Of a stretch of DNA of 64,000 bases, positions 1 to 64,000 are shown one piece after another. The notes below the pieces were generated by a model. It was not told where the DNA came from. It saw nothing but the letters and a program-made list of their open reading frames with translations, and made no database searches. Source of the stretch: Myxococcaceae bacterium. GTDB taxonomy: Bacteria; Myxococcota; Myxococcia; Myxococcales; Myxococcaceae. The stretch is taken from contig JAEUJQ010000060.1 in the NCBI GenBank assembly GCA_016793095.1, positions 62,001 to 126,000 of the forward strand, written 5' to 3'. Position numbers and translations under genes: made by a program. Numbering within the stretch: the first letter of the stretch is position 1; every line of letters starts with the position of its first letter.

Positions 1-1593
1 CCAGGCGTAGTCTTTGAGCTCGGGCACCGAGGGCGCGAACGTCTTGAAGATCTCCCTCGACGAGCCGGCCTTGAGCTCGAGGCCCAGCTCTCGAGCGAGC
101 TCGACCGCGCCCTTCCACAGCGGCTGCGACTCGCCCTTGGGCGGGTACGCGCGTCGCACGCGCTGCACGAGCCCGCCTTCGTTCGTGAAGGTGCCCTCGT
201 CCTCGACGTGGCTGGTCGCGCCGATCACCAGGTTGGCGGCGGCCGTCACGGCGTTCTCGTTGGTGGCGAACACCGCGAAGTGCTCGACGCCCGAGAGGCG
301 CTTGACGAACTCGGCCTGGTCCTCGGGCACGTCGGCGCCGAACGCGACCAGGCTCTTCACCTCGCCCTTGTCGAGGGCCGCGCTGAGCGCCGAGAAGTCC
401 TTCAGCTCGACGCCGAAGCCCTTCGCGACCCACTCGAGGCCCTTCCGGTTGGGGTTCTTGTCCGCCTTCATGAGGAAGTCGTCGCCCACGCCCTTCGGCC
501 GCCCCGTGACGTAGACCGCCTTCACCTGCAGCGCGTCACGAGCGACCGCGAGCGCGCCCATGAGATCCTCGTTCGAGAACGTGGGCGAGAGGGCGACCGC
601 CACGCTGGCGCCCTTGAGCTTTGCGCCCAGGGCCTTGATGGCGTCGGCGAAGTGCGTCTCCTTCGCCTCGGCGCCCTTGCCAGAGAGGCACTGCTGCACG
701 CGCTTCTGGTTGAGCGCCTTGTACGAGAGCCGCCCCTGATCGCAGAGCCACGACTTGTTCACCGCCTCGTTCTCGCGCGGCCGGAAGCGGTAGGTGTCCT
801 GGCCCATGAAGTCGGCGAAGGTGTTGCAGCCCTGGGAGCAGCCGGTGCAGATGCTGGGCGCCGCCGAGAGGAACCAGGCACGCGCGCGGAAGCGGAAGTC
901 GCGGTTGAGCAGCGCGCCTACCGGGCAGATGTCGACGATGTTCGCCGAGTAGTTCGACTCGAGCTTGCCGTAGTGCGGAGCGACGTCGACGACCTCATGC
1001 GAGCCGCGGCCGAAGACGCCGAGCTGCGGAGCCTTCGCCACCTCTTCCATGAAGCGCACGCACCGGGTGCAGACGACGCAGCGCTCCTGATCGATGACGA
1101 CGAGGTCGTTGAGCACCTTGCGCTTGTTGCGGAGGATCTTCGTACCCTCGAGGCGCGAGGGCTTGAAGTCGTACCGCATGTAGTAGTCCTGCAGCTTGCA
1201 CTCGCCGGCCTGATCGCAGATCGAGCAGTCGACCGGGTGGTTCAGCAGCAGGAACTCCATCACCGACTTCTGCTGGGCCTTCACCTTGTCGGTGTTCGTC
1301 TTGACGACGAGACCCTCGGCGATCGCGTGCTGGCAGGAAGGGACCAGCTTGGGCGCGTTCGAGACCTCGACCAGGCACATGCGGCAGTTGGCCGCGATCG
1401 TCAGGCGCGGGTGGTAGCAGTAGTAGGGAATCTCGCTGCCGACCGACTTCGCGGCCTCGATCAGGTTGGTGCCCGGCTTCACGACGGCTTCTTTGCCGTC
1501 GATGGTGAGGGTCACCATGCCCGGGTTCTTCGGGGGCGGCGGGCCCGGCGGCGGCGCTGGCTTCGGGGCCTCGACCTTCTTGTCTTCGCTCAC
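1..1593 (-). CDS. nuoG: NADH-quinone oxidoreductase subunit G (3'-truncated by window edge)
   Basis: Iron-sulfur subunit of the peripheral arm of respiratory complex I, relaying electrons from the NADH module towards quinone. 531 codons are visible and the frame runs off the left edge, so the C-terminus is missing. The GTG start overlaps the nuoD stop (GTGA), which implies translational coupling. A proline-rich leader (about residues 8-24) precedes a [2Fe-2S] ferredoxin domain with Cys59, Cys70, Cys73 and Cys87. Then come the CSICDQAGEC segment, a CVVCTRC...CPVGA [4Fe-4S] region and a CTGCSQGC motif that opens the molybdopterin-oxidoreductase-like domain. The cluster order is that of NuoG and not of ferredoxin or formate dehydrogenase alone. 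The prolines before the ferredoxin domain are unusual for NuoG. Confidence 0.93.
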   Translation of the reverse strand, partial: MSEDKKVEAPKPAPPPGPPPPKNPGMVTLTIDGKEAVVKPGTNLIEAAKSVGSEIPYYCYHPRLTIAANCRMCLVEVSNAPKLVPSCQHAIAEGLVVKTNTDKVKAQQKSVMEFLLLNHPVDCSICDQAGECKLQDYYMRYDFKPSRLEGTKILRNKRKVLNDLVVIDQERCVVCTRCVRFMEEVAKAPQLGVFGRGSHEVVDVAPHYGKLESNYSANIVDICPVGALLNRDFRFRARAWFLSAAPSICTGCSQGCNTFADFMGQDTYRFRPRENEAVNKSWLCDQGRLSYKALNQKRVQQCLSGKGAEAKETHFADAIKALGAKLKGASVAVALSPTFSNEDLMGALAVARDALQVKAVYVTGRPKGVGDDFLMKADKNPNRKGLEWVAKGFGVELKDFSALSAALDKGEVKSLVAFGADVPEDQAEFVKRLSGVEHFAVFATNENAVTAAANLVIGATSHVEDEGTFTNEGGLVQRVRRAYPPKGESQPLWKGAVELARELGLELKAGSSREIFKTFAPSVPELKDYAW

Positions 1594-2819
1594 TGCTCGA
1601 CCTCCCCGCCGATCATGTTGATGGTGTCGAAGGTGGGGATGAGGTCTGCCAGCATCCGCCCTTCACACATCTTCGCCAGCCCGCTCAGGATCTGGAACCC
1701 CGGCGCGCGCACGTGGCACTTGTAGGGCCGGCCGGAGCCGTCGCTCCTCAAGTACCAGCCGAGCTCTCCGTTGGCGGCCTCGGTCGCGTGGTAGATCTCG
1801 CCCGGCGGCACCGGCACGCCTTCCATCACCAGCTTGAAGTGGGCGATCACGCCTTCGATGGTGCTGTAGACCTGCTCCTTGGGCGGCAGGGCGATGCGCC
1901 AGTCGTCGATCATCACCGGGCCCGCGGGCAGCTGCTTGAACGCCTGGCGGATCATCTTCAGCGACTGGTGGATCTCGAGGACGCGCAGGTAGTACCGATC
2001 GAAGTTGTCACCGTTGTGGCCGAGCGGCACCTCGAAGTCGAGTTGGTCGTAGGCCCAGTACGGCTTCGCCTTGCGCACGTCGTAGTTCACCCCGTTCGCG
2101 CGCAGGCACGGGCCGGTGAAGCCGAAGTCGAGCGCGTCGTCGGTGGTGATCACGCCGGTGCCGCGCATGCGATCGGTGAAGATGCGGTTGCGCGTGAGGA
2201 GCCGGTCGGTCTCGTCGAGCAGCTCCTCGATCTTGATCAGGCTCTTGAGCACTTTCTCGTCCCAGCCCGCGGGCAGATCGCGGTTGAGCCCGCCGATGCG
2301 GCCGTAGCTGGTGGTGAGCCGTGCGCCGGTCAGCTCGGCGACCCGGTCGGTGATCAGCTCGCGCGCCTCGATGGCGTAGAGGAAGGCCGAGAAGCCGCCG
2401 AGCTCGAGGCCCAAGGCGCCGATGGTGGTGAGGTGGCTCGCGATGCGGTGCAGCTCGGCGCCGATCACGCGGATGTACTTCGCGCGCTGGGGAATCTCGA
2501 GGCCGATCAGCGCCTCCACCGCGGTGAGGTAGCCGAAGTTGTTGGTGAGCGAGGCGACGTAGTCGAGCCGGTCCGTGTACGGGAGCACGTTCGTCCACGT
2601 GGTGTTCTCGCAGCTCTTCTGAAAGCCGCGGTGCAGGAACCCGATCTCGGGGTCCATCTTCACGATCGTCTCGCCGTCGAGCTCGATGCGCAGGCGCACC
2701 GTGCCGTGGGTCGCGGGGTGCGAGGGCCCGAGGTTCACCACCATGTTCCGCGTCTGCAGGTGGGCTTCGAGCTCGTCGTCGCCAGGGGTCGGGTCGTAGT
2801 GTTCGTCGAGGGAGGCCAT
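1590..2819 (-). CDS. nuoD: NADH-quinone oxidoreductase subunit D
   Basis: 49-kDa-type subunit of complex I that forms the quinone-binding pocket together with NuoB. The protein is 409 residues, normal for a stand-alone NuoD, and is not fused to NuoC. The family signature NLGPSHPATHG lies near residue 30, followed by the conserved GFLHRG motif and the helical core (ELHRIASHL, then the GPCLRANG segment). The C-terminus reads TFDTINMIGGEVEQ. This is the equivalent of the usual 'D-x-V-x-GEVDR' end but without the final Asp-Arg. It starts at an ATG 25 bp downstream of nuoC and its stop overlaps the nuoG start. It is the second gene of a nuoC-nuoD-nuoG operon on the minus strand. Confidence 0.95.
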   Translation of the reverse strand: MASLDEHYDPTPGDDELEAHLQTRNMVVNLGPSHPATHGTVRLRIELDGETIVKMDPEIGFLHRGFQKSCENTTWTNVLPYTDRLDYVASLTNNFGYLTAVEALIGLEIPQRAKYIRVIGAELHRIASHLTTIGALGLELGGFSAFLYAIEARELITDRVAELTGARLTTSYGRIGGLNRDLPAGWDEKVLKSLIKIEELLDETDRLLTRNRIFTDRMRGTGVITTDDALDFGFTGPCLRANGVNYDVRKAKPYWAYDQLDFEVPLGHNGDNFDRYYLRVLEIHQSLKMIRQAFKQLPAGPVMIDDWRIALPPKEQVYSTIEGVIAHFKLVMEGVPVPPGEIYHATEAANGELGWYLRSDGSGRPYKCHVRAPGFQILSGLAKMCEGRMLADLIPTFDTINMIGGEVEQ

Positions 2820-2844
2820 GGAAGTCTCGTGAAGGAGGCGCCAG

Positions 2845-3378
2845 TCAGTCGGCGACGCCGTTGGTGCCGGGGCCGCGGAAGATGTCCTTGAGGGGCCGCT
2901 CGGGGATGAGGCCCTGCCGGCCGCGCAGCGGGTAGTCCTTGCGCAGCGCGTGGCCCTTGAACGCCTCGTACATGAGCATGCGGCGCAGATCGCCGTGGCC
3001 CTTGAACGTCACTCCGTAGAAGTCCCAGACGAAGCGCTCACCCCAGTTCGCGCCCTGGTACACCGCGCGGATCGAGTGCACCTCGTCGCCCTCGTTCACC
3101 CGCACCTTGAGGCGCGCCAGCTCGTTCCGCTCGACGTTGCGCAGGAAGTAGAGGACCTCGAAGCGCGGCTCCTGCTCCTCGGGCGGCAGGTGCAGGCGGT
3201 CGACCGCGTCCATCGAGATGAAGAGGCGAAAGCCGAGGCGCTCCTTCAGCAGGCGCGCGACGTGGGGGATCTGCTCTGGCTTGATCACGCCCCAGGCGTC
3301 GCCGTGGCGATCGACGTATCGCTCGACGAGGGCCTCGGGCAGCTGGTGCTGAATCTGGTCCAGCGCGAAGGTGCTCAC
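2845..3378 (-). CDS. nuoC: NADH-quinone oxidoreductase subunit C
   Basis: 30-kDa-type subunit of complex I, a structural partner of NuoD in the hydrophilic arm. 177 residues, starting at GTG (first residues MSTFALDQ). The family signature near the C-terminus is present: ERFVWDFYGVTFKGHGDLRR corresponds to the usual 'ERE-x-DM-F-G-x-F-x-GHPDLRRIL', followed by the expected LRKDYPLRG. It heads the visible nuoC-D-G group. The upstream neighbour on the same strand is fhs, 111 bp away, not nuoB or nuoA as in canonical nuo operons. The remaining subunits are therefore either beyond the left edge or elsewhere in the genome. Confidence 0.93.
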   Translation of the reverse strand: MSTFALDQIQHQLPEALVERYVDRHGDAWGVIKPEQIPHVARLLKERLGFRLFISMDAVDRLHLPPEEQEPRFEVLYFLRNVERNELARLKVRVNEGDEVHSIRAVYQGANWGERFVWDFYGVTFKGHGDLRRMLMYEAFKGHALRKDYPLRGRQGLIPERPLKDIFRGPGTNGVAD

Positions 3379-3489
3379 GTGTTGACGCTCCGGGCGGGGC
3401 TGCGTGGAACGCGAGCGTGTATAGGGACGCGCCCCCCGCGGGTCAACGTGAAATCCTTCGATGAAACCAGCGCTTAGCGAAGGCTCGAG

Positions 3490-5100
3490 CTACTGGACCC
3501 CGGTGACTTCCCCATCCTCGCGCAGGTCGAGGTTGAAGGCGGCCGGCACCTTCGGCAGGCCGGGCATCGTGAGGATCTCGCCGGTGAGGGCGAGGAGGAA
3601 GCCGGCTCCGGCAGAGGCGCGGACGTTGCGGACGGTGATCGTGAAGCCCTCGGGCGCGCCCTGCTTCGAGGGGTCGTCGGAGAAGGAGAGGTGCGTCTTC
3701 GCCATGCAGACCGGCAGGCCGCCGAGGCCCCAGCCGTCGAGGCGCGCGAGATCCTTCTTCGCGTCGGCGGTGAGCTCGACGTCCTTCGCGCCGTAGACGG
3801 TCTTCGCGATCGCGCGAACCTTGTCCTCGAAGGGCGCGGAGTCAGGGTAGGTGAACTGCGGCTTCGGCGCGGGGCCCGAGAGCGCCTCCATGACCATTCC
3901 GGCGAGGGTCTCGGAGCCGCTGCCGCCCTTCAGGTAGCCCTCGTTGCGCGCGACCTTCACGCCTTCGCCGCGGGCGTACTTCTCGATGAGGGCGAGTTCT
4001 TCTTCGGTGTCACTGGCGAACACGTTGAGGGCCACCACCGGCGTCAACCCGAAGCTCTTGATCGCGCGAATGTGGCGGCCGAGGTTGGCGCAGCCCTTCT
4101 CGAGGCTGGGGAGGCCCGGCTGATCGCCGCCGTGGAAGCGCAGCGCGCGGGCGGTCGCGACCAGCACCACCGCGTGCGGCCACAGCCCCGACATGCGGCA
4201 CTTCAGATCGAGGAACTTCTCGCCGCCGAGATCGAACGCGAAGCCGGCCTCGGTGACCACCACGTCCGCGAGGGAGAGCGCCGCGCGGGTCGCCATCACC
4301 GAGTTGCAGCCATGGGCGATGTTCGCGAACGGGCCGCCGTGCACCAGCGCCGGCACGCCCTCGGTGGTCTGCGCGAGGTTGGGCAGCAGCGCGTCGCCCA
4401 GGAGCGCCGCCATCGAGCCCTGCGCGTTCAGATCGCCCGCGGTGATGGGCTTGCCGTCCGATCCCACTCCGACGATCAGCCGCGCCAGGCGCTTCTTCAG
4501 ATCGGCGACGCCGTCCGACAGGCAGAGGGTCGCCATCACCTCGGAGGCGGCGGTGATGTCGAACCCGTCCTCGCGCGGCACGCCGTTCGCCGTCCCGCCG
4601 AGGCCGATGACGGTGTTGCGCAGGAAGCGGTCGTTCATGTCGATGCAGCGCTTCCACGTCACCTGCTTGAAGCGCTTCTGATCGAAGTTGATCGCGTTGT
4701 CGACGAGGGCCGCGAGCAGGTTGTTGGCGGCGGTGATCGCGTGCAGATCGCCGGTGCAGTGCAGGTTGATGCGCGCGCTCGGCTCGAGGGTGGCCTTGCC
4801 GCCGCCGGTGCCCCCGCCCTTGGCGCCGAAGACGGGACCCAGCGAGGGCTCACGGAGCGCGGCCATCGCCTTGACGTTCTTCCGCACGAGCCCCTGGACG
4901 AGGCCGATGGTGGTGGTCGTCTTGCCCTCGCCGTACTTCGTCGGCGTCATGGCCGAGACCAGCACGAGCTTGCCGCGGCTCTGCTTCTCCCGGAGGCGCG
5001 CCATCGTCTTCCACGACAGCTTGGCGAGGTGCGGGCCGTGGAACAGCAGATCATCGGTAGTGAGATCGAGCTTCTTCGCGACGTCGGCGATGGGGAGCAT
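3490..5100 (-). CDS. fhs: Formate-tetrahydrofolate ligase
   Basis: Cytosolic enzyme that condenses formate with tetrahydrofolate at the cost of ATP to make 10-formyl-THF, feeding one-carbon metabolism. 536 residues, close to the usual length of about 555. The ATP-binding loop TPTKYGEGKTTTTIGL lies at about residues 52-67, preceded by the N-terminal LDLTTDDLLFHGPHLAKL-type segment. The folate/formate region REPSLGPVFGAKGGGTGGGK and the GFAFDLGGEKF motif are intact. The gene is transcribed divergently from the CAP lipoprotein, with 121 bp between the starts. Its stop is 111 bp upstream of nuoC on the same strand, and no clear terminator was seen between them. Confidence 0.95.
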   Translation of the reverse strand: MLPIADVAKKLDLTTDDLLFHGPHLAKLSWKTMARLREKQSRGKLVLVSAMTPTKYGEGKTTTTIGLVQGLVRKNVKAMAALREPSLGPVFGAKGGGTGGGKATLEPSARINLHCTGDLHAITAANNLLAALVDNAINFDQKRFKQVTWKRCIDMNDRFLRNTVIGLGGTANGVPREDGFDITAASEVMATLCLSDGVADLKKRLARLIVGVGSDGKPITAGDLNAQGSMAALLGDALLPNLAQTTEGVPALVHGGPFANIAHGCNSVMATRAALSLADVVVTEAGFAFDLGGEKFLDLKCRMSGLWPHAVVLVATARALRFHGGDQPGLPSLEKGCANLGRHIRAIKSFGLTPVVALNVFASDTEEELALIEKYARGEGVKVARNEGYLKGGSGSETLAGMVMEALSGPAPKPQFTYPDSAPFEDKVRAIAKTVYGAKDVELTADAKKDLARLDGWGLGGLPVCMAKTHLSFSDDPSKQGAPEGFTITVRNVRASAGAGFLLALTGEILTMPGLPKVPAAFNLDLREDGEVTGVQ

Positions 5101-5221
5101 GGCGGCTTCAAAGGGTCAGCGGGCCCGGACGTCAACAGCGACTGCCAGGGCCGGGTGACACACCGCTTCCCAGATTCCGAGAAGGACAAACCGGAAAACC
5201 CGGACGTCCGATGACTCCCAC

Positions 5222-6448
5222 ATGATGCGGGCAGGGTGGGTCGTCCTCGTGATGGTGTGCGCCGGTTGCCTCGGCGTTGCCGAGGGCTCCATCGACGAGG
5301 GGTCGGTCGGCGGCGGTCAACCGTCGGGAGGCCTCGCGGGCGCGGGTGGTGGGAGCGTGGCGGGTGGCGTGGCCGGCGGCGGGTCGGCAGGCGGGAGTGG
5401 AGGCGGGAGCGGAGGCGGGAGGGCTGGTGGAGCGGCTGGCGGCGCCGCACCTGGCGGGGGCACCGGCGGCGGCACGGTCGACGCCGGCCTCACCGACCCC
5501 TGCGCGGCAGTGCGCTGCGGTGCGAACTCGACGTGTCAATTGAACCCGGTGCGCTGCGAGTGCAACCCGGGCTTCGCGAGCGACGGCGGCACCTGTCTTC
5601 CCGGCGATCCCGGCGTTCCAGCCTTGCGCAGCCAGGCGCAGGTCTGCGCGGCCTTCACCGAGGGCTACCGCAGCCGCGTGACGGGCATGGACTTCATCCC
5701 GGGCGCAGGGATGTGCGACGTGGGGACGCTGACGAGACCTGCCATCGACGACGCGCTCGCCCGGCTCAACTTCCATCGGTGGCTGGCGGGGCTGGGACCG
5801 GTGCGCGACAACGCCGGGCAGAACACGGCCGCGCAGGCGTGCAGCGTCGTCTCTGCCTGGAACCCGGCCGGCCCGGCGGCCCATTTCCCGCCACCGACCT
5901 CCACCTGCTACTCCGCCGCGGGCGCGGGCGGCGCAGGCTCGAGCAACATCGCGTGGGGGAGCGCGAACGCCGCCGACGCGATCGATCAATGGATGATCGA
6001 TTGGGGGAACGAGACGACCTTCGGGCATCGGCGCTGGTTTCTCTACCCGTCGCTCGACGACGTCGGCATCGGCTTCTACCGGGGCGGGAACAACTACGGT
6101 TCGGCCTCGTGCTCGGCGGTCTTCGGCGCCGGGAACCCTGGCCCCAACCCGGCCTGGTTCTCCTTCCCACCTGCAGGCTTCTCCCCGATCTCCATCGCGC
6201 GGTGGACCTGGTCCGTTCACGGCGACATTCCGCAGTCCGCGCCCACCGCGACGGTGACCCGCCTCTCCGACAACGCGGTGCTCCCGGTGCGGGTGGAGGT
6301 CATGCAGGGCGGCTATGGCCGGCTCGCCGCCGTCACGCTCGTCCGCATGGGGTGGGATCCGGTCGCTGGCCAGACGTACCGCGTGGTGCTGGAAGGTTCG
6401 TCTGGCCCGCGCCGCGAGTGGGAGGTCAAGCCGCTGATGTGCCCATAG
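5222..6448 (+). CDS. Lipoprotein with Gly-rich linker, EGF-like module and CAP/SCP domain
   Basis: 408 residues. The N-terminus is a lipoprotein signal (hydrophobic VVLVMVCAGC, lipobox Cys at about 17). A Gly/Ala/Ser-rich linker runs to about residue 85. Next is a compact six-Cys EGF-like segment (CAAVRCGANSTCQ...CECNPGF...GGTC) at about 95-125. The remainder resembles the CAP/SCP-like fold: LNFHRWLAGLGPV opens it, with a WMIDWGNETTFGHRRWFLYP region near residue 260. It is therefore probably displayed at the cell surface. CAP proteins have varied roles (lipid binding, adhesion, proteolysis in some), so the precise activity cannot be stated. A second Gly-rich lipoprotein follows 80 bp downstream on the same strand. 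Confidence 0.8.
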   Translation: MMRAGWVVLVMVCAGCLGVAEGSIDEGSVGGGQPSGGLAGAGGGSVAGGVAGGGSAGGSGGGSGGGRAGGAAGGAAPGGGTGGGTVDAGLTDPCAAVRCGANSTCQLNPVRCECNPGFASDGGTCLPGDPGVPALRSQAQVCAAFTEGYRSRVTGMDFIPGAGMCDVGTLTRPAIDDALARLNFHRWLAGLGPVRDNAGQNTAAQACSVVSAWNPAGPAAHFPPPTSTCYSAAGAGGAGSSNIAWGSANAADAIDQWMIDWGNETTFGHRRWFLYPSLDDVGIGFYRGGNNYGSASCSAVFGAGNPGPNPAWFSFPPAGFSPISIARWTWSVHGDIPQSAPTATVTRLSDNAVLPVRVEVMQGGYGRLAAVTLVRMGWDPVAGQTYRVVLEGSSGPRREWEVKPLMCP

Positions 6449-6528
6449 GTGTGAGGAGCCTGACCGGAATCTCCCGATGCCGAAGGCAGAAGGTAGAGTG
6501 CCTCGCCGGTCACCTCGGGAGAGTCTGC

Positions 6529-8346
6529 ATGCATCGGTTCGCGCGTTCCTGTCTCGTCATCGTCTTCGTCGCTGGGTGTCAGTGTGGCGGACCAGTGCCA
6601 GACCCCGATGGCGGCGCAGGCGGAGGAGACGTCGGCGGAGGCGCTGCCGGCGGGGCGATCGGCGGAGGGACAGCCGGCGGAGCCACGGGCGGAGGCTCAG
6701 CAGGTGGAGGCTCAGCAGGTGGGGGCTCAGCAGGTGGGGGCTCAGCAGGTGGAGGGACCGCCGGCGGAACGGCAGGCGGGACAGCCGGTGGAGCGGTCGC
6801 CGGCGGCACCGGTGGTTCGGGCGGCGGCAACACGCTTGCCGACGGTGGCGTCTGCACCGCTGCCGGGCAGCCCTGCGACGGCATGTCGACGTGCTGCGCC
6901 GGAGGCACCTGCGTCAACGGCCTGTGCCGCGCGCCGATGTTCTGCTCCCAGCCCGGGGTCGCGTGCACCTCACCCACCGAGTGCTGCTCGGGCCGTTGCT
7001 CGGGCAACGTCTGTGCGTCGGCGACGTGCTCGGCGACCGGCTCGACCTGCACGACCGGCGCTGATTGCTGCACTGGCCTCTGCAACGGCATCTGCCAGGC
7101 ACTGCCCGGCGGTTCCTGCGGCGTGGCAGGCGACTCGTGCGACGCCGGCACGGGCTGCTGCTCCTCGCTCTGCCGGAGCGGCCGCTGCGAGCGCGCCTAC
7201 TCCTGCCAGCCCAACGGCGACGTCTGTCGCGCCGACTCTGAGTGCTGTGGCCTGCGCTGCTCCGCCAACAATGACGGCGGGGTCGGCCGCTGCCAGTTCA
7301 TCACCGGCGGCGGGGGCGGAAGCTGCCTGCAAGAAGGGAATCCCTGCAGCGGAGGCTCGACGTGCTGCTCGCGGACCTGCTTCGACCCCGGCACCGGCGC
7401 CACCGTCTGCCTGCCCGCGGGTGGCTGCCGGCTCACCGGCACCTGGTGCTCGAACCCCAACGAGTGCTGTGGCGGCGGGGTCAACCCGAACGGGAGTGTC
7501 CAGTGCACGAACGGCCGCTGCGACAACGGCCAGATGTGCAACGGCGTCGGCAACATCTGCGGTCGCGCGAACCTGCCCGACGGCGGCTCCGTCATGATCA
7601 ACGCCTCGATGAACTGCTGCGGCGGAGACGACGCGTGCAAGCTCGATCGCTCGGGCATTCCCCGGTGCTTCGGTGGCCCGGCGCCTGACGCTGGCTCATG
7701 TCCCAGCGGCTACACCGGCCAGGCGCCGTGCTGCATCTCGACGGGCAACGTCTGCCAGTTCCGCGATCAGTGCTGCAACGGCCAGCTCTGTCTGCCCGGT
7801 GACGGCGGCGTGCTGCGCTGCCAGGGGCTCTCGTGCCTCGGCGCTGGCGCGGCGTGCACCACCGACGGCGGCACCGCGGCCTGCTGCGCGGGCACCGAGT
7901 GCATCCAGGGCGCGTGCCGGCCGCCGCCACCGCCTCCCATCGACGCGGGCGTGGTTGACGCGGGTGTGCTGCCCGACGGCGGCGTGGTGGTCGTGGACGC
8001 GGGCGTGGTGGACGCGGGCGTGTTGTGCACCGCGAACGGCGGCTCCTGCCAGTTCTCGGTGCAGTGCTGCTCGATGACCTGCACCAACGGCACCTGCGGG
8101 CCGGCCATCGTCTGCCAGCCCATCGGCGGCGCCTGCCGCGCGGCCTCCGACTGCTGCGCGGGGACGACGTGTCAGATCCCCGCCGGCCAGCAGACCGGCA
8201 CCTGTTCGGCGTCCACCTGTGTGCAGCAGGGCCAGACGTGCACCGCCGGTGGCCTCTCGTGCTGCTCGAACCTCTCCTGCGTCGATCAGAACTTCCTGCC
8301 GTGCTCCGGAATGGGCTCGTGCAGCTGCCGCTTCGGCATTCAGTGA
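6529..8346 (+). CDS. Lipoprotein with about 13 tandem knottin-like (C-C-CC-C-C) modules
   Basis: 605 residues from the ATG at 6529. The open frame continues further upstream but that part is antisense-like shadow, and the chosen start gives a clear lipoprotein signal ending VFVAGC. Residues about 25-95 are a GGGSAGG-type linker that includes four near-identical 15-bp repeats. The rest is about 13 modules, each with six cysteines spaced C-x6-C-x5-CC-x4-C-x4-C with small variations (for example CTAAGQPCDGMSTCCAGGTC). This is the cysteine framework of inhibitor cystine knots such as omega-conotoxins. A proline/aspartate-rich spacer (PPPPPPIDAGVVDAG) separates modules 10 and 11. No catalytic domain is visible. 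A surface structural, adhesive or inhibitory role is inference. Confidence 0.8.
   Translation: MHRFARSCLVIVFVAGCQCGGPVPDPDGGAGGGDVGGGAAGGAIGGGTAGGATGGGSAGGGSAGGGSAGGGSAGGGTAGGTAGGTAGGAVAGGTGGSGGGNTLADGGVCTAAGQPCDGMSTCCAGGTCVNGLCRAPMFCSQPGVACTSPTECCSGRCSGNVCASATCSATGSTCTTGADCCTGLCNGICQALPGGSCGVAGDSCDAGTGCCSSLCRSGRCERAYSCQPNGDVCRADSECCGLRCSANNDGGVGRCQFITGGGGGSCLQEGNPCSGGSTCCSRTCFDPGTGATVCLPAGGCRLTGTWCSNPNECCGGGVNPNGSVQCTNGRCDNGQMCNGVGNICGRANLPDGGSVMINASMNCCGGDDACKLDRSGIPRCFGGPAPDAGSCPSGYTGQAPCCISTGNVCQFRDQCCNGQLCLPGDGGVLRCQGLSCLGAGAACTTDGGTAACCAGTECIQGACRPPPPPPIDAGVVDAGVLPDGGVVVVDAGVVDAGVLCTANGGSCQFSVQCCSMTCTNGTCGPAIVCQPIGGACRAASDCCAGTTCQIPAGQQTGTCSASTCVQQGQTCTAGGLSCCSNLSCVDQNFLPCSGMGSCSCRFGIQ
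6700..6755 (+). repeat. Tandem 15-bp repeat (GGGSA codons) in lipoprotein linker
   Basis: Four consecutive near-identical copies of a 15-bp unit of the type ggtggrggctcagca encode GGGSA repeats in the N-terminal linker of the knottin-like lipoprotein. The in-frame repeat keeps the reading frame whatever the copy number. Confidence 0.75.
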
Positions 8347-8379
8347 CTTCCGGCGGGGAGGGGCGGTAGAGGGGCGGCG

Positions 8380-9210
8380 ATGGCCGAGTCGCTCACGCCC
8401 CTCATCCAGACGCTGCACGACAGCGTGATGCTGCTGGCCCCGGGCGGGTGGACGGCGGTCGAACTCAAGTTCGCGAGGACGACGAACGGCCTCAAGCTGA
8501 CCGAGCTGGAGACCCGCGGGGAGGGCGCCACGGCCCCCGGGCCCCGGCCCGAGCTGCACATCGATCCACGCGCCGAGGCGCAGCGGCTGTCCGAAGGCGT
8601 CACCGAGCTGATGGAGCACCTCGGGGGCCGCTGGTCGCCCGGCTCCATCCTCGTCAAGCGCACGCCCGAGCTCGCCGACTGGACGCTCTTGAAGGACGAT
8701 CGCTCGCAGGCCTGGTTCACGAGGCTGTCGAAGGACCAGCTCGACGCGCTGCTGATGACCGACGCGCTGTTCGCGATGATCCGCGGGGCCGAGAAGGCCT
8801 TCCACGACCTGCAGCTCGCGCTCGAGGCCAGGCTGCGCCGCACCACCGGCTTCGCCTTCGACGCCGCGGCGGGGGTGCTGACGCTCGACCAGGCAGAGGG
8901 ACCGCCGCTGCGCGCGCCGGTGCAGGTGATCGGCCAGTACTTCCCCGACGCCTTCACCTGGGCCTGGGGCTGGGCCTTCGAGCAACAGAACCCGCAGACG
9001 GTGGAAAGAGTGCGCCGCGTCTGTGCGCCCGACGTCGCGCAACCGGGCATGTCGGCGCTGTGGCGGCCGCAGTTTCACTGCGACGAGGGCTTCGCCTGGG
9101 CCATCGCGGGGGCCATCGTCGTCGGCGTCGGCGCACGTGGTGTGTTCCGCGCCGAGCTGCCTGACGGCGGCGACGTCGTCTTCTTCGCGCTGATGGCCGA
9201 CCCTGCCTGA
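8380..9210 (+). CDS. Conserved hypothetical protein
   Basis: 276 residues, ATG start preceded by a purine-rich stretch. I do not recognise the family. There is no signal peptide and no membrane segment, so it is probably cytoplasmic. The N-terminal half ([20 protein letters not shown], then an [11 protein letters not shown] segment) and the C-terminal half (a [14 protein letters not shown] segment, later an [20 protein letters not shown] segment) look like a folded globular protein rich in Trp and Phe, resembling the small 'DUF' proteins that accompany immunity or surface proteins. It lies 33 bp after the knottin-like lipoprotein and 74 bp before ndk on the same strand. Codon usage is typical of the window. 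Confidence 0.75.
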
Positions 9211-9284
9211 GCCTTTCAGGTTGCGTTGCCCCACCGCGCGGTGTACCCGGCGCGCGCGAACACACCCTCACCTGGAGCTCTCCC

Positions 9285-9722
9285 ATGGCCATCGAACGCA
9301 CGCTTTCCATCCTCAAGCCCGACGCCCTCGAGAAGGGGGCCATCGGCAAGATCATCTCGCGCTTCGAGCACGCCGGCCTGATCCCCATCGCGGTCCGTCT
9401 GCAGCACCTGTCCACGAAGGAGGCCGAGGGCTTCTACGCAGTCCACAAGGACCGCCCCTTCTTCAAGGATCTCGTCAGCTTCATGACGTCGGGCCCGGTG
9501 GTGCTGATGTGCCTCGAGGGCGAGAACGCCGTCGCGAAGAACCGCGAGCTGATGGGGGCGACCGACCCGAAGAAGGCGGCGCCTGGCACGATCCGCGCCG
9601 ACTTCGCGAAGTCCATCGACGCGAACACGGTGCACGGCTCGGACAGCCTCGAGAACGCGAAGGTCGAGGTGTCGTACTTCTTCCGCACCACCGAGCTGTT
9701 CTCGTACAGCCACAAGAAGTGA
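9285..9722 (+). CDS. ndk: Nucleoside diphosphate kinase
   Basis: Transfers the gamma-phosphate of ATP to nucleoside diphosphates through a phosphohistidine, balancing NTP and dNTP pools in the cytosol. 145 residues, full length. It opens with [18 protein letters not shown]. The active site NTVHGSDS has the phosphorylated His at position 117 exactly where expected, and the Lys11 and Arg equivalents are present. It is followed directly by a strong hairpin terminator, so it is the last gene of this plus-strand block. Confidence 0.98.
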
Positions 9723-9746
9723 GCGCCGCCCGCTCGGGCGCAGCGA

Positions 9747-9784
9747 GAGGGGATCCGGGCCTGCGCGGCCGGGTCCCCTCGTTC
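9747..9784. terminator. Hairpin terminator between convergent ndk and FHA gene
   Basis: A GC-rich inverted repeat (gaggggatccgggcc pairing with ggccgggtcccctc around a 5-base loop) is followed on the plus strand by gttcgtttc. It lies between two converging genes, so it may serve both directions. Confidence 0.75.
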
Positions 9785-9787
9785 GTT

Positions 9788-12289
9788 TCAGGCGTTCGGG
9801 TCCGAGAGGAGGAAGGTGACGTTCTCGTTGCCGAACTGCACCACGTCGCCGTCGCTCACCACGTGCTTCATGATCCGCTCGCCGTTGAAGAAGGTGCCGT
9901 TCGACGAGTTGAGGTCGGTCACCAGCACGGTCTCTTCGTCGACGAGGATCGCGGCGTGCTCCCGTGACACGCGCGGTGAGGCGATCACGATCTCGCAGCG
10001 CGGGTCGCGCCCGACGGTGAAGCGCAGGCCCGCGAGCTCGACCACCTCGCCGCTCTGGCGCTGCACCCAGATCTTCCGGCCCGAGGGGCGAACGATGGCG
10101 GTGCGCTCGGCTGGTTCTGCCGGCACGTCGTCGTCCCCGGCGGCGGGCTCAGGCCTGGGCTCTGCCGGACGCTCGGCGGCCGCTGGCTCTTCAGCAGGAG
10201 GCGCGCGGTCCGAGGCGGCCTCGGTGGCGGCAGCCGGCTCCTCACCGCCTGCGGCCTCGTCGCCCTCGTCGTCCACTCCTTCGTCGCCCGCGGCCTCGTC
10301 CTCGTCCGCGTCGTCTTCGTCTTCGTCCGCGGCATCAGCAGCCGCGAAGGGAGACGCGATCTCGGCGCTGGCAGCCCAGTCGAAGGCGGTGATCACCGCC
10401 GCGGTCTCGGGGATCGCCAGCTCGGCGGCGTTGGCGCCGTCGATCTCGGCTGGGGTGGTGTCGCACCAGGCGATCGCCGACACGAGGCGGGCGTCGTCGA
10501 GGTCGGCTTCGTCGATGCCGTCCTCCAGCGTGGTGTCCTCGGCCTTCAGCTCGAAGAGCGCGAGGCGCAGGCGCAGCGCGCGGGCCACCACCGTCGGCGA
10601 TCGCGGCTTGCTGGTCGCGCTGGGCAACGCGACGGCGTCGAGGCCGGCGAGCCAGCACAGCCAGGACAGGCGCGCCCACTCGTTACGGGTGAAGCGCAGC
10701 AGCTGGGGAATGCTCCGCTCCTGCCACTCCTCGAGGCCCAGGCCCTCGTCGTCGCCGAGCGTCACCTTGCTCTTCGCGAGCAGGGCGTCAGTCGAGGGCG
10801 GCAGCCAGCTCGTGTCGGGCGGCACCAGCGCGAGCAGGTGCTCCCTGAGCGTCTTGAGGCGGAGCGCGGTCTTCTGAATCGCGTTGCGGTAGTCGGCGAG
10901 CTTGCGCGCCGGAGCCTGCTCCTCCACCTGAAGCTCGATGCTCGAGAGCGCGTCGTCCCCCGGCCAGAACTCGAACTTCGGGAAGAGCCCGTTCAAGTAC
11001 GTCGTGAGGAAGGTGGCCTGCTCTTCGGAGCTCTCCCGCAGCTCGTCCGCGCACACGCGCGAGGCGTCGGGGTGGCCGAGGCTCATCTCGATGAGGGCCT
11101 GGGTGTAGGCGTAGAAGGCCTTGTCGTCGGGGTTGAGCAGCTTCGCCGCGCGGATCAGATCGGCGGCGGCGCGAGAGCTCGCGTACTGATCCTGATCGAT
11201 CGCGAGCTCGCGGCAGATCGACGCGGGGAAGGCGCCCTGCAGCACCTCCTCGACGAGGTACGACGCCTTGCGCGGAGGCGGGGCGCCGAAGCGGTTCATG
11301 TTCGAGAGGACGAAGGTGGCCTTCTGGGCGCGTTCGAGGGCGGCCCGCTCGCGACGCACCAGCGTGTGCCGCTCGAGCCAGCTCCGCACCGACTCGATCG
11401 GCTCGCCCGCGCCGGCCGCGCGCAGCATCGCCAGGGTCGCCTCGCCGACGTGGTGTTCCTTCGCGAGCTGCTGGGCGAGCTGGGTCCACGCCTTCGCGTC
11501 GCGGGTCTCGTTCGCCAGCACGGACTCCACGCGGCTGTCCTCGACAGGCCCACCGAGGTCGAGCGTGCGCAGCACGGCGCCGCGCTGATCGAGCAGCTGC
11601 ACCGCACCCTGGAAGTCGCGGCCCTTCACGGTTCCCTTGACGGTGGCGATCGCCTTGTCGGCCAGGATGAAGCGGGGCACTTTCCACTCGACCTCACCGT
11701 TCTCGGGCAGCGCGTCGATCCCGTCGTCGAGCTCCTCGTCGTCGGCTGGCTCGGCGTCATCGGCGCCGGTCGAGGCGGGCGCCGTCTGGGCGGCCTCGCG
11801 GGCGTTGGTGGCGGCGGGGACGGCGGCGCTCGCGGCGGTCGGCGCGAAGGCGTCGGGGTCGGTCGAGGGCGTGGCGCCGAGCGGCTCGGGCGCGGGCGCG
11901 CTGTCGGCGGGGCGGACATCGGGCGGGGTCGGGTCCGCCGGGGGCACCGCGCTGACCGAGTTGGTCGCCAGCCGCGCGTCCCCCACCTCTGGCGGGACTG
12001 TCGAGGTCGCTGCGACCGGAGGCGCGGGCTCGGCGGCGCGGCGTACGGCGTTGGGCGGCGAGGCGAGGGGGAGCGCGACCGGTGGCACGGCGCTCGCGGA
12101 CGGCTGCGGCGCTGCGGTGTTGGCGTGCGGAGCGACCGAGCCGGGTGTCACGTAGCCGTTGAAGCGCGCGAAGGTGAAGAGCGCCTGGTTCACCAGCGAG
12201 TCGCGATCGACGCTCATCTCGCGGCTCATCAGCTCGAGCGCGTCCCAGAGCGCGTCTGAGATCTCCACCGTTCGTCGGGTCCTGGTCAT
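9788..12289 (-). CDS. Large FHA-domain protein with N-terminal ribbon-helix-helix-like segment
   Basis: 833 residues from the ATG at 12289. An alternative GTG at 12340 adds 17 residues but precedes the first recognisable domain. Residues 1-45 (RRTVEISDALWDALELMSRE...SLVNQALFTFAR) look like a ribbon-helix-helix DNA-binding or dimerisation unit. An Ala/Pro-rich low-complexity linker runs to about 200. The middle (about 210-620) is a helical domain with repeat-like segments that I cannot name. A very acidic, Ala-rich stretch follows (DEDEDDADEDEAAGDEG). The last 95 residues are a clear FHA domain (FTVGRDPRCEIVI, SRVSREHAAI-type core, DLNSSNGTFFNGE), which binds phosphothreonine. It is probably a phospho-responsive regulator. 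The gene is divergent from rlmN. Confidence 0.85.
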   Translation of the reverse strand: MTRTRRTVEISDALWDALELMSREMSVDRDSLVNQALFTFARFNGYVTPGSVAPHANTAAPQPSASAVPPVALPLASPPNAVRRAAEPAPPVAATSTVPPEVGDARLATNSVSAVPPADPTPPDVRPADSAPAPEPLGATPSTDPDAFAPTAASAAVPAATNAREAAQTAPASTGADDAEPADDEELDDGIDALPENGEVEWKVPRFILADKAIATVKGTVKGRDFQGAVQLLDQRGAVLRTLDLGGPVEDSRVESVLANETRDAKAWTQLAQQLAKEHHVGEATLAMLRAAGAGEPIESVRSWLERHTLVRRERAALERAQKATFVLSNMNRFGAPPPRKASYLVEEVLQGAFPASICRELAIDQDQYASSRAAADLIRAAKLLNPDDKAFYAYTQALIEMSLGHPDASRVCADELRESSEEQATFLTTYLNGLFPKFEFWPGDDALSSIELQVEEQAPARKLADYRNAIQKTALRLKTLREHLLALVPPDTSWLPPSTDALLAKSKVTLGDDEGLGLEEWQERSIPQLLRFTRNEWARLSWLCWLAGLDAVALPSATSKPRSPTVVARALRLRLALFELKAEDTTLEDGIDEADLDDARLVSAIAWCDTTPAEIDGANAAELAIPETAAVITAFDWAASAEIASPFAAADAADEDEDDADEDEAAGDEGVDDEGDEAAGGEEPAAATEAASDRAPPAEEPAAAERPAEPRPEPAAGDDDVPAEPAERTAIVRPSGRKIWVQRQSGEVVELAGLRFTVGRDPRCEIVIASPRVSREHAAILVDEETVLVTDLNSSNGTFFNGERIMKHVVSDGDVVQFGNENVTFLLSDPNA

Positions 12290-12353
12290 GGCGGAACGGA
12301 ATGAACGCACGGGTGCCTTGAAAGTAAAGGCATCAGTCACGTATTCGTGGCGC

Positions 12354-13424
12354 GTGGAGTCTCCCGCCGTCGACGTCGCCAGCCTGTCCCTCGAGGCGCT
12401 CGAGGCCTTCGTGCAGACCCTCGGCGAGAAGCCGTTCCGTGCCCGGCAGCTCTACCGGTGGATCCACCAGCGCGGCGCCACCTCGTTCGACGAGATGACG
12501 GATCTCTCGAAGGCTCTCCGGGCGCGGCTCGCCGAGACCGCGGTGCTGCGCACGGTGACGAAGGATCTCGAGCAGCGCAGCGTGGACGGGACGATCAAGT
12601 ACCGCTGGAAGACGCACGACGGGCGCCTGATCGAGTCGGTGTACATGCCCTCTCCGGAGCGGCGGACGCTCTGCGTGTCGACCCAGGTTGGTTGCGCCAT
12701 GGGCTGCCGCTTCTGCGCGACCGCGACGCTGGGGCTCCTTCGCCACCTGGCGCCGTCCGAGATCGTCGCCCAGGTGCACGCGGTCAACCGCGAGGTGCGG
12801 AAGAGCGAAGGCCTCGAGACGCTGCGGCCCCTCACGAACCTCGTGTTCATGGGCATGGGCGAGCCGCTGCACAACTTCGAGAACGTGAAGACCGCGCTCG
12901 AGCTGCTCGAGAGCGAAGATGGGCCGAACTTCTCGGCGCGGCACATCACCGTCTCGACGGTTGGCCTGGTGCCGATGATCGAGCGCTTCGCCACCGAGAC
13001 GGACGTGAAGCTGGCGATCTCGCTCAACGCGTCGAGCGATGAGATCCGTGATCAGATCATGCCCGTGAACAAGCGCTGGAAGATCGCCGACCTGATGGAG
13101 GCGGTGAAGCGGTTCCCGGTGAAGCAGGGCCGGCGGGTGACGTTCGAGTACGTGCTGATGAGCGGAGTGAACGACACCGACGAGGACGCGCGCCGGCTCG
13201 CGACCCTGCTCGAGGGCGTGCCGGCGAAGGTGAACCTCATTCAGTACAACGAGAACCCGGGGCTCGGGTTCAACACCACGGCCGACAACCGGGCCGAGCG
13301 CTTCCGGCAGATCCTCGAGGCCTCGAACGTCGTGGCGCTCATCCGCGCGAACCGGGGCCGTGACATCGCAGCGGCGTGCGGCCAGCTCGCCAACGTCGAC
13401 AACCGAGATGGGCATCGGCGATAG
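12354..13424 (+). CDS. rlmN: Dual-specificity 23S rRNA/tRNA adenine-C2 methyltransferase RlmN
   Basis: Radical-SAM enzyme that methylates C2 of A2503 in 23S rRNA (and A37 in some tRNAs). 356 residues from the GTG at 12354. This start gives the usual RlmN opening (AVDVASLSLEALEAFVQ, then KPFRARQLYRWIHQRG), while longer in-frame starts would overlap the divergent FHA gene. The radical-SAM cysteines are in CAMGCRFCATATLG (CxxxCxxC), the SAM-binding segment FMGMGEPLHN follows, and the C-terminal AACGQL supplies the second catalytic cysteine. It is followed after 19 bp by a leucine-rich-repeat gene on the same strand. Confidence 0.95.
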   Translation: MESPAVDVASLSLEALEAFVQTLGEKPFRARQLYRWIHQRGATSFDEMTDLSKALRARLAETAVLRTVTKDLEQRSVDGTIKYRWKTHDGRLIESVYMPSPERRTLCVSTQVGCAMGCRFCATATLGLLRHLAPSEIVAQVHAVNREVRKSEGLETLRPLTNLVFMGMGEPLHNFENVKTALELLESEDGPNFSARHITVSTVGLVPMIERFATETDVKLAISLNASSDEIRDQIMPVNKRWKIADLMEAVKRFPVKQGRRVTFEYVLMSGVNDTDEDARRLATLLEGVPAKVNLIQYNENPGLGFNTTADNRAERFRQILEASNVVALIRANRGRDIAAACGQLANVDNRDGHRR

Positions 13425-13432
13425 CGACGAGC

Positions 13433-13440
13433 GGGGAGGG
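13433..13440 (+). promoter_or_regulatory. Ribosome-binding site that fixes the LRR gene start
   Basis: The purine-rich gggaggg three bases before the ATG at 13444 supports that start over the upstream in-frame ATG inside the end of rlmN. Confidence 0.6.
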
Positions 13441-13443
13441 AAC

Positions 13444-14952
13444 ATGGCGACGCAGAAAGACGAGACCCTCGTCCGGTTCGAGGGCGCAGCCGACCTCGAG
13501 GTCGAGCGCTCCCGGACGGAGGGGTTCTGGAGCGCGCCGGGTTTCAGGCTCCCCGAAGGGACCCGACTCGCGGGGTCGCCCAGCGGCTGGTGTGTGCGGT
13601 GTGAGCGGCCTGACGGCACGCTCCACGGCCCCGCGACCTTCTGGCGCCGCCGGTGGCCGAGCCCCAGCCCCGCCTGGACGATCGAGATCCAGGGCTCGTG
13701 GCGTGATGGGCTGCGGCAGGGGCGTGAGGTCGCGCGGCGAGGCGAGGTGATCTGCTGGGAAGGGGACTTCGTCGACGGAGCGAAGCACGGAGTGTGGCGC
13801 TACCACGATCAACACGGAGCGCTGCGCCTGGAGAACCACTTCGATCGCGGCGTTCTTCGACGGAGTCGGCTGCCCGGAGCCGGGGCGCCGCGCGAACTCG
13901 AGTGGCTGGACGGCGCGCTCGTCAGCCCCGATGAGACCCCGCTGCCATCGGCCTCGGACGATCCGGCGACCTTGACCGTGTCGACCGACGGAAGAACCCG
14001 GACGACGCTGGCCTCAGTGCTGGCCCTGAAGCCGGAAGTGCTCTGGGTGAGCGGCGCTGCTCACCTTCCGCGTGCGTTGTGGACGCTGCGGTCGCTGCGC
14101 GAGCTCAGCATCGACGGCGGCACCATTGCCCGCCTCCCGGCTGAGCTCGGCAATCTCGAGAACCTCGAGGTGCTTCGGCTCCATTCGCTCCCGCTCGGCC
14201 GGCTGCCCCCTGAGCTGGGACGCCTGAAGAAGCTGCGATCGCTGACGGTGTCGTTCGCGGGGCTGATCGGCTTGCCGGCTGAGCTCACCCAGCTCGTCGG
14301 CCTCGAGACGCTGGTGCTCGACAACAACCCGCTCGTCGCGCTCCCCGACGGCATCGGCGCTTGCCGATCGCTTCGGTCCCTCTCGCTCTGCAACACCCGC
14401 CTCGAGTCCGTGCCCGAGCTGCTCGGAGACACGCCACTCGACTCCTTCGTCGCCAACGAGCTGTTCCACGACGGCTCAGCCGATGGCGTCTGGGGACAGC
14501 TGCGCGGGGTTCCTGCCTCGTTGTCCCGCTGCCCCTTCGCGAACGCCTTCGAGCTGTCGGGTCACCTCGTCACCAACCTGCCCGATGGCCTCGGGGCGGG
14601 GAAGCGCTTCATGGTGAAGAACGTGCCGCTGCTGCGCCTTCCTCGCCTGCGCACCGACCTGCGCGAGTGCCACCTCTCGTTCGAGGTCGCTGCGCTCGAG
14701 ACGCTGCCGGAGTGGTTGGGGGAGCTCAAGGCGTTCAAGCTGTCGTTCGAGCGGAATCCGCTCCTCGCCTGGCCCGCGGCGCTCGAGCGTTCACGCCTCG
14801 TCAAGACGGCGATCAGCGGCTTCAAGAAGACGGTCGCCCTCGAGGCGAAGATCAAGGAACGCGACGCGAAGCTGGCGGCGCAGCGGGCCAACAAGCAGCC
14901 CGGCGAGGCGCCACGGAAGCTCAAGCCCAGCTCGTCAAAGAAGAAGCGCTGA
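13444..14952 (+). CDS. Leucine-rich repeat protein with MORN-like N-terminal region
   Basis: 502 residues. Residues about 30-150 contain glycine/tryptophan segments such as GTLHGPATFWRRR, GSWRDGLRQGREV and GDFVDGAKHGVWRYHDQHG, like MORN or toxin-antidote repeats. From about 185 to 460 there are bacterial-type leucine-rich repeats of about 23 residues (LPAELGNLENLEVLRLHSLP, LPPELGRLKKLRSLTVSF, and more). The tail is Lys-rich and basic. No signal peptide or membrane segment is seen, so it is probably cytoplasmic and used for protein-protein contacts. It may be cotranscribed with rlmN (19-bp gap). It ends 3 bp from the convergent sensor-kinase gene. No enzymatic domain is visible. Confidence 0.85.
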   Translation: MATQKDETLVRFEGAADLEVERSRTEGFWSAPGFRLPEGTRLAGSPSGWCVRCERPDGTLHGPATFWRRRWPSPSPAWTIEIQGSWRDGLRQGREVARRGEVICWEGDFVDGAKHGVWRYHDQHGALRLENHFDRGVLRRSRLPGAGAPRELEWLDGALVSPDETPLPSASDDPATLTVSTDGRTRTTLASVLALKPEVLWVSGAAHLPRALWTLRSLRELSIDGGTIARLPAELGNLENLEVLRLHSLPLGRLPPELGRLKKLRSLTVSFAGLIGLPAELTQLVGLETLVLDNNPLVALPDGIGACRSLRSLSLCNTRLESVPELLGDTPLDSFVANELFHDGSADGVWGQLRGVPASLSRCPFANAFELSGHLVTNLPDGLGAGKRFMVKNVPLLRLPRLRTDLRECHLSFEVAALETLPEWLGELKAFKLSFERNPLLAWPAALERSRLVKTAISGFKKTVALEAKIKERDAKLAAQRANKQPGEAPRKLKPSSSKKKR

Positions 14953-14955
14953 AGG

Positions 14956-16311
14956 TCACCGCGGCACTTCGATCACCACTTCGGCCCCGGCGATCGTCGG
15001 GGAGACGAACGCACGGCCCCCGTGCCGCCGCGCCACCTCGCGAACGATCGCGAGCCCGAGGCCTGTTCCAGGTGGTCCACCCCGCAATCGGTGGAAGGGC
15101 TCGAAGACGGCCTCGCGCTCGGCCTCTGGAATGCCGGGACCGGCGTCCTTCACGCTGAGCTGCACGGCGCCCGCAGTCTCCCGCGCTGAGGCGGAGATGA
15201 TGCTTCCCTCTGGGGCGGCCTTCAGCGCGTTCGAGAGCAGGTTGTCGAGCGCCTGTCGCAACGCGTCGGCATTGGCGGGGACGATCAGCGAGGCCGGCGC
15301 ATCGACGGTCAGTGTCACGCCGCGCTGCGCGGCCACGTCACGCAGGCTTGCGACAGCGGCAGCAGCGAGCGCCGAGAGATCGACCGACGCCATCTCGAGG
15401 GGTCGGGCGTGAGCCGCCGTGTCGAGCAGCCGGCCCGCGAGCATCGCGAGCCGCACCACCTCTTCTCGGGTTTCGTCCAGCGCCGTCTTCAGCTCGGCGA
15501 CCGACCGCTCCCGCCTGAGCGCGAGATCGAGCCGCGTGCGCATGAGGGAGAGCGGGGTGCGCAGCTCATGGGCTGCGTCGGCGAGCAGCCGTTCGCGGGA
15601 GTCACGCGCCGCCTGCAGTCGCTCGGTGGCCTGGCCGAGCACCTCGTGCACCTCGGACACCTCGTCGCCCTCGCGATCGGGCTCGAGCCGCTTCTCGAGC
15701 TCCCCCGCGCGCACCGCCTCGAGGTGGCTCCGCAGCGCGATCAGCCGCCGGCGCAGCCCGCGCCCCTGCAGGCCCTGCGCGAGCACGAGCACGAGCCCGG
15801 TCGCGAGCGTCGAGAGCAGCCCGATCTGGTGGAACGCGTCGGTCGATGCGTCCAGCTGCGCCAGTGACGCCGTCAGCTTGAGCGCGTAGGGCTCGCCCTT
15901 CGGGCTCTTCACCGCCACGACGAGCTCGCGGTGCCGGTGGCCGCCGTGGGCGACGGTCCGGAGCGCCGGCTCAGCGGGCTGCTCGAGCGGCGCCACCGTC
16001 TCGTGAGGCGTGCCTTCGACCGGCGGCGGGTAGCGCATCACCTCGACCCCATCGGGCCCGAAGAGCACGCCCTCGGGCGCGAAGGGGCGCACGCTGTCCA
16101 CGAGCGGCGAGCTCGCCATGTGCAGATGGGGCTCGTTGCGGGGCCCGTCGAAGAGGCTGACGCTCTCGATGGCCGCCTGGGCGAGCAACGCCTGATCGAG
16201 GGAGCGCTCCAGGGCCGCGTGGAAGAGCTCGTCGGCGGCGAGCAGCACCAGCGCGAGCACAGCGACCGGCAGCACGGCGCCCCAGAGCCACAGCCGCGCT
16301 GAGAGCGTCAC
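14956..16311 (-). CDS. Two-component sensor histidine kinase (heavy-metal/CusS-like context)
   Basis: 451 residues, inner membrane. One transmembrane helix lies at about 8-26, followed by a periplasmic sensor region to about 165 (it contains a His-rich HGGHRHREL), a second helix (LLSTLATGLVLVLA) and HAMP. The dimerisation H-box is LLADAAHELRTPLSLM (His near 240). The ATPase boxes are QALDNLLSNALKAA (N), DAGPGIPEAE (G1) and GTGLGLAIVREVARRHGG (G2). The GTG start overlaps the response-regulator stop by GTGA, so the pair is coupled. Position downstream of a heavy-metal-type RND pump suggests it senses the pump substrate, which is inference. Longer in-frame starts would lie inside the regulator gene. 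Confidence 0.92.
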   Translation of the reverse strand: MTLSARLWLWGAVLPVAVLALVLLAADELFHAALERSLDQALLAQAAIESVSLFDGPRNEPHLHMASSPLVDSVRPFAPEGVLFGPDGVEVMRYPPPVEGTPHETVAPLEQPAEPALRTVAHGGHRHRELVVAVKSPKGEPYALKLTASLAQLDASTDAFHQIGLLSTLATGLVLVLAQGLQGRGLRRRLIALRSHLEAVRAGELEKRLEPDREGDEVSEVHEVLGQATERLQAARDSRERLLADAAHELRTPLSLMRTRLDLALRRERSVAELKTALDETREEVVRLAMLAGRLLDTAAHARPLEMASVDLSALAAAAVASLRDVAAQRGVTLTVDAPASLIVPANADALRQALDNLLSNALKAAPEGSIISASARETAGAVQLSVKDAGPGIPEAEREAVFEPFHRLRGGPPGTGLGLAIVREVARRHGGRAFVSPTIAGAEVVIEVPR

Positions 16312-16985
16312 GGCGTCACCTTGCGCAGCCGGTAGCCGATGCCCCGCACCGCCGCGATCTCGACGTCGTCGGCTCCGAGGTCCGTGAGCTTCGCGCGCAG
16401 GTAGCCCACGTACACGTCCACCACGTTGGGGAGCCCGTCGAAGTCGGAGCCCCACACCGATGAGAGCAGTCGCGAGCGCGACAGCACGTCACCAGCGTGC
16501 GTCCACAGCTCGGTCGCCAGCGCGTACTCGCGGGCGGTGAGCTCGGCTTCCCGGTCGCCGCGCACGAGGGCCCGCCGCTTGAGATCGATCGACACCGAGC
16601 CCACCTGAGGCGCGCCCGCTGCCCCGGCGCCCCGCCGAGCCAGCGCCTCGAGCCGCGCGAGCAGCTCCTCGAAGTCGAACGGCTTCACCAGGTAGTCGTC
16701 GGCGCCCGCGCGCAGGCCGGTCACCTTCTCACCCGTCGAGCCGCGGGCGGTCAGCATCAGCACCGGGGTCGAGAGCCCCGTCTCGCGCCACCGCCGCAGC
16801 ACGGACACGCCGTCCACGTCGGGCAGCGACCAGTCGAGCAGGATCACGTCGTAGGTGACGTCGGCCGCCTGCCGGAGCGCGTCTTCGCCGCGCGCGCAGA
16901 CGTCGACCTGGTGGCCCTCTTCGGTGAGGCCCCGCTGGAGCAGCCGCGCCATCTGCGCCTCGTCCTCCACCAGGAGCAGCTTCAC
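16308..16985 (-). CDS. OmpR/PhoB-family response regulator
   Basis: 225 residues from a GTG at 16985, chosen because the receiver domain begins directly with VKLLLVEDEAQMARLL. The acidic pocket is Glu-Asp near residues 7-9, the phospho-accepting Asp is in DVILLDWSLPDVDG, and the Thr/Lys switch residues are in LMLTARG and DDYLVKPFDFEELL. The C-terminal winged helix (ELTAREYALATELWTHAGDV ... VDVYVGYLRAKLTDLG) is complete. It lies 10 bp after the RND pump gene and overlaps the sensor kinase gene. It probably regulates this efflux operon, since both are in the same transcription unit. Confidence 0.93.
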   Translation of the reverse strand: MKLLLVEDEAQMARLLQRGLTEEGHQVDVCARGEDALRQAADVTYDVILLDWSLPDVDGVSVLRRWRETGLSTPVLMLTARGSTGEKVTGLRAGADDYLVKPFDFEELLARLEALARRGAGAAGAPQVGSVSIDLKRRALVRGDREAELTAREYALATELWTHAGDVLSRSRLLSSVWGSDFDGLPNVVDVYVGYLRAKLTDLGADDVEIAAVRGIGYRLRKVTP

Positions 16986-16995
16986 GGACGACACC

Positions 16996-19900
16996 TTACG
17001 CCTCCGGGCGGGGCCTGCGAGCGCCGACAAGCGTCGGGAACAGCGCCGGCAGCACCAGCAGGGTGAGGAAGGTGGACGAGGCCAGCCCGCCGACCACCAC
17101 GGTCGCGAGCGGGCGCTGCACCTCGGCGCCCACGCCGGTCGCGAGCATCATCGGCAGGAACCCGAAGGCGGCGACCAGCGCCGTCATCAGCACGGGGCGC
17201 GCGCGATCGTGCGCGGCCTGCTCGGCGGCGTCGGCGGGGCTCAGGCCGTCCTCCTGCAGCTCCAGCGCGCGAGACACCCACACCACGCCGTTCATCACCG
17301 CGATGCCCGACAGCGCGATGAAGCCGATGGCCGCGGGGAGCGACACCGGCATGCCGCGCACCCACAACGCGAGCGCCCCGCCGACGCCCGCGAAGGGCAC
17401 GAGGGCGAACACGAAGAGGGCAGGGCGCAGGCGAGAGAAGGTGAAGGCCAGCACCGTGAGGATGCACAGCAGCACCACCGGCACGACGATCGCGAGCCGC
17501 TCGGTGGCCTCGGTGAGCGACTCGTACTGGCCACCCCACACGAGCCGGAACCCGGAGGGGAGCTCGAGACCCTTCACCGCTCGCTGGGCGCCGGCGACCG
17601 CGGTGCCGAGATCGGCGCCGCGCACGTTGAAGCCCACCACCAGTCGCCGCTCGCCGTTTCGCCGCGAGATCAGCGCCGGGCCCTCGGTGCGGGCGATCTC
17701 GGCGACGCGCGACAGGGGCACCACTCCGCCGGTCGCGACCGGGAGCGGCAGGCTGTCGAGGCTCCAGGCGTTCGGCGCGCCGGCCGTCTTGAGCCGCAGA
17801 GGAATGGGCACCGGCCCGTCGAAGGTGAGGCCCACGTCGAGGCCCACCCGGGCCGCCTGCACCGCGTCCAGCACGTCTCGCGCGGTGAAGCCCGCCGTCG
17901 CCGCGTCGAGCGCTCGCGGGCGGACGGTCACGAGCGGGACGAAGGGCGGCGCCAGCACCCGCACGTCGGCCGCGCCAGCCACCCGCTCGACGCGGGCGGC
18001 CACTTCGTTGGCCATCTTCCGCAAGAGGATCAGATCCTCCCCGTAGATCGACACCGCCACGTCCGTCACCGCGCCGCCCAGCAGCTCGTTGAAGCGCATC
18101 TGGATCGGCTGCGTGAACGACGGCTCGGCGTCGGGGGCCTTCTCGTGCAGCAGCACCTCCATCTGCTCGACCAGCGCCTCCTTCGTGAGGCCGGGTCGCC
18201 ACGTCGCCTTCGGCGCGAGCTTCACGAAGATGTCGGCCTGATCGAAGCCCATGATGTCGGTCGCGACCGCCGGGCTGCCCACGCGCGAGACGATCTGCTC
18301 GACCTCGGGGAACGCCTGGCGGATCAGCGCCTCGTACCGGTTGCTGGCGCGCACGGCCTCCTCGAGCGAGATGTCCGGCGCCCGGACCGTCTGGATCACC
18401 AGATCGCCCTCGTCGAGCTGCGGCGTGAACTCGACGCCAAGGGTCCGCCCGAGCAGCACGCCCACCGCCAGCATGGCGATGGTGCCCGCGGCCACCGCCG
18501 GCCGTCGCTTCAGCCCGGGGTGGAGGATCTTCGGGTACAGCCACTCCACGAGGCGGACCAGCGGCGGGTGGCGGCGGGGCACGTCCTTCAAGCGCAGCGC
18601 CAGCGACGCGATGGCCGGCACCCACGTCAGCGACAACAGCAGCGCAGCGCCCAGCGCGAACACCACCGTCAGGGCCATCGGTCGGAACAGCGTGCCGTCG
18701 ACGCCGGTGAGCGAGAGGACCGGGACATAGACGAGCAGGATCACCAACACCGAGAAGAAGACGGGGCGACCGCTCTTCGCGGCGATCGTCCGCACCCGCG
18801 CCCGGAACGCCTCCGGGCTCAGGGACTCACCGCGGCTGATCCCGTGGAAGAGGCCCTCGACCAGCACCACCGCGCCGTCCACGAGCAGCCCGAAGTCGAG
18901 CGCTCCGAGGCTCATCAGGTTGCCGGGGATGTCGAACAGCGCCATCGCCGCGGTCGCGAACGCCATCGAGAGCGGAATGACGCTGGCCACGATCAGCCCC
19001 GCGCGGAAGCTGCCCAGGAAGAGCAACAGGATGATGACGACCAGCAGCCCGCCTTCGCCGAGGTTCAGGGCCACCGTCTGGAGCGTCGCCTTCACCAGCG
19101 TCGAGCGGTCGTAGACGACGTCGATGCGCACGTCTGGAGGAAGAACCTGGCGGACCTCGGGCATGCGCGCGTGGATCCGCTCCATCACCTCGAGCGCGTT
19201 CGCGTCGCGGAGCATCTGCGCCATCAGGTACAGCGTCTCGCCCTGGCCGTTCGCGGTCGCCGCGCCCAGGCGCAGCTTCTGGCCTTCGCGCACCTCGCTC
19301 ACGTCGCCCACGCGCACGGAGTTGCCGAAGACGACCGACGCCCCCAGCTCGCCGGGACGCGAGGGCCGCGCCTGACCTCGCAGCAGCACCTGTGCGGGGC
19401 CCGACGGCAGCGCGCCGCCGGTGGACACCCCCGACGCCTGCTCAAGCGCGGACTTCAGCTGAGCCAGCGTGAGCCCACGGGCCGAGAGCCGCGCGTCATC
19501 GGCGACCACGTCCCAGGTCCGCTCCGCGCCCCCCCACGAGTTCACCTCCACGACGCCGCTGATCGACTTGAGCAGCGGCGCGACGCGGTACGTCGCCAGC
19601 TCGAGCAGCTCCGCGGGCGTGCGCGTGGGTGAGGACAGCGTGAGGTGGAAGATCTCCCCCAGCCCGCCGGTCAGCGGCGCCAGCTCTGGCCGCGCGTCAA
19701 TGGGCAGATCGAGGCTCGCCAGCCGCTCGGCGATCATCTGCCGCGCGAGCCAGGGCGAGACGGCCCGCTCGAACACCACTGTCACCGACGAGATGCCCGA
19801 GAGCGAGAGGCTCCGCTGCTCGACGAGATCGGGGACCCCGCCCAGCGCGACCTCGATGGGGCGGGTGATGAGCCGCTCGATCTCCTCGGGCGTGAGGCCC

Positions 19901-20061
19901 GGCGCGCGGGTGAGCACGATCACCTGGTTGTTCGTGAGATCGGGCAGGGCGTCGAGGCGCAGCCTCACCCCGACGAGCAGGCTGCCGGTGGCGAGCACGA
20001 GCGTCAGGCCCACGACCCAGGCGCGCGCATCGACCGAGAACTCGACGAGCCGGCGGATCAT
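16996..20061 (-). CDS. Heavy-metal-efflux-type RND transporter (CusA/CzcA family)
   Basis: Inner-membrane proton-driven pump of a tripartite efflux system. 1021 residues from ATG 20061, full length for the family. N-terminal MIRRLVEFSVDARAWVV helix, then the conserved APGLTPEEIERLITRPIE porter segment. Transmembrane helix 4 carries the heavy-metal-RND motif LDFGLLVDGAVVLVE with its Asp and Glu residues, which separates it from the drug/lipid (HAE-1) branch. A second transmembrane block lies at about 870-1010. The ATG overlaps the adaptor stop (ATGA). The metal (Cu/Ag versus Co/Zn/Cd) cannot be decided from the sequence by eye. Confidence 0.94.
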   Translation of the reverse strand: MIRRLVEFSVDARAWVVGLTLVLATGSLLVGVRLRLDALPDLTNNQVIVLTRAPGLTPEEIERLITRPIEVALGGVPDLVEQRSLSLSGISSVTVVFERAVSPWLARQMIAERLASLDLPIDARPELAPLTGGLGEIFHLTLSSPTRTPAELLELATYRVAPLLKSISGVVEVNSWGGAERTWDVVADDARLSARGLTLAQLKSALEQASGVSTGGALPSGPAQVLLRGQARPSRPGELGASVVFGNSVRVGDVSEVREGQKLRLGAATANGQGETLYLMAQMLRDANALEVMERIHARMPEVRQVLPPDVRIDVVYDRSTLVKATLQTVALNLGEGGLLVVIILLLFLGSFRAGLIVASVIPLSMAFATAAMALFDIPGNLMSLGALDFGLLVDGAVVLVEGLFHGISRGESLSPEAFRARVRTIAAKSGRPVFFSVLVILLVYVPVLSLTGVDGTLFRPMALTVVFALGAALLLSLTWVPAIASLALRLKDVPRRHPPLVRLVEWLYPKILHPGLKRRPAVAAGTIAMLAVGVLLGRTLGVEFTPQLDEGDLVIQTVRAPDISLEEAVRASNRYEALIRQAFPEVEQIVSRVGSPAVATDIMGFDQADIFVKLAPKATWRPGLTKEALVEQMEVLLHEKAPDAEPSFTQPIQMRFNELLGGAVTDVAVSIYGEDLILLRKMANEVAARVERVAGAADVRVLAPPFVPLVTVRPRALDAATAGFTARDVLDAVQAARVGLDVGLTFDGPVPIPLRLKTAGAPNAWSLDSLPLPVATGGVVPLSRVAEIARTEGPALISRRNGERRLVVGFNVRGADLGTAVAGAQRAVKGLELPSGFRLVWGGQYESLTEATERLAIVVPVVLLCILTVLAFTFSRLRPALFVFALVPFAGVGGALALWVRGMPVSLPAAIGFIALSGIAVMNGVVWVSRALELQEDGLSPADAAEQAAHDRARPVLMTALVAAFGFLPMMLATGVGAEVQRPLATVVVGGLASSTFLTLLVLPALFPTLVGARRPRPEA

Positions 20062-21095
20062 CGGACCTCCGAGCCCTCGGCGGCGACGACGGCGTGTTCT
20101 GGCAGGCCGACGACGACCGCCTCGGCGCCGCTCCGCGCGATCACCGTCACCACGACCAGCGTCCACCCCTCGCCGGTCCGCTGCCGCACGTGCACCAGCC
20201 CGTCCTGCTCGAGCAGCGCGCGGGACGGAATGACCCGCCACGCCGCGTCGGCCGAGGCCCGCACCCGGCCGGTGGCGCCGATCGGCAGCGTGCCTCCGTC
20301 CGCTGGCGCAGAGAACCAGGCCAGCCGCGCGCCATCGGTCGGCTCGAAGCGCGGCGACACCGAGACCAGCTCGATGGGCAGCACCAACGGGCCGGTGAGG
20401 AACGAGAAGCGTGCCCCGGGCGCTGGCGTCGAGGGCAGTCGCGCCTCGAGCCGTCCTTCACCGGCGCCGACGATCTGCACCAACGGCTTCCCCGCCGGAT
20501 CACGGACCTCGCCGGGCACCACGTCCACGATCGTCACCAGCCCGGCGGTCGGCGTGCGCAGCGAGAGGACTCCATCACCCGTCACCAGCGCCTCGGCCTG
20601 TCTGTCAGAGACGCCCGAGGCCCGCAGGGTCGCGCGCGCGGCCTGCGCGTCGGCTCTCGCGGTGGCGAGCTGCGCCTCGACCTCGGCGAGCTCTGCCAGC
20701 CTGACGAGCCCTTCGCTCTTGAGCGCCTCGAGCTGCGACTTGCGCCGGGTGAAGGCCTCGACCTTCAGCTGCTCGCCAGCGAGGTCGCCGGCGGCGTGCA
20801 GGACCTCGGGCATCAGCACGTCGATGATGGGCTCCTGCGCGGCGACGCGTTGGCCCGGGCGCACCCTCACGCGAACGATCCGCGCCTGGAGCGGCGGAGC
20901 GATCGACGCGACGCCCTCGGGGCTCGGCAGCACCCGCGCCGGCGCCTCGAGCAGCGCGGTGTCTTCGGCGCTGCGGCTCTCGACCCACCGGGTCGTCGCG
21001 CTCGTCGCGGCTGGAGCCGCGCTCGGCGCCGTCACCACCGGTCGCTGCTCGCAGCCCTGGAGCAGGGCGACGACTGTCACTGGCCACCACCTCAT
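20058..21095 (-). CDS. RND efflux periplasmic adaptor, lipoprotein
   Basis: 345 residues from the ATG at 21095. Membrane-fusion protein bridging the RND pump and the outer-membrane channel. The N-terminus MRWWPVTVVALLQGC is a lipoprotein signal with lipobox Cys15. The biotinyl-lipoyl-like halves (VRVRVRPGQRVAAQEPIIDV and the later PTAGLVTIVDVVPGEV) flank an alpha-helical hairpin at about 120-180, followed by the beta-barrel domain. It overlaps both neighbours by ATGA. No His/Met-rich metal-binding extension is present. Confidence 0.88.
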   Translation of the reverse strand: MRWWPVTVVALLQGCEQRPVVTAPSAAPAATSATTRWVESRSAEDTALLEAPARVLPSPEGVASIAPPLQARIVRVRVRPGQRVAAQEPIIDVLMPEVLHAAGDLAGEQLKVEAFTRRKSQLEALKSEGLVRLAELAEVEAQLATARADAQAARATLRASGVSDRQAEALVTGDGVLSLRTPTAGLVTIVDVVPGEVRDPAGKPLVQIVGAGEGRLEARLPSTPAPGARFSFLTGPLVLPIELVSVSPRFEPTDGARLAWFSAPADGGTLPIGATGRVRASADAAWRVIPSRALLEQDGLVHVRQRTGEGWTLVVVTVIARSGAEAVVVGLPEHAVVAAEGSEVR

Positions 21096-22330
21096 CGCAC
21101 CACCTCCTGCACGAGCGTCGCGAGGCGGAACCGGGCCCACGCCACGTCCGCCCGAGCCCGCACCAGGCGGGCCTGCGCGGAGAGGAGCGCCCGCCGCGCG
21201 AGCACCAGATCCTGCGCGGTCGCCTCGCCAGCGTTGAAGCGGCGCTCGATGCCCTCGAGGGCCGTCCGGGTCGCCGGGACCAGCCGCTCGTCGAGGGCCT
21301 TGTGCACCTCCGCCGAGTGCTCGACCTCGTGGAGGGCGTCGAGGCGCTCGGCCCGCTCCTCGAGGAGGGCGGACGCGGCGCGGCCTTCGGCCTTCGAGGT
21401 GCTCGCCGCGTTGGCGGACCGCTCGCGCTGTGCCCGCTCGAAGAGGGGGACCGAGAGCTGCAACGTGGCGACGGCGGCGAGATCGCCCGTACCCTCGCGC
21501 CACCCCAGCGCGCCGACCTGCAGGGAAGCGCCCTTCATCGTCTCCAGCTCGACGCCTCGCGCGCGCTCGGCCGCGACGTGAGCCACGCCCGCCCGGGGCC
21601 CCGGCCCGCTCGAGGCTTGCGCGAGCACCCGTTCGTCGTCGTGCGCCTCGGCTGGCTCCTCGATCTCGGGCAGCTCCCGGGCGGCGGCGGCGGGGCGGGA
21701 GGCGTCCAGCCCGAGCGCCCGGTTGAGCGCGACTCCCCGGACGAAGACCTCGCCCTGTAGCGACAGCACCGCGAGCTCGGCTTCGGCGCGATAGGCGTTG
21801 GCGACCGCGACGTCCACGCGCGTGAAGCCTCCTGACGCGGCCCCGCGCAAGACCTTCCCGTCCCACTCTCGCGTGAGAACGAGCTCCTCGGTCGCTACCG
21901 CCAGCGCCGTCTGGGCGACCCACAAGGAGAACCACGCCTGAGCGGCGTTGAGGGTGACGAGCCGGCGGAGCGCGAGGTGATCCATCCGGTCCGCTTCCAG
22001 CTCGGCCCTGGCTGCCTGCTGCCGCGAAGGGCCCGCCCCCGCGAGGCTGAGCTCCTGCATGATGCCGACGTAGCCCTCGGGTCCGACGGCGCCCTGCGCG
22101 AGGCGCCGCACGCCCGGCTGGCCGATGAGCGCCGGGTTGAAGGTGAGCCACGGCACCTGGGCGGTGAGCTCGGCCCGTCTCGTCAGCGCGGCCTCTGAGG
22201 CCACCAGCGCCGGCGCCCCCTTCGCGATCGCCACGGCCTCGGCGAACCCGACCGGTGGGCCGGGCTCAGGCTGGTGGCCGTCGGCCGGGAGCTCGCCTGT
22301 CACGAACAGCAGCAGCGTCCACGCAAGCAT
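21092..22330 (-). CDS. Outer-membrane efflux channel (TolC/CusC family)
   Basis: 412 residues, first gene of the efflux group. A signal peptide (MLAWTLLLFVTGELPADG) leads to the TolC-type alternation of amphipathic helices (FAEAVAIAKGAPALVASEAAL; later LAAVATLQLSVPLFERAQRE), where SVPLF is the typical beta-strand signature. The long Ala/Arg/Glu-rich helices are coiled-coil-like. It overlaps the adaptor start (ATGA). A 56-bp gap separates it from pgsA upstream on the same strand. Confidence 0.88.
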   Translation of the reverse strand: MLAWTLLLFVTGELPADGHQPEPGPPVGFAEAVAIAKGAPALVASEAALTRRAELTAQVPWLTFNPALIGQPGVRRLAQGAVGPEGYVGIMQELSLAGAGPSRQQAARAELEADRMDHLALRRLVTLNAAQAWFSLWVAQTALAVATEELVLTREWDGKVLRGAASGGFTRVDVAVANAYRAEAELAVLSLQGEVFVRGVALNRALGLDASRPAAAARELPEIEEPAEAHDDERVLAQASSGPGPRAGVAHVAAERARGVELETMKGASLQVGALGWREGTGDLAAVATLQLSVPLFERAQRERSANAASTSKAEGRAASALLEERAERLDALHEVEHSAEVHKALDERLVPATRTALEGIERRFNAGEATAQDLVLARRALLSAQARLVRARADVAWARFRLATLVQEVVR

Positions 22331-22386
22331 GGCGCCGGTGTACGCGCCTCAGCGGTGCCGACCCTGAAGGGACGATGAGAGCTTTC

Positions 22387-23127
22387 TCAGGAAGCGGGCT
22401 GGGCAGGCTCGCCGCGGCGGGCCAGCATCTTGAGGAACGCCTGGAAGTAGACGCCAGCGCTCCAGACGGAGAAGGCCGTCGAGAGGTACACCATGAACTT
22501 GCCCACGAGGTTGAAGTTCACCGGGTACCAGGCGAACCCGAAGAACATCGGGTGCGTGTAGTGCACGCAGAGGGCGACGATGCCCACGAGCTGCAGCGAG
22601 GTCTTCCACTTCCCCTCCTGCCCGGCGGCGATCACCATGCCCTCGCTCGCGGCGATCTGCCGCAGGCCCGTGACGATGAACTCTCGCGACAGCAGCACGA
22701 TGACGACCCACGCGTGGATCCGCCCGAGCCGCACCATCATCACCAGCGCGGCCGCGACGATCAGCTTGTCAGCGAGGGGGTCGAGCAGCTTGCCGACGAC
22801 GGTGATCATGTTCCACCGCCGGGCGAGGAAGCCGTCGATCACGTCGGTGACGGCGGCGATCGTGAAGAGCGAAGCCGCGAGGTACGAGAAGAACGGGTCA
22901 GCGTCGTAAGTGAACCAGACGAAGAGAGGGATGATCGCGATCCGCCCCACCGTCAGCATGTTCGGCAGGTTCCAGAACTCCTTCAGCAGGGCCGACGGAG
23001 GTCGGCTGCGACGCTCGAGCTTCTTCGCCTCTTTGCGGGCGAGCTTCTCGGCCTTGCGGCGCGCTTTCTCCTCGCGCTTCTTGAGCCGCGCTTCCTGCTT
23101 GAGCTGGCGGGCGGTCTCGCGGTCCAT
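22387..23127 (-). CDS. pgsA: CDP-diacylglycerol-glycerol-3-phosphate 3-phosphatidyltransferase
   Basis: Inner-membrane enzyme making phosphatidylglycerol-phosphate from CDP-diacylglycerol and glycerol-3-phosphate. 246 residues. The CDP-alcohol phosphotransferase motif is complete: Asp95, Asp98-Gly99, Ala102-Arg103, Gly112, Asp116 and Asp120 (DVIDGFLARR ... GKLLDPLADK). Several membrane helices follow. The first about 48 residues are an unusual, highly charged Lys/Arg/Glu helix (QLKQEARLKKREEKARRK) not present in typical PgsA proteins. The gene starts 4 bp after the AIM24 gene stop, so they are probably cotranscribed. Confidence 0.9.
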   Translation of the reverse strand: MDRETARQLKQEARLKKREEKARRKAEKLARKEAKKLERRSRPPSALLKEFWNLPNMLTVGRIAIIPLFVWFTYDADPFFSYLAASLFTIAAVTDVIDGFLARRWNMITVVGKLLDPLADKLIVAAALVMMVRLGRIHAWVVIVLLSREFIVTGLRQIAASEGMVIAAGQEGKWKTSLQLVGIVALCVHYTHPMFFGFAWYPVNFNLVGKFMVYLSTAFSVWSAGVYFQAFLKMLARRGEPAQPAS

Positions 23128-23131
23128 GCGG

Positions 23132-25687
23132 TCAGCCGGGAGTGACGAGCAGCGCGTAGCCGTCGCCGGTGAGCTCGACGGCGCCCTGACCTGCGAAGCC
23201 GGTGAGGCGTGGAGAGACGCGCCCGAACCAGCCCACGAGGCGTTGGAGCGGCACCACCATCGGCTCTCCCGCGGGGATCGCCAGCGCCTTCATCGCGCCG
23301 CCGAGCTGCAGCAGCACGCGGCCATCGCCCGAGAGGTGCACCAGGTCGAGGCGCAGCTTCTGGGCCTCGTCAGTCAGCGTTCCGTGCTCGAAGCCGATGG
23401 TCTCCTCGAAGCCGAAGACGCGCTCCTCGCGCAGGTACGCGCTCTCGTCGTTGAGATCGAGCGCGTGGAAGCGTGCGCCGCCCATCTCGAGGTGGACGAC
23501 GCCGTGCCCGACGAGGCGCTGCACCTGATTCGCCCCGTCGCCGAATGGCTGCTCCGTGGCCCGGCCCCTCGCCCGCTTCGGCTCGGGCGTCGCAGTGACG
23601 CTGCCGACGATGGCGACGAGGTTCGACATGCGGCTGAGCATCTGCCCGTTGACGGTGATCGCCAGGCCCTGGGGGCCGACGTGGAACGGACCGGCGTTTG
23701 GTTGCTCGATGTCGCTGGTGGTCTCGCCGAGCTCCACGAGGGTGCGCGCCTGCATCGGCGAGTAGGTGTGTGGTGCAGAGGGCGGGGGACGTGGTGGCGG
23801 CGGTGCGTCGGGAGAGAACTGCGAGAGCGGTTGGGCGACCCACGCCTGATCCGGAGGCGCCTCTGCGCTCGCCTCGGGCGCGGCGGGCTCAGCGGAGCGC
23901 GTCTCCTCCGTCATCCGGCCATAGGGCTCGGTCGGCGAGTCGGTGAAGGGGGGCAGGGCGCCGTCGGGCTCGGTCCAGGGCTGTTCTGCGGCCGCGGACG
24001 CTTCCACCGCCGGGTGCGCCGCTGACGCCGTCCAGGTCTGCTCGCTGGCGTCGGTTCCCGTCGCGGGAGGCTGCTCGGCCCAGGACTGAGCCTCCGCCCC
24101 GGCCGATTCTGGAGAGTCGTACGCACCTTCGGCGCTGGAGGGCGGCTCAGTGTACGGCTGCTCAGTGTAGGTCTGCTCGCTGGGCGGCTGTTCGGCGTAT
24201 GGCTGATCGCCGTACGGCTGCTCCGTGTATGCCTGCTCTGTGTAGGGCTGCTCGGTGTACGGCTGCTCGGAAGACGCCTGCTCCGCGTACGCCTGGTCGG
24301 TGGACGCCTGATCGGCGGAGTGCTGCTCCGCGGGCGGCTGCTCGGTGGTCGCCTGCTCCGCATACGCTTGATCGGAGTACTGCTGCTCCGCGGGCTGGCC
24401 GAGGGAGGCCTCGGCGTACGCCGTGACTGGCTCCTGTTGCTCTCGAGCCGGCGGTTCCACGGCGTCGGTCGGCGCCACGTCCCCGAAGTCCAGCTCCCGG
24501 GCCGGATCGGGTGGCACGTTCCAGCCCAGGTCCTGCGCCGCCGGTTGCGCTTCCGTCGCCGCGCCCTTCGCCGCGTGCCACATCGGATCGTCCGCGGCCG
24601 GATCATGGGTCGACTCCATGGCGTGTTCGGGACGGTATGGTGGGGGCTCGAGCGGAACGTCGGCAGCGACAGCGTCGCGGGGCGGCGGCGTCATGCCCGA
24701 GGCTGCGTCCCAGCTGTTCACCAGCGGGGTGCTCCACTTCTTCGGCGCCGGGACGAACTCAGCGTTGGCCTCGATCACCGGCAGCTCGTCGGCGGCAGCT
24801 TCGGTGACGGGGAGCGCTTCGGTGACCTCGATCTCGGCCGAGGAGCTCCCCTCGACGTCAGCCGGCGCGGGGGCCTCGTCCATGCCGAACTGCGCCCCCC
24901 AGTCGCGGTCGAGGCGGGGGCCCGAGGGAGCGGGCGGAGGGACCTCGACCTCAGCCGGCATCGGCTCGGTCTCGATCAACTGAGGCTCTGGGGGCGGCGG
25001 AGGGGGAGGCGGCTCGCCGGGCATCGCCAGCTCCCCCGAGACGACCTCCTCGTCGCTCATGACCTCGATCTCCTCCTCGGCCGCGGGTGGAGGGGGGAGT
25101 GGTGGCGGTCGCGTGACGTCGACGGTGGGAAGCGCCTCGGCGGGCCTGGCCGTCACCGCGTGGGCAGTCGCGGGCGGGGCTGAGGGAAGCACCATCGCTG
25201 GCGTCGTCTCGACCTTCGTCGCGAGCGCCCGGCTCATCTTCTCGGCCATCTGATCGCTGCCCGCGAGCACGAAGTGCTCACGCGCTTTGCCGTAGTCGCC
25301 TGCCTGCGCCAACGCGAGCCCGAGGTAGTTGTGGGCCTTCTTGTGTTCGGGATCGAGATCAGTCGCCGTCTCGAACTCCTTGATGCAGCGGGGCAGGTTA
25401 TTCGTCTTCAGGTACACCAGCCCCAGGTTGACGCGCAGGGTCGGGTCCACCGGGTTCTCGCGCACGAGCCGCTCGTAGATGTCGGACGCCTCGTCGAAGA
25501 GGCCGAGCTTGAAGTACGTGAGGCCGAGCAGGTTCTGCGCCTTCTCGTTCTTCGGCGAGAGCTGGTTCGCCTTCTCGAGGTGAGCGCGCGCGTCGACGAT
25601 CTTCCCGGCCGCGAGCAGCTCTCCGCCCTTGTAGAGGGCCGAGAGGAACTCCTCTTCGTTCGCTTGCGCCCGCGCCGTCGTGGCCAT
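23132..25687 (-). CDS. TPR protein with Tyr/Glu/Gln-rich repeat region and C-terminal AIM24-like domain
   Basis: 851 residues. Residues 8-150 form three to four tetratricopeptide repeats (LLGLTYFKLGLFDEASDIYE, VNLGLVYLKTNNLPRCIKEF, and more). A long low-complexity region follows (about 170-640), rich in Pro, Glu and Ala. Inside it is an array of five-residue units of the type YTEQP/YAEQA. The last about 190 residues (VELGETTSDIEQPNAGPFHV to the end) match the AIM24-type beta-rich fold, with GDGRVLLQLGG and VVPLQRLVGWFGRVSP near its end. There is no signal peptide. Its role is unknown. It lies between a lytic transglycosylase gene and pgsA in one operon, which hints at an envelope-related function. 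Confidence 0.85.
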   Translation of the reverse strand: MATTARAQANEEEFLSALYKGGELLAAGKIVDARAHLEKANQLSPKNEKAQNLLGLTYFKLGLFDEASDIYERLVRENPVDPTLRVNLGLVYLKTNNLPRCIKEFETATDLDPEHKKAHNYLGLALAQAGDYGKAREHFVLAGSDQMAEKMSRALATKVETTPAMVLPSAPPATAHAVTARPAEALPTVDVTRPPPLPPPPAAEEEIEVMSDEEVVSGELAMPGEPPPPPPPPEPQLIETEPMPAEVEVPPPAPSGPRLDRDWGAQFGMDEAPAPADVEGSSSAEIEVTEALPVTEAAADELPVIEANAEFVPAPKKWSTPLVNSWDAASGMTPPPRDAVAADVPLEPPPYRPEHAMESTHDPAADDPMWHAAKGAATEAQPAAQDLGWNVPPDPARELDFGDVAPTDAVEPPAREQQEPVTAYAEASLGQPAEQQYSDQAYAEQATTEQPPAEQHSADQASTDQAYAEQASSEQPYTEQPYTEQAYTEQPYGDQPYAEQPPSEQTYTEQPYTEPPSSAEGAYDSPESAGAEAQSWAEQPPATGTDASEQTWTASAAHPAVEASAAAEQPWTEPDGALPPFTDSPTEPYGRMTEETRSAEPAAPEASAEAPPDQAWVAQPLSQFSPDAPPPPRPPPSAPHTYSPMQARTLVELGETTSDIEQPNAGPFHVGPQGLAITVNGQMLSRMSNLVAIVGSVTATPEPKRARGRATEQPFGDGANQVQRLVGHGVVHLEMGGARFHALDLNDESAYLREERVFGFEETIGFEHGTLTDEAQKLRLDLVHLSGDGRVLLQLGGAMKALAIPAGEPMVVPLQRLVGWFGRVSPRLTGFAGQGAVELTGDGYALLVTPG
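24140..24395 (-). repeat. Degenerate 15-bp repeat array (Y-T/A-E-Q-P/A codons)
   Basis: A run of imperfect 15-bp units, seen on the plus strand as tgctcggtgtacggc-like steps, encodes consecutive pentapeptides such as YTEQP, YTEQA, YGDQP and YAEQP in the low-complexity centre of the TPR/AIM24 protein. Confidence 0.75.
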
Positions 25688-25702
25688 TGCGTTCCTTCAC
25701 AC

Positions 25703-26341
25703 TCAGCGGTCGCGGTCCGACTTCGCGACCTCCGACTGCGCCTTGTACTGGAAGTAGAGCGAGAGCACCTTGCGCACGTACGCCTGGGTCTCGGGGTAGG
25801 GCGGGACCTGGCCGTTGTACTTGCGGACCGCGTCGGGTCCCGCGTTGTAGGCGGCGACCATCTTCACCATGTCGCCGTCGAACTCGTTCGCCAGCACGCG
25901 CAGGTAGCGGGTACCGCCCTCGATGTTCTCCCGGACGTCGAAGATGTCCTTCACGTACATCTCGCGCGCCGTCTGCGGCATCAACTGCATGAGGCCCGAC
26001 GCCCCCACGTGTGAGACCGCGTTGGGATCGAAGGCGGACTCCGCGTGCATCACTGCCCGCACGAGGTTGACCGGCATGCGGTACTTCACCGCCATCTCGT
26101 CGATGATCTCGTCGAAGGCCGTCAGCTTGTCCTTCGAGGCGGGGGTGAGCCGTGCTGGCGCGCTGGGCTCGGGCGCTGGCCTGAACTCGCCCTCGACCTT
26201 CCGGGCCTGCCGCACCGCGGAGCCCCTGGGTGGCACGTTCGTGTAGACGATGGTGCCGTCCTTCTCGACGTACTTGTAGATGCCGCCCGCCCAGCCGAGC
26301 GACGGCAGCATGAGGAGGAGTGGCGCGAGGCGGCGCAGCAC
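25703..26341 (-). CDS. Lytic transglycosylase (SLT domain) with N-terminal DUF4124-like segment
   Basis: Periplasmic enzyme cleaving the glycan strands of peptidoglycan with 1,6-anhydro product formation. 212 residues. Signal peptide MLRRLAPLLLMLPSLGWAGG, then a short DUF4124-like strand-rich unit (GIYKYVEKDGTIVYTNVPP, residues 20-38). The SLT domain starts near 78. The catalytic glutamate is Glu101 in HAESAFDPNAVS, followed by GASGLMQLMPQTA and the AAYNAGPDAV motif. It lies 15 bp upstream of the TPR/AIM24 gene and is the promoter-proximal gene of this minus-strand operon. Confidence 0.93.
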   Translation of the reverse strand: MLRRLAPLLLMLPSLGWAGGIYKYVEKDGTIVYTNVPPRGSAVRQARKVEGEFRPAPEPSAPARLTPASKDKLTAFDEIIDEMAVKYRMPVNLVRAVMHAESAFDPNAVSHVGASGLMQLMPQTAREMYVKDIFDVRENIEGGTRYLRVLANEFDGDMVKMVAAYNAGPDAVRKYNGQVPPYPETQAYVRKVLSLYFQYKAQSEVAKSDRDR

Positions 26342-26518
26342 GGGAGAGGCGCTCCAGAGTCCAGGGGACGTCGGGCGAAAGCCTACACCCGATCGGCACG
26401 CTTCCGAAGAAAGGCGGCACCCGTCAGAACCACCGGGACCGCGCTGCCATTCACGGCGACTTCAGTCCTGCTGCACCGCCGGCCTTGGCTCTGCTGAAGG
26501 GCCTGTTACATCCACGAC

Positions 26519-28108
26519 ATGGCTCGATCGTTCGATTTCCTGGTGATGGGCGGCGGGGTCGCAGGCCTCTCGTTCGCGCTCGAGGCGGCGAAGCACGGCA
26601 CGGTGGCGGTGCTGACGAAGCGCAGCCGCTCGGAAGGGAACACGGTCTACGCGCAGGGCGGCATCGCCGCGGTGCTGGCCTCCGATGACAGCTTCGACCG
26701 CCACGTCGAGGACACGGTGGTGGCCGGCGCGGGCCTCAACAAGCGCTCCATCGTCGAGCTCACGGTGAAGGAAGGCCCCCAGCGCTTCCGCGCGCTGGTC
26801 GCGCTCGGCGCCGAGTTCAACCGCCGCGCGAACGGCGACTTCGATCTCACGCGCGAGGGCGGCCACTCGAAGCGGCGCATCGTCCACGCGGGCGACGTCA
26901 CCGGCAAGGAGGTCGAGCGCGCGATGCTCGCCGCCTGTGACGAGCTGCCGAACATCACCTTCTTCCCCGACTCGACGGCGATCGATCTGCTGTGGGAGCG
27001 CGGGGTGCCGGCCGGAAAGGCCCGGGTGCAGGGCGCCTACGTGCTGATGGAGAGCGGCGCGATCGAGACGTTCCTGGGCAAGGTGACGGTGCTCGCCACC
27101 GGCGGCGCGGGCAAGGTCTACCTCTACACCTCGAACCCGGACGTCGCGACGGGCGACGGGGTCGCGATGGCGTACCGGGCGCGGGCGCAGATCGCGAACA
27201 TGGAATTCTACCAGTTCCACCCGACGTGCCTCTTCCACCCCGACGCCAAGAGCTTCCTCATCAGCGAGGCCCTGCGCGGCGAGGGCGGCAAGCTGCGGCT
27301 CAAGAGCAGCGGTGAGCGCTTCATGAAGCGGTACCACGAGCTGGGCGAGCTGGCGCCGCGTGACGTGGTGGCGCGGGCCATCGACGCCGAGATGAAGCGC
27401 ACCGGCGACGACTGCGTGCACCTCGACATGACGCACCTCGGGAAGGCGTACCTGGTCGAGCGCTTCCCCACCATCTACGCGACGTGCCGTGAGTTCGGCA
27501 TCGACATGGCGGTGCAGCCGATCCCCGTCGTGCCCGCGGCGCACTACATGTGCGGAGGCGTCGTGACGGACGAAGACGGGCGCAGCACGTTGCCGGGGCT
27601 GTACGCGATCGGCGAGGTGACGTGCACCGGGCTGCACGGCGCGAACCGCCTGGCCTCGAACTCCCTGCTCGAGGGCCTCGTGTTCGGGCACCGGGCGGCG
27701 GTCGCCGCGGCCGCCGAGGTGAAGAAGGGCGTGCAGCACCCGACGTCCGTGAAGGAGTGGGACCCGGGCGCGGCGGTGACCTCGGACGAGCGCGTCGTGG
27801 TGAGCCAGAACTGGGAAGAGATCCGCCGCCTGATGTGGAACTACGTCGGCATCGTGCGCACCGGCAAGCGGCTCGCGCGAGCGCGGCGTCGCCTCGACAT
27901 GCTGCGCGAGGAGATCCGCGAGTACTACTGGCAATACGAGGTGACGCGCGACGTGATCGAGCTGCGCAACATCGCCGACGTCGCTCACCTGATCGTGGAG
28001 TGCGCGTCGCGGCGCCGCGAGAGTCGAGGCCTGCACTACACCCTCGACTACCCGAAGACCGACGACACCAGCTGGCTGAAGGACACGGTGATCACGCGTG
28101 AAGCCTGA
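26519..28108 (+). CDS. nadB: L-aspartate oxidase
   Basis: FAD enzyme that oxidises L-aspartate to iminoaspartate, the first step of bacterial NAD synthesis. 529 residues. N-terminal dinucleotide-binding motif DFLVMGGGVAGLSFALEA. Substrate and FAD motifs include NTVYAQGGIAA, EGGHSKRRIVHAGDVTG, YQFHPT, EALRGEGGKL and GLHGANRLASNSLLEGLVFG. The last three and the His in EGGHS distinguish NadB from succinate dehydrogenase. nadA and nadC are not adjacent. The LOG-family gene overlaps its 3' end by 11 bp. Confidence 0.95.
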   Translation: MARSFDFLVMGGGVAGLSFALEAAKHGTVAVLTKRSRSEGNTVYAQGGIAAVLASDDSFDRHVEDTVVAGAGLNKRSIVELTVKEGPQRFRALVALGAEFNRRANGDFDLTREGGHSKRRIVHAGDVTGKEVERAMLAACDELPNITFFPDSTAIDLLWERGVPAGKARVQGAYVLMESGAIETFLGKVTVLATGGAGKVYLYTSNPDVATGDGVAMAYRARAQIANMEFYQFHPTCLFHPDAKSFLISEALRGEGGKLRLKSSGERFMKRYHELGELAPRDVVARAIDAEMKRTGDDCVHLDMTHLGKAYLVERFPTIYATCREFGIDMAVQPIPVVPAAHYMCGGVVTDEDGRSTLPGLYAIGEVTCTGLHGANRLASNSLLEGLVFGHRAAVAAAAEVKKGVQHPTSVKEWDPGAAVTSDERVVVSQNWEEIRRLMWNYVGIVRTGKRLARARRRLDMLREEIREYYWQYEVTRDVIELRNIADVAHLIVECASRRRESRGLHYTLDYPKTDDTSWLKDTVITREA

Positions 28109-28652
28109 GCGGCGGGCGATCGCCGTCTTCTGCGGCTCTCGTGACGGTGCGCGGCCGGTGTTCCGGCAGGCCGCGGCGGCCTTCGGGAGAGCCATGGCGG
28201 ACCGCCAGCTCGATCTCGTCTACGGCGGCGCGGCGAACGGCTTGATGGGGGCCGTCGCGGACTCGGTGCTCGCCGGTGGGCTTCGCGTGATCGGGGTGAT
28301 CCCGAAGGGGCTCGATCGAGTGGAGTTCGCGCACCCTCGCCTCACCGAGCGCATCGACGTGCGCACCATGCACGAGCGTAAAGCGGTCATGGCTGATCGC
28401 TGCGACGCCTTCGTCGCCCTGCCCGGTGGCTTCGGCACGATGGACGAGCTCTTCGAGGCGATCACCTGGCGGCAGCTCGCGATCCACTCGAAGCCGATCG
28501 GCGTGCTCGACGTCGCCGGCTACTACGCGCCGCTCGTGGCGTGGCTCGACGGCGCGGTGGCCCAGGGGTTTGCGCCCTCCGCCGTGCGGGCCGGGCTGGT
28601 GATCGACGCCGACGCGGGCAGGCTGCTCGACGCCGTGCTCGGGGGCGGGTGA
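28098..28652 (+). CDS. LOG-family Rossmann-fold protein (nucleotide 5'-monophosphate phosphoribohydrolase-like)
   Basis: 184 residues from a GTG that overlaps nadB. The LOG/TIGR00730 signature PGGFGTMDELFEAITWRQ is complete, with its Glu, and the upstream LVYGGAANGLMGAVAD and RVIGVIPKGL segments fit the family. Characterised members hydrolyse nucleoside 5'-monophosphates, including cytokinin ribotides, to the base and ribose-5-phosphate. The physiological substrate here is unknown. The TGA overlaps the ATG of the downstream protease gene (TGATG). Confidence 0.9.
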   Translation: MKPERRAIAVFCGSRDGARPVFRQAAAAFGRAMADRQLDLVYGGAANGLMGAVADSVLAGGLRVIGVIPKGLDRVEFAHPRLTERIDVRTMHERKAVMADRCDAFVALPGGFGTMDELFEAITWRQLAIHSKPIGVLDVAGYYAPLVAWLDGAVAQGFAPSAVRAGLVIDADAGRLLDAVLGGG

Positions 28653-30010
28653 TGTTCGGCAGCGGCGACGAGCGCGGGCTGGTGCGGTTCTCGCTCCTCG
28701 GCGTGCCGGTGACGATCGACTGGTCCTTCCTGCTGGTGCCGCTCTTCGCCGTCGGTGGTGGCTGGGAGCGGGCCGCCGTGTGGACCGGCGTGATCTTCGT
28801 CAGCGTCCTGCTCCACGAGCTCGGGCACGCGTTCGCGATGAGGGTGTTCGGCATGGCGCCCCGGGTGTCGCTCTACGCGTTCGGGGGCCTGACGTTCTGG
28901 CCCGCGGGTGCAGCGCCGTCACCGAAGCAGAACTTCGTGGTGAGCGGCGCGGGTCCGGCGGTGTCGATCGCCCTCGGCGGGCTGTCGCTGGCCGTCCGGG
29001 CGCTGGAGCCCGCCTCGCCGACGGTCGCCTTGATCGTCCGTGACTCGCTCTTCGTGAACCTGTTCTGGGGCGCCATCAACCTCCTGCCGATGTTGCCGCT
29101 CGACGGCGGTCACATGCTCGACACCGGCGCCACCATCATGACCGGCACGCCGCGGCCGCGGTGGGTCGGGCTGGTCAGCGTGCTCAGCGGTGTCGGGGTG
29201 GGGGTGGGGGCGCTGGCGCTGGGCCAGCCGTTCCTCGGGTTGATCGGCGTCTTCGGCGTGCTCCGGGGCTGGGAGCGCTGGACGACCCGCGGCCCTGACC
29301 TCGACGCGACGATCGGTCAGGCGATGGAGCTGGCCTTCGGAGGAAGACCGGCCGAGGCCGAGGGTCTCTTGCGGCTGCTCGAGACCGCGGCGAAGAGCGA
29401 CGAAGAGCGCGCGCGCGTTCGCGAGTCGCTGGTGTGGGTGCGTGTCGCGGCGAAGGACTTCGAGGGCGCGGAGGCGGTCGCGAGAACGCTCCCGGCGGGC
29501 TGGCGGCTGTCGCCTGAGCTCCGTGCGCGGTTGCTCGCCGCGAAGGACGAGGTGGACGGCGTGATCGACGCGCTGCTGCCCGAGGTGACGAACGGCGCGC
29601 TCACGGTGACGGCGGCGCCGCTGCTCGCCTCGGCCCTCCTGGCCCGCGGACGTACGCGCGAGGTCGAGGCCACCGCGACGCTGATGCTCGCCAACGCAAA
29701 GCGCCGCGACGACGTCGCTGCCCGGGTGTGCGCCGAGCTCAGCGCCAGGCTCTTTCACGCCGACGAGCCCGCGGCCTGTCTGCGGCTGTGCGAGCTGTCC
29801 TGGAAGCGCTTCGCCAACGGAGAAGACGCGTTCAACGCCGCCTGCTGTCACGTCAAGCTGGGCGCGCCGGACGAGGCCATGCGCTGGCTGGGCGAGGCGG
29901 TGCGCGCCGGCATGCCGAAGTTGCGCGAGGCGCTCGAGGTGGACCCCGACGTCGCCGCCTTGCGAGCGCGCGACGACTTCAAGGCGCTGCTCGCGCGCGT
30001 GCCTGCGTGA
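28652..30010 (+). CDS. Site-2-protease-family membrane metalloprotease with C-terminal helical-repeat domain
   Basis: 452 residues from ATG 28652. The N-terminal half is membrane-embedded. The zinc motif HELGH is at 55-59 and the second metal site LPLDGGH lies near 152. These are typical of the short M50 group (SpoIVFB-like) that cleaves membrane-bound regulators. Residues about 230-450 are soluble and TPR-like (SYARDDVAARVCAELSARLF type helices), probably for substrate or partner binding. The function and substrate are unknown. It is coupled to the LOG-family gene. A stop at 30010 lies 4 bp from the convergent slyX gene. Confidence 0.88.
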   Translation: MFGSGDERGLVRFSLLGVPVTIDWSFLLVPLFAVGGGWERAAVWTGVIFVSVLLHELGHAFAMRVFGMAPRVSLYAFGGLTFWPAGAAPSPKQNFVVSGAGPAVSIALGGLSLAVRALEPASPTVALIVRDSLFVNLFWGAINLLPMLPLDGGHMLDTGATIMTGTPRPRWVGLVSVLSGVGVGVGALALGQPFLGLIGVFGVLRGWERWTTRGPDLDATIGQAMELAFGGRPAEAEGLLRLLETAAKSDEERARVRESLVWVRVAAKDFEGAEAVARTLPAGWRLSPELRARLLAAKDEVDGVIDALLPEVTNGALTVTAAPLLASALLARGRTREVEATATLMLANAKRRDDVAARVCAELSARLFHADEPAACLRLCELSWKRFANGEDAFNAACCHVKLGAPDEAMRWLGEAVRAGMPKLREALEVDPDVAALRARDDFKALLARVPA

Positions 30011-30014
30011 TCGA

Positions 30015-30218
30015 TCAGTAGTGCGGCGGCCGCTCGTGCTGCGAGGGATCCACGATGCCGGGGTCGCCCCCCATCTTGTCCCTGAGCTGGGCCACCTGTT
30101 GCTGGAGCGTGTCGAGATCGCGCTGCTGCCGGTAGATCACCTCGTTGAGCTCGGTGACGAGCTTCTCGAGGTGGGCGTAGCGCTCCTCGAGGGTGGTGAG
30201 TCGCAGCGCGTCGATCAT
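30015..30218 (-). CDS. slyX: SlyX family protein
   Basis: 67-residue coiled coil. The sequence ERYAHLEKLVTELNEVIYRQ then QQRDLDTLQQQVAQL matches SlyX in its heptads, and the family-typical C-terminus ERPPHY is present. Its function is not established in any organism. The ATG overlaps the stop of the upstream M61 peptidase gene (ATGA), so the two are translationally coupled. Confidence 0.88.
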   Translation of the reverse strand: MIDALRLTTLEERYAHLEKLVTELNEVIYRQQRDLDTLQQQVAQLRDKMGGDPGIVDPSQHERPPHY

Positions 30219-31984
30219 GGCTTCGCCTCGCTCTCGTCCCAGCTCGTGCCGAGCCAGGCGCGGTAGGACGCCTTCTGCGCCTCGGTCACGGTGTCGAGCC
30301 GCGCGAGGTACGCCCCGTCCGCCGGTCTGGAGCCCAGCGTCACCGGCACCTCGAGCAGCTTCTCACGGCGGAAGAGCGTCACCTTCACTGCGTCGCCCGG
30401 CTTCTTCTCGTCGCAGCGGGTGAGCAGCGCCGCCGCGTCGCACTTGAGCCCGTCGAGCGCCACCACCTCGTCGTCGGCAGAGAGGCCCGCCAGCATCGCC
30501 GGCGAGCCGTCGAGCACCGACGCGATCCCACCGCCGGCCTTCGGGATCACCCCCAGCCAGCCGCCCGGCGCCTTCTCGCTCTTCCGGGCCGGGGTGCCGC
30601 CCTTGTCCGACTGGGACTCGCGCGGCCGCAGCCGCACCTCGAGGCCCACGTGCGAGAAGACCGAGTAGTCGAGCTCCTTCGTGCCGCGGAGCGCCTGATC
30701 GAAGAAGTCCTTCAGCGAGGTGCCGGCGACCTCCGAGGCCACCTTCTCGATGCCGTCTTCGGGCACCCCCGACTCGTCGCCGTAGCGCTTCCACAGCTGC
30801 ACGAGCACGTCGTCGAGGCTCTTCGCGTCCTTCGTCGCGCGGCGGAGGTGCAGGTCGAGCAGCGCGCAGACGATCTCGCCCTTGAGGTAGTAGCTGATCG
30901 CGCTGTTCGGCGAGTTCTCGTCGGGGCGGTAATGCTTCGTCCACGCGAGCCACGAGGCGTCCACCAGGGACAGCACGTTGCGGCCGGGAGTCGTGTGCAA
31001 CGAGGTGAGCGATTCGCCCAGGCGTGTGAGGTAGCGCTGCCCCGACATGAGCCCGGCGCGCCGCACCAGCAGGTTGTCGTAGTAGCTCGTGCCTCCCTCG
31101 AAGAACCACAGCAGCTGGGTGTAGTTCTCCTGGGCGTAGTCGAACGGCACCAGCCGCTTCGGCTTGATGCGCTTCACGTTCCACAGGTGGAAGTACTCGT
31201 GCGCGCACAGGGTGAGGAAGTCTTCCCAGCCCTTCGACGACGAGAAGCCGGTGCGGGGGAACAGCAGCGCGGTCGAGGCCTTGTGCTCGAGCCCGCCGCG
31301 GCCCTTGTCGGTGCCGTAGACGAAGAAGACGTACCGCGACATCGGCAGGCCGTCGAAGAGCGCGGCCTCGGTCTCGATCACCCGGGTGAGATCGGTGACG
31401 AGCTTCTTCTCGTCGAGCTGCGGCTCGCCCCAGAGCACGATCTCGTGCGGCACGCCGGCGGCGTTGAAGCGAAGGGGCGTGTGCGGGCCCACCTCGAAGG
31501 GGGAGTCGACGAGGGTGTCGTAGTCGGGGGCGATGAACTCGTCGCCCTGCTGCTCGAGCGCGACGGTGGTGCGCCAACCTTGCGGCGCCTCGACGGCGAC
31601 GTGGTGCGGCCGGGTGCGCAGCTGCTCGGAGTAGAAGAAGAGGGTCGCCCCGTTGAAGTAGCCGTGTGTGCCGTCGAGGTGGCTCGTGCGCACGGTCAGC
31701 TCGTTCGCGTACACGCGGTACTTCACGTGCACGTTCGCGTTGCCGGCCTGGATGCGCAGGGCGCGCTTGTCGAGGCGCTCGAAGGGGAGCGGCAGGCCCG
31801 CGGTGTTGGTGACGCGGAGATCCTGCACGTGGCGGCTGTACTCGCGCACGAGGTAGCTGCCGGGCGTCCACACCGGCAGGGCGACGGTCAGCTCGTTGCC
31901 CGCCGGAGGGAACACCGCCTCGACCTCGAACAGGTGCGAGTGCGGCTGGGGCATCGAGACCCGGTAGGTGACTGGCATCGACAT
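30215..31984 (-). CDS. M61-family glycyl aminopeptidase with PDZ domain
   Basis: 589 residues from the ATG at 31984. Alternatives are an in-frame TTG at 31996 and an ATG two codons downstream. The zinc-binding motif LCAHEYFHLWNVKRIKP (HExxH) is complete, and the N-terminal beta-rich domain (VWTPGSYLVREYSRHVQ) is that of the M61 family. The C-terminal about 100 residues form a PDZ domain (GWLGVIPKAGGGIASVLDGS). No signal peptide is visible, so it acts probably in the cytosol. Members remove N-terminal glycine or alanine. It is coupled to slyX. Confidence 0.92.
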   Translation of the reverse strand: MSMPVTYRVSMPQPHSHLFEVEAVFPPAGNELTVALPVWTPGSYLVREYSRHVQDLRVTNTAGLPLPFERLDKRALRIQAGNANVHVKYRVYANELTVRTSHLDGTHGYFNGATLFFYSEQLRTRPHHVAVEAPQGWRTTVALEQQGDEFIAPDYDTLVDSPFEVGPHTPLRFNAAGVPHEIVLWGEPQLDEKKLVTDLTRVIETEAALFDGLPMSRYVFFVYGTDKGRGGLEHKASTALLFPRTGFSSSKGWEDFLTLCAHEYFHLWNVKRIKPKRLVPFDYAQENYTQLLWFFEGGTSYYDNLLVRRAGLMSGQRYLTRLGESLTSLHTTPGRNVLSLVDASWLAWTKHYRPDENSPNSAISYYLKGEIVCALLDLHLRRATKDAKSLDDVLVQLWKRYGDESGVPEDGIEKVASEVAGTSLKDFFDQALRGTKELDYSVFSHVGLEVRLRPRESQSDKGGTPARKSEKAPGGWLGVIPKAGGGIASVLDGSPAMLAGLSADDEVVALDGLKCDAAALLTRCDEKKPGDAVKVTLFRREKLLEVPVTLGSRPADGAYLARLDTVTEAQKASYRAWLGTSWDESEAKP

Positions 31985-32106
31985 GGGTGGGCTCAATACG
32001 TCATGCCGGTGGGGCCGTCAGCCCGAACCGCGCACAGGGTGAGTCCGAGGCGGTGGGGCGCCCACGTCGCGGCGAGGCTCGCGGCAGCGGTACGGGTCTG
32101 GGCGGC

Positions 32107-33663
32107 ATGACCCGGAGCGCTCCTTTCATTCTCGTGGTGGCGAGCGCGTGCACCCTGTCGGTGTCGACGCCCGGGCTCGAGGTGGTGGCCATCGAGCCGG
32201 CGCAGGGCTTCGCGCAGGCCGAGCGCGAGATCGTGCTGAAGGGCTCCTTCGTCGCGAGGGTGAAGGTCGACTTCGAGCACCCGGAGGCGTCGGAGCGGGA
32301 CGAGCGCTTCGGCGTGCGGCTCGAGCGCGACGGCGATCAGATCGAGCTGCAGAACGTGAGGCTCGTCGATCCGCAGACCCTGGCGGCGCTCGTCCCCGCG
32401 GGCATCGCGCCCGGCTCGTGGAACGTGCTCGTCTCGGGGCCGTGGGCGAACGAGGCGCGCCTGGCCGGATCGTTCGACGTGCTCGACTGCCTCGAGGTGC
32501 GCTGCGTGCTGCCTGACGGGTCCGTCGTGGAGCCTGAAGAGAACGACACGCTCATGCCGCCTCCGCCCGTGATCTGTGGAGAGCTGACGTTCGCGGACGC
32601 GGACGGTGACGGGCGGGGCGCTGCGGGGACCGGCGCCATGCTGTGCGGGACCGGGCGGGTGTCGTCGGCGGGCGACTGTGACGACGGCGATCGTGACGCT
32701 GCGCCCGGCGAGCCCGAGCGGTGCAACGGCGTGGACGACGACTGCGATGGGCTCGTCGACGAGGGCGTGTGCCCCGTCATGAACCCGAACTGGGTGCGCC
32801 GCCTCGACACCGGCGGCGCGAACCAGGACTGGGTCAGCGTGGCGGCGTACGCGGGCGGCGCGTGGCTCGTGGGCGGCGACGATCTCTTCCTGCGGACGGG
32901 CACCGGGATGTTCGCGGCTGCCAGCGGCGGGTGCCCGCGCTCCCTGACCGCGGCGTGGGCGAGCGCCAGCGGCGAGCTCTTCCTCGGCGGCGAAGGCGAG
33001 GATGAGGGTGAGGTCGCCCAACGCTTGCCCTCGGGCTCGGCGTGTCGCGCCGGAGCGACGGTGGACGAGCCGGTGATCGCGCTCGTGGGGTTCGAGGCCG
33101 GGGGCCTCGTCGGGCTGATGGACGACGGCGTGACGTTCTCGTGGTCGCCACCGCAGCGCCCCGAGCGCGGCAGCCTCGTCTCGCCGTTGGCGAAGCTGCG
33201 CGACCTGCACGGCTCGTCGCCGACCGATCTCTACGCCGTCGGCTCCACGAACGCGGGTCGCACCATGCGGGTGTACCGCTACGACGCGTCGAGGCGGCGC
33301 TGGGCCCGGGAGTACCTCTCGCGGCTCAGCCTGCCGAGCGGCGCGCTGCGGTCGGTGTGGGTCCTCGGGCGCACGTCGGTGTTCGCGGTGGGAGACGACG
33401 GCGTCGTGATCGAGAAGACCGCGGCCGGGTGGCGTCGCCTGCCCTCGCCCGGGCAGGTCGATCTGACCGCCGTGCGGGCCTTCAACCCGAGCCGGGTGTA
33501 CGTGACGACGGCCGATGGCCGGGTGCTGCGGTGGAACGGGCGGGCGTGGCAGGCGCTCTTCCGGGCCCCGTCGGGCGGCGCGTTCAGCGACCTCGGCGGT
33601 GTGAGTGAGAACGAGCTGTGGGCTGTCGGAGCGAACGGCCTCGTCGCCCACTGGCCCGAGTGA
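32107..33663 (+). CDS. Lipoprotein with IPT-like domain, MopE metal-binding motif and beta-propeller
   Basis: 518 residues from the ATG at 32107. N-terminal lipoprotein signal with VVASAC lipobox. An IPT/TIG-like beta-sandwich (VVAIEPAQGFAQAEREIVLK) spans about 28-130. A MopE-type motif of spaced Asp and Cys (DADGDG ... GDCDDGDRDAAPGE ... CNGVDDDCDGLVDEG) lies near 165-220. From about 230 to the end there are WD-like/propeller blades (LRDLHGSSPTDLYAVGS, SENELWAVGANGLVAHW). It is probably a surface protein. The propeller may bind a partner. Function unknown. Confidence 0.85.
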   Translation: MTRSAPFILVVASACTLSVSTPGLEVVAIEPAQGFAQAEREIVLKGSFVARVKVDFEHPEASERDERFGVRLERDGDQIELQNVRLVDPQTLAALVPAGIAPGSWNVLVSGPWANEARLAGSFDVLDCLEVRCVLPDGSVVEPEENDTLMPPPPVICGELTFADADGDGRGAAGTGAMLCGTGRVSSAGDCDDGDRDAAPGEPERCNGVDDDCDGLVDEGVCPVMNPNWVRRLDTGGANQDWVSVAAYAGGAWLVGGDDLFLRTGTGMFAAASGGCPRSLTAAWASASGELFLGGEGEDEGEVAQRLPSGSACRAGATVDEPVIALVGFEAGGLVGLMDDGVTFSWSPPQRPERGSLVSPLAKLRDLHGSSPTDLYAVGSTNAGRTMRVYRYDASRRRWAREYLSRLSLPSGALRSVWVLGRTSVFAVGDDGVVIEKTAAGWRRLPSPGQVDLTAVRAFNPSRVYVTTADGRVLRWNGRAWQALFRAPSGGAFSDLGGVSENELWAVGANGLVAHWPE

Positions 33664-33672
33664 GCGCTGACA

Positions 33673-34692
33673 CTAGGGCTTCCGGTACAGGCGGACCGCG
33701 CGGAGCGACGCGGACGCGCTGCTGCCCGGAGTCAGGCCGTTGATCGCCGGCCCGGTGATCCGCAGCACGGTCGACCCCAGCGACAGGCGGTACTCGGTCG
33801 AGCTGCCGAGGAACAGCCGGGCCTGCAGGGCCAGCGGTGTCCCCGTCGTGCCGAGCGCGATGTCTTCGGCGCGAACGACGAGCGTCACCGGGCCGTCTTC
33901 TGCGGTGACCGGCAGCGCGAAGGCGTGACCCTCGACGTGGAAACGCCCGTTGCGCACCTCGCCGTCCAGCACGTTGGCCCCGCCCACGAAGCCCGCGACG
34001 AAGGGCGTCGACGGCTCGCGGTAGACGACGTCAGGCGCGGCGAGCTGCTCGATCACGCCCCTGTTCATCACCGCGACGCGATCGGCGAGCGCGAGGGCTT
34101 CGCCCTGATCGTGGGTGACGAGGATCATGGTCGTGCCGAGCTTCGCGCGAAGGCTCGCGATCTCGCCCCGCAGCTCCTCTCGCAGCGCGACGTCGAGGTT
34201 CGACAGCGGCTCGTCGAGGAGCAGCACCTTCGGCCTGCCGACCAGCGCGCGGGCGAGCGCGACCCGCTGCAGTTGCCCGCCCGACAGCTCGTGCGGCCGC
34301 CGATGCGCGAGCGCGGCGAGCCGAACCCACCCGAGCGCCTCCATCACCCGCGCGTCGATGGCCGGCTCGCGCCTGAGCTGGAGCGGGTACGCCACGTTCT
34401 CGAACACGCTCTTGTGCGGCCACACCGCGTAGCTCTGGAACACCATGCCGAGGCCGCGCTTCTCGGGTTGCACGAACATCGCGCCGTCATCGACGAGCTG
34501 GCCGGCGAGCTGAATCCGGCCCCGGTCGGGGCGCTCGAGGCCCGCGATCATGCGCAACGTCGTCGTCTTGCCGCAGCCGGACGGGCCGAGCAGCGCCAGC
34601 AGCTCGTGCTCCTTCACCTCGAGCGACAGCCGCTTCACGACGGCGGTCGCGCCGAAGGACTTCTCGATCCCGGTGAGCTCGACGGCCGACAT
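33673..34692 (-). CDS. Iron-type ABC transporter ATP-binding protein (FbpC/AfuC-like)
   Basis: ATPase that drives import through the neighbouring permease. 339 residues. Walker A GPSGCGKTTT, signature LSGGQLQRVALARAL, Walker B VLLLDEPLSNLD and the H-loop (VTHDQGEAL) are intact. A C-terminal TOBE-like regulatory domain (about 250-339) follows, as in Fe3+, sulfate and spermidine importers. Start ATG at 34692 overlaps the permease stop. Substrate assignment to iron rests on the two partner proteins, not on this subunit. Confidence 0.9.
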   Translation of the reverse strand: MSAVELTGIEKSFGATAVVKRLSLEVKEHELLALLGPSGCGKTTTLRMIAGLERPDRGRIQLAGQLVDDGAMFVQPEKRGLGMVFQSYAVWPHKSVFENVAYPLQLRREPAIDARVMEALGWVRLAALAHRRPHELSGGQLQRVALARALVGRPKVLLLDEPLSNLDVALREELRGEIASLRAKLGTTMILVTHDQGEALALADRVAVMNRGVIEQLAAPDVVYREPSTPFVAGFVGGANVLDGEVRNGRFHVEGHAFALPVTAEDGPVTLVVRAEDIALGTTGTPLALQARLFLGSSTEYRLSLGSTVLRITGPAINGLTPGSSASASLRAVRLYRKP

Positions 34693-36296
34693 CAGCGGGC
34701 CTCCGCGCGGCGTGACATCTGCACTGTGAGCGCCGCCAGCACCACCAGCAGCAGCGCCGACGCGATCACCGCGGCCGACGACGGGTCCGCGTAGCTCTGC
34801 AGCTCGAAGAGCAGGGTGCCGAGCACGTCGCTGCCCGTGGGGATCAACAGCACCGACATCGTCAGCTCGCTCACCACCGTGAGGAACGTCAGCAGGGCCG
34901 CGCCGGCCAACGCCCCGCGCACCTGCGGGAAGATGCCGTCGATGAAGGCGCGCAGCCGCCCGGCGCCGCTCAGCCGCGCGGCCTCACCCAGGGTCGGGTC
35001 TGCCTGGGCGAGCGAGTCGCTGGCGCTCCGCACGCCGAGCGCGAGGTGCTTCACCACGTACGAGAGCAGCAGCAGCCAGAAGGTGTTGCCCAGCGCCAGC
35101 ACGAAGGCGACCTGCTCGAAGGCGACGAAGCGCACGTCGCGCGAGAACGTGACGAGCAGCGCGAGCGCGAGCACGGTGCCGGGGATGGCGGACGGCGCGT
35201 CGGCGAGCGTCTCGAGCCAGCGCTGGCGGGTGAGGGCGATCGCCAGCCCCACGGCGACGACCAGGAGCGCCGCCGCGCCAGCGAGGCCGAGGCTCACGCC
35301 CGCCGCGTGCAGCGTGCGCGGCTGCAGCACCACGCCCCAGTGCTTCAGCGTGAACGAGCCCCACTGGCCCCACGTCGGCTGCAGCCCGGTCAGGAAGACG
35401 GCGCCGAGCGGGAGGAGGATCACCACGCCGGCGACCAGCCACGCGCCCAAAGACACCGGCAGCCGCGCCCGGCCGAGGCTCACCAGCGCGCGGCCCAGCC
35501 CCTTCCCGCGAGGCAGGCGAACCCGGCCGGCTCGCGCGATCCAGGCGTTGAGGCCCAGCACCAGCACGGCGAGGAGCAGCAGCTCGACGCTCAGCACCGC
35601 CGCGCGGGACAGCCCGGCCTCGCCCATCAGCACCTCGCCGTAGATGCGCGTGGTGAGCGTCGGCGCCGGCGGGTTGGCGGACACGCCGAGCAGGTAAGGC
35701 ACGCCGAACGAGGCCGAGGCGAAGACGAAGACGAGCGCCGCGCCGGACATCGCCGCGGGCGTGATGAGGGGCAGCGTGACGGAGCGGAAGGTCCGGGCCG
35801 CGGTCGCCCCCGACAGCCGCGCCGCCTCTTCGAGCGACGGATCGATGCGCTCGAGCGCCGCCGCCGTCGACAGCACCACCAGCGGCAGCGCCGAGGTGCC
35901 GAGCACGAACGCCATGCCGCCGAACCCGTAGATGTCGACGCGCCCCTGCCCGACGAGCAGCGTGAGCCACCCGGACTTCGGGTTCGCCAGCGCGATCCAC
36001 CCCATCGTCCAGATGTACGGGGGGATCGCCGAGGGCAGCGTCAGCACCGTGCGCATCACGCGCAGCCCGGCGACGTCGGTGCGCGCCACCAGCCACGCGA
36101 ACGGCACGCCGAGCAGCAGCGCCACCGACGCCGCCCCGAGGGAGGACACGAGCGTGCCGGTGAGCGCGCGCGTCGCCGCGTCGGACAGCCACAACGGCGC
36201 CCAGGTGGCCGGGCTGCCGCTCTTCGCCAGCAGGACGGCGAGCGGGATGAACACGGTCCCGAGGAGGGCGAGGGCGAAGGGCAGGGCGCGCTTCAT
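34692..36296 (-). CDS. ABC transporter permease, two-domain iron type (FbpB-like)
   Basis: 534 residues with about 12 membrane helices, two fused permease domains. Both carry an EAA loop: EEAARLSGATAARTFRSVTL and GEAARLSGAGRLRAFIDGIF. Fused permeases of this form serve Fe3+ (Fbp/Sfu), phosphonate and similar importers. The start at 36296 is the first ATG after the solute-binding protein stop, with MKRALPFALALL. It overlaps both neighbours by a few bases. Confidence 0.88.
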   Translation of the reverse strand: MKRALPFALALLGTVFIPLAVLLAKSGSPATWAPLWLSDAATRALTGTLVSSLGAASVALLLGVPFAWLVARTDVAGLRVMRTVLTLPSAIPPYIWTMGWIALANPKSGWLTLLVGQGRVDIYGFGGMAFVLGTSALPLVVLSTAAALERIDPSLEEAARLSGATAARTFRSVTLPLITPAAMSGAALVFVFASASFGVPYLLGVSANPPAPTLTTRIYGEVLMGEAGLSRAAVLSVELLLLAVLVLGLNAWIARAGRVRLPRGKGLGRALVSLGRARLPVSLGAWLVAGVVILLPLGAVFLTGLQPTWGQWGSFTLKHWGVVLQPRTLHAAGVSLGLAGAAALLVVAVGLAIALTRQRWLETLADAPSAIPGTVLALALLVTFSRDVRFVAFEQVAFVLALGNTFWLLLLSYVVKHLALGVRSASDSLAQADPTLGEAARLSGAGRLRAFIDGIFPQVRGALAGAALLTFLTVVSELTMSVLLIPTGSDVLGTLLFELQSYADPSSAAVIASALLLVVLAALTVQMSRRAEAR

Positions 36297-37318
36297 TTCG
36301 AGAACGCCGCGCTGAAGCGGGCCTTGAGCGCCGCGCCGTCGGTGAGGCCCCGATCGAGCAGCGCCTCGTCGAACGGCGCGCTCTTCGTGAGCAGCCACGT
36401 CGCGCCCTCGAGCCCCTTTGGTCCGGCCTCACGCGGATCGACGGCGTGCATGTCGCCCAGCCCCGCGAGCACCCGCTGCCCCCCGGGGGAGAGGACGAGA
36501 TCGATGAAGGCGCGGGCGGCGACGGGGTTGCGACTCGACGAGAGGGTCGCGGCCGGGCCGGGGATCAGCACTGCGCCGTCGGTTGGCCAGCGCGCCTCGA
36601 CCGGGCTCCCGCGCGCCCTCGCCGCCAGCACGTTCTCGAGCAGCACCACGCCGACGCGCGCTTCGCCGCCTTCGACCTTCTGCAGCACCGCCGCGTTGCC
36701 GCCTGCGACCCGCGCGCCGTTGGCCCGCAGCCGCTCGAAGAAGTCCTCGCCGTGGCTCCGCTCCATCGCGACCGCCCAGGTGAAGGCCGTGCCGCTCGTG
36801 AGCGGATCGCCGATGACGATCTCTCCCTTCCACCTCGGCTCGAGCAGCGCGCCGAAGCTCTCCGGGGCGTCGGCGCCCGCCTTGTGCACGAGCACCATCG
36901 TCGACAGGCGCACGGACTCCCAGTGGCCGTCAGGATCGACGAGCGAGCGATCGGTGCGCACGCCGTTGGGCGAGACGGCGCGCAGCAGCCGGCCCTCCTT
37001 CGCGAGCCGCCGGTAGAGGAACGGGTCGCTCGTCATCAGCACGTCGCAGGGCGAGCCCCCCGCGGCGAGCTCGGCCTCGAGCTTCGTCGCCACCTTCTCG
37101 CTGCCGCCCTGGAACCAGCGCACCGCCACCTGGGGCAGCTGCGCTTTGAGGAGCGGCTCGAACGCGTCCATCACGTGGCGGTACATCGACGTGTAGACCC
37201 AGAGCTCACCGCGCGGCGTGCCGTCCGCGCTCACGACGGCGCCCGCCTGCGGCGCCGCGGTCTCGATGCGGCAGCCGGCGAGCAGGGCGAGGACGAAGGG
37301 GAGCGCGCGTCGAGGCAC
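36293..37318 (-). CDS. Iron-type ABC transporter substrate-binding lipoprotein (FbpA-like)
   Basis: 341 residues, lipobox LLAGC at 13-17. The fold matches periplasmic-binding proteins of the Fe3+/thiamine group: WVYTSMYRHVMDAFEPLLK at the N-terminus, then GGSPCDVLMTSDPFLYRRL, EIVIGDPLTSGTAFTWAVA and the late GPAATLSSSRNP-type segment. No metal was identified by residue inspection (the two consecutive Tyr of FbpA are not obvious), so the substrate is inferred from the family shape and could be another anion or cation. It heads the importer genes and lies 9 bp after the thioredoxin gene. Confidence 0.85.
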   Translation of the reverse strand: MPRRALPFVLALLAGCRIETAAPQAGAVVSADGTPRGELWVYTSMYRHVMDAFEPLLKAQLPQVAVRWFQGGSEKVATKLEAELAAGGSPCDVLMTSDPFLYRRLAKEGRLLRAVSPNGVRTDRSLVDPDGHWESVRLSTMVLVHKAGADAPESFGALLEPRWKGEIVIGDPLTSGTAFTWAVAMERSHGEDFFERLRANGARVAGGNAAVLQKVEGGEARVGVVLLENVLAARARGSPVEARWPTDGAVLIPGPAATLSSSRNPVAARAFIDLVLSPGGQRVLAGLGDMHAVDPREAGPKGLEGATWLLTKSAPFDEALLDRGLTDGAALKARFSAAFSK

Positions 37319-37327
37319 GCCGCGACA

Positions 37328-37684
37328 CTACCCCTGCGTCGGGGCTGGCTCGGCAGCTTTCTCGTCGATCACCGCCTGCCAGTACTCGCGCCCGTAGTAC
37401 TGGCGCATCATCCCCAGCTTCTTGCCGTCCCTGAAGAGGACGAAGGCGGGGATGCCGAAGATCGCGAAGCGGCGCGCGAGCTCGGGGTGATCGTACGCGT
37501 TGGTCTTCACCAGCGTGACGTTGGGTGGCAGGGCGTCGAGCAGGCCCGGCAGATCGCGCGCGAACACCTCGCAGTTGGGGCACTCGGGGCCCCAGAAGTA
37601 CGCGACGATCAGCTGGCCCGGCGGCCCGGCGATCTGCGCGTCGAAGGTCTCGGGGGTGCCCACCTGGAGCCTGGTCGTCTCCAC
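37328..37684 (-). CDS. Thioredoxin-family protein with CPNC motif
   Basis: 118 residues. Thioredoxin fold: VAYFWGPECPNCEVFARDLPG with the redox pair Cys35 and Cys38 (CPNC instead of the thioredoxin CGPC), the cis-proline region IFGIPAFVLFRDGKKLG, and a Lys/Asn-rich middle. No signal peptide is present, so it is cytoplasmic. It lies 9 bp upstream of the FbpA-like gene and 15 bp after the aldo/keto-reductase-fold gene, probably one operon. Role inferred as a redox partner, not proven. Confidence 0.85.
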   Translation of the reverse strand: METTRLQVGTPETFDAQIAGPPGQLIVAYFWGPECPNCEVFARDLPGLLDALPPNVTLVKTNAYDHPELARRFAIFGIPAFVLFRDGKKLGMMRQYYGREYWQAVIDEKAAEPAPTQG

Positions 37685-37699
37685 GACGTCCTCCAGCGA

Positions 37700-38485
37700 T
37701 CAGCCGTGCGCGAGCCGCCCGTACTCGCGCATCCACTGCTCCTCGTCCGCGGTGAGCGGGCCCTTCTCGAGCGCCTTCAGGTTCTCCTCGAGCTGTGCGC
37801 GCGACGCGGGGCCGCTCAGCACCACGTCGACGTTCGGGTTCGAGAGGCAGAAGCGATAGCAGTCGCCCCCGGTCATCGTGGGTCCGGTCCAGCCCTTCGG
37901 CTGCTTGAGCAGCTTGCGCCACGAGGTCGCCGTGTAGGCCACCACCGAGGGCTTGCGCTTGTCGAGGTGCGGGAAGATGTCCCTCTCGGCGCCCGGGTGC
38001 GCCGCGTTGTAGCGGATCATGAAGAGATCGAGCTGCGAGTCCTCGGCGAGGCGCCCCGCGCGGGGTCGATCGTGAATCGACACCCCGATGGAGCGCACCT
38101 TGCCTTCCTGCTTCAGCTTCATCAACGCCTCGATCGTGCCCGGCGTCCAGGCGGACATCTTGCTGAGCCAGAAGAGCTGGAAGACGTCGATGTAGTCGGT
38201 GTCGAAGAGCTTCAGCAGGGCCTCGCAGCCGCGGCGCACGGAGCCGCCGAAGAAGCCCAGCGTGGGGCCACCGGCGAGGATGTACTTCTCGCGGTTCGCC
38301 TTGAAGGCCTGCTTGAGGACGGGGATCGCGAAGCCCGTCTTGAGGCGCTGGTGGAAGAAGTAGGTGACGCCGCGGTCGAGCGCCGCCGAGAGGCCGTTCG
38401 CGTCGATGCCGTAGTTGAGCGCCAGCCCGAGCCGGTGGGTCGGCTTGTTCACGGCCTTGAGCGTCCGGTGGGTGAAGTCAGTCAT
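37700..38485 (-). CDS. Aldo/keto-reductase-fold protein lacking apparent catalytic tetrad
   Basis: 261 residues. The fold is recognised from DYIDVFQLFWLSKMSAW, EGKVRSIGVSIHD and NPNVDVVLSGPASRAQLEEN. By eye the catalytic residues of the family are replaced: Asp of 'FDTA' is Phe44, Tyr of 'YG' is Lys49, Lys of 'ATK' is Gly73 and the active-site His of 'LHW' is Phe105. It may therefore be a pseudo-enzyme or use another mechanism. The ATG overlaps the stop of a kinase-gene remnant upstream, and the thioredoxin gene follows after 15 bp. Confidence 0.85.
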   Translation of the reverse strand: MTDFTHRTLKAVNKPTHRLGLALNYGIDANGLSAALDRGVTYFFHQRLKTGFAIPVLKQAFKANREKYILAGGPTLGFFGGSVRRGCEALLKLFDTDYIDVFQLFWLSKMSAWTPGTIEALMKLKQEGKVRSIGVSIHDRPRAGRLAEDSQLDLFMIRYNAAHPGAERDIFPHLDKRKPSVVAYTATSWRKLLKQPKGWTGPTMTGGDCYRFCLSNPNVDVVLSGPASRAQLEENLKALEKGPLTADEEQWMREYGRLAHG

Positions 38486-38590
38486 GGCGCCTCCGCGCGA
38501 TCCGACGACGAGGGGCGTTCAGCATTCCTCGCGCGCACCCACTCGGCTACCGAGAACTCGTCGGCTGCCCGTTCGCGGAGGGCACAAGAG
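38482..38590 (-). pseudogene. Remnant of the 3' end of a Ser/Thr protein kinase gene
   Basis: About 35 in-frame codons that translate to ALRERAADEFSVAEWVRARN and end in RAEAP, followed by a TGA overlapping the ATG of the aldo/keto-reductase-fold gene. The C-terminus of the intact kinase at 41628-42539 has the same series (ALRERAADEFSVAEWVRARK, ending AEGP). Within it 59 bp (38525-38583 and 41674-41732) differ at only two positions. No kinase catalytic core remains here. The reading frame continues upstream only as antisense shadow of the neighbouring plus-strand gene. Confidence 0.75.
38525..38583 (-). repeat. Copy 1 of 59-bp direct repeat (kinase 3' end)
   Basis: ttcctcgcgcgcacccactc... matches 41674-41732 in the same orientation, with two mismatches in 59 bp. 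The repeats flank the 38683-41631 gene. Confidence 0.85.
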
Positions 38591-38682
38591 GACACGCGAA
38601 CCTCCGTTTCCTTTGGACACGCCGGCTCAGAGCGGTGACGTTTCCTCGTTCGTCCAGCCCCACCCGAGCCTAGGCTCCACGC

Positions 38683-41631
38683 ATGAGCTTCGCCGTGGCC
38701 CTGTCCGTGCTCGCTCAGGTGTCGGTCTGGCCAACCGTTCCCCAGCTGCAGATCCCCGTCTGTACGAGCGACGCTGGAGACCAGCGCGACGTGAGCGCCA
38801 CGATTGACGGCGAGGGTGGCGCCTTCATCGTGTACACCGACGGTGCGACCCACGCGGACGCGCGGGGAACGCTCCGGGCTCAGCATGTCGATGCCTGGGG
38901 CCGAATCACCTGGGGAAGTCCCTCGTCGGTGGGGGTTCTCCTCGAGCCCGCCACCGGAGAGACTCAGGCCGAACGTCCCCGCGCTGTGAGCGATGGCGTT
39001 GGAGGCATGTACGTGATGTGGATGGACCCGTCCATCGGCAGCTACGGGGTGCTCCGCATGGGCTCGGACGCTGGCATGGCCTACCGGGTCCGCAACCTCT
39101 TGTCGGGACAGAACCCGTGGCACGCCGCCATGGCTGCCGATCGCGACGGGGGCGCCTGGCTTCTCGGCGCTGGTAACCAGCTGCGGCTGGTTCGATTGGG
39201 CCACGCGGCGCCTTCGAACATCATTGCGGTGCACAACGCGATTGTGGGGGGCGCCCGTCTGAGTGTCGATGAGGAGGGCAGGGCCCTGATCGTCTACGCC
39301 GTGGGACTCGGCGGCCCGGTGCGTTTTGCGCGCGCCGTGGCCAACGGGATGAGCCTCTCGGTCGATCGAACCGTTGATCTCCCGATGGAACTGGCCGCGG
39401 GCGACGTCGCGTCGGACGGCCTCGGCGGTGCCTGGGTGGCCTTCTCGGGACGGCCCGGTGGCCCCGGCACCAACTACGGCGTCTGGTTGAGGCACCTCCT
39501 CGCCGACGGAGGCACCGATCTGCTGCCTGATGGAGGTCAGAACCTCGCGCCAGACGGCGGGGTCGCGGTCTTTCCCGATGGAGGGGCTCTGGGGCTGATT
39601 CCCCTCACGAACCTGACCAGCGTGACCAACGCCGTCGGAGTCCGGCTCGCAACCGATCCACTCGGAGGGGTGTTCGTCTACTGGCTCCTGCCCTTCAGTG
39701 GTTCGGACGGCATTCCCAGCCTGGCTCACGTGACCGACGGGACTATCGACTGGTCGAGGCAGCTGGCCAGCTCGGTCGGGCTCCCCCTCGAAGTGAATCG
39801 CTCGCAGACGAACTCACCCTTCGTGGTGATGCCGGATGGGACAGCGGTCGTTCACCTTCTCCCCAACGGCTCGACTCAGTCGCTGATGCTCGTGCCTCGA
39901 ACGGGCACCGCGTTTCTCCTGCCAAACGACATCGCCACTGGCGGCACCCAGTTGAACACCCGCTCGCTCGTTCCCGCCGGGACCGGGGTGATCGTCGCCT
40001 TCGACGATATCTTCGGGAACAACGCCAATGGCGACATCTTCGCCAAGCGCTTCGAGCTCACCACGCAGACGCTGGGCGGTGATGGAGGCTTCGGGGGTGG
40101 GATCGCCGGCGGGGCAGCAGGAGGAATCGCTGGCGGCGCAGGAGGCGGTGGCGCGGCAGGAGGGAGCTCGGGTGGAGTTGCGGGTGGCGGCGCTGGTGGC
40201 GCCACAGCGGGAGGGTCTTCAGGCGGCAGCGCCGGCGGAGTTGCAGGTGGCACCGCTGGTGGTGCCGTGGCCGGAGGGACCTCTGGTGGAGTTGCAGGTG
40301 GCACCGCTGGTGGTGCCGTGGCCGGAGGGACCTCTGGTGGAGTTGCAGGTGGCACCGCTGGTGGTGCCGTGGCCGGAGGGACCTCTGGTGGAGTTGCGGG
40401 TGGCACCGCTGGTGGTGCTGTGGCCGGAGGGACCTCTGGTGGAGTTGCGGGTGGCACCGCTGGTGGTGCTGTGGTGGCCGGGGGGAGCTCCGGTGGAGTC
40501 GGCGGCGGCAGCTCGGGTGGCGCCAGTGGCGGCGCGGGTGGGACGGCCGGTGGGGCGGGCGGCGCGGCGGGGGGAAGGCCCCCGGACGCGGGCGACGGAG
40601 ACGGCCCCGCTTCGCTCTACTCGTGGAAGCCGTGCGGCTGTCAGTCGAGTCCCACGCTTGGACTGCTGGGGCTGGGTGCGCTCGGCTTCTGGCGGCGCCG
40701 CCGCAAGAACGCCGGTCATCTCAGAGCAGCCGCGCTCGCGGGCATCGTGGGCATCTCCACGGTCGCGTCGGCTGGCGAGCGCCCGAGGCTCGCCTTCATC
40801 GGCGTCGAAGCCCAGGCGGGCTTGAGCCCTGGCCTCGCCCGTGCCATCAGCGACTACCTCACCACCGAGCTCGCGAGGCTCGATCTCTATCAGGTCACCA
40901 CTCCCCAGGACGTCTCAGCGCTCCTCTCCACGGAGCGTCAGGCGCAGTTGCTGGGCTGTGCAGAGGGCGGATGCATCGGGGAGCTCGCAGGGGCGCTCAA
41001 CGCCGATCGGATCCTCACTGCGAGCATTGCGAAGCTCGACAACTCCCTCCTCTTGAACTTGACCCTCCTCGACGGGCGCAAGGGTCTCGCAGTGAGCCGC
41101 AGCGGACGCCGGGTGCAGTCGGGAGGCCTCGACGGGTTGCTCGACGCCGCGCCCGGAGCGCTGAGGGAACTCATCGAGCGTGACACTGCAGTGCGCATCG
41201 AGCGCCCCGCGCCCGCCCCCGATGGGGTGCCAGCCGTGTCCGTCGTCGCGGGCCTCCGGGGCGAGCTGGAGGTGCTGGGCCTCGGCATCGCTCCCGCCGC
41301 GTTCGTCACCGTGCGGTTCGGGATGATCGCCGGGGCGGCTGCGCTCATCGCCGTACCGTCCTTCGCCGCGCGGCTCGAGGCCAGGCTGGTCCCACTATCT
41401 CCCGGCCGCTGGAACCCCTACGCAGCCCTCGGCGCCACCTTCTTCGTGAAGCCCGAGTACCTGGGCGCGGCTGGAGCGACCCTGGCTCCCCGCGGCGCGG
41501 TGGGGCTGGGGGTGGCGCTCGGACCGGTTGAGCTCTCTGCCGACGCCGCCCTCGAGTACGGTCTGTTCGCTCCGGCGTCCTACCGCCCGCTGGCCGTCGT
41601 CCTGGGGCTGGGCGCCGGCTGGAGATTCTAG
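38683..41631 (+). CDS. Secreted protein with internal MYXO-CTERM-like signal fused to a CsgG/TolB-N-like and beta-barrel region
   Basis: 982 residues. The N-terminus (MSFAVALSVLAQVSVW) is signal-like. Residues about 25-460 are a beta-rich, probably propeller-type domain. A Gly/Ala-rich linker at about 465-640 contains five 17-residue repeats. Residues 649-675 form a MYXO-CTERM-type signal: Cys651/Cys653, a hydrophobic run (LGLLGLGALGFW) and Arg-rich RRRRK. Instead of ending, the protein continues with a second signal-like segment (AAALAGIVGISTVASAG), a domain like those with CsgG/TolB-N-type folds (LAFIGVEAQAGLSPGLARAI ... CAEGGCIGELAGALNADRIL) and a C-terminal beta-strand array ending in GWRF, as in outer-membrane barrels. 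No in-frame stop or good internal start separates the two halves. Confidence 0.78.
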   Translation: MSFAVALSVLAQVSVWPTVPQLQIPVCTSDAGDQRDVSATIDGEGGAFIVYTDGATHADARGTLRAQHVDAWGRITWGSPSSVGVLLEPATGETQAERPRAVSDGVGGMYVMWMDPSIGSYGVLRMGSDAGMAYRVRNLLSGQNPWHAAMAADRDGGAWLLGAGNQLRLVRLGHAAPSNIIAVHNAIVGGARLSVDEEGRALIVYAVGLGGPVRFARAVANGMSLSVDRTVDLPMELAAGDVASDGLGGAWVAFSGRPGGPGTNYGVWLRHLLADGGTDLLPDGGQNLAPDGGVAVFPDGGALGLIPLTNLTSVTNAVGVRLATDPLGGVFVYWLLPFSGSDGIPSLAHVTDGTIDWSRQLASSVGLPLEVNRSQTNSPFVVMPDGTAVVHLLPNGSTQSLMLVPRTGTAFLLPNDIATGGTQLNTRSLVPAGTGVIVAFDDIFGNNANGDIFAKRFELTTQTLGGDGGFGGGIAGGAAGGIAGGAGGGGAAGGSSGGVAGGGAGGATAGGSSGGSAGGVAGGTAGGAVAGGTSGGVAGGTAGGAVAGGTSGGVAGGTAGGAVAGGTSGGVAGGTAGGAVAGGTSGGVAGGTAGGAVVAGGSSGGVGGGSSGGASGGAGGTAGGAGGAAGGRPPDAGDGDGPASLYSWKPCGCQSSPTLGLLGLGALGFWRRRRKNAGHLRAAALAGIVGISTVASAGERPRLAFIGVEAQAGLSPGLARAISDYLTTELARLDLYQVTTPQDVSALLSTERQAQLLGCAEGGCIGELAGALNADRILTASIAKLDNSLLLNLTLLDGRKGLAVSRSGRRVQSGGLDGLLDAAPGALRELIERDTAVRIERPAPAPDGVPAVSVVAGLRGELEVLGLGIAPAAFVTVRFGMIAGAAALIAVPSFAARLEARLVPLSPGRWNPYAALGATFFVKPEYLGAAGATLAPRGAVGLGVALGPVELSADAALEYGLFAPASYRPLAVVLGLGAGWRF
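40234..40491 (+). repeat. Five tandem 51-bp repeats (GGVAGGTAGGAVAGGTS)
   Basis: Units start at 40234, 40285, 40336, 40387 and 40438. Each encodes GGVAGGTAGGAVAGGTS, and the last carries a 3-bp insertion (extra Val) and ends GGSS. Units 2 and 3 are nearly identical at the nucleotide level, so recent copy-number change is likely. Confidence 0.93.
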
Positions 41632-42539
41632 GGGCCTTCGGCGTGCTCCATCGACGCTGCGTTGCGTCCGGCCTTCCTCGCGCGCACCCACTCGGCCACC
41701 GAGAACTCGTCGGCTGCTCGTTCGCGGAGGGCGCGGGTGAGGTCGACGAGGCTCCGCGGTCGTCGGGTCGGGTCCTTCTCGAGCATCGGGGCCACGAGGT
41801 CATGCAGCGCGGCCGGGATAGCCTCGAGAGAGGGCGGCGCCTCGCGAATGCGCTCCATCGTCTCGACTGGCGTCGCGCCGTCGAAGGGCCGCGCGCCCGT
41901 CAACGCCTCGACGAAGAGGATCCCCGCCGAGAAGACGTCGCTCGCGGGCGAGAGCGGCCGGCCGGCCACCTGCTCAGGAGACATGTACGCGTACGAGCCC
42001 TTCCGCACCCCGCCCCGGGTCTGATCCTTCAGCAGCGTGGCCTTCGCGATGCCGAAGTCGCCCAGCTTCACCTCGCCTGCGAGGGAGACGAGCACGTTGG
42101 TGGCGCTGACGTCGCGGTGCACGAGGCCCAGCGGCCGGCCCTGCTCGTCGGTCTGCTCGTGCAGGAAGGCGAGGGCGGTGAGCACCTCGGCGAGCGCGAA
42201 GCAGGCGATCGGCTCCGGCGCGGGCTGGCCGGCGAGCAGTCGCGAGAGGTCGGCGCCAGCGACGAAGTCCAGACGCGCCCAGGGCCGTCCGTCGACCGCG
42301 CCGAAGTCGTGCGCCTGCACCAGGCCCCGGTGGACCAGCCTCGCCTGCAACCTCGCTTCGTCGAGGAACATCCGCTCCCAGGTCGACTCGCCGACGTACT
42401 CCTCGCGCAGCAGCTTGAGGGCGATCGTCTTCTCGAAGCCGCTGGCCCCGAAGGCGGTGGCCTTGAACACCTCGGCCATGCCGCCCACGCCGACGCGCTC
42501 GAGCAGCTCGAAAGGACCGAACCCGCAGGGCAGTCGCAC
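41628..42539 (-). CDS. Serine/threonine protein kinase
   Basis: 303 residues from a GTG at 42539, which gives a kinase beginning just before the P-loop. Longer in-frame starts would run through antisense of the neighbouring Gly-rich gene. Kinase motifs are complete: glycine loop GVGGMAEVFKA, catalytic Lys in IALKLL, alpha-C Glu, HRDVSATN, DFG (LGDFGIAKA) and MSPEQ. There is no transmembrane or sensor domain, so it is soluble. The stop overlaps the stop of the convergent 982-residue gene. Its C-terminal 35 codons are duplicated upstream of the aldo/keto-reductase-fold gene. A PP2C phosphatase and an FHA activator lie within 5 kb. Confidence 0.93.
   Translation of the reverse strand: MRLPCGFGPFELLERVGVGGMAEVFKATAFGASGFEKTIALKLLREEYVGESTWERMFLDEARLQARLVHRGLVQAHDFGAVDGRPWARLDFVAGADLSRLLAGQPAPEPIACFALAEVLTALAFLHEQTDEQGRPLGLVHRDVSATNVLVSLAGEVKLGDFGIAKATLLKDQTRGGVRKGSYAYMSPEQVAGRPLSPASDVFSAGILFVEALTGARPFDGATPVETMERIREAPPSLEAIPAALHDLVAPMLEKDPTRRPRSLVDLTRALRERAADEFSVAEWVRARKAGRNAASMEHAEGP
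41674..41732 (-). repeat. Copy 2 of 59-bp direct repeat (inside kinase gene)
   Basis: Second copy of the repeat at 38525-38583, here in its intact coding context near the 3' end of the kinase gene. Confidence 0.85.
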
Positions 42540-42672
42540 CCGATGACGATAGCCGGCGTTGAGCGACGGCGCTTCCGCGCTGAAGGCTCGCCGGGCGCCA
42601 GGGGTGCCAACGTGAGGGCCACGAGCGTATGATCCTTGCGAGGTGCCAGTGCGCGAGGGAACGCTGCGAGTG

Positions 42673-44277
42673 ATGGCTCGGCGCGGACCGCTGGTGCTGG
42701 TGTGCTGCCTCGGCGCCATGGCTGGTTGCCTCTTGCCGGTTGCCGAAGAACACGATGGCGGAACGCAGCCTGTTGCCGGCGGAGGAGCGGGAGCCAGCTC
42801 ATCGGGCGGCGGCTTCGCTGGCGGCGCGGCAGGCGGTTCGTCCGGGGGCTTTGCGGCCGGCACCGCAGGCGGATCATCGGGTGGAAGCGTCGCGGGCGGT
42901 GCAGGTGCAGGCGCAGGGGGAGGCGGCGGCGCGGCAGGCGGTGCGTCCGGGGGCTTCGCGGCCGGCACCGCAGGCGGATCATCGGGTGGAAGCGTCGCGG
43001 GCGGCACAGGTGCAGGCGCAGGGGGAGGCGGCGGCACGGCAGGCGGTGCGTCCGGGGGCTTCGCGGCCGGCACCGCAGGCGGATCATCGGGTGGAAGCGT
43101 CGCGGGCGGTGCAGGTGCTGGCGCAGGGGGAGGCGGGTTTGCGGGCGGGGCTGGAGGTGGCTTCGGAGGCGCCGGAGCGGGCGGGGCAGGCGGTGGCGCT
43201 GACGCGGGGTGCCGCCTGAGCTTCTCGCCGACGAGCTACACCGCTGGGAACAGCCCGGCGACCGTGGCCCTCGCCGACCTCAACGGGGACGGGTTGCTCG
43301 ATGTGATTGCGCTCAATGAGTTCAGCGCAACGGCGAGTCTGTTCTTGAACGCGGGCGGTGGTGCGCTCGCGCTCCCCACCACCTGGCCGACCGGGCCCCA
43401 ACCGATCGGCGCAGCGGTCGGGGATCTGAACGGTGACTCGCGACCCGATCTCGTGCTTTCGAACTACTCAGGGAACACGTTCAGCGTGCTCCTCACGAGC
43501 CCCGACGCCGGCTTCCTCGCACCGATGGCGTTCTCGACGGGCCTCGGGCCGATTTCAGTCGCGCTGGGAGATCTCGACCGCGATGGCCGCCTCGATGTCG
43601 CGGTCGCGAACTGGCTCGCTGACTCAGTGAGTGTGTTCGGCGGGCTCGACGGCGGCCAATTCGCGCCCCGCTCGACTGTACCGGTGATGGGCAGCCACCC
43701 GTACTGCGTCGTCCTGAGCGATCTGGACGGCGACGGGCTGGCGGACGTCACGACCGCGAACGGAGTGAGCGCGAATGTGTCGGTGATGATCAACCAGAGC
43801 TCATGGACCTTCCAGCCCGCGCGTCTCGTGCCGACAGGGTTGACCAGCAACTGGGTCGCAGCAGGTGACCTCGACGATGACGGGCTGCTCGATCTCGCAG
43901 TCGCCAATGCGGGCACGGGTCAAGCCATGGCCAGCCTCTCGGTGCTCCGCAACACGGACGCTGGCCACTTCAGCGTCTCGGGCACGTACCAGACCGGCCA
44001 GTACCTGCGGACGGTGCGGATCGGCGACGTGAACGGCGACCGGCTGCCCGATCTCGTGGTCGCGAATCACGCTGACGGCACCATCGGCCTCTTCGCCAAC
44101 GCAGACGGCGGTGTCTTCGGTTCACAGCAACTGATCGGCCCGGTCATCGCGGGTGCGGTCCATCTGGAGCTCGGCGACCTCGACGGCGATGGGCGGCTTG
44201 ACGTGGTGGTTGGCACCTACAGCCCCAACGTCTCTGGCGGGGAGATCACGGTGCTTCTCCAGCGTTGTGGTCCCTGA
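42673..44277 (+). CDS. Lipoprotein with Gly-rich repeat linker and FG-GAP/VCBS-type propeller
   Basis: 534 residues from the ATG at 42673, with a lipoprotein signal ending GAMAGC. An alternative GTG lies 30 bp upstream. Residues about 35-185 are a Gly/Ala/Ser linker containing three 35-residue repeats. From about 190 to the end there are at least five FG-GAP/VCBS-like blades with Asp-rich calcium-loop motifs (ADLNGDGLLDVIALN, GDLNGDSRPDLVLSN, GDLDRDGRLDVAVAN, SDLDGDGLADVTTAN, GDVNGDRLPDLVVAN). This predicts a seven-blade-type surface propeller that may bind partners or calcium. It lies 12 bp before the FHA/sigma-54 activator gene and is divergent from the kinase. Confidence 0.88.
   Translation: MARRGPLVLVCCLGAMAGCLLPVAEEHDGGTQPVAGGGAGASSSGGGFAGGAAGGSSGGFAAGTAGGSSGGSVAGGAGAGAGGGGGAAGGASGGFAAGTAGGSSGGSVAGGTGAGAGGGGGTAGGASGGFAAGTAGGSSGGSVAGGAGAGAGGGGFAGGAGGGFGGAGAGGAGGGADAGCRLSFSPTSYTAGNSPATVALADLNGDGLLDVIALNEFSATASLFLNAGGGALALPTTWPTGPQPIGAAVGDLNGDSRPDLVLSNYSGNTFSVLLTSPDAGFLAPMAFSTGLGPISVALGDLDRDGRLDVAVANWLADSVSVFGGLDGGQFAPRSTVPVMGSHPYCVVLSDLDGDGLADVTTANGVSANVSVMINQSSWTFQPARLVPTGLTSNWVAAGDLDDDGLLDLAVANAGTGQAMASLSVLRNTDAGHFSVSGTYQTGQYLRTVRIGDVNGDRLPDLVVANHADGTIGLFANADGGVFGSQQLIGPVIAGAVHLELGDLDGDGRLDVVVGTYSPNVSGGEITVLLQRCGP
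42841..43137 (+). repeat. Three tandem 105-bp repeats (35-residue Gly-rich units)
   Basis: Units start at 42841, 42946 and 43051 with tccgggggct. The first two are nearly identical, and the third is truncated after about 87 bp. They encode the SGGFAAGTAGGSSGGSVAGG-type linker. Confidence 0.9.
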
Positions 44278-44289
44278 CGCGAGGTCTTC

Positions 44290-45621
44290 GTGGCGCACAC
44301 GCGGGTATCGACACAGCTGGACGAGACGGGCTCACCGCTGCGCTGCCAGCTCGTGGTGGTCGACGGGCCTGACGCCGGCCGCGCGGTGCCGCTCGACGTG
44401 GCGCGGGTCGCAGGCACCGCCTCGACGGTCGATCTCACGCTGGCCGACGAGCGCGTCTCGTCGAAGCACGTGCGCGTGACGCCGGCGGGCGCCCGGTTCC
44501 TGGTGAAGGACCTCGACAGCACCAACGGCACCTTCTTCGAGGGCTCGCGGGTGCAGGAGCTCGAGGTGTCGCCGGGTGCGTCGCTCAAGCTCGGGCGAAC
44601 GACGCTGCGCATCGAGCCGCAGCCGAGGGCGCTCGAGGTGCGGCCGAGCGCGGCCAGGCGGTTCGGCGAGCTCGTCGGCGAGAGCCTGGCGATGCGCGAG
44701 ATCTTCGCGGTGCTCGAGCTCACCGCGCAGAGCGACGCCACGGTGCTGGTGACGGGTGAGACCGGCACGGGCAAGGAGCTGGTCGCCCGGTCGCTCCACG
44801 AGGCCAGCACGCGGCGCAAGGGCCCGTTCGTCGCGGTGGACTGCGGCGCGCTGCCCGAGAGCCTGCTCGACAGCGAGCTCTTCGGGCACGTGAAGGGCGC
44901 GTTCACCGGTGCCCAGAGCAATCGCAAGGGCGCCTTCGCGCGCGCAGACGGGGGCACGCTGTTCCTCGATGAGCTGGGGCGGGTGAGCGCGGCGGTGCAG
45001 GCGAAGCTCCTGCGCGTGCTCGAGGAGCGGAAGGTGAAGCCGGTCGGGGCGGACACCGAGCGGCCGGTGGACGTTCGGGTGGTGGCCGCGACGCCAGCGG
45101 GCCTCGACGCCGCGATCGCGAGCGGGGCCTTCCGGTCCGACCTCTACTACCGGCTCTCGGTGCTGGCGTTCGAGCTGCCGCCGCTGCGCAGCCGGCGTGA
45201 AGACATTCCGCTCATCGTCGCCGAGCTGCTGCGCCGCCGTGGTCTCGAGCCGGACGGCGTCGAGGGCCCCAACCTCGACCGACTGAAGAGCCACCGCTGG
45301 CCCGGCAACGTGCGCGAGCTGCGAAACGTGATCGATCGCGCGCTCGTGCTGTCACCCGGCGCCCGGCGGTTCGGGGAGCTGAAGCTCTCGCTCGAGGCGT
45401 CCGTCTCCACGGCCGACGTGCCCGGCGTGAGAACCGATCTGCCGTACAAGGAGTCGAAGGAAGCGGTGCTCGAGGTGTTCGAGCGCACCTACCTGCGGGA
45501 GCTCATGGCCCGGCATCGCGACAACCTGTCGGCGGCGGCGCGCGAGGCCGGCGTCGATCGCAAGCACTGGCGCACGCTCTTGAAGAAGCACGGCCTCTTC
45601 GACGGCCCGGACGAGGACTGA
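44290..45621 (+). CDS. Sigma-54-dependent activator with N-terminal FHA domain
   Basis: 443 residues from a GTG 12 bp after the propeller gene. Residues 20-118 form an FHA domain (VDGPDAGRAVPLDV, ADERVSSKHVRV, DLDSTNGTFFEGS), the phosphothreonine-reading input. The AAA+ core has Walker A GETGTGKE, the sigma-54-contacting GAFTGA at 203-208, Walker B (GGTLFLDELGR) and the Arg-finger region. A C-terminal helix-turn-helix (DNLSAAAREAGVDRKHWRTL) follows. Such proteins replace the two-component receiver by phospho-Thr sensing and are typical of myxobacteria. Partner kinases are probably the neighbouring Ser/Thr kinase or others. Confidence 0.95.
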   Translation: MAHTRVSTQLDETGSPLRCQLVVVDGPDAGRAVPLDVARVAGTASTVDLTLADERVSSKHVRVTPAGARFLVKDLDSTNGTFFEGSRVQELEVSPGASLKLGRTTLRIEPQPRALEVRPSAARRFGELVGESLAMREIFAVLELTAQSDATVLVTGETGTGKELVARSLHEASTRRKGPFVAVDCGALPESLLDSELFGHVKGAFTGAQSNRKGAFARADGGTLFLDELGRVSAAVQAKLLRVLEERKVKPVGADTERPVDVRVVAATPAGLDAAIASGAFRSDLYYRLSVLAFELPPLRSRREDIPLIVAELLRRRGLEPDGVEGPNLDRLKSHRWPGNVRELRNVIDRALVLSPGARRFGELKLSLEASVSTADVPGVRTDLPYKESKEAVLEVFERTYLRELMARHRDNLSAAAREAGVDRKHWRTLLKKHGLFDGPDED

Positions 45622-46436
45622 TGCTGGCGCTCCTCACCACCCTCGCGCTGGGCTCGACCGACGCCGGCATCACTGCCTTCAAGAACCCGAAGGATGCGTT
45701 CGCCCGCGTGCTCGCCGCGAAGCCCTCGATCCTCGGGGTGGGCGAGTACCACGAGCTCGCGGGCGGCCCGAAGGCGCCGAGCGCCATCAAGCACTTCATG
45801 AACGAGGCGCTGCCGGTGCTCGACGGCGGCGCGACCTCGCTCATCGTCGAGACGTGGATGCTGAACGGGAAGTGCGGGCAGGTGGAGAAGCAGGCGGCGC
45901 AGGCGGTGGCGAAGACGACGCAGCGCCCCGAGGAGACGGAAGACGAGCTCACCACGATGATGGGGCGCGCGTACGACCTGGGCCTCAAGAACCACACGCT
46001 GCTGATCACCTGTGACGACTACCGCTCGATGCTCGACAAGGACGGCGAGCTCGATCCCGAGCAGTCGCTGCTGCTCATGCGCCGAAAGGTCGAGGAGAAG
46101 GCGCTCGAGGTGCGCGAGAACGAGGAGGGCGGGCTGCCGGGGAAGCTGCTGATCCTCTACGGCGGCGCGCTGCACAACGATCTCACGCCCGCGCCCGACG
46201 ACGCACCGTTCGCCTTCGGGCAGTCACTGCAGCGCGAGACGCGCGGTGGCTATGTCGAGCTCGACCTGCTGGTGCCCGAGTACGTCGAGAAGGACGAGGC
46301 GCTGGCGAAGGAGCCGTGGTTCGCGCCGGCGCTCGCGCTCGCGAAGAAGGGCCAGACGGTGCTGGTCCAGCCGTCGCCCGGCGTCAACGTGATCGTCTTC
46401 GCGTACTCGAAGCTCAAGCCACCACGTCGACGATGA
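45621..46436 (+). CDS. Secreted TraB/TIKI/ChaN-like protein (GExHE motif)
   Basis: 271 residues. Starts at ATG 45621, overlapping the activator stop. A short signal-like N-terminus (MLALLTTLALGSTDA) leads to a beta/alpha fold with VGEYHE at about 41-46 and LYGGALHND near 178. The combination GExxxE/HE plus GxxH is that of the TraB/TIKI/EreA/ChaN superfamily, in which the residues bind metal or heme, and known members include metalloproteases, an erythromycin esterase and heme-binding lipoproteins. The substrate is unknown. A 23-bp overlap with the convergent PP2C gene is visible at its 3' end. Confidence 0.75.
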   Translation: MLALLTTLALGSTDAGITAFKNPKDAFARVLAAKPSILGVGEYHELAGGPKAPSAIKHFMNEALPVLDGGATSLIVETWMLNGKCGQVEKQAAQAVAKTTQRPEETEDELTTMMGRAYDLGLKNHTLLITCDDYRSMLDKDGELDPEQSLLLMRRKVEEKALEVRENEEGGLPGKLLILYGGALHNDLTPAPDDAPFAFGQSLQRETRGGYVELDLLVPEYVEKDEALAKEPWFAPALALAKKGQTVLVQPSPGVNVIVFAYSKLKPPRRR

Positions 46437-47160
46437 CGGCGGTGATGTTGTCGGCGCTGCCCCGATCGAACGCGAGGCCGACGAGCCGCTGGCAGCACTC
46501 CGCCGGCGTCCCGGTCGCGAGCAGCGGCGTGAGCGCCTCGTCGTCGAACGGATCGTAGAGCCCGTCGGTGCAGAGCAGGAACCGGTCGCCGGGCGCGACG
46601 TCCACCACGCAGGTGTCGGCGGTCGCGTTGCCGGCGAGGCCCAGGGCGCGGGTGATCTGGTTCTTGAAGGGGAACTCGTGGCGCGGCGGCAGATCGCGGC
46701 CGGCGGCCAGCAGCTCGGCGTAGACGGAGTGATCGCGGGTGAGCGGCTCGAGCGCGCCTGCGCGGAGCCGGTAGACGCGGCTGTCGCCGACGTGCGCGAT
46801 CGCCGCCTGGTCCCCCGAGACGAGCATCGAGGCGATCGTCGAGCCCATCTGCCCCAGCCGGCCGGCGCGCTGATCGACGATGGCGAGGTGGGCTTCGGTC
46901 GCGGCCGCGCGGAGCACGTTCTCGGCGAGCGTCTTCTTCTTGTCCTCCTTGCAGGGCCAGGTGCCCGCGGGATCGCGCTGGTTGCGCGCGACGAAGTCCT
47001 CGAGCGTGCCGACGGTGAGGGCGCTCGCGATCTCTCCGCCCTCGTAGCCGCCGAGGCCGTCGGCGACCGCGAACAGGCCCAGCGCGGGCGCGTGACAGAG
47101 GCTGTCTTCGTTGTTCTTGCGCCGGCCGGTGCTGGTGAGCGCGTGGCTGAGGAGGTTCAT
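46414..47160 (-). CDS. PP2C-family serine/threonine phosphatase
   Basis: 248 residues, soluble. Signature residues: N-terminal metal-binding ENNEDSL-type (KNNEDSLCH), VADGLGGYEGGEIAS, GSTIASMLVSGDQAAIAHVGDSRVYRL, LCTDGLYDPFDDEAL and the final SADNITAVIVDVV. All Asp residues for the two metals are present. Opposes Ser/Thr kinases, and the local kinase and FHA proteins suggest one signalling module. It overlaps the convergent upstream gene end by 23 bp. Confidence 0.93.
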   Translation of the reverse strand: MNLLSHALTSTGRRKNNEDSLCHAPALGLFAVADGLGGYEGGEIASALTVGTLEDFVARNQRDPAGTWPCKEDKKKTLAENVLRAAATEAHLAIVDQRAGRLGQMGSTIASMLVSGDQAAIAHVGDSRVYRLRAGALEPLTRDHSVYAELLAAGRDLPPRHEFPFKNQITRALGLAGNATADTCVVDVAPGDRFLLCTDGLYDPFDDEALTPLLATGTPAECCQRLVGLAFDRGSADNITAVIVDVVA

Positions 47161-47285
47161 GCCCCTCCACCATCGCAGCCGCCGTGCCGACGCAGGGCCG
47201 CGTTTCCCGGGGACGGGTGGGGTGCGGAGGCTCCGATTCCGGGCAGCGGTGCGGGGGGCGCGCCCCCCGCGCTATGCTCTTGCGG

Positions 47286-47573
47286 ATGCTGCGAGCGCTC
47301 CTCTTCTCGGTGCTGTGCGCGGGCGCGTGGAGGTCAGGCGACGAGCTGGAGCTCGCGGTGGGCGAGGTGCGGGTCATCCGGGTTCCGGGCCTCCAGCGCG
47401 TCGCCGTGTCGAACGTCACCTGCTACGACATCAAGATGCTCGGTCGTGACGAGCTGCGCTTCGAGGGCCTGGCAGCAGGGTCGTCCCTGCGCGTCCCGCA
47501 GCTACCGCAGTGCCGAGCACGAGGTCGACCGGCCGCATCTCGAGCGCAGATGGCGGGGTGGCCGGCCAGGTGA
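47286..47573 (+). CDS. Secreted T2SS/T3SS pilus-N-like domain protein, possibly frameshifted
   Basis: 95 residues as read. Signal-like N-terminus (MLRALLFSVLCAGA), then a beta-rich segment (LELAVGEVRVIRVPGLQRVAV and GRDELRFEGLAAGSSLRV) like the N-terminal domain of secretin/pilus-assembly proteins (CpaC/RcpA-like). After SSLRV the frame runs into basic, low-coding-quality sequence and stops. The next plus-strand frame (from about 47505) shows strong coding third-position G/C for about 60 codons ending at 47701. Either a frameshift has split one gene, or two short genes overlap. The ATG at 47274 is an alternative start. Confidence 0.55.
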   Translation: MLRALLFSVLCAGAWRSGDELELAVGEVRVIRVPGLQRVAVSNVTCYDIKMLGRDELRFEGLAAGSSLRVPQLPQCRARGRPAASRAQMAGWPAR

Positions 47574-47701
47574 CGGTCTTCGAGGTCCCCGTGGAGTTGA
47601 AGGACGTGCGCGAGGTGAGCGCGACGGACGGAGGCTTGCACCTCGTCGGCACCGACGCGAACGGGGCCCGGTACGATCTCGTGCTGACGCCGCGCCCCTG
47701 A
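47510..47701 (+). CDS. Short downstream frame, probable continuation of the preceding gene
   Basis: 63 codons from a GTG. The C-terminal 45 residues (VTVFEVPVELKDVREVSATDGG ... RYDLVLTPRP) have a codon third-position bias like real genes in the window. It overlaps the previous gene by 64 bp in another frame. I could not name a family. It is more plausible as the displaced C-terminal half of that gene than as an independent gene. Confidence 0.4.
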   Translation: MPSTRSTGRISSADGGVAGQVTVFEVPVELKDVREVSATDGGLHLVGTDANGARYDLVLTPRP

Positions 47702-47741
47702 AAAAGCCCGGAGAAATCACCCCGGGAATTCACCCCGGATT

Positions 47742-47756
47742 GTCAGGGCGCCTGAC
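47742..47756. other. Short perfect inverted repeat upstream of CHAP hydrolase gene
   Basis: gtcagg-gcg-cctgac, six-base arms, within the 124-bp gap before the PG-binding/CHAP gene. It may be a protein-binding site or chance. Confidence 0.3.
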
Positions 47757-47825
47757 GTCCCTCTCAGAGAACGAGCGGCGGCCCGCATCCGACACTTCCC
47801 CAGACCTTCTCACCGGGAGTTCCCC

Positions 47826-48557
47826 ATGTTGGTTCGGTACGGCAGCCACGGCAGCAACGTCGTCAAGGTTCAGAAGGAGCTGCGCGCCGCGGGCTTCAAC
47901 CCCGGCCCCATCGACGGCGACTTCGGGGCGAAGACGCGCGCGGCCGTCCTCAAGTACCAGCGCAAATACCGCCTCGAGGCCGATGGCGTCGTCGGCCCGA
48001 AGACGTGGAACAAGCTGCAGCACGACGGGTTCGCCGACGGCGCGCGGCCCAGCAAGCCGAACAAGCCGAAGAAGCCCAGCAAGCCGTCGCGGCCCGAGCC
48101 GGTGTCCGGTCCACGCGCCCCGGGCACCTCGAAGATCCAGAAGATGCTGTCGGAGGCGCGCTCGCACCTCGGGTACCACGAGGGCGCCGGCAACCGGAAC
48201 AAGTTCAGCAAGGCGCTCGGGCGACCGCCGGAGCCCTGGTGCGCCGACTTCGTGAGCTACGTCGCGCGCAAGGCGGGCTTCAAGGTGAACACCGCGAGCG
48301 CGCAGGGCGTGGCGAACTACCTGAAGTCGCACGGCACGTGGAAGGGGAAGCACAACCCGCAGCCCGGCGACGCGCTGACGTTCCGCTGGGACGGGAGCGG
48401 CGGCTGGGCCGATCACGTCGGCATCGTCGAGAAGGTCTTCAAGCAGAACGGCCGCACCTACGTGCAGACGATCGAGGGCAACTCGGGCGATCGCGTGCGT
48501 CGCAAGGTGTACCCGGCGAACTCGTCGGTCATCAACGGCTACGGTCGCATGTACTGA
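47826..48557 (+). CDS. Peptidoglycan-binding and CHAP-domain hydrolase
   Basis: 243 residues. Residues 2-68 are a PG_binding_1 helical bundle (NVVKVQKELRAAGFNPGPIDGDFGAKTRAAV). A Lys/Pro-rich linker (PNKPKKPSKPSRPEP) follows, then a CHAP domain with catalytic Cys in EPWCADFVSYVARKAGF and His in GWADHVGIVEKVF. It should cleave peptide cross-links or amide bonds in peptidoglycan. No N-terminal signal peptide is visible, so export must occur by another route or the enzyme acts on lysis. It is separated by 0 bp from the convergent hrpB stop. Confidence 0.88.
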   Translation: MLVRYGSHGSNVVKVQKELRAAGFNPGPIDGDFGAKTRAAVLKYQRKYRLEADGVVGPKTWNKLQHDGFADGARPSKPNKPKKPSKPSRPEPVSGPRAPGTSKIQKMLSEARSHLGYHEGAGNRNKFSKALGRPPEPWCADFVSYVARKAGFKVNTASAQGVANYLKSHGTWKGKHNPQPGDALTFRWDGSGGWADHVGIVEKVFKQNGRTYVQTIEGNSGDRVRRKVYPANSSVINGYGRMY

Positions 48558-51086
48558 TCAGCGCCGCCCGCGTGGCGCAGGAGGCGTCGCCGTCTTCGGA
48601 TCCTCCGGCCAGGCGTGCTTCGGGTACTGGCGCATGAGCTCCTTGCGGATCGCGGGGTAGTGGCGGTCCCAGAAGCCGGCGAGATCGGTCGTCACCTGCA
48701 CGGCGCGCATGTTCGGCGCGAGCAGGTGGAGCACGAGCGGTGCTTTGCCGATCGCCGGCCCCTTCAGCAGCCCGAAGAAGTCCTGCAGGCGCGACTCGAT
48801 CCACGGCGGGCGGCCGGGCTCATAGTGCACCTGCACCGACCGGCCACCCGGCAGCGTGATGCGATCGGGCGCCTCGGTGTGGAGCAGCCTCGCCTGCTGC
48901 GGCGTGAGCGACGCCTGCAGCGCGTTGAGCAGCCCCGCCTCCCGCACCTCGTTGAACGATCGCAGGCCCTCGCAGAGCGCGGCGAGCCGCTGCTTCACGA
49001 ACGCATCATCGGCGACGGGGAAGCCGGCCTCGGGGAACGCGGCGCGGAGCGCGTCGATGCGGCACTGCCAGGCGGTGATGGCGTCGGGCTCGGCGAACGC
49101 GCGAGGGCCGGCATCGACGGCGGCCTGGGCGAGCAGCTTCGTCGCCTCGTCGCCGGGCGGGGCAGGGGTGCGGGTCTCTTCGAGCACCACGCTGCCGAAC
49201 GTCATGCGGGTGACGCGGTCGACCCGCTTCGCGTCGGCGTTCCACTCGAGCGCGTCGGACTCGCCGAGGGCGTCACCAGACAGCTCGAGCAGCCACTCGG
49301 GCTGAATCGCCGAGGCGATCCGCACCACGACGCCGCCCTTCCGCTCCTCGGCGTCGACCGCCACCATCAGCTCGGCGTCGTGCACGACGGACGCCGGATC
49401 GAGCGAGGCCGAGCCGCCGGCGGCGAACACGACGTCGGGCGCCTTCGGCCGGCGCCGCTTCGCCACGCGGTCGGGGTAGCCCGCGAGCACGGCCTGCAGC
49501 AGCGCGTCTTCGTGCGCGCGATCGTTGGCGGGCGCAGGGGTCTTCCTGTCCGAGAGGCGGCCGAGCTGCTTGCGCACGCGCTCGACGGACTGCATCGCGC
49601 CGGCGTCGAGCCCTGCGCTGCGGGCGCTGGTGGCCATGCCCTCCTTGAAGCGCTCGAGCAGCTCGAGCACGTCCGACGGGCCGGCGAGGGCGTCTCCGCC
49701 GCGGCGGTTGTCGCCGAAGCGGGCGCGCGCCTCGAGGCGGACGTCACGCTCGCTCAGCAGCGCGGCGATGGTGACGGCTTCGTCGGCGACGCCGCTGCGC
49801 TCGCCCGCGACGATGAGCCGGGCCAGGCGCGGGTGCAGCGGGTACGAGAGCAGCCGCTTGCCGATCGGCGTGAGCGTGCCGCCCTGATCGATGGCGCCGA
49901 GTAGCCTCAGCAGCGCCTCGGCGGCGTCGATGGCCGACGGCGGCGGCGGCTCGAAGTACGGGAAGGCACGCACGTCGGTGACGCCCAGCGCGCGCAGCGA
50001 GAGCGCAGACTCCACGAAGTCGAGGCGGCGGATCTCGGGCGCGTCGGACATCGGCCGGCCCTCGTAGTCGCCGCGCGTGTAGAGCCGAACGCAGGTGCCC
50101 GCCCGGGTGCGGCCCGCGCGACCGGCGCGCTGAATCGCCGACGACTTCGACACCTTCTGCACCTTCAGCGTGGGCAGGCCGCTCCAGGGCGAGTGAGCGG
50201 CGACGCGCGCGAGGCCCGAGTCGATGACCGCCGCGACGCCGTCGATGGTGACGCTGGTCTCGGCCACGTTGGTCGAGAGGATCACCTTGCGGCGCGGCGA
50301 GGGCTTGAGCGCGCGGTCCTGCTCCGACGGGCTCAGATCGCCGTGCAGCACGAAGAGCTCGAGCTGGTGGCGCTGGGCGAAGTCCGCGCAGGCGTCTTGC
50401 GCGCGACGGATCTCGGCGGCGCCGGGGAGGAACACGAGCACGTGGCCGTCGAGCTGCGCCTGGATGAGGCGCTTGAGCGCGGCGAGCACCTGCTGGTCGA
50501 GCGGGCGGTCGTCTTCCTTGTCCAGGTACTCGGTGGTGACGTCGAAGCGCCGGCCCTCGCTGCGCAGCGCTGGGGCGCCGTCGAGCCAGGTGGCGATGGG
50601 CGCGGCGTCGAGCGTCGCCGACATGACGACCAGCTTGAGGTCCGGGCGGGTCGTCTTCTGCAGGCGGCGCAGCATCGCGAGCGCGAGGTCGCCGGCGAGG
50701 TGTCGCTCGTGGAACTCGTCGAGCACCACCACGCCGACGTCGCGGAGCTGCGGATCGCCGACGAGCCGGCGCGTCAACAGCCCTTCAGTGACGAAGCGGA
50801 TGCGGGTCTTCGCCGACGAGACGTCATCGAAGCGGATCTGGTAGCCGATGGTGTCGCCGAGGCGCTCGCCGCGCTCCTCGGCCACGCGCGCCGCGGCGAG
50901 GCGGGTCGCGAGCCGGCGGGGCTGCAGGACGACGATCTCTCTCTGGCCAGCGAGGCCTGCGTCGAGCAGCGCCGGAGGGACGCGGGTCGTCTTGCCGGCC
51001 CCCGGTGGCGCCTCGAGCACGAGCGCGTCGCGCGTGCGGAGCGCCGAGACGATCTCGGGCAGCAGGGAGTCGATGGGCAGCTGCAT
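48558..51086 (-). CDS. hrpB: ATP-dependent helicase HrpB
   Basis: 842 residues, normal length. DEAH-like superfamily-2 helicase: Walker A GAGKTTRVPPALLD, motif II DEFHERHLAGDLALA (typical DEFHER of HrpB), motif III SATLD, motif VI QRAGRAGRTRAG. The C-terminal HrpB-specific domain (LPGGRSVQVHYEPGRPPWIE ... APNMRAVQVTTDL) is complete. Biological role in Bacteria is poorly defined. Start ATG at 51086. It ends at the convergent CHAP gene. Confidence 0.95.
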   Translation of the reverse strand: MQLPIDSLLPEIVSALRTRDALVLEAPPGAGKTTRVPPALLDAGLAGQREIVVLQPRRLATRLAAARVAEERGERLGDTIGYQIRFDDVSSAKTRIRFVTEGLLTRRLVGDPQLRDVGVVVLDEFHERHLAGDLALAMLRRLQKTTRPDLKLVVMSATLDAAPIATWLDGAPALRSEGRRFDVTTEYLDKEDDRPLDQQVLAALKRLIQAQLDGHVLVFLPGAAEIRRAQDACADFAQRHQLELFVLHGDLSPSEQDRALKPSPRRKVILSTNVAETSVTIDGVAAVIDSGLARVAAHSPWSGLPTLKVQKVSKSSAIQRAGRAGRTRAGTCVRLYTRGDYEGRPMSDAPEIRRLDFVESALSLRALGVTDVRAFPYFEPPPPSAIDAAEALLRLLGAIDQGGTLTPIGKRLLSYPLHPRLARLIVAGERSGVADEAVTIAALLSERDVRLEARARFGDNRRGGDALAGPSDVLELLERFKEGMATSARSAGLDAGAMQSVERVRKQLGRLSDRKTPAPANDRAHEDALLQAVLAGYPDRVAKRRRPKAPDVVFAAGGSASLDPASVVHDAELMVAVDAEERKGGVVVRIASAIQPEWLLELSGDALGESDALEWNADAKRVDRVTRMTFGSVVLEETRTPAPPGDEATKLLAQAAVDAGPRAFAEPDAITAWQCRIDALRAAFPEAGFPVADDAFVKQRLAALCEGLRSFNEVREAGLLNALQASLTPQQARLLHTEAPDRITLPGGRSVQVHYEPGRPPWIESRLQDFFGLLKGPAIGKAPLVLHLLAPNMRAVQVTTDLAGFWDRHYPAIRKELMRQYPKHAWPEDPKTATPPAPRGRR

Positions 51087-51172
51087 CCGTGGCGGCGCTA
51101 CAGGTGGACCCGCGACAGGTCAACCCGCCCGAGCACGGTGCGTGGCTCCAGCCGTGACCGCTCTCGGGCTGA

Positions 51173-52021
51173 TCACGCCTCGGCCTGAGCCGGCTTCTTG
51201 CTGCGCTTCTTCGGCGCGACGGCCTCGACCGGCGCCTCATCGACAGCGGCCTCGGCGACCGCCGCCGCTTCGGGCTCGGACGGCGGGTCCTCCTGCGCCT
51301 CGAACGTCTCCGCGACCGGCGCCTCGGCCTTCCGCTTCTTCGGCTTCTGGCCGATGCCCGAGTCCTCGAACGCGTTCTTCACCGGCGCGAGCGCCGCCTC
51401 GGCCAGCAGCCGGGCCTGCCGCATCGGCAGCTCGAGCCGCCGCGCGTGGGCGACGATCTCGTCCCGCAGCGTGAGCTCCTCGGCGGCCGTGAGCGGCTCG
51501 GGTGAGAACCCCTTGCGCCAGGCGTCGATCGACGTGCGCACCTGCTCAAGCACGGGCGCGACCGGCGCGTATGACGACTCAGCCAGCATGCGTTTGCAGT
51601 ACCCGCTCGCCAGCTTCTTCTCGAAGTCCGCGGCGAAGCGCTCGAAGTCCTCGCGATCGCAGCGGCGCGCCTGCGGCAGCTTCACCTTGCCGAACAGCGC
51701 CTCGAGCAGCGGCGCGCGGGTGCCCGCCACGAAGGTGATGCCGGCCTGGAGCCGCTCGATGGCGTCGACCGCGGTGCTCTGCAGCGTGCGCGCGTGATCC
51801 TCACGAGCGCCCTCGAGCTCGGGCAGCCGCATGGCGCGCTGGTTCAGATCGCCGAGCTCGGCGCGCGCCGCCGTGAGGCGATCGATCGCCAGCATGAGCC
51901 AGCCCTTCTCGTCCTTGAGGCCCTGCTTCTTCCCCAGCTCGCCCTGCGCGGTCTCGAGCCGCTCCAGCAGGGTCTGCGACCAGGCCACCACGTCGAACGC
52001 TTCCGAGAGGGTCATCGTCAT
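51173..52021 (-). CDS. Conserved helical protein of unknown function
   Basis: 282 residues. I recognise no family. Residues 10-205 are helical (SQTLLERLETAQGELGKKQG, DAIERLQAGITFVAGTRAPL, a Cys at 'GYCKRML'). The C-terminal 75 residues are Glu/Ala/Pro/Lys-rich and low complexity (QKPKKRKAEAPVAETFEAQE ... KKRSKKPAQAEA), with Lys clusters that could contact nucleic acid. No signal peptide or membrane segment is present. It lies 86 bp upstream of hrpB on the same strand and 37 bp before the RluA-type gene's end, and might form a loose operon with hrpB. Confidence 0.7.
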   Translation of the reverse strand: MTMTLSEAFDVVAWSQTLLERLETAQGELGKKQGLKDEKGWLMLAIDRLTAARAELGDLNQRAMRLPELEGAREDHARTLQSTAVDAIERLQAGITFVAGTRAPLLEALFGKVKLPQARRCDREDFERFAADFEKKLASGYCKRMLAESSYAPVAPVLEQVRTSIDAWRKGFSPEPLTAAEELTLRDEIVAHARRLELPMRQARLLAEAALAPVKNAFEDSGIGQKPKKRKAEAPVAETFEAQEDPPSEPEAAAVAEAAVDEAPVEAVAPKKRSKKPAQAEA

Positions 52022-52058
52022 GGGCGCGGCGATGTAGCACGTTCAACAGCCCTGTGGG

Positions 52059-52943
52059 TCACGTGCTCCGAAGGGCGCGCTGGAGGCTGATCAGCTCGGG
52101 CGGCAGGGGCGCCTCCGCCGTCAGCGCCAGGGCCGGTAAATCGAGCTCGAGCCGCGCTGCGTGCAGAGCCAGCCGGTCGAGACGCACCCGGTCAAACGGC
52201 CTCCCATGCAGGCGATCGCCCAGCACCGGGAAGCCCGCCTCGCCCAGCTGCACCCGGATCTGGTGGGTGCGTCCGGTGTCGAGGTCGATCTCCAGCAGCG
52301 TGGAGTCGCCGAAGCGCTCCTTGACGATCCACGACAGCCGCGCGCGCCGCGGCGACTCGAGCTTCGTCGTGTACTTCCCGTCCGGGCCCTTCGTGTACGG
52401 CGTGTCGAGCGAGCCGGTCTCTGGCGGAGTGCCCGCGACGAAGGCGAGGTACCGCTTGTCGATGCGCTTGTCCTGAAAGCCGCGCTCCAGCAGCGCCACG
52501 CCGTCGTCCGTCCTGGCGAGCGCGAGGCAGCCGCTGGTCTCCTTGTCGAGGCGGTGCACCACGCCGGGCAGGGCCGAGCCGCCCACGTCGAAGGGGCCCC
52601 GCTGCGTGGCGATCAGCTCGACGAGGCTCACCTGGCCGGGCTCCGGCTCGACGGTGAGGCCCGACGGCTTGTCGACGATGAGCAGGTCGGCCGTCTCGGC
52701 GAGCACGGGCACGGGCGGCCCTTCGACGTGTGGAGCGGGTGGAGGCGCCGGCAGCTCGACCTCGACCGTCTCTCCGCCCCAGGTCTTCCGGCCCGGCTTC
52801 GCGAGCTTGCCGTTCACGCGCACGCGGCCCTGCTCGAGCCACTGCTTCACGCGCGCTGCGTCGGCGTTCGGCACCGCGCGCACGAGGAACTTCTCGAGGG
52901 CGATCTTCTCTCCCTTCGGCACCTGGACGCGGCGGCTGGCCAT
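52059..52943 (-). CDS. RluA/RluD-family pseudouridine synthase
   Basis: 294 residues from ATG 52943. Modifies uridine to pseudouridine in rRNA or tRNA. N-terminal S4 RNA-binding domain (about 8-60: EKFLVRAVPNADAARVKQWL ... RVRVNGKLAKPG), linker, then the catalytic domain with the family signature HRLDKETSGCLALAR, where the Asp is the catalytic nucleophile, and GRTHQIRVQLGEAGFPVLGD. Which uridine is targeted (RluC, RluD or RluA-type) is undecided. The longer in-frame start overlaps the divergent GNAT gene and has been left out. Confidence 0.93.
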   Translation of the reverse strand: MASRRVQVPKGEKIALEKFLVRAVPNADAARVKQWLEQGRVRVNGKLAKPGRKTWGGETVEVELPAPPPAPHVEGPPVPVLAETADLLIVDKPSGLTVEPEPGQVSLVELIATQRGPFDVGGSALPGVVHRLDKETSGCLALARTDDGVALLERGFQDKRIDKRYLAFVAGTPPETGSLDTPYTKGPDGKYTTKLESPRRARLSWIVKERFGDSTLLEIDLDTGRTHQIRVQLGEAGFPVLGDRLHGRPFDRVRLDRLALHAARLELDLPALALTAEAPLPPELISLQRALRST

Positions 52944-52971
52944 GCGCGGTCGGGTATGGCACACGCGCGCC

Positions 52972-53478
52972 ATGTCGGCGGTGACGATTCGCGAGGCCAC
53001 CAGCGCGGACGACGAGGCGATTGGCGAGCTGCTCGTGCAGGCCTTCGTCGAGCAGTACGCGCGGAAGATGCCCGAGGTGCAGGTGACGGAGCGGCGCACG
53101 CGCGAGCTGCGCGACGTCGCCTCGAAGCGGGCGATCGCGAAGGTGTGGGTGGCCGAGGACGGCGGCCAGGTGGTGGGGACCGTCGCGGTGTGGCCGGTCG
53201 GGGCCGACGGCTCCGAGGCGTGGCTGCCCGAGGCCTGCGATCTGCGACACCTCGCGGTCGCCGCATCAGCGAGAGGGCAGAGCGTCTCGTCGAGGTTGCT
53301 GGACGCCGCGGAGGGGTGGGTGCGTCAGTCCGGCGCCACGCGCGTGGTGCTGCACGTGCGGCGCGGCGCGAAGGGCGTGCGGGCGCTCTACGAGGCACGT
53401 GGCTACGTCCGCGACGAGGCCGGAGACATCGACGCGCTGCCCGAGGTCTTCCTCGAGGCGTTTCAGCTTCCCCTCTGA
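52972..53478 (+). CDS. GNAT-family N-acetyltransferase
   Basis: 168 residues from the ATG at 52972, 28 bp from the divergent pseudouridine-synthase start. GNAT fold: REATSADDEAIGELLVQAF at the N-terminus, VVGTVAVWPVG strand, LRHLAVAASARGQSVSSRLL with the acetyl-CoA-binding Ala-x-x-Arg-x-x-x-x region (canonical RGxGxA is here ARGQSVS), and LYEARGYV at the C-terminus. The substrate is unknown. It overlaps the convergent membrane-protein gene by 16 bp. Confidence 0.85.
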   Translation: MSAVTIREATSADDEAIGELLVQAFVEQYARKMPEVQVTERRTRELRDVASKRAIAKVWVAEDGGQVVGTVAVWPVGADGSEAWLPEACDLRHLAVAASARGQSVSSRLLDAAEGWVRQSGATRVVLHVRRGAKGVRALYEARGYVRDEAGDIDALPEVFLEAFQLPL

Positions 53479-53798
53479 CGGAGCGCGGCCAGCGTGCTTC
53501 CGAGGATCGTCGCGACACACGCCGTGGTGGCCCAGGGGCCCGCCTCGATCGGCGCGCGGGTGATCGCCGCCCAGGCCGCGAGGCCGACGCCCTGGAGCGC
53601 GCTCGCGATGCGAACCGGAGTCTGCCGGGCTGCAGCGCCGCCCAGGACGACGAGCGCACAGCCCGCGAGGGCGCTCACCCAGGGGACGACGACGCCGACC
53701 GGAACGGGGCTGTCCTCGCCGGGGCTGAGGCCGCTGCTCGCCAGCGCGGCGAGGACCGCGAGCACGTGGCAGCCCAGCGCCGCGAGGAGCAGCTTCAA
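53463..53798 (-). CDS. Small integral membrane protein, TTG start coupled to HAD gene
   Basis: 111 residues if read from the TTG at 53798, which overlaps the HAD hydrolase stop (TTGA). Four membrane helices are visible (LLLAALGCHVLAVLAALASS, VVVPWVSALAGCALVVLGGA, ASALQGVGLAAWAAI, TACVATILGSTLAAL). No family is recognised. The coupling with the upstream HAD and methyltransferase genes suggests one operon. Longer in-frame starts lie inside the HAD gene. Confidence 0.65.
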   Translation of the reverse strand: MKLLLAALGCHVLAVLAALASSGLSPGEDSPVPVGVVVPWVSALAGCALVVLGGAAARQTPVRIASALQGVGLAAWAAITRAPIEAGPWATTACVATILGSTLAALRQRGS

Positions 53799-54487
53799 GC
53801 GCCTCCCAGCAGCGCCTCGATCGCGCCAGGTCGCGAGAGATCTTCGAAGACGTGCGTGGCGCCGGTCGCCCACAGCTCGTCGGCGCGGTGACCGCCGGTC
53901 GCCACGGCGATCGACTCAGCGCCGATGGCTTGCGCGGCAGCGACGTCCTTCGGGGTGTCGCCGATCACCACCACCCGCGCCTCCGCGAGCGAGACGCCCA
54001 GCCGCTGTGCGCCGCGCTCGGCTCCCCGGCGGATCAGCTCGGGCCGCAGCTCGTGATCGTCGCCGAAGCCGCCGAAGTCGAAGCGTTGGTGAAGGCCCAC
54101 GCGCCGCAGCTTCGCCATCGCGCCGCTCTTCACGTTCCCGGTGCCGAGGCCAACGGCGCAGCGGTTCGCGTGGCCCGCGTCGATGGCCTCCAGCATGCCT
54201 GCGTGGATGCGGTAGCGGGCGTCGTCCATCTTCCAGACCTCTTCCTCGAGCAGCTCGACGTAGCGCGCGAGCAGCTCGTCGATGGTCGAGTCGGCAGCCG
54301 TGACGCCGATCTGATCGAGCCCGAGGCGAACGATCGCCCGATCGGTCATGCCGCTGAACGAGAAGTGATCGCACGCGTCGGGGCGCCCGTAGACGGTGGC
54401 GAAGGCGCGGACGATCGCGAGCCGGCCAGCGCCGCCCGTCGTGATCAGCGTGCCGTCGATGTCGAACAGCAGCACGGTCGGCTTCAC
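53795..54487 (-). CDS. HAD-superfamily hydrolase (phosphoglycolate-phosphatase-like)
   Basis: 230 residues from a GTG at 54487 overlapping the methyltransferase stop (GTGA). Motif I LLFDIDGTLI (nucleophile Asp and Asp+2), motif II region VGLGTGNVKSG, motif III Lys/Asp in ARVVVIGDTPKDVAAAQAIG. A cap domain of the C1 type (helical, about 18-95) is present. Small phosphomonoesters are likely substrates, but the exact one is unknown. Confidence 0.9.
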   Translation of the reverse strand: MKPTVLLFDIDGTLITTGGAGRLAIVRAFATVYGRPDACDHFSFSGMTDRAIVRLGLDQIGVTAADSTIDELLARYVELLEEEVWKMDDARYRIHAGMLEAIDAGHANRCAVGLGTGNVKSGAMAKLRRVGLHQRFDFGGFGDDHELRPELIRRGAERGAQRLGVSLAEARVVVIGDTPKDVAAAQAIGAESIAVATGGHRADELWATGATHVFEDLSRPGAIEALLGGA

Positions 54488-55203
54488 GCGAGTCGCTCCT
54501 GAATGCGCGTCGCCCAGTCGGGCTCGAGCTCGAGGCAGGCGGCGTCGCGCCCCAGCTTCACCGCCGCAGCCGGGATGGAGCCGCTGCCGCCGAAGGCGTC
54601 GATCACGAGCTGCCCGGGCTTCGACCAGGTGCGCACGAGCGGCTCCAGCACGCCGAAGGGCTTGTGGTTGGGGTGGCTGCCCCAGCGCTGCGCCTCGCCG
54701 TCGTCGTCGTAGCCGGCCACCGCCGACCAGGGGATCGCCGGGGCGTCGGGCGTCAGCGGACCCGGGAGCGTCGTCGAGAACACCAGCGCGGTCTCCACCA
54801 CCCGGAGGAGCTCTTCGCCGCTGTTGCCCTCGCGCGTGCGCTTGCCCCAGACGAACTCGCCGACGAGGTGCGGGTAGCCGAGCGACCTCGCGACGGTGGT
54901 GATCGGCTCGCGCCCCAGCAGGTTGGTCCAGACGACGAGCGGCGCGCCGGGCTTCAGGTGCTTGACCGCGAGCGACAGCCATTGCTTCGTGAACTCGCGG
55001 TACTCGCGCACGTCCTCGAAGCGGCGCACCGGCCCGCGGTCGATCTTCCGGTCCTTCTTGTCGCGCTCGTCGCCGCCCTTCCGCCGGCGCACCAGCAGGC
55101 AATAGGGCGGGTCGGTGATCAGCGCGTCACCGCGACGGCCCTCGAGCAGGCGGGCCCACGCCGTGTCCGTCGTCGCGTCTCCTTGAAGGCACCTGCCCGG
55201 CAT
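54484..55203 (-). CDS. Orphan DNA methyltransferase, beta-class (adenine-N6 or cytosine-N4)
   Basis: 239 residues from the ATG at 55203. An ATG-like start further upstream at 55245 would overlap the divergent GNAT gene. Catalytic motif IV DPPY at 31-34 comes first and the SAM motif I DAFGGSGSIPAAAVKLGRDA at about 202 comes last, the beta-class order. A variable region between them (about 50-195) would be the target-recognition domain. No restriction endonuclease is adjacent, so it may act in regulation or repair of DNA rather than restriction. Coupled to the HAD gene. Confidence 0.88.
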   Translation of the reverse strand: MPGRCLQGDATTDTAWARLLEGRRGDALITDPPYCLLVRRRKGGDERDKKDRKIDRGPVRRFEDVREYREFTKQWLSLAVKHLKPGAPLVVWTNLLGREPITTVARSLGYPHLVGEFVWGKRTREGNSGEELLRVVETALVFSTTLPGPLTPDAPAIPWSAVAGYDDDGEAQRWGSHPNHKPFGVLEPLVRTWSKPGQLVIDAFGGSGSIPAAAVKLGRDAACLELEPDWATRIQERLA

Positions 55204-55243
55204 CTGGTTGCGTCCTCGCGGCCGGGCTCGTAGCACAGCCTCC

Positions 55244-55717
55244 ATGAGCGACGTGCACGTGCGGGTGATGACGAACTCCGATCTGCCGAGGGTCGGCGAG
55301 CTCGCGGGCGCGCTCGTGCGCCTCCACCACCAGTGGGATCCGAAGCGCTTCTTCCTCGTCGATGGCGTCGAGGACGGCTACCGCCGATGGTTCTCGAGTC
55401 AGCTCCGGCGCGACGGCGTGGTGCTGCTGGTCGCCGAGGTGCAGGGGGCGGTCGCGGGCTACGTGTACGGCAGCCTCGAGGAGCGCGACTGGAACCAGCT
55501 GCTCGACGCCCACGGCGCCCTCCACGACGTCTTCGTCGACGCGGCGTTTCGCAGGCGCGGCGTGGCGAAGGCGCTCCTGCTCGCGGCCATCGACGCGCTC
55601 GAAGGGCAGGGCGCGCCGCGGGTGGTGCTCTCGACCTCGACGAAGAACGTCGAGGCGCAGGCGCTGTTCAGGTCCCTCGGCTTTCGGGACACGATGATCG
55701 AGCTGACCCGCGGCTGA
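55244..55717 (+). CDS. GNAT-family N-acetyltransferase
   Basis: 157 residues. GNAT fold: VRVMTNSDLPRVGELAGALV, then VLLVAEVQGAVAGYVYG, the acetyl-CoA-binding FVDAAFRRRGVAKALLLAAI with the RRGVA of the family and LFRSLGFRDTMIEL at the end. The substrate is unknown. Start ATG at 55244 sits 40 bp from the divergent methyltransferase start. It lies 5 bp before the convergent ABC-F gene. Confidence 0.88.
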   Translation: MSDVHVRVMTNSDLPRVGELAGALVRLHHQWDPKRFFLVDGVEDGYRRWFSSQLRRDGVVLLVAEVQGAVAGYVYGSLEERDWNQLLDAHGALHDVFVDAAFRRRGVAKALLLAAIDALEGQGAPRVVLSTSTKNVEAQALFRSLGFRDTMIELTRG

Positions 55718-55722
55718 GCTGT

Positions 55723-57327
<1,605 letters not shown>

Positions 57328-57361
57328 GGCGGCGCCCCTCTCGCACGTCTGGTGCGCCCTG

Positions 57362-57964
57362 TCATTCGCGCAGGCGCAGCACCGCCTCCCACTCTTCGCC
57401 GGTGCGGCCGGGGAAGCTGTCGGCGGCGCGCACGAAGCGCTCGAAGTCGAAGCGGGAGAAGCGCGCGCGCACGTCGGCCTCGGTGGTGTCGAAGGGCGGG
57501 CCGCCGGGCCGGCCGTGGTTGTAGAAGAGCCCGAAGAGCAGGCCCCCGGGCTTCAGCGCGCCCTCGATGGCGGTGACGTAGCGGTCGCGCGTGGTGGGAT
57601 CGATCGCGCAGTAACAGGTGTGCTCGAGCACCGCGTCGAAGGCGCGCGCGTGGGTGTGGTGCAGCGTGAACACGTCGGCCTCGAGCGCCTCGAAGGCGAG
57701 GCCGGTCGCCCGGATGCCGGCGTTCATCGCGCGAACCGCCTCGGGGGCGAAGTCGATGGCCGTCACCCGGTACCCCTGTCGCACCGCCTCGAACGCCTCG
57801 TGGCCGCGGCCGGCGCCGACGATCGCGAGGTGCGACCCCTTCGGCACGACGCCCTCGGCCAGCAGGCGGGCCAGCGGCGGCGCGCAGTGGCCCTTGTCCC
57901 ACCCGGTGTCCTGCACGAGGTAGCGGGTGTTCCAGCCGATCGCGCTCAATCGTTCGTCGCTCAT
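57362..57964 (-). CDS. Thiopurine-methyltransferase-like SAM-dependent methyltransferase
   Basis: 200 residues from ATG 57964. The TPMT-family opening WNTRYLVQDTGWDKGHCAPP (substrate face) precedes the SAM loop AIVGAGRGHEAFEAVRQGY and motif AIDFAPEAV. The family's late segments (VLEHTCYCAIDPTTRDRYV and GGLLFGLFYNHG) are present. Such proteins methylate S, Se or related small molecules. The start of the uspA-type gene lies on the other strand 37 bp away. Confidence 0.88.
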   Translation of the reverse strand: MSDERLSAIGWNTRYLVQDTGWDKGHCAPPLARLLAEGVVPKGSHLAIVGAGRGHEAFEAVRQGYRVTAIDFAPEAVRAMNAGIRATGLAFEALEADVFTLHHTHARAFDAVLEHTCYCAIDPTTRDRYVTAIEGALKPGGLLFGLFYNHGRPGGPPFDTTEADVRARFSRFDFERFVRAADSFPGRTGEEWEAVLRLRE

Positions 57965-58001
57965 GGGGTGGAAGGCTGTAGAACACGGCAGGAGGCTGCG
58001 C

Positions 58002-58424
58002 ATGAAGAAGATCCTCGTGGCGACCGACGGCTCCGACGCTTCGCTGAAGGGCGCGCGGGTCGCGTTTCAGGTGGCGCGGCCGTTCGACGCTGCGGTGACG
58101 GTCCTGTCGGTGGTGCCACCGATCGTGCTGCCGGGCGACGCGCCGTGGGCCCCGATGGACGAGATCCACCTCAGCGAGCTCAAGCGCGGCGAGCGGGTGC
58201 TGTCAGAGACGCTCGCCGCCCTCGGCGAGACCGCGCTGAACGTCTCGACGCGCGTCATGTTGGGGCCCGTCGCAGAGACCATCACCGAGGTCGCGGAGTC
58301 TGGCGCCTTCGACATGGTGGTGCTCGGGAGCCACGGCAAGGGGGCAGTGAAGCGCGTGCTGCTCGGCAGCGTGGCCGATCGGGTGATGCACCTGTGCACG
58401 CGGCCGGTGTTGGTGGTTCCCTGA
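58002..58424 (+). CDS. Universal stress protein (UspA family), copy 1
   Basis: 140 residues from the ATG at 58002, preceded by AGGAGG. UspA fold: MKKILVATDGSDASLKGARV and the ATP-binding motif GSHGKGAVKRVLLGSVADRVM (G-2x-G-9x-G-S/T type), ending VLVVP. Function under stress is not predicted. Copy 2 follows after 19 bp in the same direction. Confidence 0.92.
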   Translation: MKKILVATDGSDASLKGARVAFQVARPFDAAVTVLSVVPPIVLPGDAPWAPMDEIHLSELKRGERVLSETLAALGETALNVSTRVMLGPVAETITEVAESGAFDMVVLGSHGKGAVKRVLLGSVADRVMHLCTRPVLVVP

Positions 58425-58431
58425 GGTGTCC

Positions 58432-58440
58432 AAGGAGGAG
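58432..58440 (+). promoter_or_regulatory. Shine-Dalgarno site fixing the second usp start
   Basis: aaggaggag lies three bases before the ATG at 58444. This decides the start over the upstream in-frame GTG at 58426. Confidence 0.7.
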
Positions 58441-58443
58441 TCC

Positions 58444-58866
58444 ATGAAGACCATTCTCGTCGCCGTTGACGGCTCGGAGCCCTCGCTGAAGGGCGTGCGC
58501 GCCGCGCTGGACCTCGCGAAGGGCGTCGGGGCGCGCCTCGAGCTCGTCTACGTCATTCCCCCGGTGTTGCTGCCGCCCTCGACCTACGCCGAGACGATCA
58601 AGAAGCTCGAGGAGGCGAACGCGACCATGGCGACGCACGCGCTCGACAAGGCGAAGGCGATCGTGGCCGGCGCGGGCTCGGACTGCGATCTGATCACCCT
58701 GCACGGCGCCCCCGCGGAGTCGCTCGCCGATCTCGCGCAGGCCGAGCGCGTGTGGGGCGTCGTCATCGGCGCGAAGGGCCACAACGCCGTGTCGCGGGTG
58801 CTCCTCGGCAGCACGGCCGATCGGCTCATGCACATCTGCCAGAAGCCGGTGTTGATCGTCCGGTGA
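58444..58866 (+). CDS. Universal stress protein (UspA family), copy 2
   Basis: 140 residues, same length as copy 1. MKTILVAVDGSEPSLKGVRA, ending VLIVR. ATP-binding motif GAKGHNAVSRVLLGSTADRLM. It differs from copy 1 at most positions outside the motifs, so the tandem pair is an old duplication. Its stop overlaps the GTG of the following lipoprotein gene. Confidence 0.92.
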   Translation: MKTILVAVDGSEPSLKGVRAALDLAKGVGARLELVYVIPPVLLPPSTYAETIKKLEEANATMATHALDKAKAIVAGAGSDCDLITLHGAPAESLADLAQAERVWGVVIGAKGHNAVSRVLLGSTADRLMHICQKPVLIVR

Positions 58867-60173
58867 GGCTGCTCGCGATCCTCTGCGCGGTCGTGCTGGT
58901 CGCCTGCGCCACGGCCACGGCGCCAGCCCCGACGTTGCCCGAGAAGAAGCCGAAGGGCTCCAGGTGGGTGGTTCGGCCCGTCGAGGGGCTGGGCCTGTTC
59001 AAGGACGAGCGCGAGCAGAGCGCGCGGCTCGTGGCGGCCTGGCTGGAAGAGAAGGGGTACCGCATCGCTGACGCCGCCACGCTCGAAGCGCTCGCGCAGG
59101 CGAGGCAGGGGAGGAGCGCGCTCACGGGCCAGGACTGTGGCCGGCCGCTCGCCACCTTCGAGGCCGCGCGTCGCTGGGGCAGTGCGTTGGGGCTCGCCGG
59201 CTCGACGAGCGCGTCCGTGTGGTGCGGGAAGGGTGAGGGGCCCTGCCAGCTGTCCGTGTCGGGTGCGCCGCTCACCGCTGACGACCGCTTCCGCTTCGTC
59301 GGGCCGCTCGCGCGCTCGGGCTCACCACTGGAGGCGCTGGCCGCTGCGGTGACGGGCCTCGCACCACCCGCTCCGCCAGACGGCGGAGTCGTCGGGGATC
59401 TCTTCGGCGCACTCGGACGCCGGGAGGTTCGACGCGGCGATGAGCTCGAGCTGCGGGTCTCGAGCGCTGACTGGCGGGTACCGGCCGACCAGCTCCCGGG
59501 ACCGGCGCTCACCCTCGCGCAGGCCTTGACGTGCCTCGGCGCCGACAGCGATCACGCGACGCTGCTCCTGCAGGTGGACGGAGCCGGCGTGACGAGCCGG
59601 TGCGAGTCGGCCTTCGAGCTCGATCGGCCGGAGCAGACGAGCTGTCTGTGTGCCCAGGTCGCGCGCGCCGGCGCCCAGACAGCCCTCGCGGGCAAGCGCT
59701 GGTCGGTGTCCTTCACGATCCGCCGCGCCGATCGCCTGACCCGTGACGATCGGCTCGTGCTGTCCGCCTACTGGAACACGCGCATCGTGCGCGTGAGGAC
59801 CGACCGGCCCTTCCCGCGCTTCGAGGAGCGCGTCGAGGACCCGTCGCTCGAAGGGTGGTCGCCCGCTCCGGCCCGGCTCGCGGCGACGTGCTTCGAGGGC
59901 GTCACGGCTCCCGGGCGGATCCCGTCGCGCTGGGCGGTCTGGTTCGACGCGCGCGGCAACGCGACGAAGGCACAGGAGCAGAAGGGCTACGCGCCTCTCG
60001 ATCCCGTCACGCGTGAGTGCGTCGCGAGGGCGCTGCTGACGAGCCAGGCGCCGTGCCCGTCACGCGGCGGGCTGTGGGCGATGGCCGATCTTCAGGTCAC
60101 CCTGAGCGATCCGTCCCAGAAGCCCGACAACGTCTTCGGCCCTGGCGGGCTCGGGACCGGCCTCGAGCCCTGA
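58863..60173 (+). CDS. Lipoprotein of unknown function with TonB-C/AgmX-like C-terminus
   Basis: 436 residues from a GTG at 58863 overlapping the usp stop. Lipoprotein signal LLAILCAVVLVACA. The middle part holds helical and strand segments (WVVRPVEGLGLFKDEREQSA, ARRWGSALGLAGSTSASVWC) with paired Cys (CGKGEGPC, CLCAQ). The end (WFDARGNATKAQ, LDPVTRECVARALL, then WAMADLQVTLSD) resembles the C-terminal domain found in AgmX/TonB-like myxobacterial proteins, in which a new residue count per variable is transmitted. No enzyme motif is seen. Probably in the periplasm or outer membrane. Confidence 0.75.
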   Translation: MRLLAILCAVVLVACATATAPAPTLPEKKPKGSRWVVRPVEGLGLFKDEREQSARLVAAWLEEKGYRIADAATLEALAQARQGRSALTGQDCGRPLATFEAARRWGSALGLAGSTSASVWCGKGEGPCQLSVSGAPLTADDRFRFVGPLARSGSPLEALAAAVTGLAPPAPPDGGVVGDLFGALGRREVRRGDELELRVSSADWRVPADQLPGPALTLAQALTCLGADSDHATLLLQVDGAGVTSRCESAFELDRPEQTSCLCAQVARAGAQTALAGKRWSVSFTIRRADRLTRDDRLVLSAYWNTRIVRVRTDRPFPRFEERVEDPSLEGWSPAPARLAATCFEGVTAPGRIPSRWAVWFDARGNATKAQEQKGYAPLDPVTRECVARALLTSQAPCPSRGGLWAMADLQVTLSDPSQKPDNVFGPGGLGTGLEP

Positions 60174-61301
60174 TCACCACTCTGGCTCGGGCGGCTTGTC
60201 GTCGGGAGAGCAGCCCGCGAGGTTGAGCAGGAAGCGCGGGTGGTACACCGTCCACAGCGTGTTCTCGCTGTGCGGGCCCAGCGCCTCGAGCACGCGCTCG
60301 GCCCACTCCTGGGGGATCGCCTTCTCGCCGAAGATCGCGCCGAGCAACGCGCCGGTGACGGCCGCGTTGGTGTCCGCGTCGCCGCCCCGGTTCGCCGCGT
60401 CGCGCACGCCCACCTCGAAGGAGGGCGCGTGGAACACCTCCCAGAACGCGAGCCGGAAGGCGAGGCGCACCTGGGTCGGGTTCTGGAAGAGCGACAGCTC
60501 GGGCCCGTAGAGCAGCGGGTCCGCGTCCTGGGCGGCCTTCAGATCCTCGCGGAGCGTGTCGGCCGCCTCCTTCACCTTCTGCACCCAGTCGGGGATCTCG
60601 CGGCCCAGCGTGGCGGCGGCCAGCGACAGCTCGGTCTCGGCGACCTTCGCGATCTCCTTCGCGTCGAGGCGCTCTTCCTTCGCCATGATCGCGGCCGAGA
60701 TCACTCCGTTCAGCGTGACCGAGGCGATCTGACAGATGGGCGCGAAGTTCGTCAGCGCGGTGTCGTCGATGGTGGCTCGCAGGCGGGCCTGCCGGTGCTT
60801 CGGGTGTTGAAAGAAGACGCCCAGCACCGCCGTTCGCGCGAGCGCCATGTTGTTCTTCGGCGCCTGCTGGCTCTCGAGCCACACGCGCAGGCCCACCTGA
60901 TCGAGGAAGCGGCCGTCGGCGATCAGCTCAGCGGTCTGCTTGAAGGTGTCGGGCACATCGAAGGCCGACGGCATCCACGCGGCGTAGGCCTTCGCGACCT
61001 CCTTCAGATCGAACGCGCGCAGCTTGCGCAGCACCGTCGAGAGCGCGACCGCCATCTGCGTGCCCCACGACGTCTGCCCGCGCTTGAGCTCGAACCGGCC
61101 GCCCCCCATCGGCTCCATCACGGGGTACTCGGTGAACGTCGGAAAGTCGGGCGCTCCCACGTTCTTCAGCTCGTTGGGAATGCCCATCGCCTCTCCGACA
61201 GCGAGCCCCAGCAACGCTCCCCGAGAGCGGCTGAGGCGTGTCGGTTCGTCGGCCTCCGTCGGCAGCTGAGATTTTCTGGGCGGTTTTTTCGGAGGGGGCA
61301 C
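60174..61301 (-). CDS. ADP-ribosylglycohydrolase-family protein with degenerate N-terminal metal motif
   Basis: 375 residues. The family (DraG/ARH) removes ADP-ribose from proteins using two Mg ions. The C-terminal motif GGDADTNAAVTGALLGA (about 306) is intact. The N-terminal GxxTDDTxMA motif is replaced by GQTSWGTQMA (Trp79-Gly80 in place of Asp-Asp). Without these acids half of the bimetal site would be missing. The remaining N-terminal fold (GALLGLAVGEAMGIPNELK) is typical. It could be inactive or use another metal arrangement. Start ATG at 61301, ends at the lipoprotein gene stop. Confidence 0.85.
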   Translation of the reverse strand: MPPPKKPPRKSQLPTEADEPTRLSRSRGALLGLAVGEAMGIPNELKNVGAPDFPTFTEYPVMEPMGGGRFELKRGQTSWGTQMAVALSTVLRKLRAFDLKEVAKAYAAWMPSAFDVPDTFKQTAELIADGRFLDQVGLRVWLESQQAPKNNMALARTAVLGVFFQHPKHRQARLRATIDDTALTNFAPICQIASVTLNGVISAAIMAKEERLDAKEIAKVAETELSLAAATLGREIPDWVQKVKEAADTLREDLKAAQDADPLLYGPELSLFQNPTQVRLAFRLAFWEVFHAPSFEVGVRDAANRGGDADTNAAVTGALLGAIFGEKAIPQEWAERVLEALGPHSENTLWTVYHPRFLLNLAGCSPDDKPPEPEW

Positions 61302-61346
61302 GGCGGCTTTCTACCAGTGGAACCTGCTGGAATCACGGCAGTCTAC

Positions 61347-61375
61347 TTGAGAAGTCACAGGTCCTCTTTGATCAT
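61347..61375 (+). promoter_or_regulatory. Putative sigma-70-type promoter upstream of the transglutaminase-like gene
   Basis: TTGAGA (5/6 match to -35) and GATCAT (4/6 to -10) are 17 bp apart within an AT-richer segment of the 138-bp gap between two divergent genes. It would direct transcription towards the gene at 61440. Confidence 0.35.
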
Positions 61376-61439
61376 GCGAAACTATCGGCCTTCTTGTCTG
61401 ACAATGTAGGCAAAGTCGCACCTGCCCAACGGAGACTCC

Positions 61440-62918
61440 ATGTCCATCGACAGCATTCGCAGCTCTCTGCGCACCGCGCTGGCCTCGAACAACAACATCA
61501 ACCGCAACGAGGTGCGCGCGCTCTTCACCGCGGCGCGCGATGGCAACACGATCGACGCGGCTGAGAAGGCCGAGCTGGCGAGCATCCTCCAGGCGCACAG
61601 CTCGAAGTTCACGGTGGCTGCGAAGGCCGAGTTCACGCGGCTGCTCGGTGGCAACGTGCAGCCCCCACCGCCGCCGCAGCCGCCGCCGGTGACGAACCAG
61701 CCGGTGAAGGTGACGCACGAGGCGACGCGTAAGCCGTGGACGACGACGTACTGGCCGATGGCGGGACATGGCGCTGGCACCGACGGCTCCGCCTCGTCGA
61801 ACCTGTGGGCGAAGGGCGGGGCGCTCGAGAAGTTCGACGCGCTGCTCAAGGCGCGCGGGATGACGGAAGGCGCGCGCAACTTCGAGCTGCAGCCCGCGCT
61901 GAACTGGCTCATCAACGACAAGAAGACGGGCCACTACATCCCCAACTCCAACCTGTCCGAGAAGGACGCCGAGCGCACGACGGGCGTCGACTTCAACAAG
62001 AACGGCAAGATCGACGCCGACGTCGCCTGGGACTTCATCGACGGCCACGGCCAGTTCGGCAAGGACGGCAAGACGGACGGCTCGATGAGCGTGTCGTGGT
62101 GGGGCAGCTGCGACAAGGTGGCGCGCGCGGGCATTCTCTTCGAGGAGCCCAGGAAGGACGTCACCGTGAACGGCGTCACCTTCACCACGCAGGACATCAA
62201 GGGCCTGCTCACGGTGCTCGCCGACAGCCAGGGCGGCGGCTCGGACTTCGTGGGCAACCGGTATGACGCGAACCCCGACGTGATCGCGCTGAAGAACGGC
62301 CAGCAGCTGCGCGGCACGATCCTCACCGAGCTCGACTACGGCACCCGGCGCCAGGAGGACTGGCAGATCAACAGCGCGGCGCTGCCCGACGAGGTGAAGG
62401 TGCGCATGCTGGACGGCACCGAGAAGACCTACAAGAAGAGCGAGCTGTCCTTCGTCGCCCGCGAGGACAAGCGCGACGACCCGGTCCTGATGCACGAGAC
62501 GATCGAGGCGTGGCTCAAGTCGGGCCGCCCGGCCGTGATGGACAAGGACTCCGGCGACCACGTGTGGAACTACAACTTCTACAAGGCCGACGACACGCTC
62601 TACAAAGACGGCCTCAAGCCCTCGTGGGCGAGCGACGACCTGCTGAAGAAGGGCTACTCCGGGCCTGCCGGCGACGGGAAGATCGTGTGGGTCGAGCGCA
62701 CCGTGTCGCTCGGCGGTGGCGGCGGATCGGACACGTACCGCTACTGGCTCGAGGAGAAGAACGGCAAGTTCGTCAACGGCGGCTGGGATCCGTCGAGCCC
62801 GAACCCCGACTTCCTCTGGCGCCCGCAGACCGAGGCGGCCTTCGTCGGCAAGAACGATCGCAACCCGTTCGTGGACCCGAAGCTGGTGAAGGAGATCTAC
62901 GAGGCGTCGATCCGCTGA
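61440..62918 (+). CDS. Transglutaminase-elicitor-like protein (putative exported effector)
   Basis: 492 residues. An N-terminal helical segment (about 1-75, SLRTALASNNNINRNEV and later EKAELASILQAHSSKF) is followed by a Pro/Gln-rich linker (PPPPPQPPPV), then a large domain. The domain has SWWGSCDKVARAGILFEEP with Cys224 and DKDSGDHVWNYNFYK with His374, as in the GP42-type transglutaminase elicitor family. The internal order (VTVNGVTFTTQDIKGLLTVL between them) also fits. The third catalytic residue (Asp/Asn) was not placed. No signal peptide is present, so it would need a non-Sec route. It could be a cross-linking enzyme, a protease or an amidase. Confidence 0.65.
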   Translation: MSIDSIRSSLRTALASNNNINRNEVRALFTAARDGNTIDAAEKAELASILQAHSSKFTVAAKAEFTRLLGGNVQPPPPPQPPPVTNQPVKVTHEATRKPWTTTYWPMAGHGAGTDGSASSNLWAKGGALEKFDALLKARGMTEGARNFELQPALNWLINDKKTGHYIPNSNLSEKDAERTTGVDFNKNGKIDADVAWDFIDGHGQFGKDGKTDGSMSVSWWGSCDKVARAGILFEEPRKDVTVNGVTFTTQDIKGLLTVLADSQGGGSDFVGNRYDANPDVIALKNGQQLRGTILTELDYGTRRQEDWQINSAALPDEVKVRMLDGTEKTYKKSELSFVAREDKRDDPVLMHETIEAWLKSGRPAVMDKDSGDHVWNYNFYKADDTLYKDGLKPSWASDDLLKKGYSGPAGDGKIVWVERTVSLGGGGGSDTYRYWLEEKNGKFVNGGWDPSSPNPDFLWRPQTEAAFVGKNDRNPFVDPKLVKEIYEASIR

Positions 62919-62945
62919 CGGCGAGCAGTCGCTGACGAGCGCGCG

Positions 62946-62975
62946 AGGGCCGGTTCCCAGCTTGGGGCCGGCCCT
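62946..62975 (+). terminator. Hairpin terminator after transglutaminase-like gene
   Basis: agggccgg pairs with ccggccct around a 14-base loop. It is followed by tcgtcgtg with no U-tract, so strength is uncertain. Confidence 0.55.
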
Positions 62976-62999
62976 TCGTCGTGTCAGAACGTCACCTGC

Positions 63000-63425
63000 G
63001 TGCGACGGCTCTTCCTGGCAGCCCTGGCGGTCGGCTTTGCGTGCGGTGCGTTCGTCGGCGAGCCGCTCGTGGGGCCGCAGTCGATCGGGCTGCCGTGCGG
63101 CGAGTGCCAGAGCGGCCTCACCTGCGGCGAGGCGCTGATCGGGCGTGGCCTGCCGGTCTGTCTTCGCTCGTGCGACGCCGGCTGCGCGATGGGCGAGACC
63201 TGCCTCGAGGGCACCTGCCAGCGCCCGTGCACGGTGGTGAACGACTGCGGCATCCGCATCGTCGAGCAGGTGTGCGCTCCGCTTGGTGATGGAGGCGTCT
63301 GCCTGGTGCGGGGCTGCAACGGGAACACCGAGTGCACCGGCAGCTACGCGTGCACGCGGGAGCGGGTCGCGACCGGGTGCAGCCCCGTCTTCGTCGCGCC
63401 GGGCTACTGCCGCCGCACGCCCTGA
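63000..63425 (+). CDS. Secreted cysteine-rich protein
   Basis: 141 residues from a GTG. Signal peptide (RRLFLAALAVGFACGAF) or possible lipobox (GFACG). The mature part has about 15 cysteines with C-x-C and C-x3-C spacings (CGECQSGLTCGE, CDAGCAMGETCLEGTC, CNGNTECTGSYAC), like EGF/knottin-type surface proteins. No family named. It ends with an overlap of 22 bp with the convergent gspG. Confidence 0.75.
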   Translation: MRRLFLAALAVGFACGAFVGEPLVGPQSIGLPCGECQSGLTCGEALIGRGLPVCLRSCDAGCAMGETCLEGTCQRPCTVVNDCGIRIVEQVCAPLGDGGVCLVRGCNGNTECTGSYACTRERVATGCSPVFVAPGYCRRTP

Positions 63426-63796
63426 GCCGACGAGAGATCGGCCGCGTCGTCTTCTCCGCCAGCGATCCCGTCGGCGCCCAGAGAGGTGACCACCGGGACG
63501 CCACCGACCAACGCGTAGCCGAACGGGTTGCCCCACGGGTCAAGCGGCGGCTCCTTCAAGATGCGTCGCTCGAGCAGAGGCCCGAAGCCCTCCTGCGTGG
63601 TCGGGTATCGCCCCGTCTGCCCGAAGTAGGCGTCGAGCGCGTTCTCGAGCGTCTTGAGCTCCGTCTTCGCGGTCGTGACCCGGCTGTGCTTCGACACCTG
63701 CACGGCCGAGATCGCCACCGCGCTCGCGATCATCGCGATGAGGGTGATCACCACCAGGATCTCGATCAGCGTCTGTCCCCGTCGTCGTCTCTGCAT
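63404..63796 (-). CDS. Type II secretion pseudopilin GspG-like
   Basis: 130 residues from ATG 63796 with a good ribosome-binding site (aaaggag at 63808-63802). Prepilin-type leader RRRRG followed by QTLIEILVVITLIAMIASAV, with Glu at +5 but Gln instead of Phe at +1. The body (VTTAKTELKTLENALDAYF, GRYPTTQEGFGPLL, DPWGNPFGYAL) matches the major pseudopilin GspG. No other gsp gene is in the window, so it may be part of a set beyond the right edge or an isolated pseudopilin. Confidence 0.9.
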   Translation of the reverse strand: MQRRRRGQTLIEILVVITLIAMIASAVAISAVQVSKHSRVTTAKTELKTLENALDAYFGQTGRYPTTQEGFGPLLERRILKEPPLDPWGNPFGYALVGGVPVVTSLGADGIAGGEDDAADLSSAQGVRRQ

Positions 63797-63824
63797 GGGT
63801 GCTCCTTTCGTGAGATGGCGCTCA

Positions 63825-63854
63825 GCACGGGGCGTGCCGGGTCGATCCCCGTGC
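63825..63854. other. Inverted repeat upstream of gspG
   Basis: gcacgggg at 63825-63832 and ccccgtgc at 63847-63854 form a perfect 8-bp hairpin in the 5' region of gspG. It could be a terminator of a gene beyond the right edge, or a regulatory element. Region 63797-64000 otherwise shows no convincing gene. Confidence 0.4.
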
Positions 63855-64000
63855 ATTCGTGAGGCGAAGGGCATGGCCGGTTGACGGGGTGGCAACGCGA
63901 GGGCTCCGGGCGGTGACATCGCGACATTGTCCGGTTCCCAGCGGTCGGGTGGAGTCCTCCTCTTCGCCGCTCCTCCTCCTGCATCCCTGTCCGATGCCGC

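Follow-up and report, generated by a model that had tools for sequence, protein, structure and literature searches.

The window analyzed here is a 64-kb stretch within contig C30 of the source genome, G000 (an 8.8-Mb draft in 93 contigs). Along the window lie an aldo/keto-reductase-fold gene (AKR; − strand), a kinase 3′ stump (−), a 982-codon gene (+), an intact Ser/Thr kinase gene (−), an FG-GAP gene (+), and an FHA/sigma-54 activator gene (+) (Table 1). In translation, the stump ends in ...ALRERAADEFSVAEWVRARNAERPSSSDRAEAP and the intact kinase in ...ALRERAADEFSVAEWVRARKAGRNAASMEHAEGP, each followed by its stop. The kinase TAG and the stop of the 982-codon gene share the tetranucleotide CTAG. 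The TGA of the stump overlaps the AKR start within ATGA (38482-38485), just as the initial annotation had stated.

Table 1. Features of the kinase-AKR locus, in window coordinates
Feature	Position	Strand	Evidence or remark
Aldo/keto-reductase-fold gene (AKR)	37700..38485	−	Pfam PF00248, E 5e-16
Kinase 3′ stump, possible 37-codon leader ORF	38482..38595	−	Tail resembles kinase orthologs
Direct repeat of 59 bp, AKR-side copy	38525..38583		57/59
Inserted segment, ~3,090 bp between repeat copies (borders inferred)	38584..41673		Absent between kinase and AKR in G003 to G006
GGAGG, 5 nt ahead of leader GTG, within insert	38601..38605	−	
Inserted 982-codon gene	38683..41631	+	Secreted N-part, Gly-rich tract, internal MYXO-CTERM tag, second signal peptide, domain B
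Internal MYXO-CTERM tag, SLYSWKPCGC...GFWRRRRK	40612..40707	+	TIGR03901.2, 26.4 bits (cut-off 20), isolated 60-aa piece
Domain B: TolB-N/LpoB-like half, then weakly predicted 8-strand beta-barrel half	40774..41631	+	
Present tail of intact kinase, last 15 codons and stop	41628..41673	−	Ortholog tails not matched above chance (371/4000)
Ser/Thr protein kinase (start codon inferred)	41628..42539	−	Pfam PF00069, E 1.6e-34
Direct repeat of 59 bp, copy inside intact kinase	41674..41732		57/59
Second inserted gene (FG-GAP, Gly-rich), between kinase and activator	42643..44277	+	No target duplication seen
FHA/sigma-54 activator, ancestral divergent neighbor of kinase	44290..45621	+	

The two kinase ends had been described as a direct repeat with 2 mismatches in 59 bp, and our comparison agrees (57 of 59 bases identical). 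BLAST lengthens the match to 38515-38583 and 41664-41732 (92.8% of 69 bases [64/69]; E = 7e-22), and ungapped extension carries it to 88% of 81 bases. The annotated kinase fragment of ∼35 codons is real, but its recently duplicated part amounts to about 59 to 69 bp, not all 35 codons. Besides two Gly-tract arrays, this is the sole repeat of at least 30 bp and at least 80% identity in the window. A search of the whole genome with positions 38480-38660 gave 12 matches at E ≤ 1, among which only the two repeat sites fell below 0.2 (the third had an E value of 0.21); no third copy was found below that value, and kinase genes of G000 do not commonly end in this stretch. The two copies each represent a kinase 3′ end and lie on the − strand; within the repeat, uninterrupted identity extends over 23 bp at most. 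The insert is flanked by direct copies of the kinase end, while four relatives (G003 to G006) have one kinase end at this place. Self-comparison of each of seven related loci revealed no further scar like it.

To establish the ancestral gene order, we searched 60 genomes for AKR (E ≤ 1e-20) and found matches in 18, including six of the seven genomes of the genus (G000 and G002 to G006; not G001). Kinase orthologs with 75 to 79% identity directly adjoin AKR in four of the five other AKR-bearing genomes of the genus (G003, G004, G005, and G006), with the kinase stop and AKR start overlapping as ATGA; the fifth, G002, has a kinase 3′ stump only. The ATGA overlap is kept in 6/6 AKR-bearing genomes of the genus, G000 included. 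These findings confirm the earlier proposal that the kinase once abutted AKR, and no relative had the same layout without kinase-AKR adjacency. The divergent neighbor of the kinase is the FHA/sigma-54 activator in G003, G004, and G005; G006 carries the activator on a different contig, and its kinase has an amidase-like gene (named by eye) upstream instead. The identities of the kinase, AKR, and activator share one ranking (G006, G005/G003, G004), which agrees with a kinase inherited vertically. In G018, G023, G032, and G012, which lie outside the genus, the kinase accompanies the activator but not AKR.

The 982-codon gene does not lie between the kinase and AKR in G003 to G006, and its N-terminal part was found nowhere else in these genomes; of 40 related genomes searched with its N-terminal 469 residues, the 39 besides G000 gave no match at E ≤ 0.001. 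As the relatives have the two genes adjoined without this gene, and its N-part has no strong match elsewhere, the insertion is derived in G000. We rejected the reverse polarity, a deletion in the relatives, since four of them have the intact overlap and the stump of the fifth is without the gene. That fifth genome, G002, has no kinase ortholog (best kinase match, 39%). Its stump of ∼67 codons (L064, G002:C220, 1758-1982) lies directly upstream of AKR with the ATGA and shows 42% identity over 62 residues (E = 6e-5); it is probably the product of an independent event.

To find out which kinase end is original, we compared the repeat block and the tail that follows it. The stump and the intact kinase are identical at 57/59 positions in the block versus 26/43 in the tail (P = 3.8e-6 by Fisher's test). 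Among 14 other pairs compared, 13 had values of 0.68 to 0.76 in the block and 0.56 to 0.78 in the tail, and the close pair G003-G005 had 0.96 and 1.00, respectively, which indicates that block and tail normally diverge alike. We then scored each tail against the tails of G006, G005, and G004 together, with 4000 random window segments as the null. None of the 4000 segments matched the three ortholog tails as well as the stump tail did, versus 371 for the present kinase tail; for the single relatives (G006, G005, and G004), the corresponding counts were 0, 22, and 230 for the stump and 1649, 389, and 928 for the kinase. The two tails weakly resemble each other (37/4000 random segments as good), which leaves room for the present one being a kinase tail that has diverged rather than insert DNA. 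The simplest reading of these sequence comparisons is that the stump is the original kinase end, displaced, and that the tail of the intact kinase has been replaced or has strongly diverged. The initial annotation had the kinase and AKR split by duplication or insertion of the 982-codon gene or of a kinase-plus-gene module. The insertion stands, but duplication of the module is rejected on the tail comparison, as the ancestral tail is on the stump and not on the present kinase.

We propose, at a probability of roughly 70%, that a ∼3.1-kb segment with the 982-codon gene was inserted near the kinase 3′ end in the G000 lineage and that ∼59 bp of the target was copied in the process, most likely through illegitimate recombination. 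Synteny shows that the ancestral order was FHA/sigma-54 activator, kinase, and AKR and that the kinase stop codon and the AKR start codon overlapped. A segment carrying a single two-part surface-protein gene entered near the kinase 3′ end, and the sequence shows the copied kinase stretch on either side of it. The original last 15 kinase codons would have remained beside AKR, and the kinase would have gained a new 15-codon tail from the insert side, as the tail comparison suggests. The joining itself may have involved a staggered break that was filled in and joined, or one end may have been held by homology. The stump would then have been retained through the ribosome-binding site and stop/start overlap of AKR. 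This layout, with the repeat on both sides and the gene absent between kinase and AKR in relatives, fits the scar with target-like duplication that had been suggested at the outset.

The insert holds one gene and no transposase or integrase, and no Pfam family was found in the 982-codon ORF at E ≤ 0.001 (only matches below the cut-off at E ≤ 5, and no PHROG). In a search for terminal inverted repeats, the insert ends were no more alike than expected by chance (143/2000 random segments as good). Transposon target duplications span 2 to 14 bp, and the 59-bp duplication is far longer. A transposon or insertion sequence was rejected, as there is neither a transposase nor inverted repeats. The repeat is at one insert side, and the junction at 38584 shows no homology. 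The 59 bp are best read as a duplicated target that would have arisen by illegitimate or homology-assisted recombination. G000 encodes Ku (C38:36245-36781; 165.7 bits [cut-off, 25]), which makes end-joining possible, although the length of the duplication counts against fill-in during end-joining. Among 195 phylum genomes searched for a donor of the segment, the N-part of the gene matched strongly in G000 only; weak partial matches (E = 1e-6 to 9e-4) were found in 3 of the other 194. A phage origin of the gene was rejected, as the N-part had no match in viral contigs. A scan of 38400-41900 predicted a single weak promoter and a single weak terminator, neither of them at a junction, and a search of 36-46 kb for structured RNA gave no Rfam match. 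The first half of the insert is slightly lower in G+C (0.66 to 0.69) than most flanks, which is not decisive. Overall, the insertion is well preserved but ordinary, with a long target duplication.

The chief rival reading is that the present tail is a diverged donor kinase tail. A related strain would already have had a kinase allele of its own followed by the 982-codon gene, and recombination within the kinase 3′ end would have brought in the donor tail, with the far end joined illegitimately. The two tails do differ like orthologs of different species (0.60 versus 0.56 to 0.78), they are weakly similar to each other (37/4000, as given above), and the process is known in transformable bacteria and in E. 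coli conjugation (PMC3240628, PMC5361080, PMC2884548). However, the present kinase tail shows no match to the three ortholog tails above chance, and no donor locus turned up among the genomes searched (40 relatives; 195 phylum genomes). We regard this course of events as possible, though with odds well below those of a copied target.

The remaining explanations fare worse. Tandem duplication of the whole kinase, with the AKR-side copy eroding to its 3′ end as the 982-codon gene was inserted, gains some plausibility from G002, whose stump shows that an AKR-side kinase can erode in this way. It requires three events, however, leaves the 97% block identity versus 60% tail identity unexplained, and has no counterpart in a tandem ortholog pair in the four relatives with adjacency, and we consider it improbable. 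A site-specific integrase might have placed a small element and restored the 3′ end of the gene, in the manner of islands integrating at tRNA genes; such integrations do leave a restored host gene and, beyond the insert, the displaced 3′ end. Yet the insert encodes no integrase, the window contains no tRNA, and the site is found only twice in the genome, and an integrase island was rejected as very unlikely. Similarly slight is the chance that the assembly joined unrelated pieces at the repeat. The genome is a draft in 93 contigs, but the 23-bp exact run is too short for a typical k-mer misassembly, and the gene order on both sides is shared with relatives.

Under the preferred reading, insertion with a copied target, the stump may have been retained because the ribosome-binding site and the stop/start overlap of AKR lie in it. 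In the relatives, the GGAG-type ribosome-binding site of AKR sits within the last kinase codons, and the stump has GGAGG shortly upstream of ATGA; the present kinase tail also has GGAG, but at a greater distance from its end. A GTG at 38593-38595 opens a frame of 37 codons through the stump, and the insert supplies a GGAGG 5 bases ahead of this in-frame GTG, a configuration equaled by 111/20,000 random junctions in the window. The stump may be translated as a 37-codon leader, a post hoc reading. The stump of G002 has no such ribosome-binding site ahead of its in-frame starts. More generally, in operons with stop/start overlaps, the 3′ end of the first gene might be kept by the ribosome-binding site of the second gene inside it, survive breakage or displacement, and become recruitable as a translated leader. 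That the stump described here (37 codons, with an insert-supplied site) and that of G002 (∼67 codons) are two independent cases in the genus is a tentative suggestion. The retained, possibly translated stump and the adjoining two-part surface protein are the more unusual features of the locus.

The 982-codon ORF apparently encodes two exported proteins in a single reading frame. One would be the secreted N-part with its Gly-rich tract and MYXO-CTERM tag; the other, after it, would consist of a second signal peptide (recognized by eye) and domain B. The tag, with its Cys signature, transmembrane helix, and Arg cluster, occupies residues 644 to 675 of 982, in the middle of the ORF and not at the C terminus; it was detected by TIGR03901.2 in the 60-aa piece alone, and a scan of the whole ORF did not return this model. 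The AlphaFold model of domain B (23 sequences) had a mean pLDDT of 71. Its first half is confident and matched TolB, LpoB, PelC, and FlgT in Foldseek (E = 3e-7 to 5e-4). The second half consists of low-confidence strands (pLDDT of about 40 to 60) with weak matches to OmpA-like barrels, and a barrel is therefore only suggested. A sequence search of domain B against solved structures gave three chains at E ≤ 1 (best, 0.0049), to designed proteins, and was not used.

The same layout of internal tag, second signal peptide, and domain B occurs on C34 of G000 (L093, 1394 codons), in G021 (L102, 1604 codons), and at L101 (1420 codons). The combination at 40594-40773, in which a tag and a second signal peptide are joined to the TolB/LpoB-like half and predicted barrel in one ORF, is thus seen in four genes from three genomes. 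The tags of L093 and L101 pass TIGR03382, the second MYXO-CTERM model, and that of L094 (G021) passes none. Of 68 named domain B loci, two (L101 and L102) were judged to show the layout from in-frame sequence read by eye; the others are mostly short stand-alone secreted proteins, with a few longer ORFs. Natural insertions in rice that are flanked by tandem duplications have reportedly been attributed to "patch-mediated" break repair (Vaughn and Bennetzen 2014, by its title); the locus resembles this plant case, as far as the title tells, in combining an insertion with a copied target stretch.

Homology-facilitated illegitimate recombination is an established route (PMC3240628, PMC5361080). In a bacterial genome comparison, much small-segment diversity was ascribed to illegitimate recombination, with some 10% of variable segments having flanking direct repeats, most of them <30 bp (PMC2884548). 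The insertion may resemble the homology-facilitated process, in which foreign DNA enters the chromosome with the help of homology at one end and none at the other (PMC3240628, PMC5361080, PMC2884548). It differs in that its main trace is a copied 59-bp target, the homologous end being inferable only with a donor. Like the Vibrio T6SS and Rhs arrays described in PMC5361080, the locus has an incoming module that displaced the 3′ end of a resident gene, which is kept downstream. Unlike in the arrays of that account, the host gene is intact, because its end was copied, and there is no effector/immunity pair.

The two-part internal MYXO-CTERM layout is rare and has already been reported, and the inserted gene is uncommon. 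The one paper retrieved by a literature search with the phrase "internal MYXO-CTERM" (PMC11980579) describes such internal motifs as rare and gives MXAN_5598 as an example, which its authors compare to TraA plus TraB. Like MXAN_5598 as presented there, the inserted gene encodes a surface protein with a mid-ORF MYXO-CTERM tag, followed by an outer-membrane barrel protein, here predicted. It differs from that protein as there described: its predicted barrel follows a TolB/LpoB-like half, it gave no OmpA family match, and no close relative of its N-part turned up in the genomes searched. The genes described here add examples of such two-part proteins and would allow a test of whether a single precursor is processed by myxosortase and signal peptidase into a pair of exported proteins.

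The old gene order, the displaced kinase end, the duplicated target, and the altered tail can all be made out in the sequence of this locus, which shows that a surface-protein gene can enter between overlapping genes and break neither. A second Gly-rich gene, with FG-GAP repeats (region 42543-44284), separates the kinase from the divergent activator as a further insertion; in relatives, the starts of these two genes are only ∼10 to 25 bp apart. No target duplication was found around it. In G003 (L062, 14286-16523), a TonB-receptor-like gene (named by eye) lies between AKR and a thioredoxin gene, so insertions into this operon are not confined to a single lineage. Upstream of the solute-binding gene, G002, G003, and G005 (loci L061, L062, and L064) have a gene resembling a metallo-hydrolase (named by eye) that is absent there in the window and in G006. 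Elsewhere in the window, positions 24141-24388 hold a tandem array with a repeat unit of 15 bp (alternatively 45 or 60) and ∼16 copies at a 70% match.

Follow-up and report, generated by a model that had tools for sequence, protein, structure and literature searches.

An internal MYXO-CTERM tag followed by a second signal peptide marks a probable polyprotein for two envelope proteins in a Myxococcaceae bacterium

Why a MYXO-CTERM sorting tag should stand in the middle of an open reading frame, with a signal-peptide-like segment directly behind it, is the question raised by a gene in a 64,000-nucleotide stretch of Myxococcaceae DNA (hereafter, the window). A first-pass annotation had described a single uninterrupted frame of 982 codons holding the Cys / hydrophobic / Arg-cluster layout of a MYXO-CTERM signal, a charged, hydrophobic stretch ending in Ala-x-Ala (termed SP2 here), a CsgG/TolB-N-like domain, and an array of beta strands ending in Phe, and it had offered a polyprotein and a recent loss of a stop codon as alternative explanations. 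The open frame was found to span the entire interval, with its parts arranged as follows.

38683..41631, + strand: whole gene (predicted polyprotein), 982 codons, no interruption
38683..38715, + strand: putative short N-terminal signal peptide MSFAVALSVLA, weak, without Lys/Arg
38716..40077, + strand: N-half, four DGxGGAxVxW-type repeats
40078..40587, + strand: Gly-rich linker, includes a tandem repeat at 40237-40499 (51-bp, 17-aa unit, 5.1 copies)
40633..40707, + strand: internal MYXO-CTERM signal CGCQSSPTLGLLGLGALGFWRRRRK, residues 651-675, TIGR03901 26.3 bits
40708..40773, + strand: second signal peptide SP2 NAGHLRAAALAGIVGISTVASA, residues 676-697, ends Ala-Ser-Ala
40774..41202, + strand: predicted TolB-N / FlgT / PelC-like periplasmic alpha/beta domain, residues 698-840, AlphaFold pLDDT 86
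41227..41628, + strand: predicted eight-stranded outer-membrane beta-barrel with terminal Phe, residues 849-982

Comparison with homologous genes favors the polyprotein over the stop-loss explanation, and on sequence grounds we consider it probable that the gene encodes a pair of envelope proteins that are made as one chain and cut in two. Under the proposed mechanism, Sec would export the N-half until the MYXO-CTERM helix halts transfer, with the Arg cluster staying in the cytoplasm, and SP2 would act as a fresh signal peptide that restarts export for the C-half. Since SP2 lies directly behind the cytoplasmic Arg cluster, restarted export with a signal peptidase I cut would be the simplest topology. 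Signal peptidase I would cleave behind Ala-Ser-Ala, freeing the TolB-N-plus-barrel protein for the outer-membrane assembly machinery, and the myxosortase MrtX would cut the chain at the lipidated Cys, so that the N-half could be carried to the surface and anchored there. Both partners would be made in equal amounts off one message, and the two products may cooperate.

The C-half would need its own export because it is predicted to combine a periplasmic domain with an outer-membrane barrel. For the 285 residues after SP2, AlphaFold modeled an alpha/beta domain followed by eight beta strands, with a mean pLDDT of 86. When the predicted structure was searched against the PDB, the first domain matched TolB and FlgT with VIA Z scores of 12-13.7 (13.7 for FlgT, 12.5 for TolB) and PelC with 12.1, which supports the annotated CsgG/TolB-N-like fold in silico, and the barrel domain matched OprF (VIA Z 17.0), OmpW (16.1), and OmpA (14.6). 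The annotated strand array is thus recovered as a barrel that has, in the predicted structure, the eight strands and C-terminal Phe of the OmpA/OprF type. At the sequence level, the Pfam CsgG model (PF03783) scored 11.4 bits on the C-half, below its cutoff of 20.8, Pfam detected no OmpA domain in it, and a PDB sequence search with a profile of the C-part returned no significant relative.

SP2 also agrees with its first description, with a signal peptidase I cut predicted after residue 697. In all 41 junctions that were read, a hydrophobic run and then a signal-peptidase-like end follow the Arg cluster. By a simple rule, 41 of 41 have a basic region, a hydrophobic core, and an A-x-A or lipobox end (lipobox in two, LTAC and LAGC), a frequency that outside the TolB-N type arises partly by construction, because the junction profile contains SP2. 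Compared with shuffles of their own letters, 14 of the 15 TolB-N-type junctions reached p < 0.04; the window SP2 was the weakest (p 0.12). The weakest parts of the case, SP2 and the N-terminal signal, lie in the window copy, where the latter (MSFAVALSVLA) is short and uncharged, whereas the N-termini of several other members are clear Sec or lipobox signals.

It is unlikely that the product remains an uncut single molecule in which the MYXO-CTERM signal and SP2 form a two-helix inner-membrane hairpin. An Arg-rich loop between two hydrophobic segments fits such a hairpin, and cleavage at SP2 is a prediction from sequence. However, the outer-membrane barrel at the end of the C-half would not be readily inserted and assembled when tethered by two inner-membrane helices, and a cut is therefore expected. 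Moreover, all 21 aligned junctions have Ala where SP2 would be cleaved, lipobox versions of SP2 occur, and in several members Pro/Lys-rich linkers begin directly behind SP2, as in mature periplasmic proteins. That SP2 and the C-half are translated on their own, starting at an internal in-frame codon and with no cutting at all, is very unlikely. The stretch from the tag helix to SP2 does contain possible ATG/GTG/TTG codons in 34 of the 41 junctions, often within the tag helix and ahead of the SP2 core (for example, in L084, L085, and L190), and unfused neighbor pairs use overlapping starts. In contrast, no such codon occurs there in the remaining seven, the window and L052, L088, L184, L186, L187, and L197, and it is for these junctions only that a separate internal start was rejected.

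The tag of the window gene, at residues 651-675 and with the layout given in the first-pass annotation, scored 26.3 bits with the TIGR03901 MYXO-CTERM model on the junction peptide (cutoff, 20) and 27.0 bits when the genome was searched; a scan of the entire 982-aa protein did not list TIGR03901. With 307 residues after it, it serves as an internal tag and not as a classical C-terminal one. Searching the window genome with the MYXO-CTERM model alone provided an unbiased check, as this profile lacks SP2. It gave 28 matches, of which 25 are located no more than 20 residues from the stop and three are internal; all three internal tags lead directly into SP2. The same genome carries a gene for the myxosortase MrtX (NF040593, 338 bits against a cutoff of 180). 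The published model of MYXO-CTERM sorting comprises Sec export, lipidation at the Cys, MrtX cleavage, and surface transport (PMC11980579). The internal tag could still be a decayed remnant acting solely as a stop-transfer helix, with SP2 cut and the N-half left unprocessed by myxosortase, and its atypical internal position, so far from the C-terminus, would suit such decay. We regard this as highly improbable, since the TIGR03901 score exceeds the family cutoff, the lipidation Cys (Cys 651) is invariant across 15 homologues at 22-44% identity, and C-terminal sorting tags are reported to work mid-protein (PMC11980579).

The polyprotein reading was further assessed by searching 117 genomes of the order with a profile and reading the matches at the sequence level; the C-half searches were independent of SP2, which their query did not contain. 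The C-half alone retrieved a paralog with 39-42% identity (42% over the C-half) on contig C34 of the window genome, in which a Gly-rich linker, Cys-Gly-Cys, a helix, an Arg cluster, SP2, the TolB-N domain, and the barrel follow one another, and a third fused gene with the same joint is present on contig C13. Across the 117 genomes, we found 15 fused genes in nine genomes of four families (f1-f4); 14 genes besides that of the window share the order of parts with a homologous C-half. The first-pass annotation had allowed that relatives might always carry the halves as two genes; instead, each of the 18 TolB-N-plus-barrel genes found is linked to a MYXO-CTERM protein, by fusion in 15 cases and as adjacent or overlapping neighbors in three. 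In G025, a Kelch protein ending ...CQCQTFPPEAFAAGLVLLLAFRRRRA is closed by a TGA stop, and a separate barrel gene lies downstream. Gene order is reversed in G010 and G112, where the barrel gene precedes a same-strand gene that overlaps or abuts it and carries a terminal MYXO-CTERM; these two barrel genes were accordingly rejected as solo genes. TolB-N proteins without such a barrel included no fused case in the sample examined. A loose pattern match that had suggested a fusion at L017/L108 was discarded, as it corresponded to the protein's own N-terminal signal.

The N-halves of the fused genes differ in kind, comprising Kelch propellers (L052, L031, L032, and L086), cadherin/Ig repeats (L033), a disintegrin-like protein (L087), and others that match no assigned kind. 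The window N-half, possibly a beta-propeller to judge by its sequence although the fold is unproven, had no Pfam match, no relative within its own genome, and no blast match to the N-halves of other members, and single-sequence AlphaFold was uninformative (pLDDT 33). Common ancestry of the N-halves was thus rejected; their unrelated kinds imply that the tag, SP2, and barrel form a constant cassette combined with a variable surface part. In a tree of the TolB-N domain, the fused genes fall into three groups, and its well-supported branches imply two or more switches between the fused and unfused states; therefore, the fusion is old or repeated. Elsewhere in the window genome (G000), at L210, L219, and L223, the end of a terminal MYXO-CTERM gene, with its stop, runs 4 nt into the next gene, which encodes a signal-peptide-like protein, an arrangement resembling TraA/TraB that suggests how fusions of this type arise. 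Near-identical MYXO-CTERM tags approximately 30 bases apart on the same strand but in different open frames (L209 and L230, G000:C79:306599-306795) are possibly a duplicated gene end.

A recent stop-codon loss or an assembly error that joined two ordinary neighbor genes at a joint without function is scarcely credible: a two-gene form does exist (G025), a small change could fuse genes that overlap by 4 nt, and the assembly is a draft of 93 contigs, but the same fusion occurs in the 39-42% identical paralog as well as in 13 additional genes (12 from other genomes), the tree is compatible with old fusions, third-position GC (0.77-0.87 along the junction and C-half) is even over the joint, and a shared error is ruled out because independent (mostly draft) assemblies have the same joint.

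The spread of the joint was examined with a junction profile of 57 columns, built from 21 junctions and searched in 31 relatives and, at E 1e-7, in 195 genomes of the phylum. Many long open frames contained full-length junction matches. In the 195 genomes, by our own count of profile matches, approximately 120 of the 136 matches listed span the tag and SP2 without a stop; sequence-level reading covers 41 junctions, and the phylum counts at E 1e-7 rest on the profile matches. The C-halves of the 20 newly read junctions include OmpA proteins, small barrel-like proteins without a Pfam assignment, a VWA protein after a lipobox, proteins ending in a second MYXO-CTERM, and one short protein. In L175-L180, likely relatives of the MXAN_5598 type (barrel plus OmpA), the second signal lies directly behind the internal tag. 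Judged from these sequences, the joint of tag and SP2 recurs in dozens of related genomes and appears to be a genuine route to protein pairs rather than a product of sequencing error. We think it fairly likely that a general polyprotein relay operates in myxobacteria: the tag and an SP2 of either signal-peptidase I or lipoprotein type would link two envelope proteins that are sorted separately, giving fixed 1:1 pairs of a surface protein with an outer-membrane or second surface partner, across dozens of genomes and several classes of C-half unrelated to one another.

Two individual layouts were recorded among these junctions. The frames of L196 (G000:C19) and L186 (G007:C10), 2125 and 1752 aa long, contain an internal MYXO-CTERM with SP2 and close with a second MYXO-CTERM at the very end; by sequence, each appears to be a tandem polyprotein that joins two lipid-anchored surface proteins of the Ig/CARDB kind. 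L201 (G000:C47) and L187 (G007:C35) combine an internal MYXO-CTERM with a lipoprotein-type second signal (LAGC and LTAC) and a MopE-like or VWA C-half.

By the usual teaching, a protein ends with its LPXTG, PEP-CTERM, GlyGly-CTERM, or MYXO-CTERM tag. LPXTG, GlyGly-CTERM, and PEP-CTERM resemble MYXO-CTERM in being tripartite tags of motif, helix, and basic cluster that are cut by a membrane protease; they normally stand at the C-terminus, whereas the window chain continues with a new signal peptide. Here, the sorting tag would be a joint, beyond which the chain goes on, is exported anew, and bears a second envelope protein. The FbcH cytochrome b/c1 polyprotein of Bradyrhizobium is one chain cut at an internal signal peptide to give two envelope proteins. 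Unlike the predicted products of the window gene, those of FbcH are inner-membrane and periplasmic cytochromes, with no sorting tag or surface delivery. If the polyprotein reading is true, it would provide a bacterial counterpart to viral polyproteins, yielding surface complexes at a fixed ratio.

One internal MYXO-CTERM has been reported by name before, in MXAN_5598 of Myxococcus xanthus, where it separates an N-half resembling adhesins from a C-half that is an outer-membrane barrel (Guo, Haft and Wall, 2025; PMC11980579). The authors propose processing and anchoring of the N-half, call internal motifs rare, and suggest that a gene fusion, comparable to TraA/TraB, may explain the layout (PMC11980579). 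MXAN_5598 has also been detected in outer-membrane vesicles (PMC4158809). Its layout of N-half, internal MYXO-CTERM, and barrel C-half is that of the window gene, but its C-half is a barrel plus an OmpA domain, whereas that of the window is a TolB-N domain plus a barrel. TraA/TraB, a MYXO-CTERM surface receptor and an outer-membrane barrel protein encoded by overlapping genes (PMC11980579), is likened to the window gene by layout, in that a MYXO-CTERM surface protein is paired with an outer-membrane barrel; TraA/TraB are two genes, with OmpA in TraB, whereas the window has one gene with a TolB-N domain. The available portion of PMC11980579 contains no mention of a second signal peptide, its conservation, or a lipoprotein version, nor of several C-half classes, the link between the TolB-N-barrel and MYXO-CTERM, or the spread in the phylum. 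In genomes where few MYXO-CTERM proteins have a known partner, the joints described here name candidate pairs, such as a surface adhesin with an outer-membrane barrel, as in TraA/TraB. MXAN_5598 offers a likely example in M. xanthus.

Within the window, the upstream neighbor of the fused gene (an aldo/keto reductase gene) and its downstream neighbor (a kinase gene) both run on the opposite strand, and the gene is therefore not in an operon. An 81-nt direct repeat (88% identical) lies on either side of it, at 38503-38583 and 41652-41732; the repeat is the tail of the downstream minus-strand kinase gene, and a broken copy of this tail sits upstream of the fused gene, which may have arrived via duplication or recombination at the kinase gene. 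A neighboring gene at 42643-44277 encodes an FG-GAP repeat protein that likewise has a Gly-rich linker, in which a 105-bp unit is arrayed in three copies (42820-43136, 96% identical).
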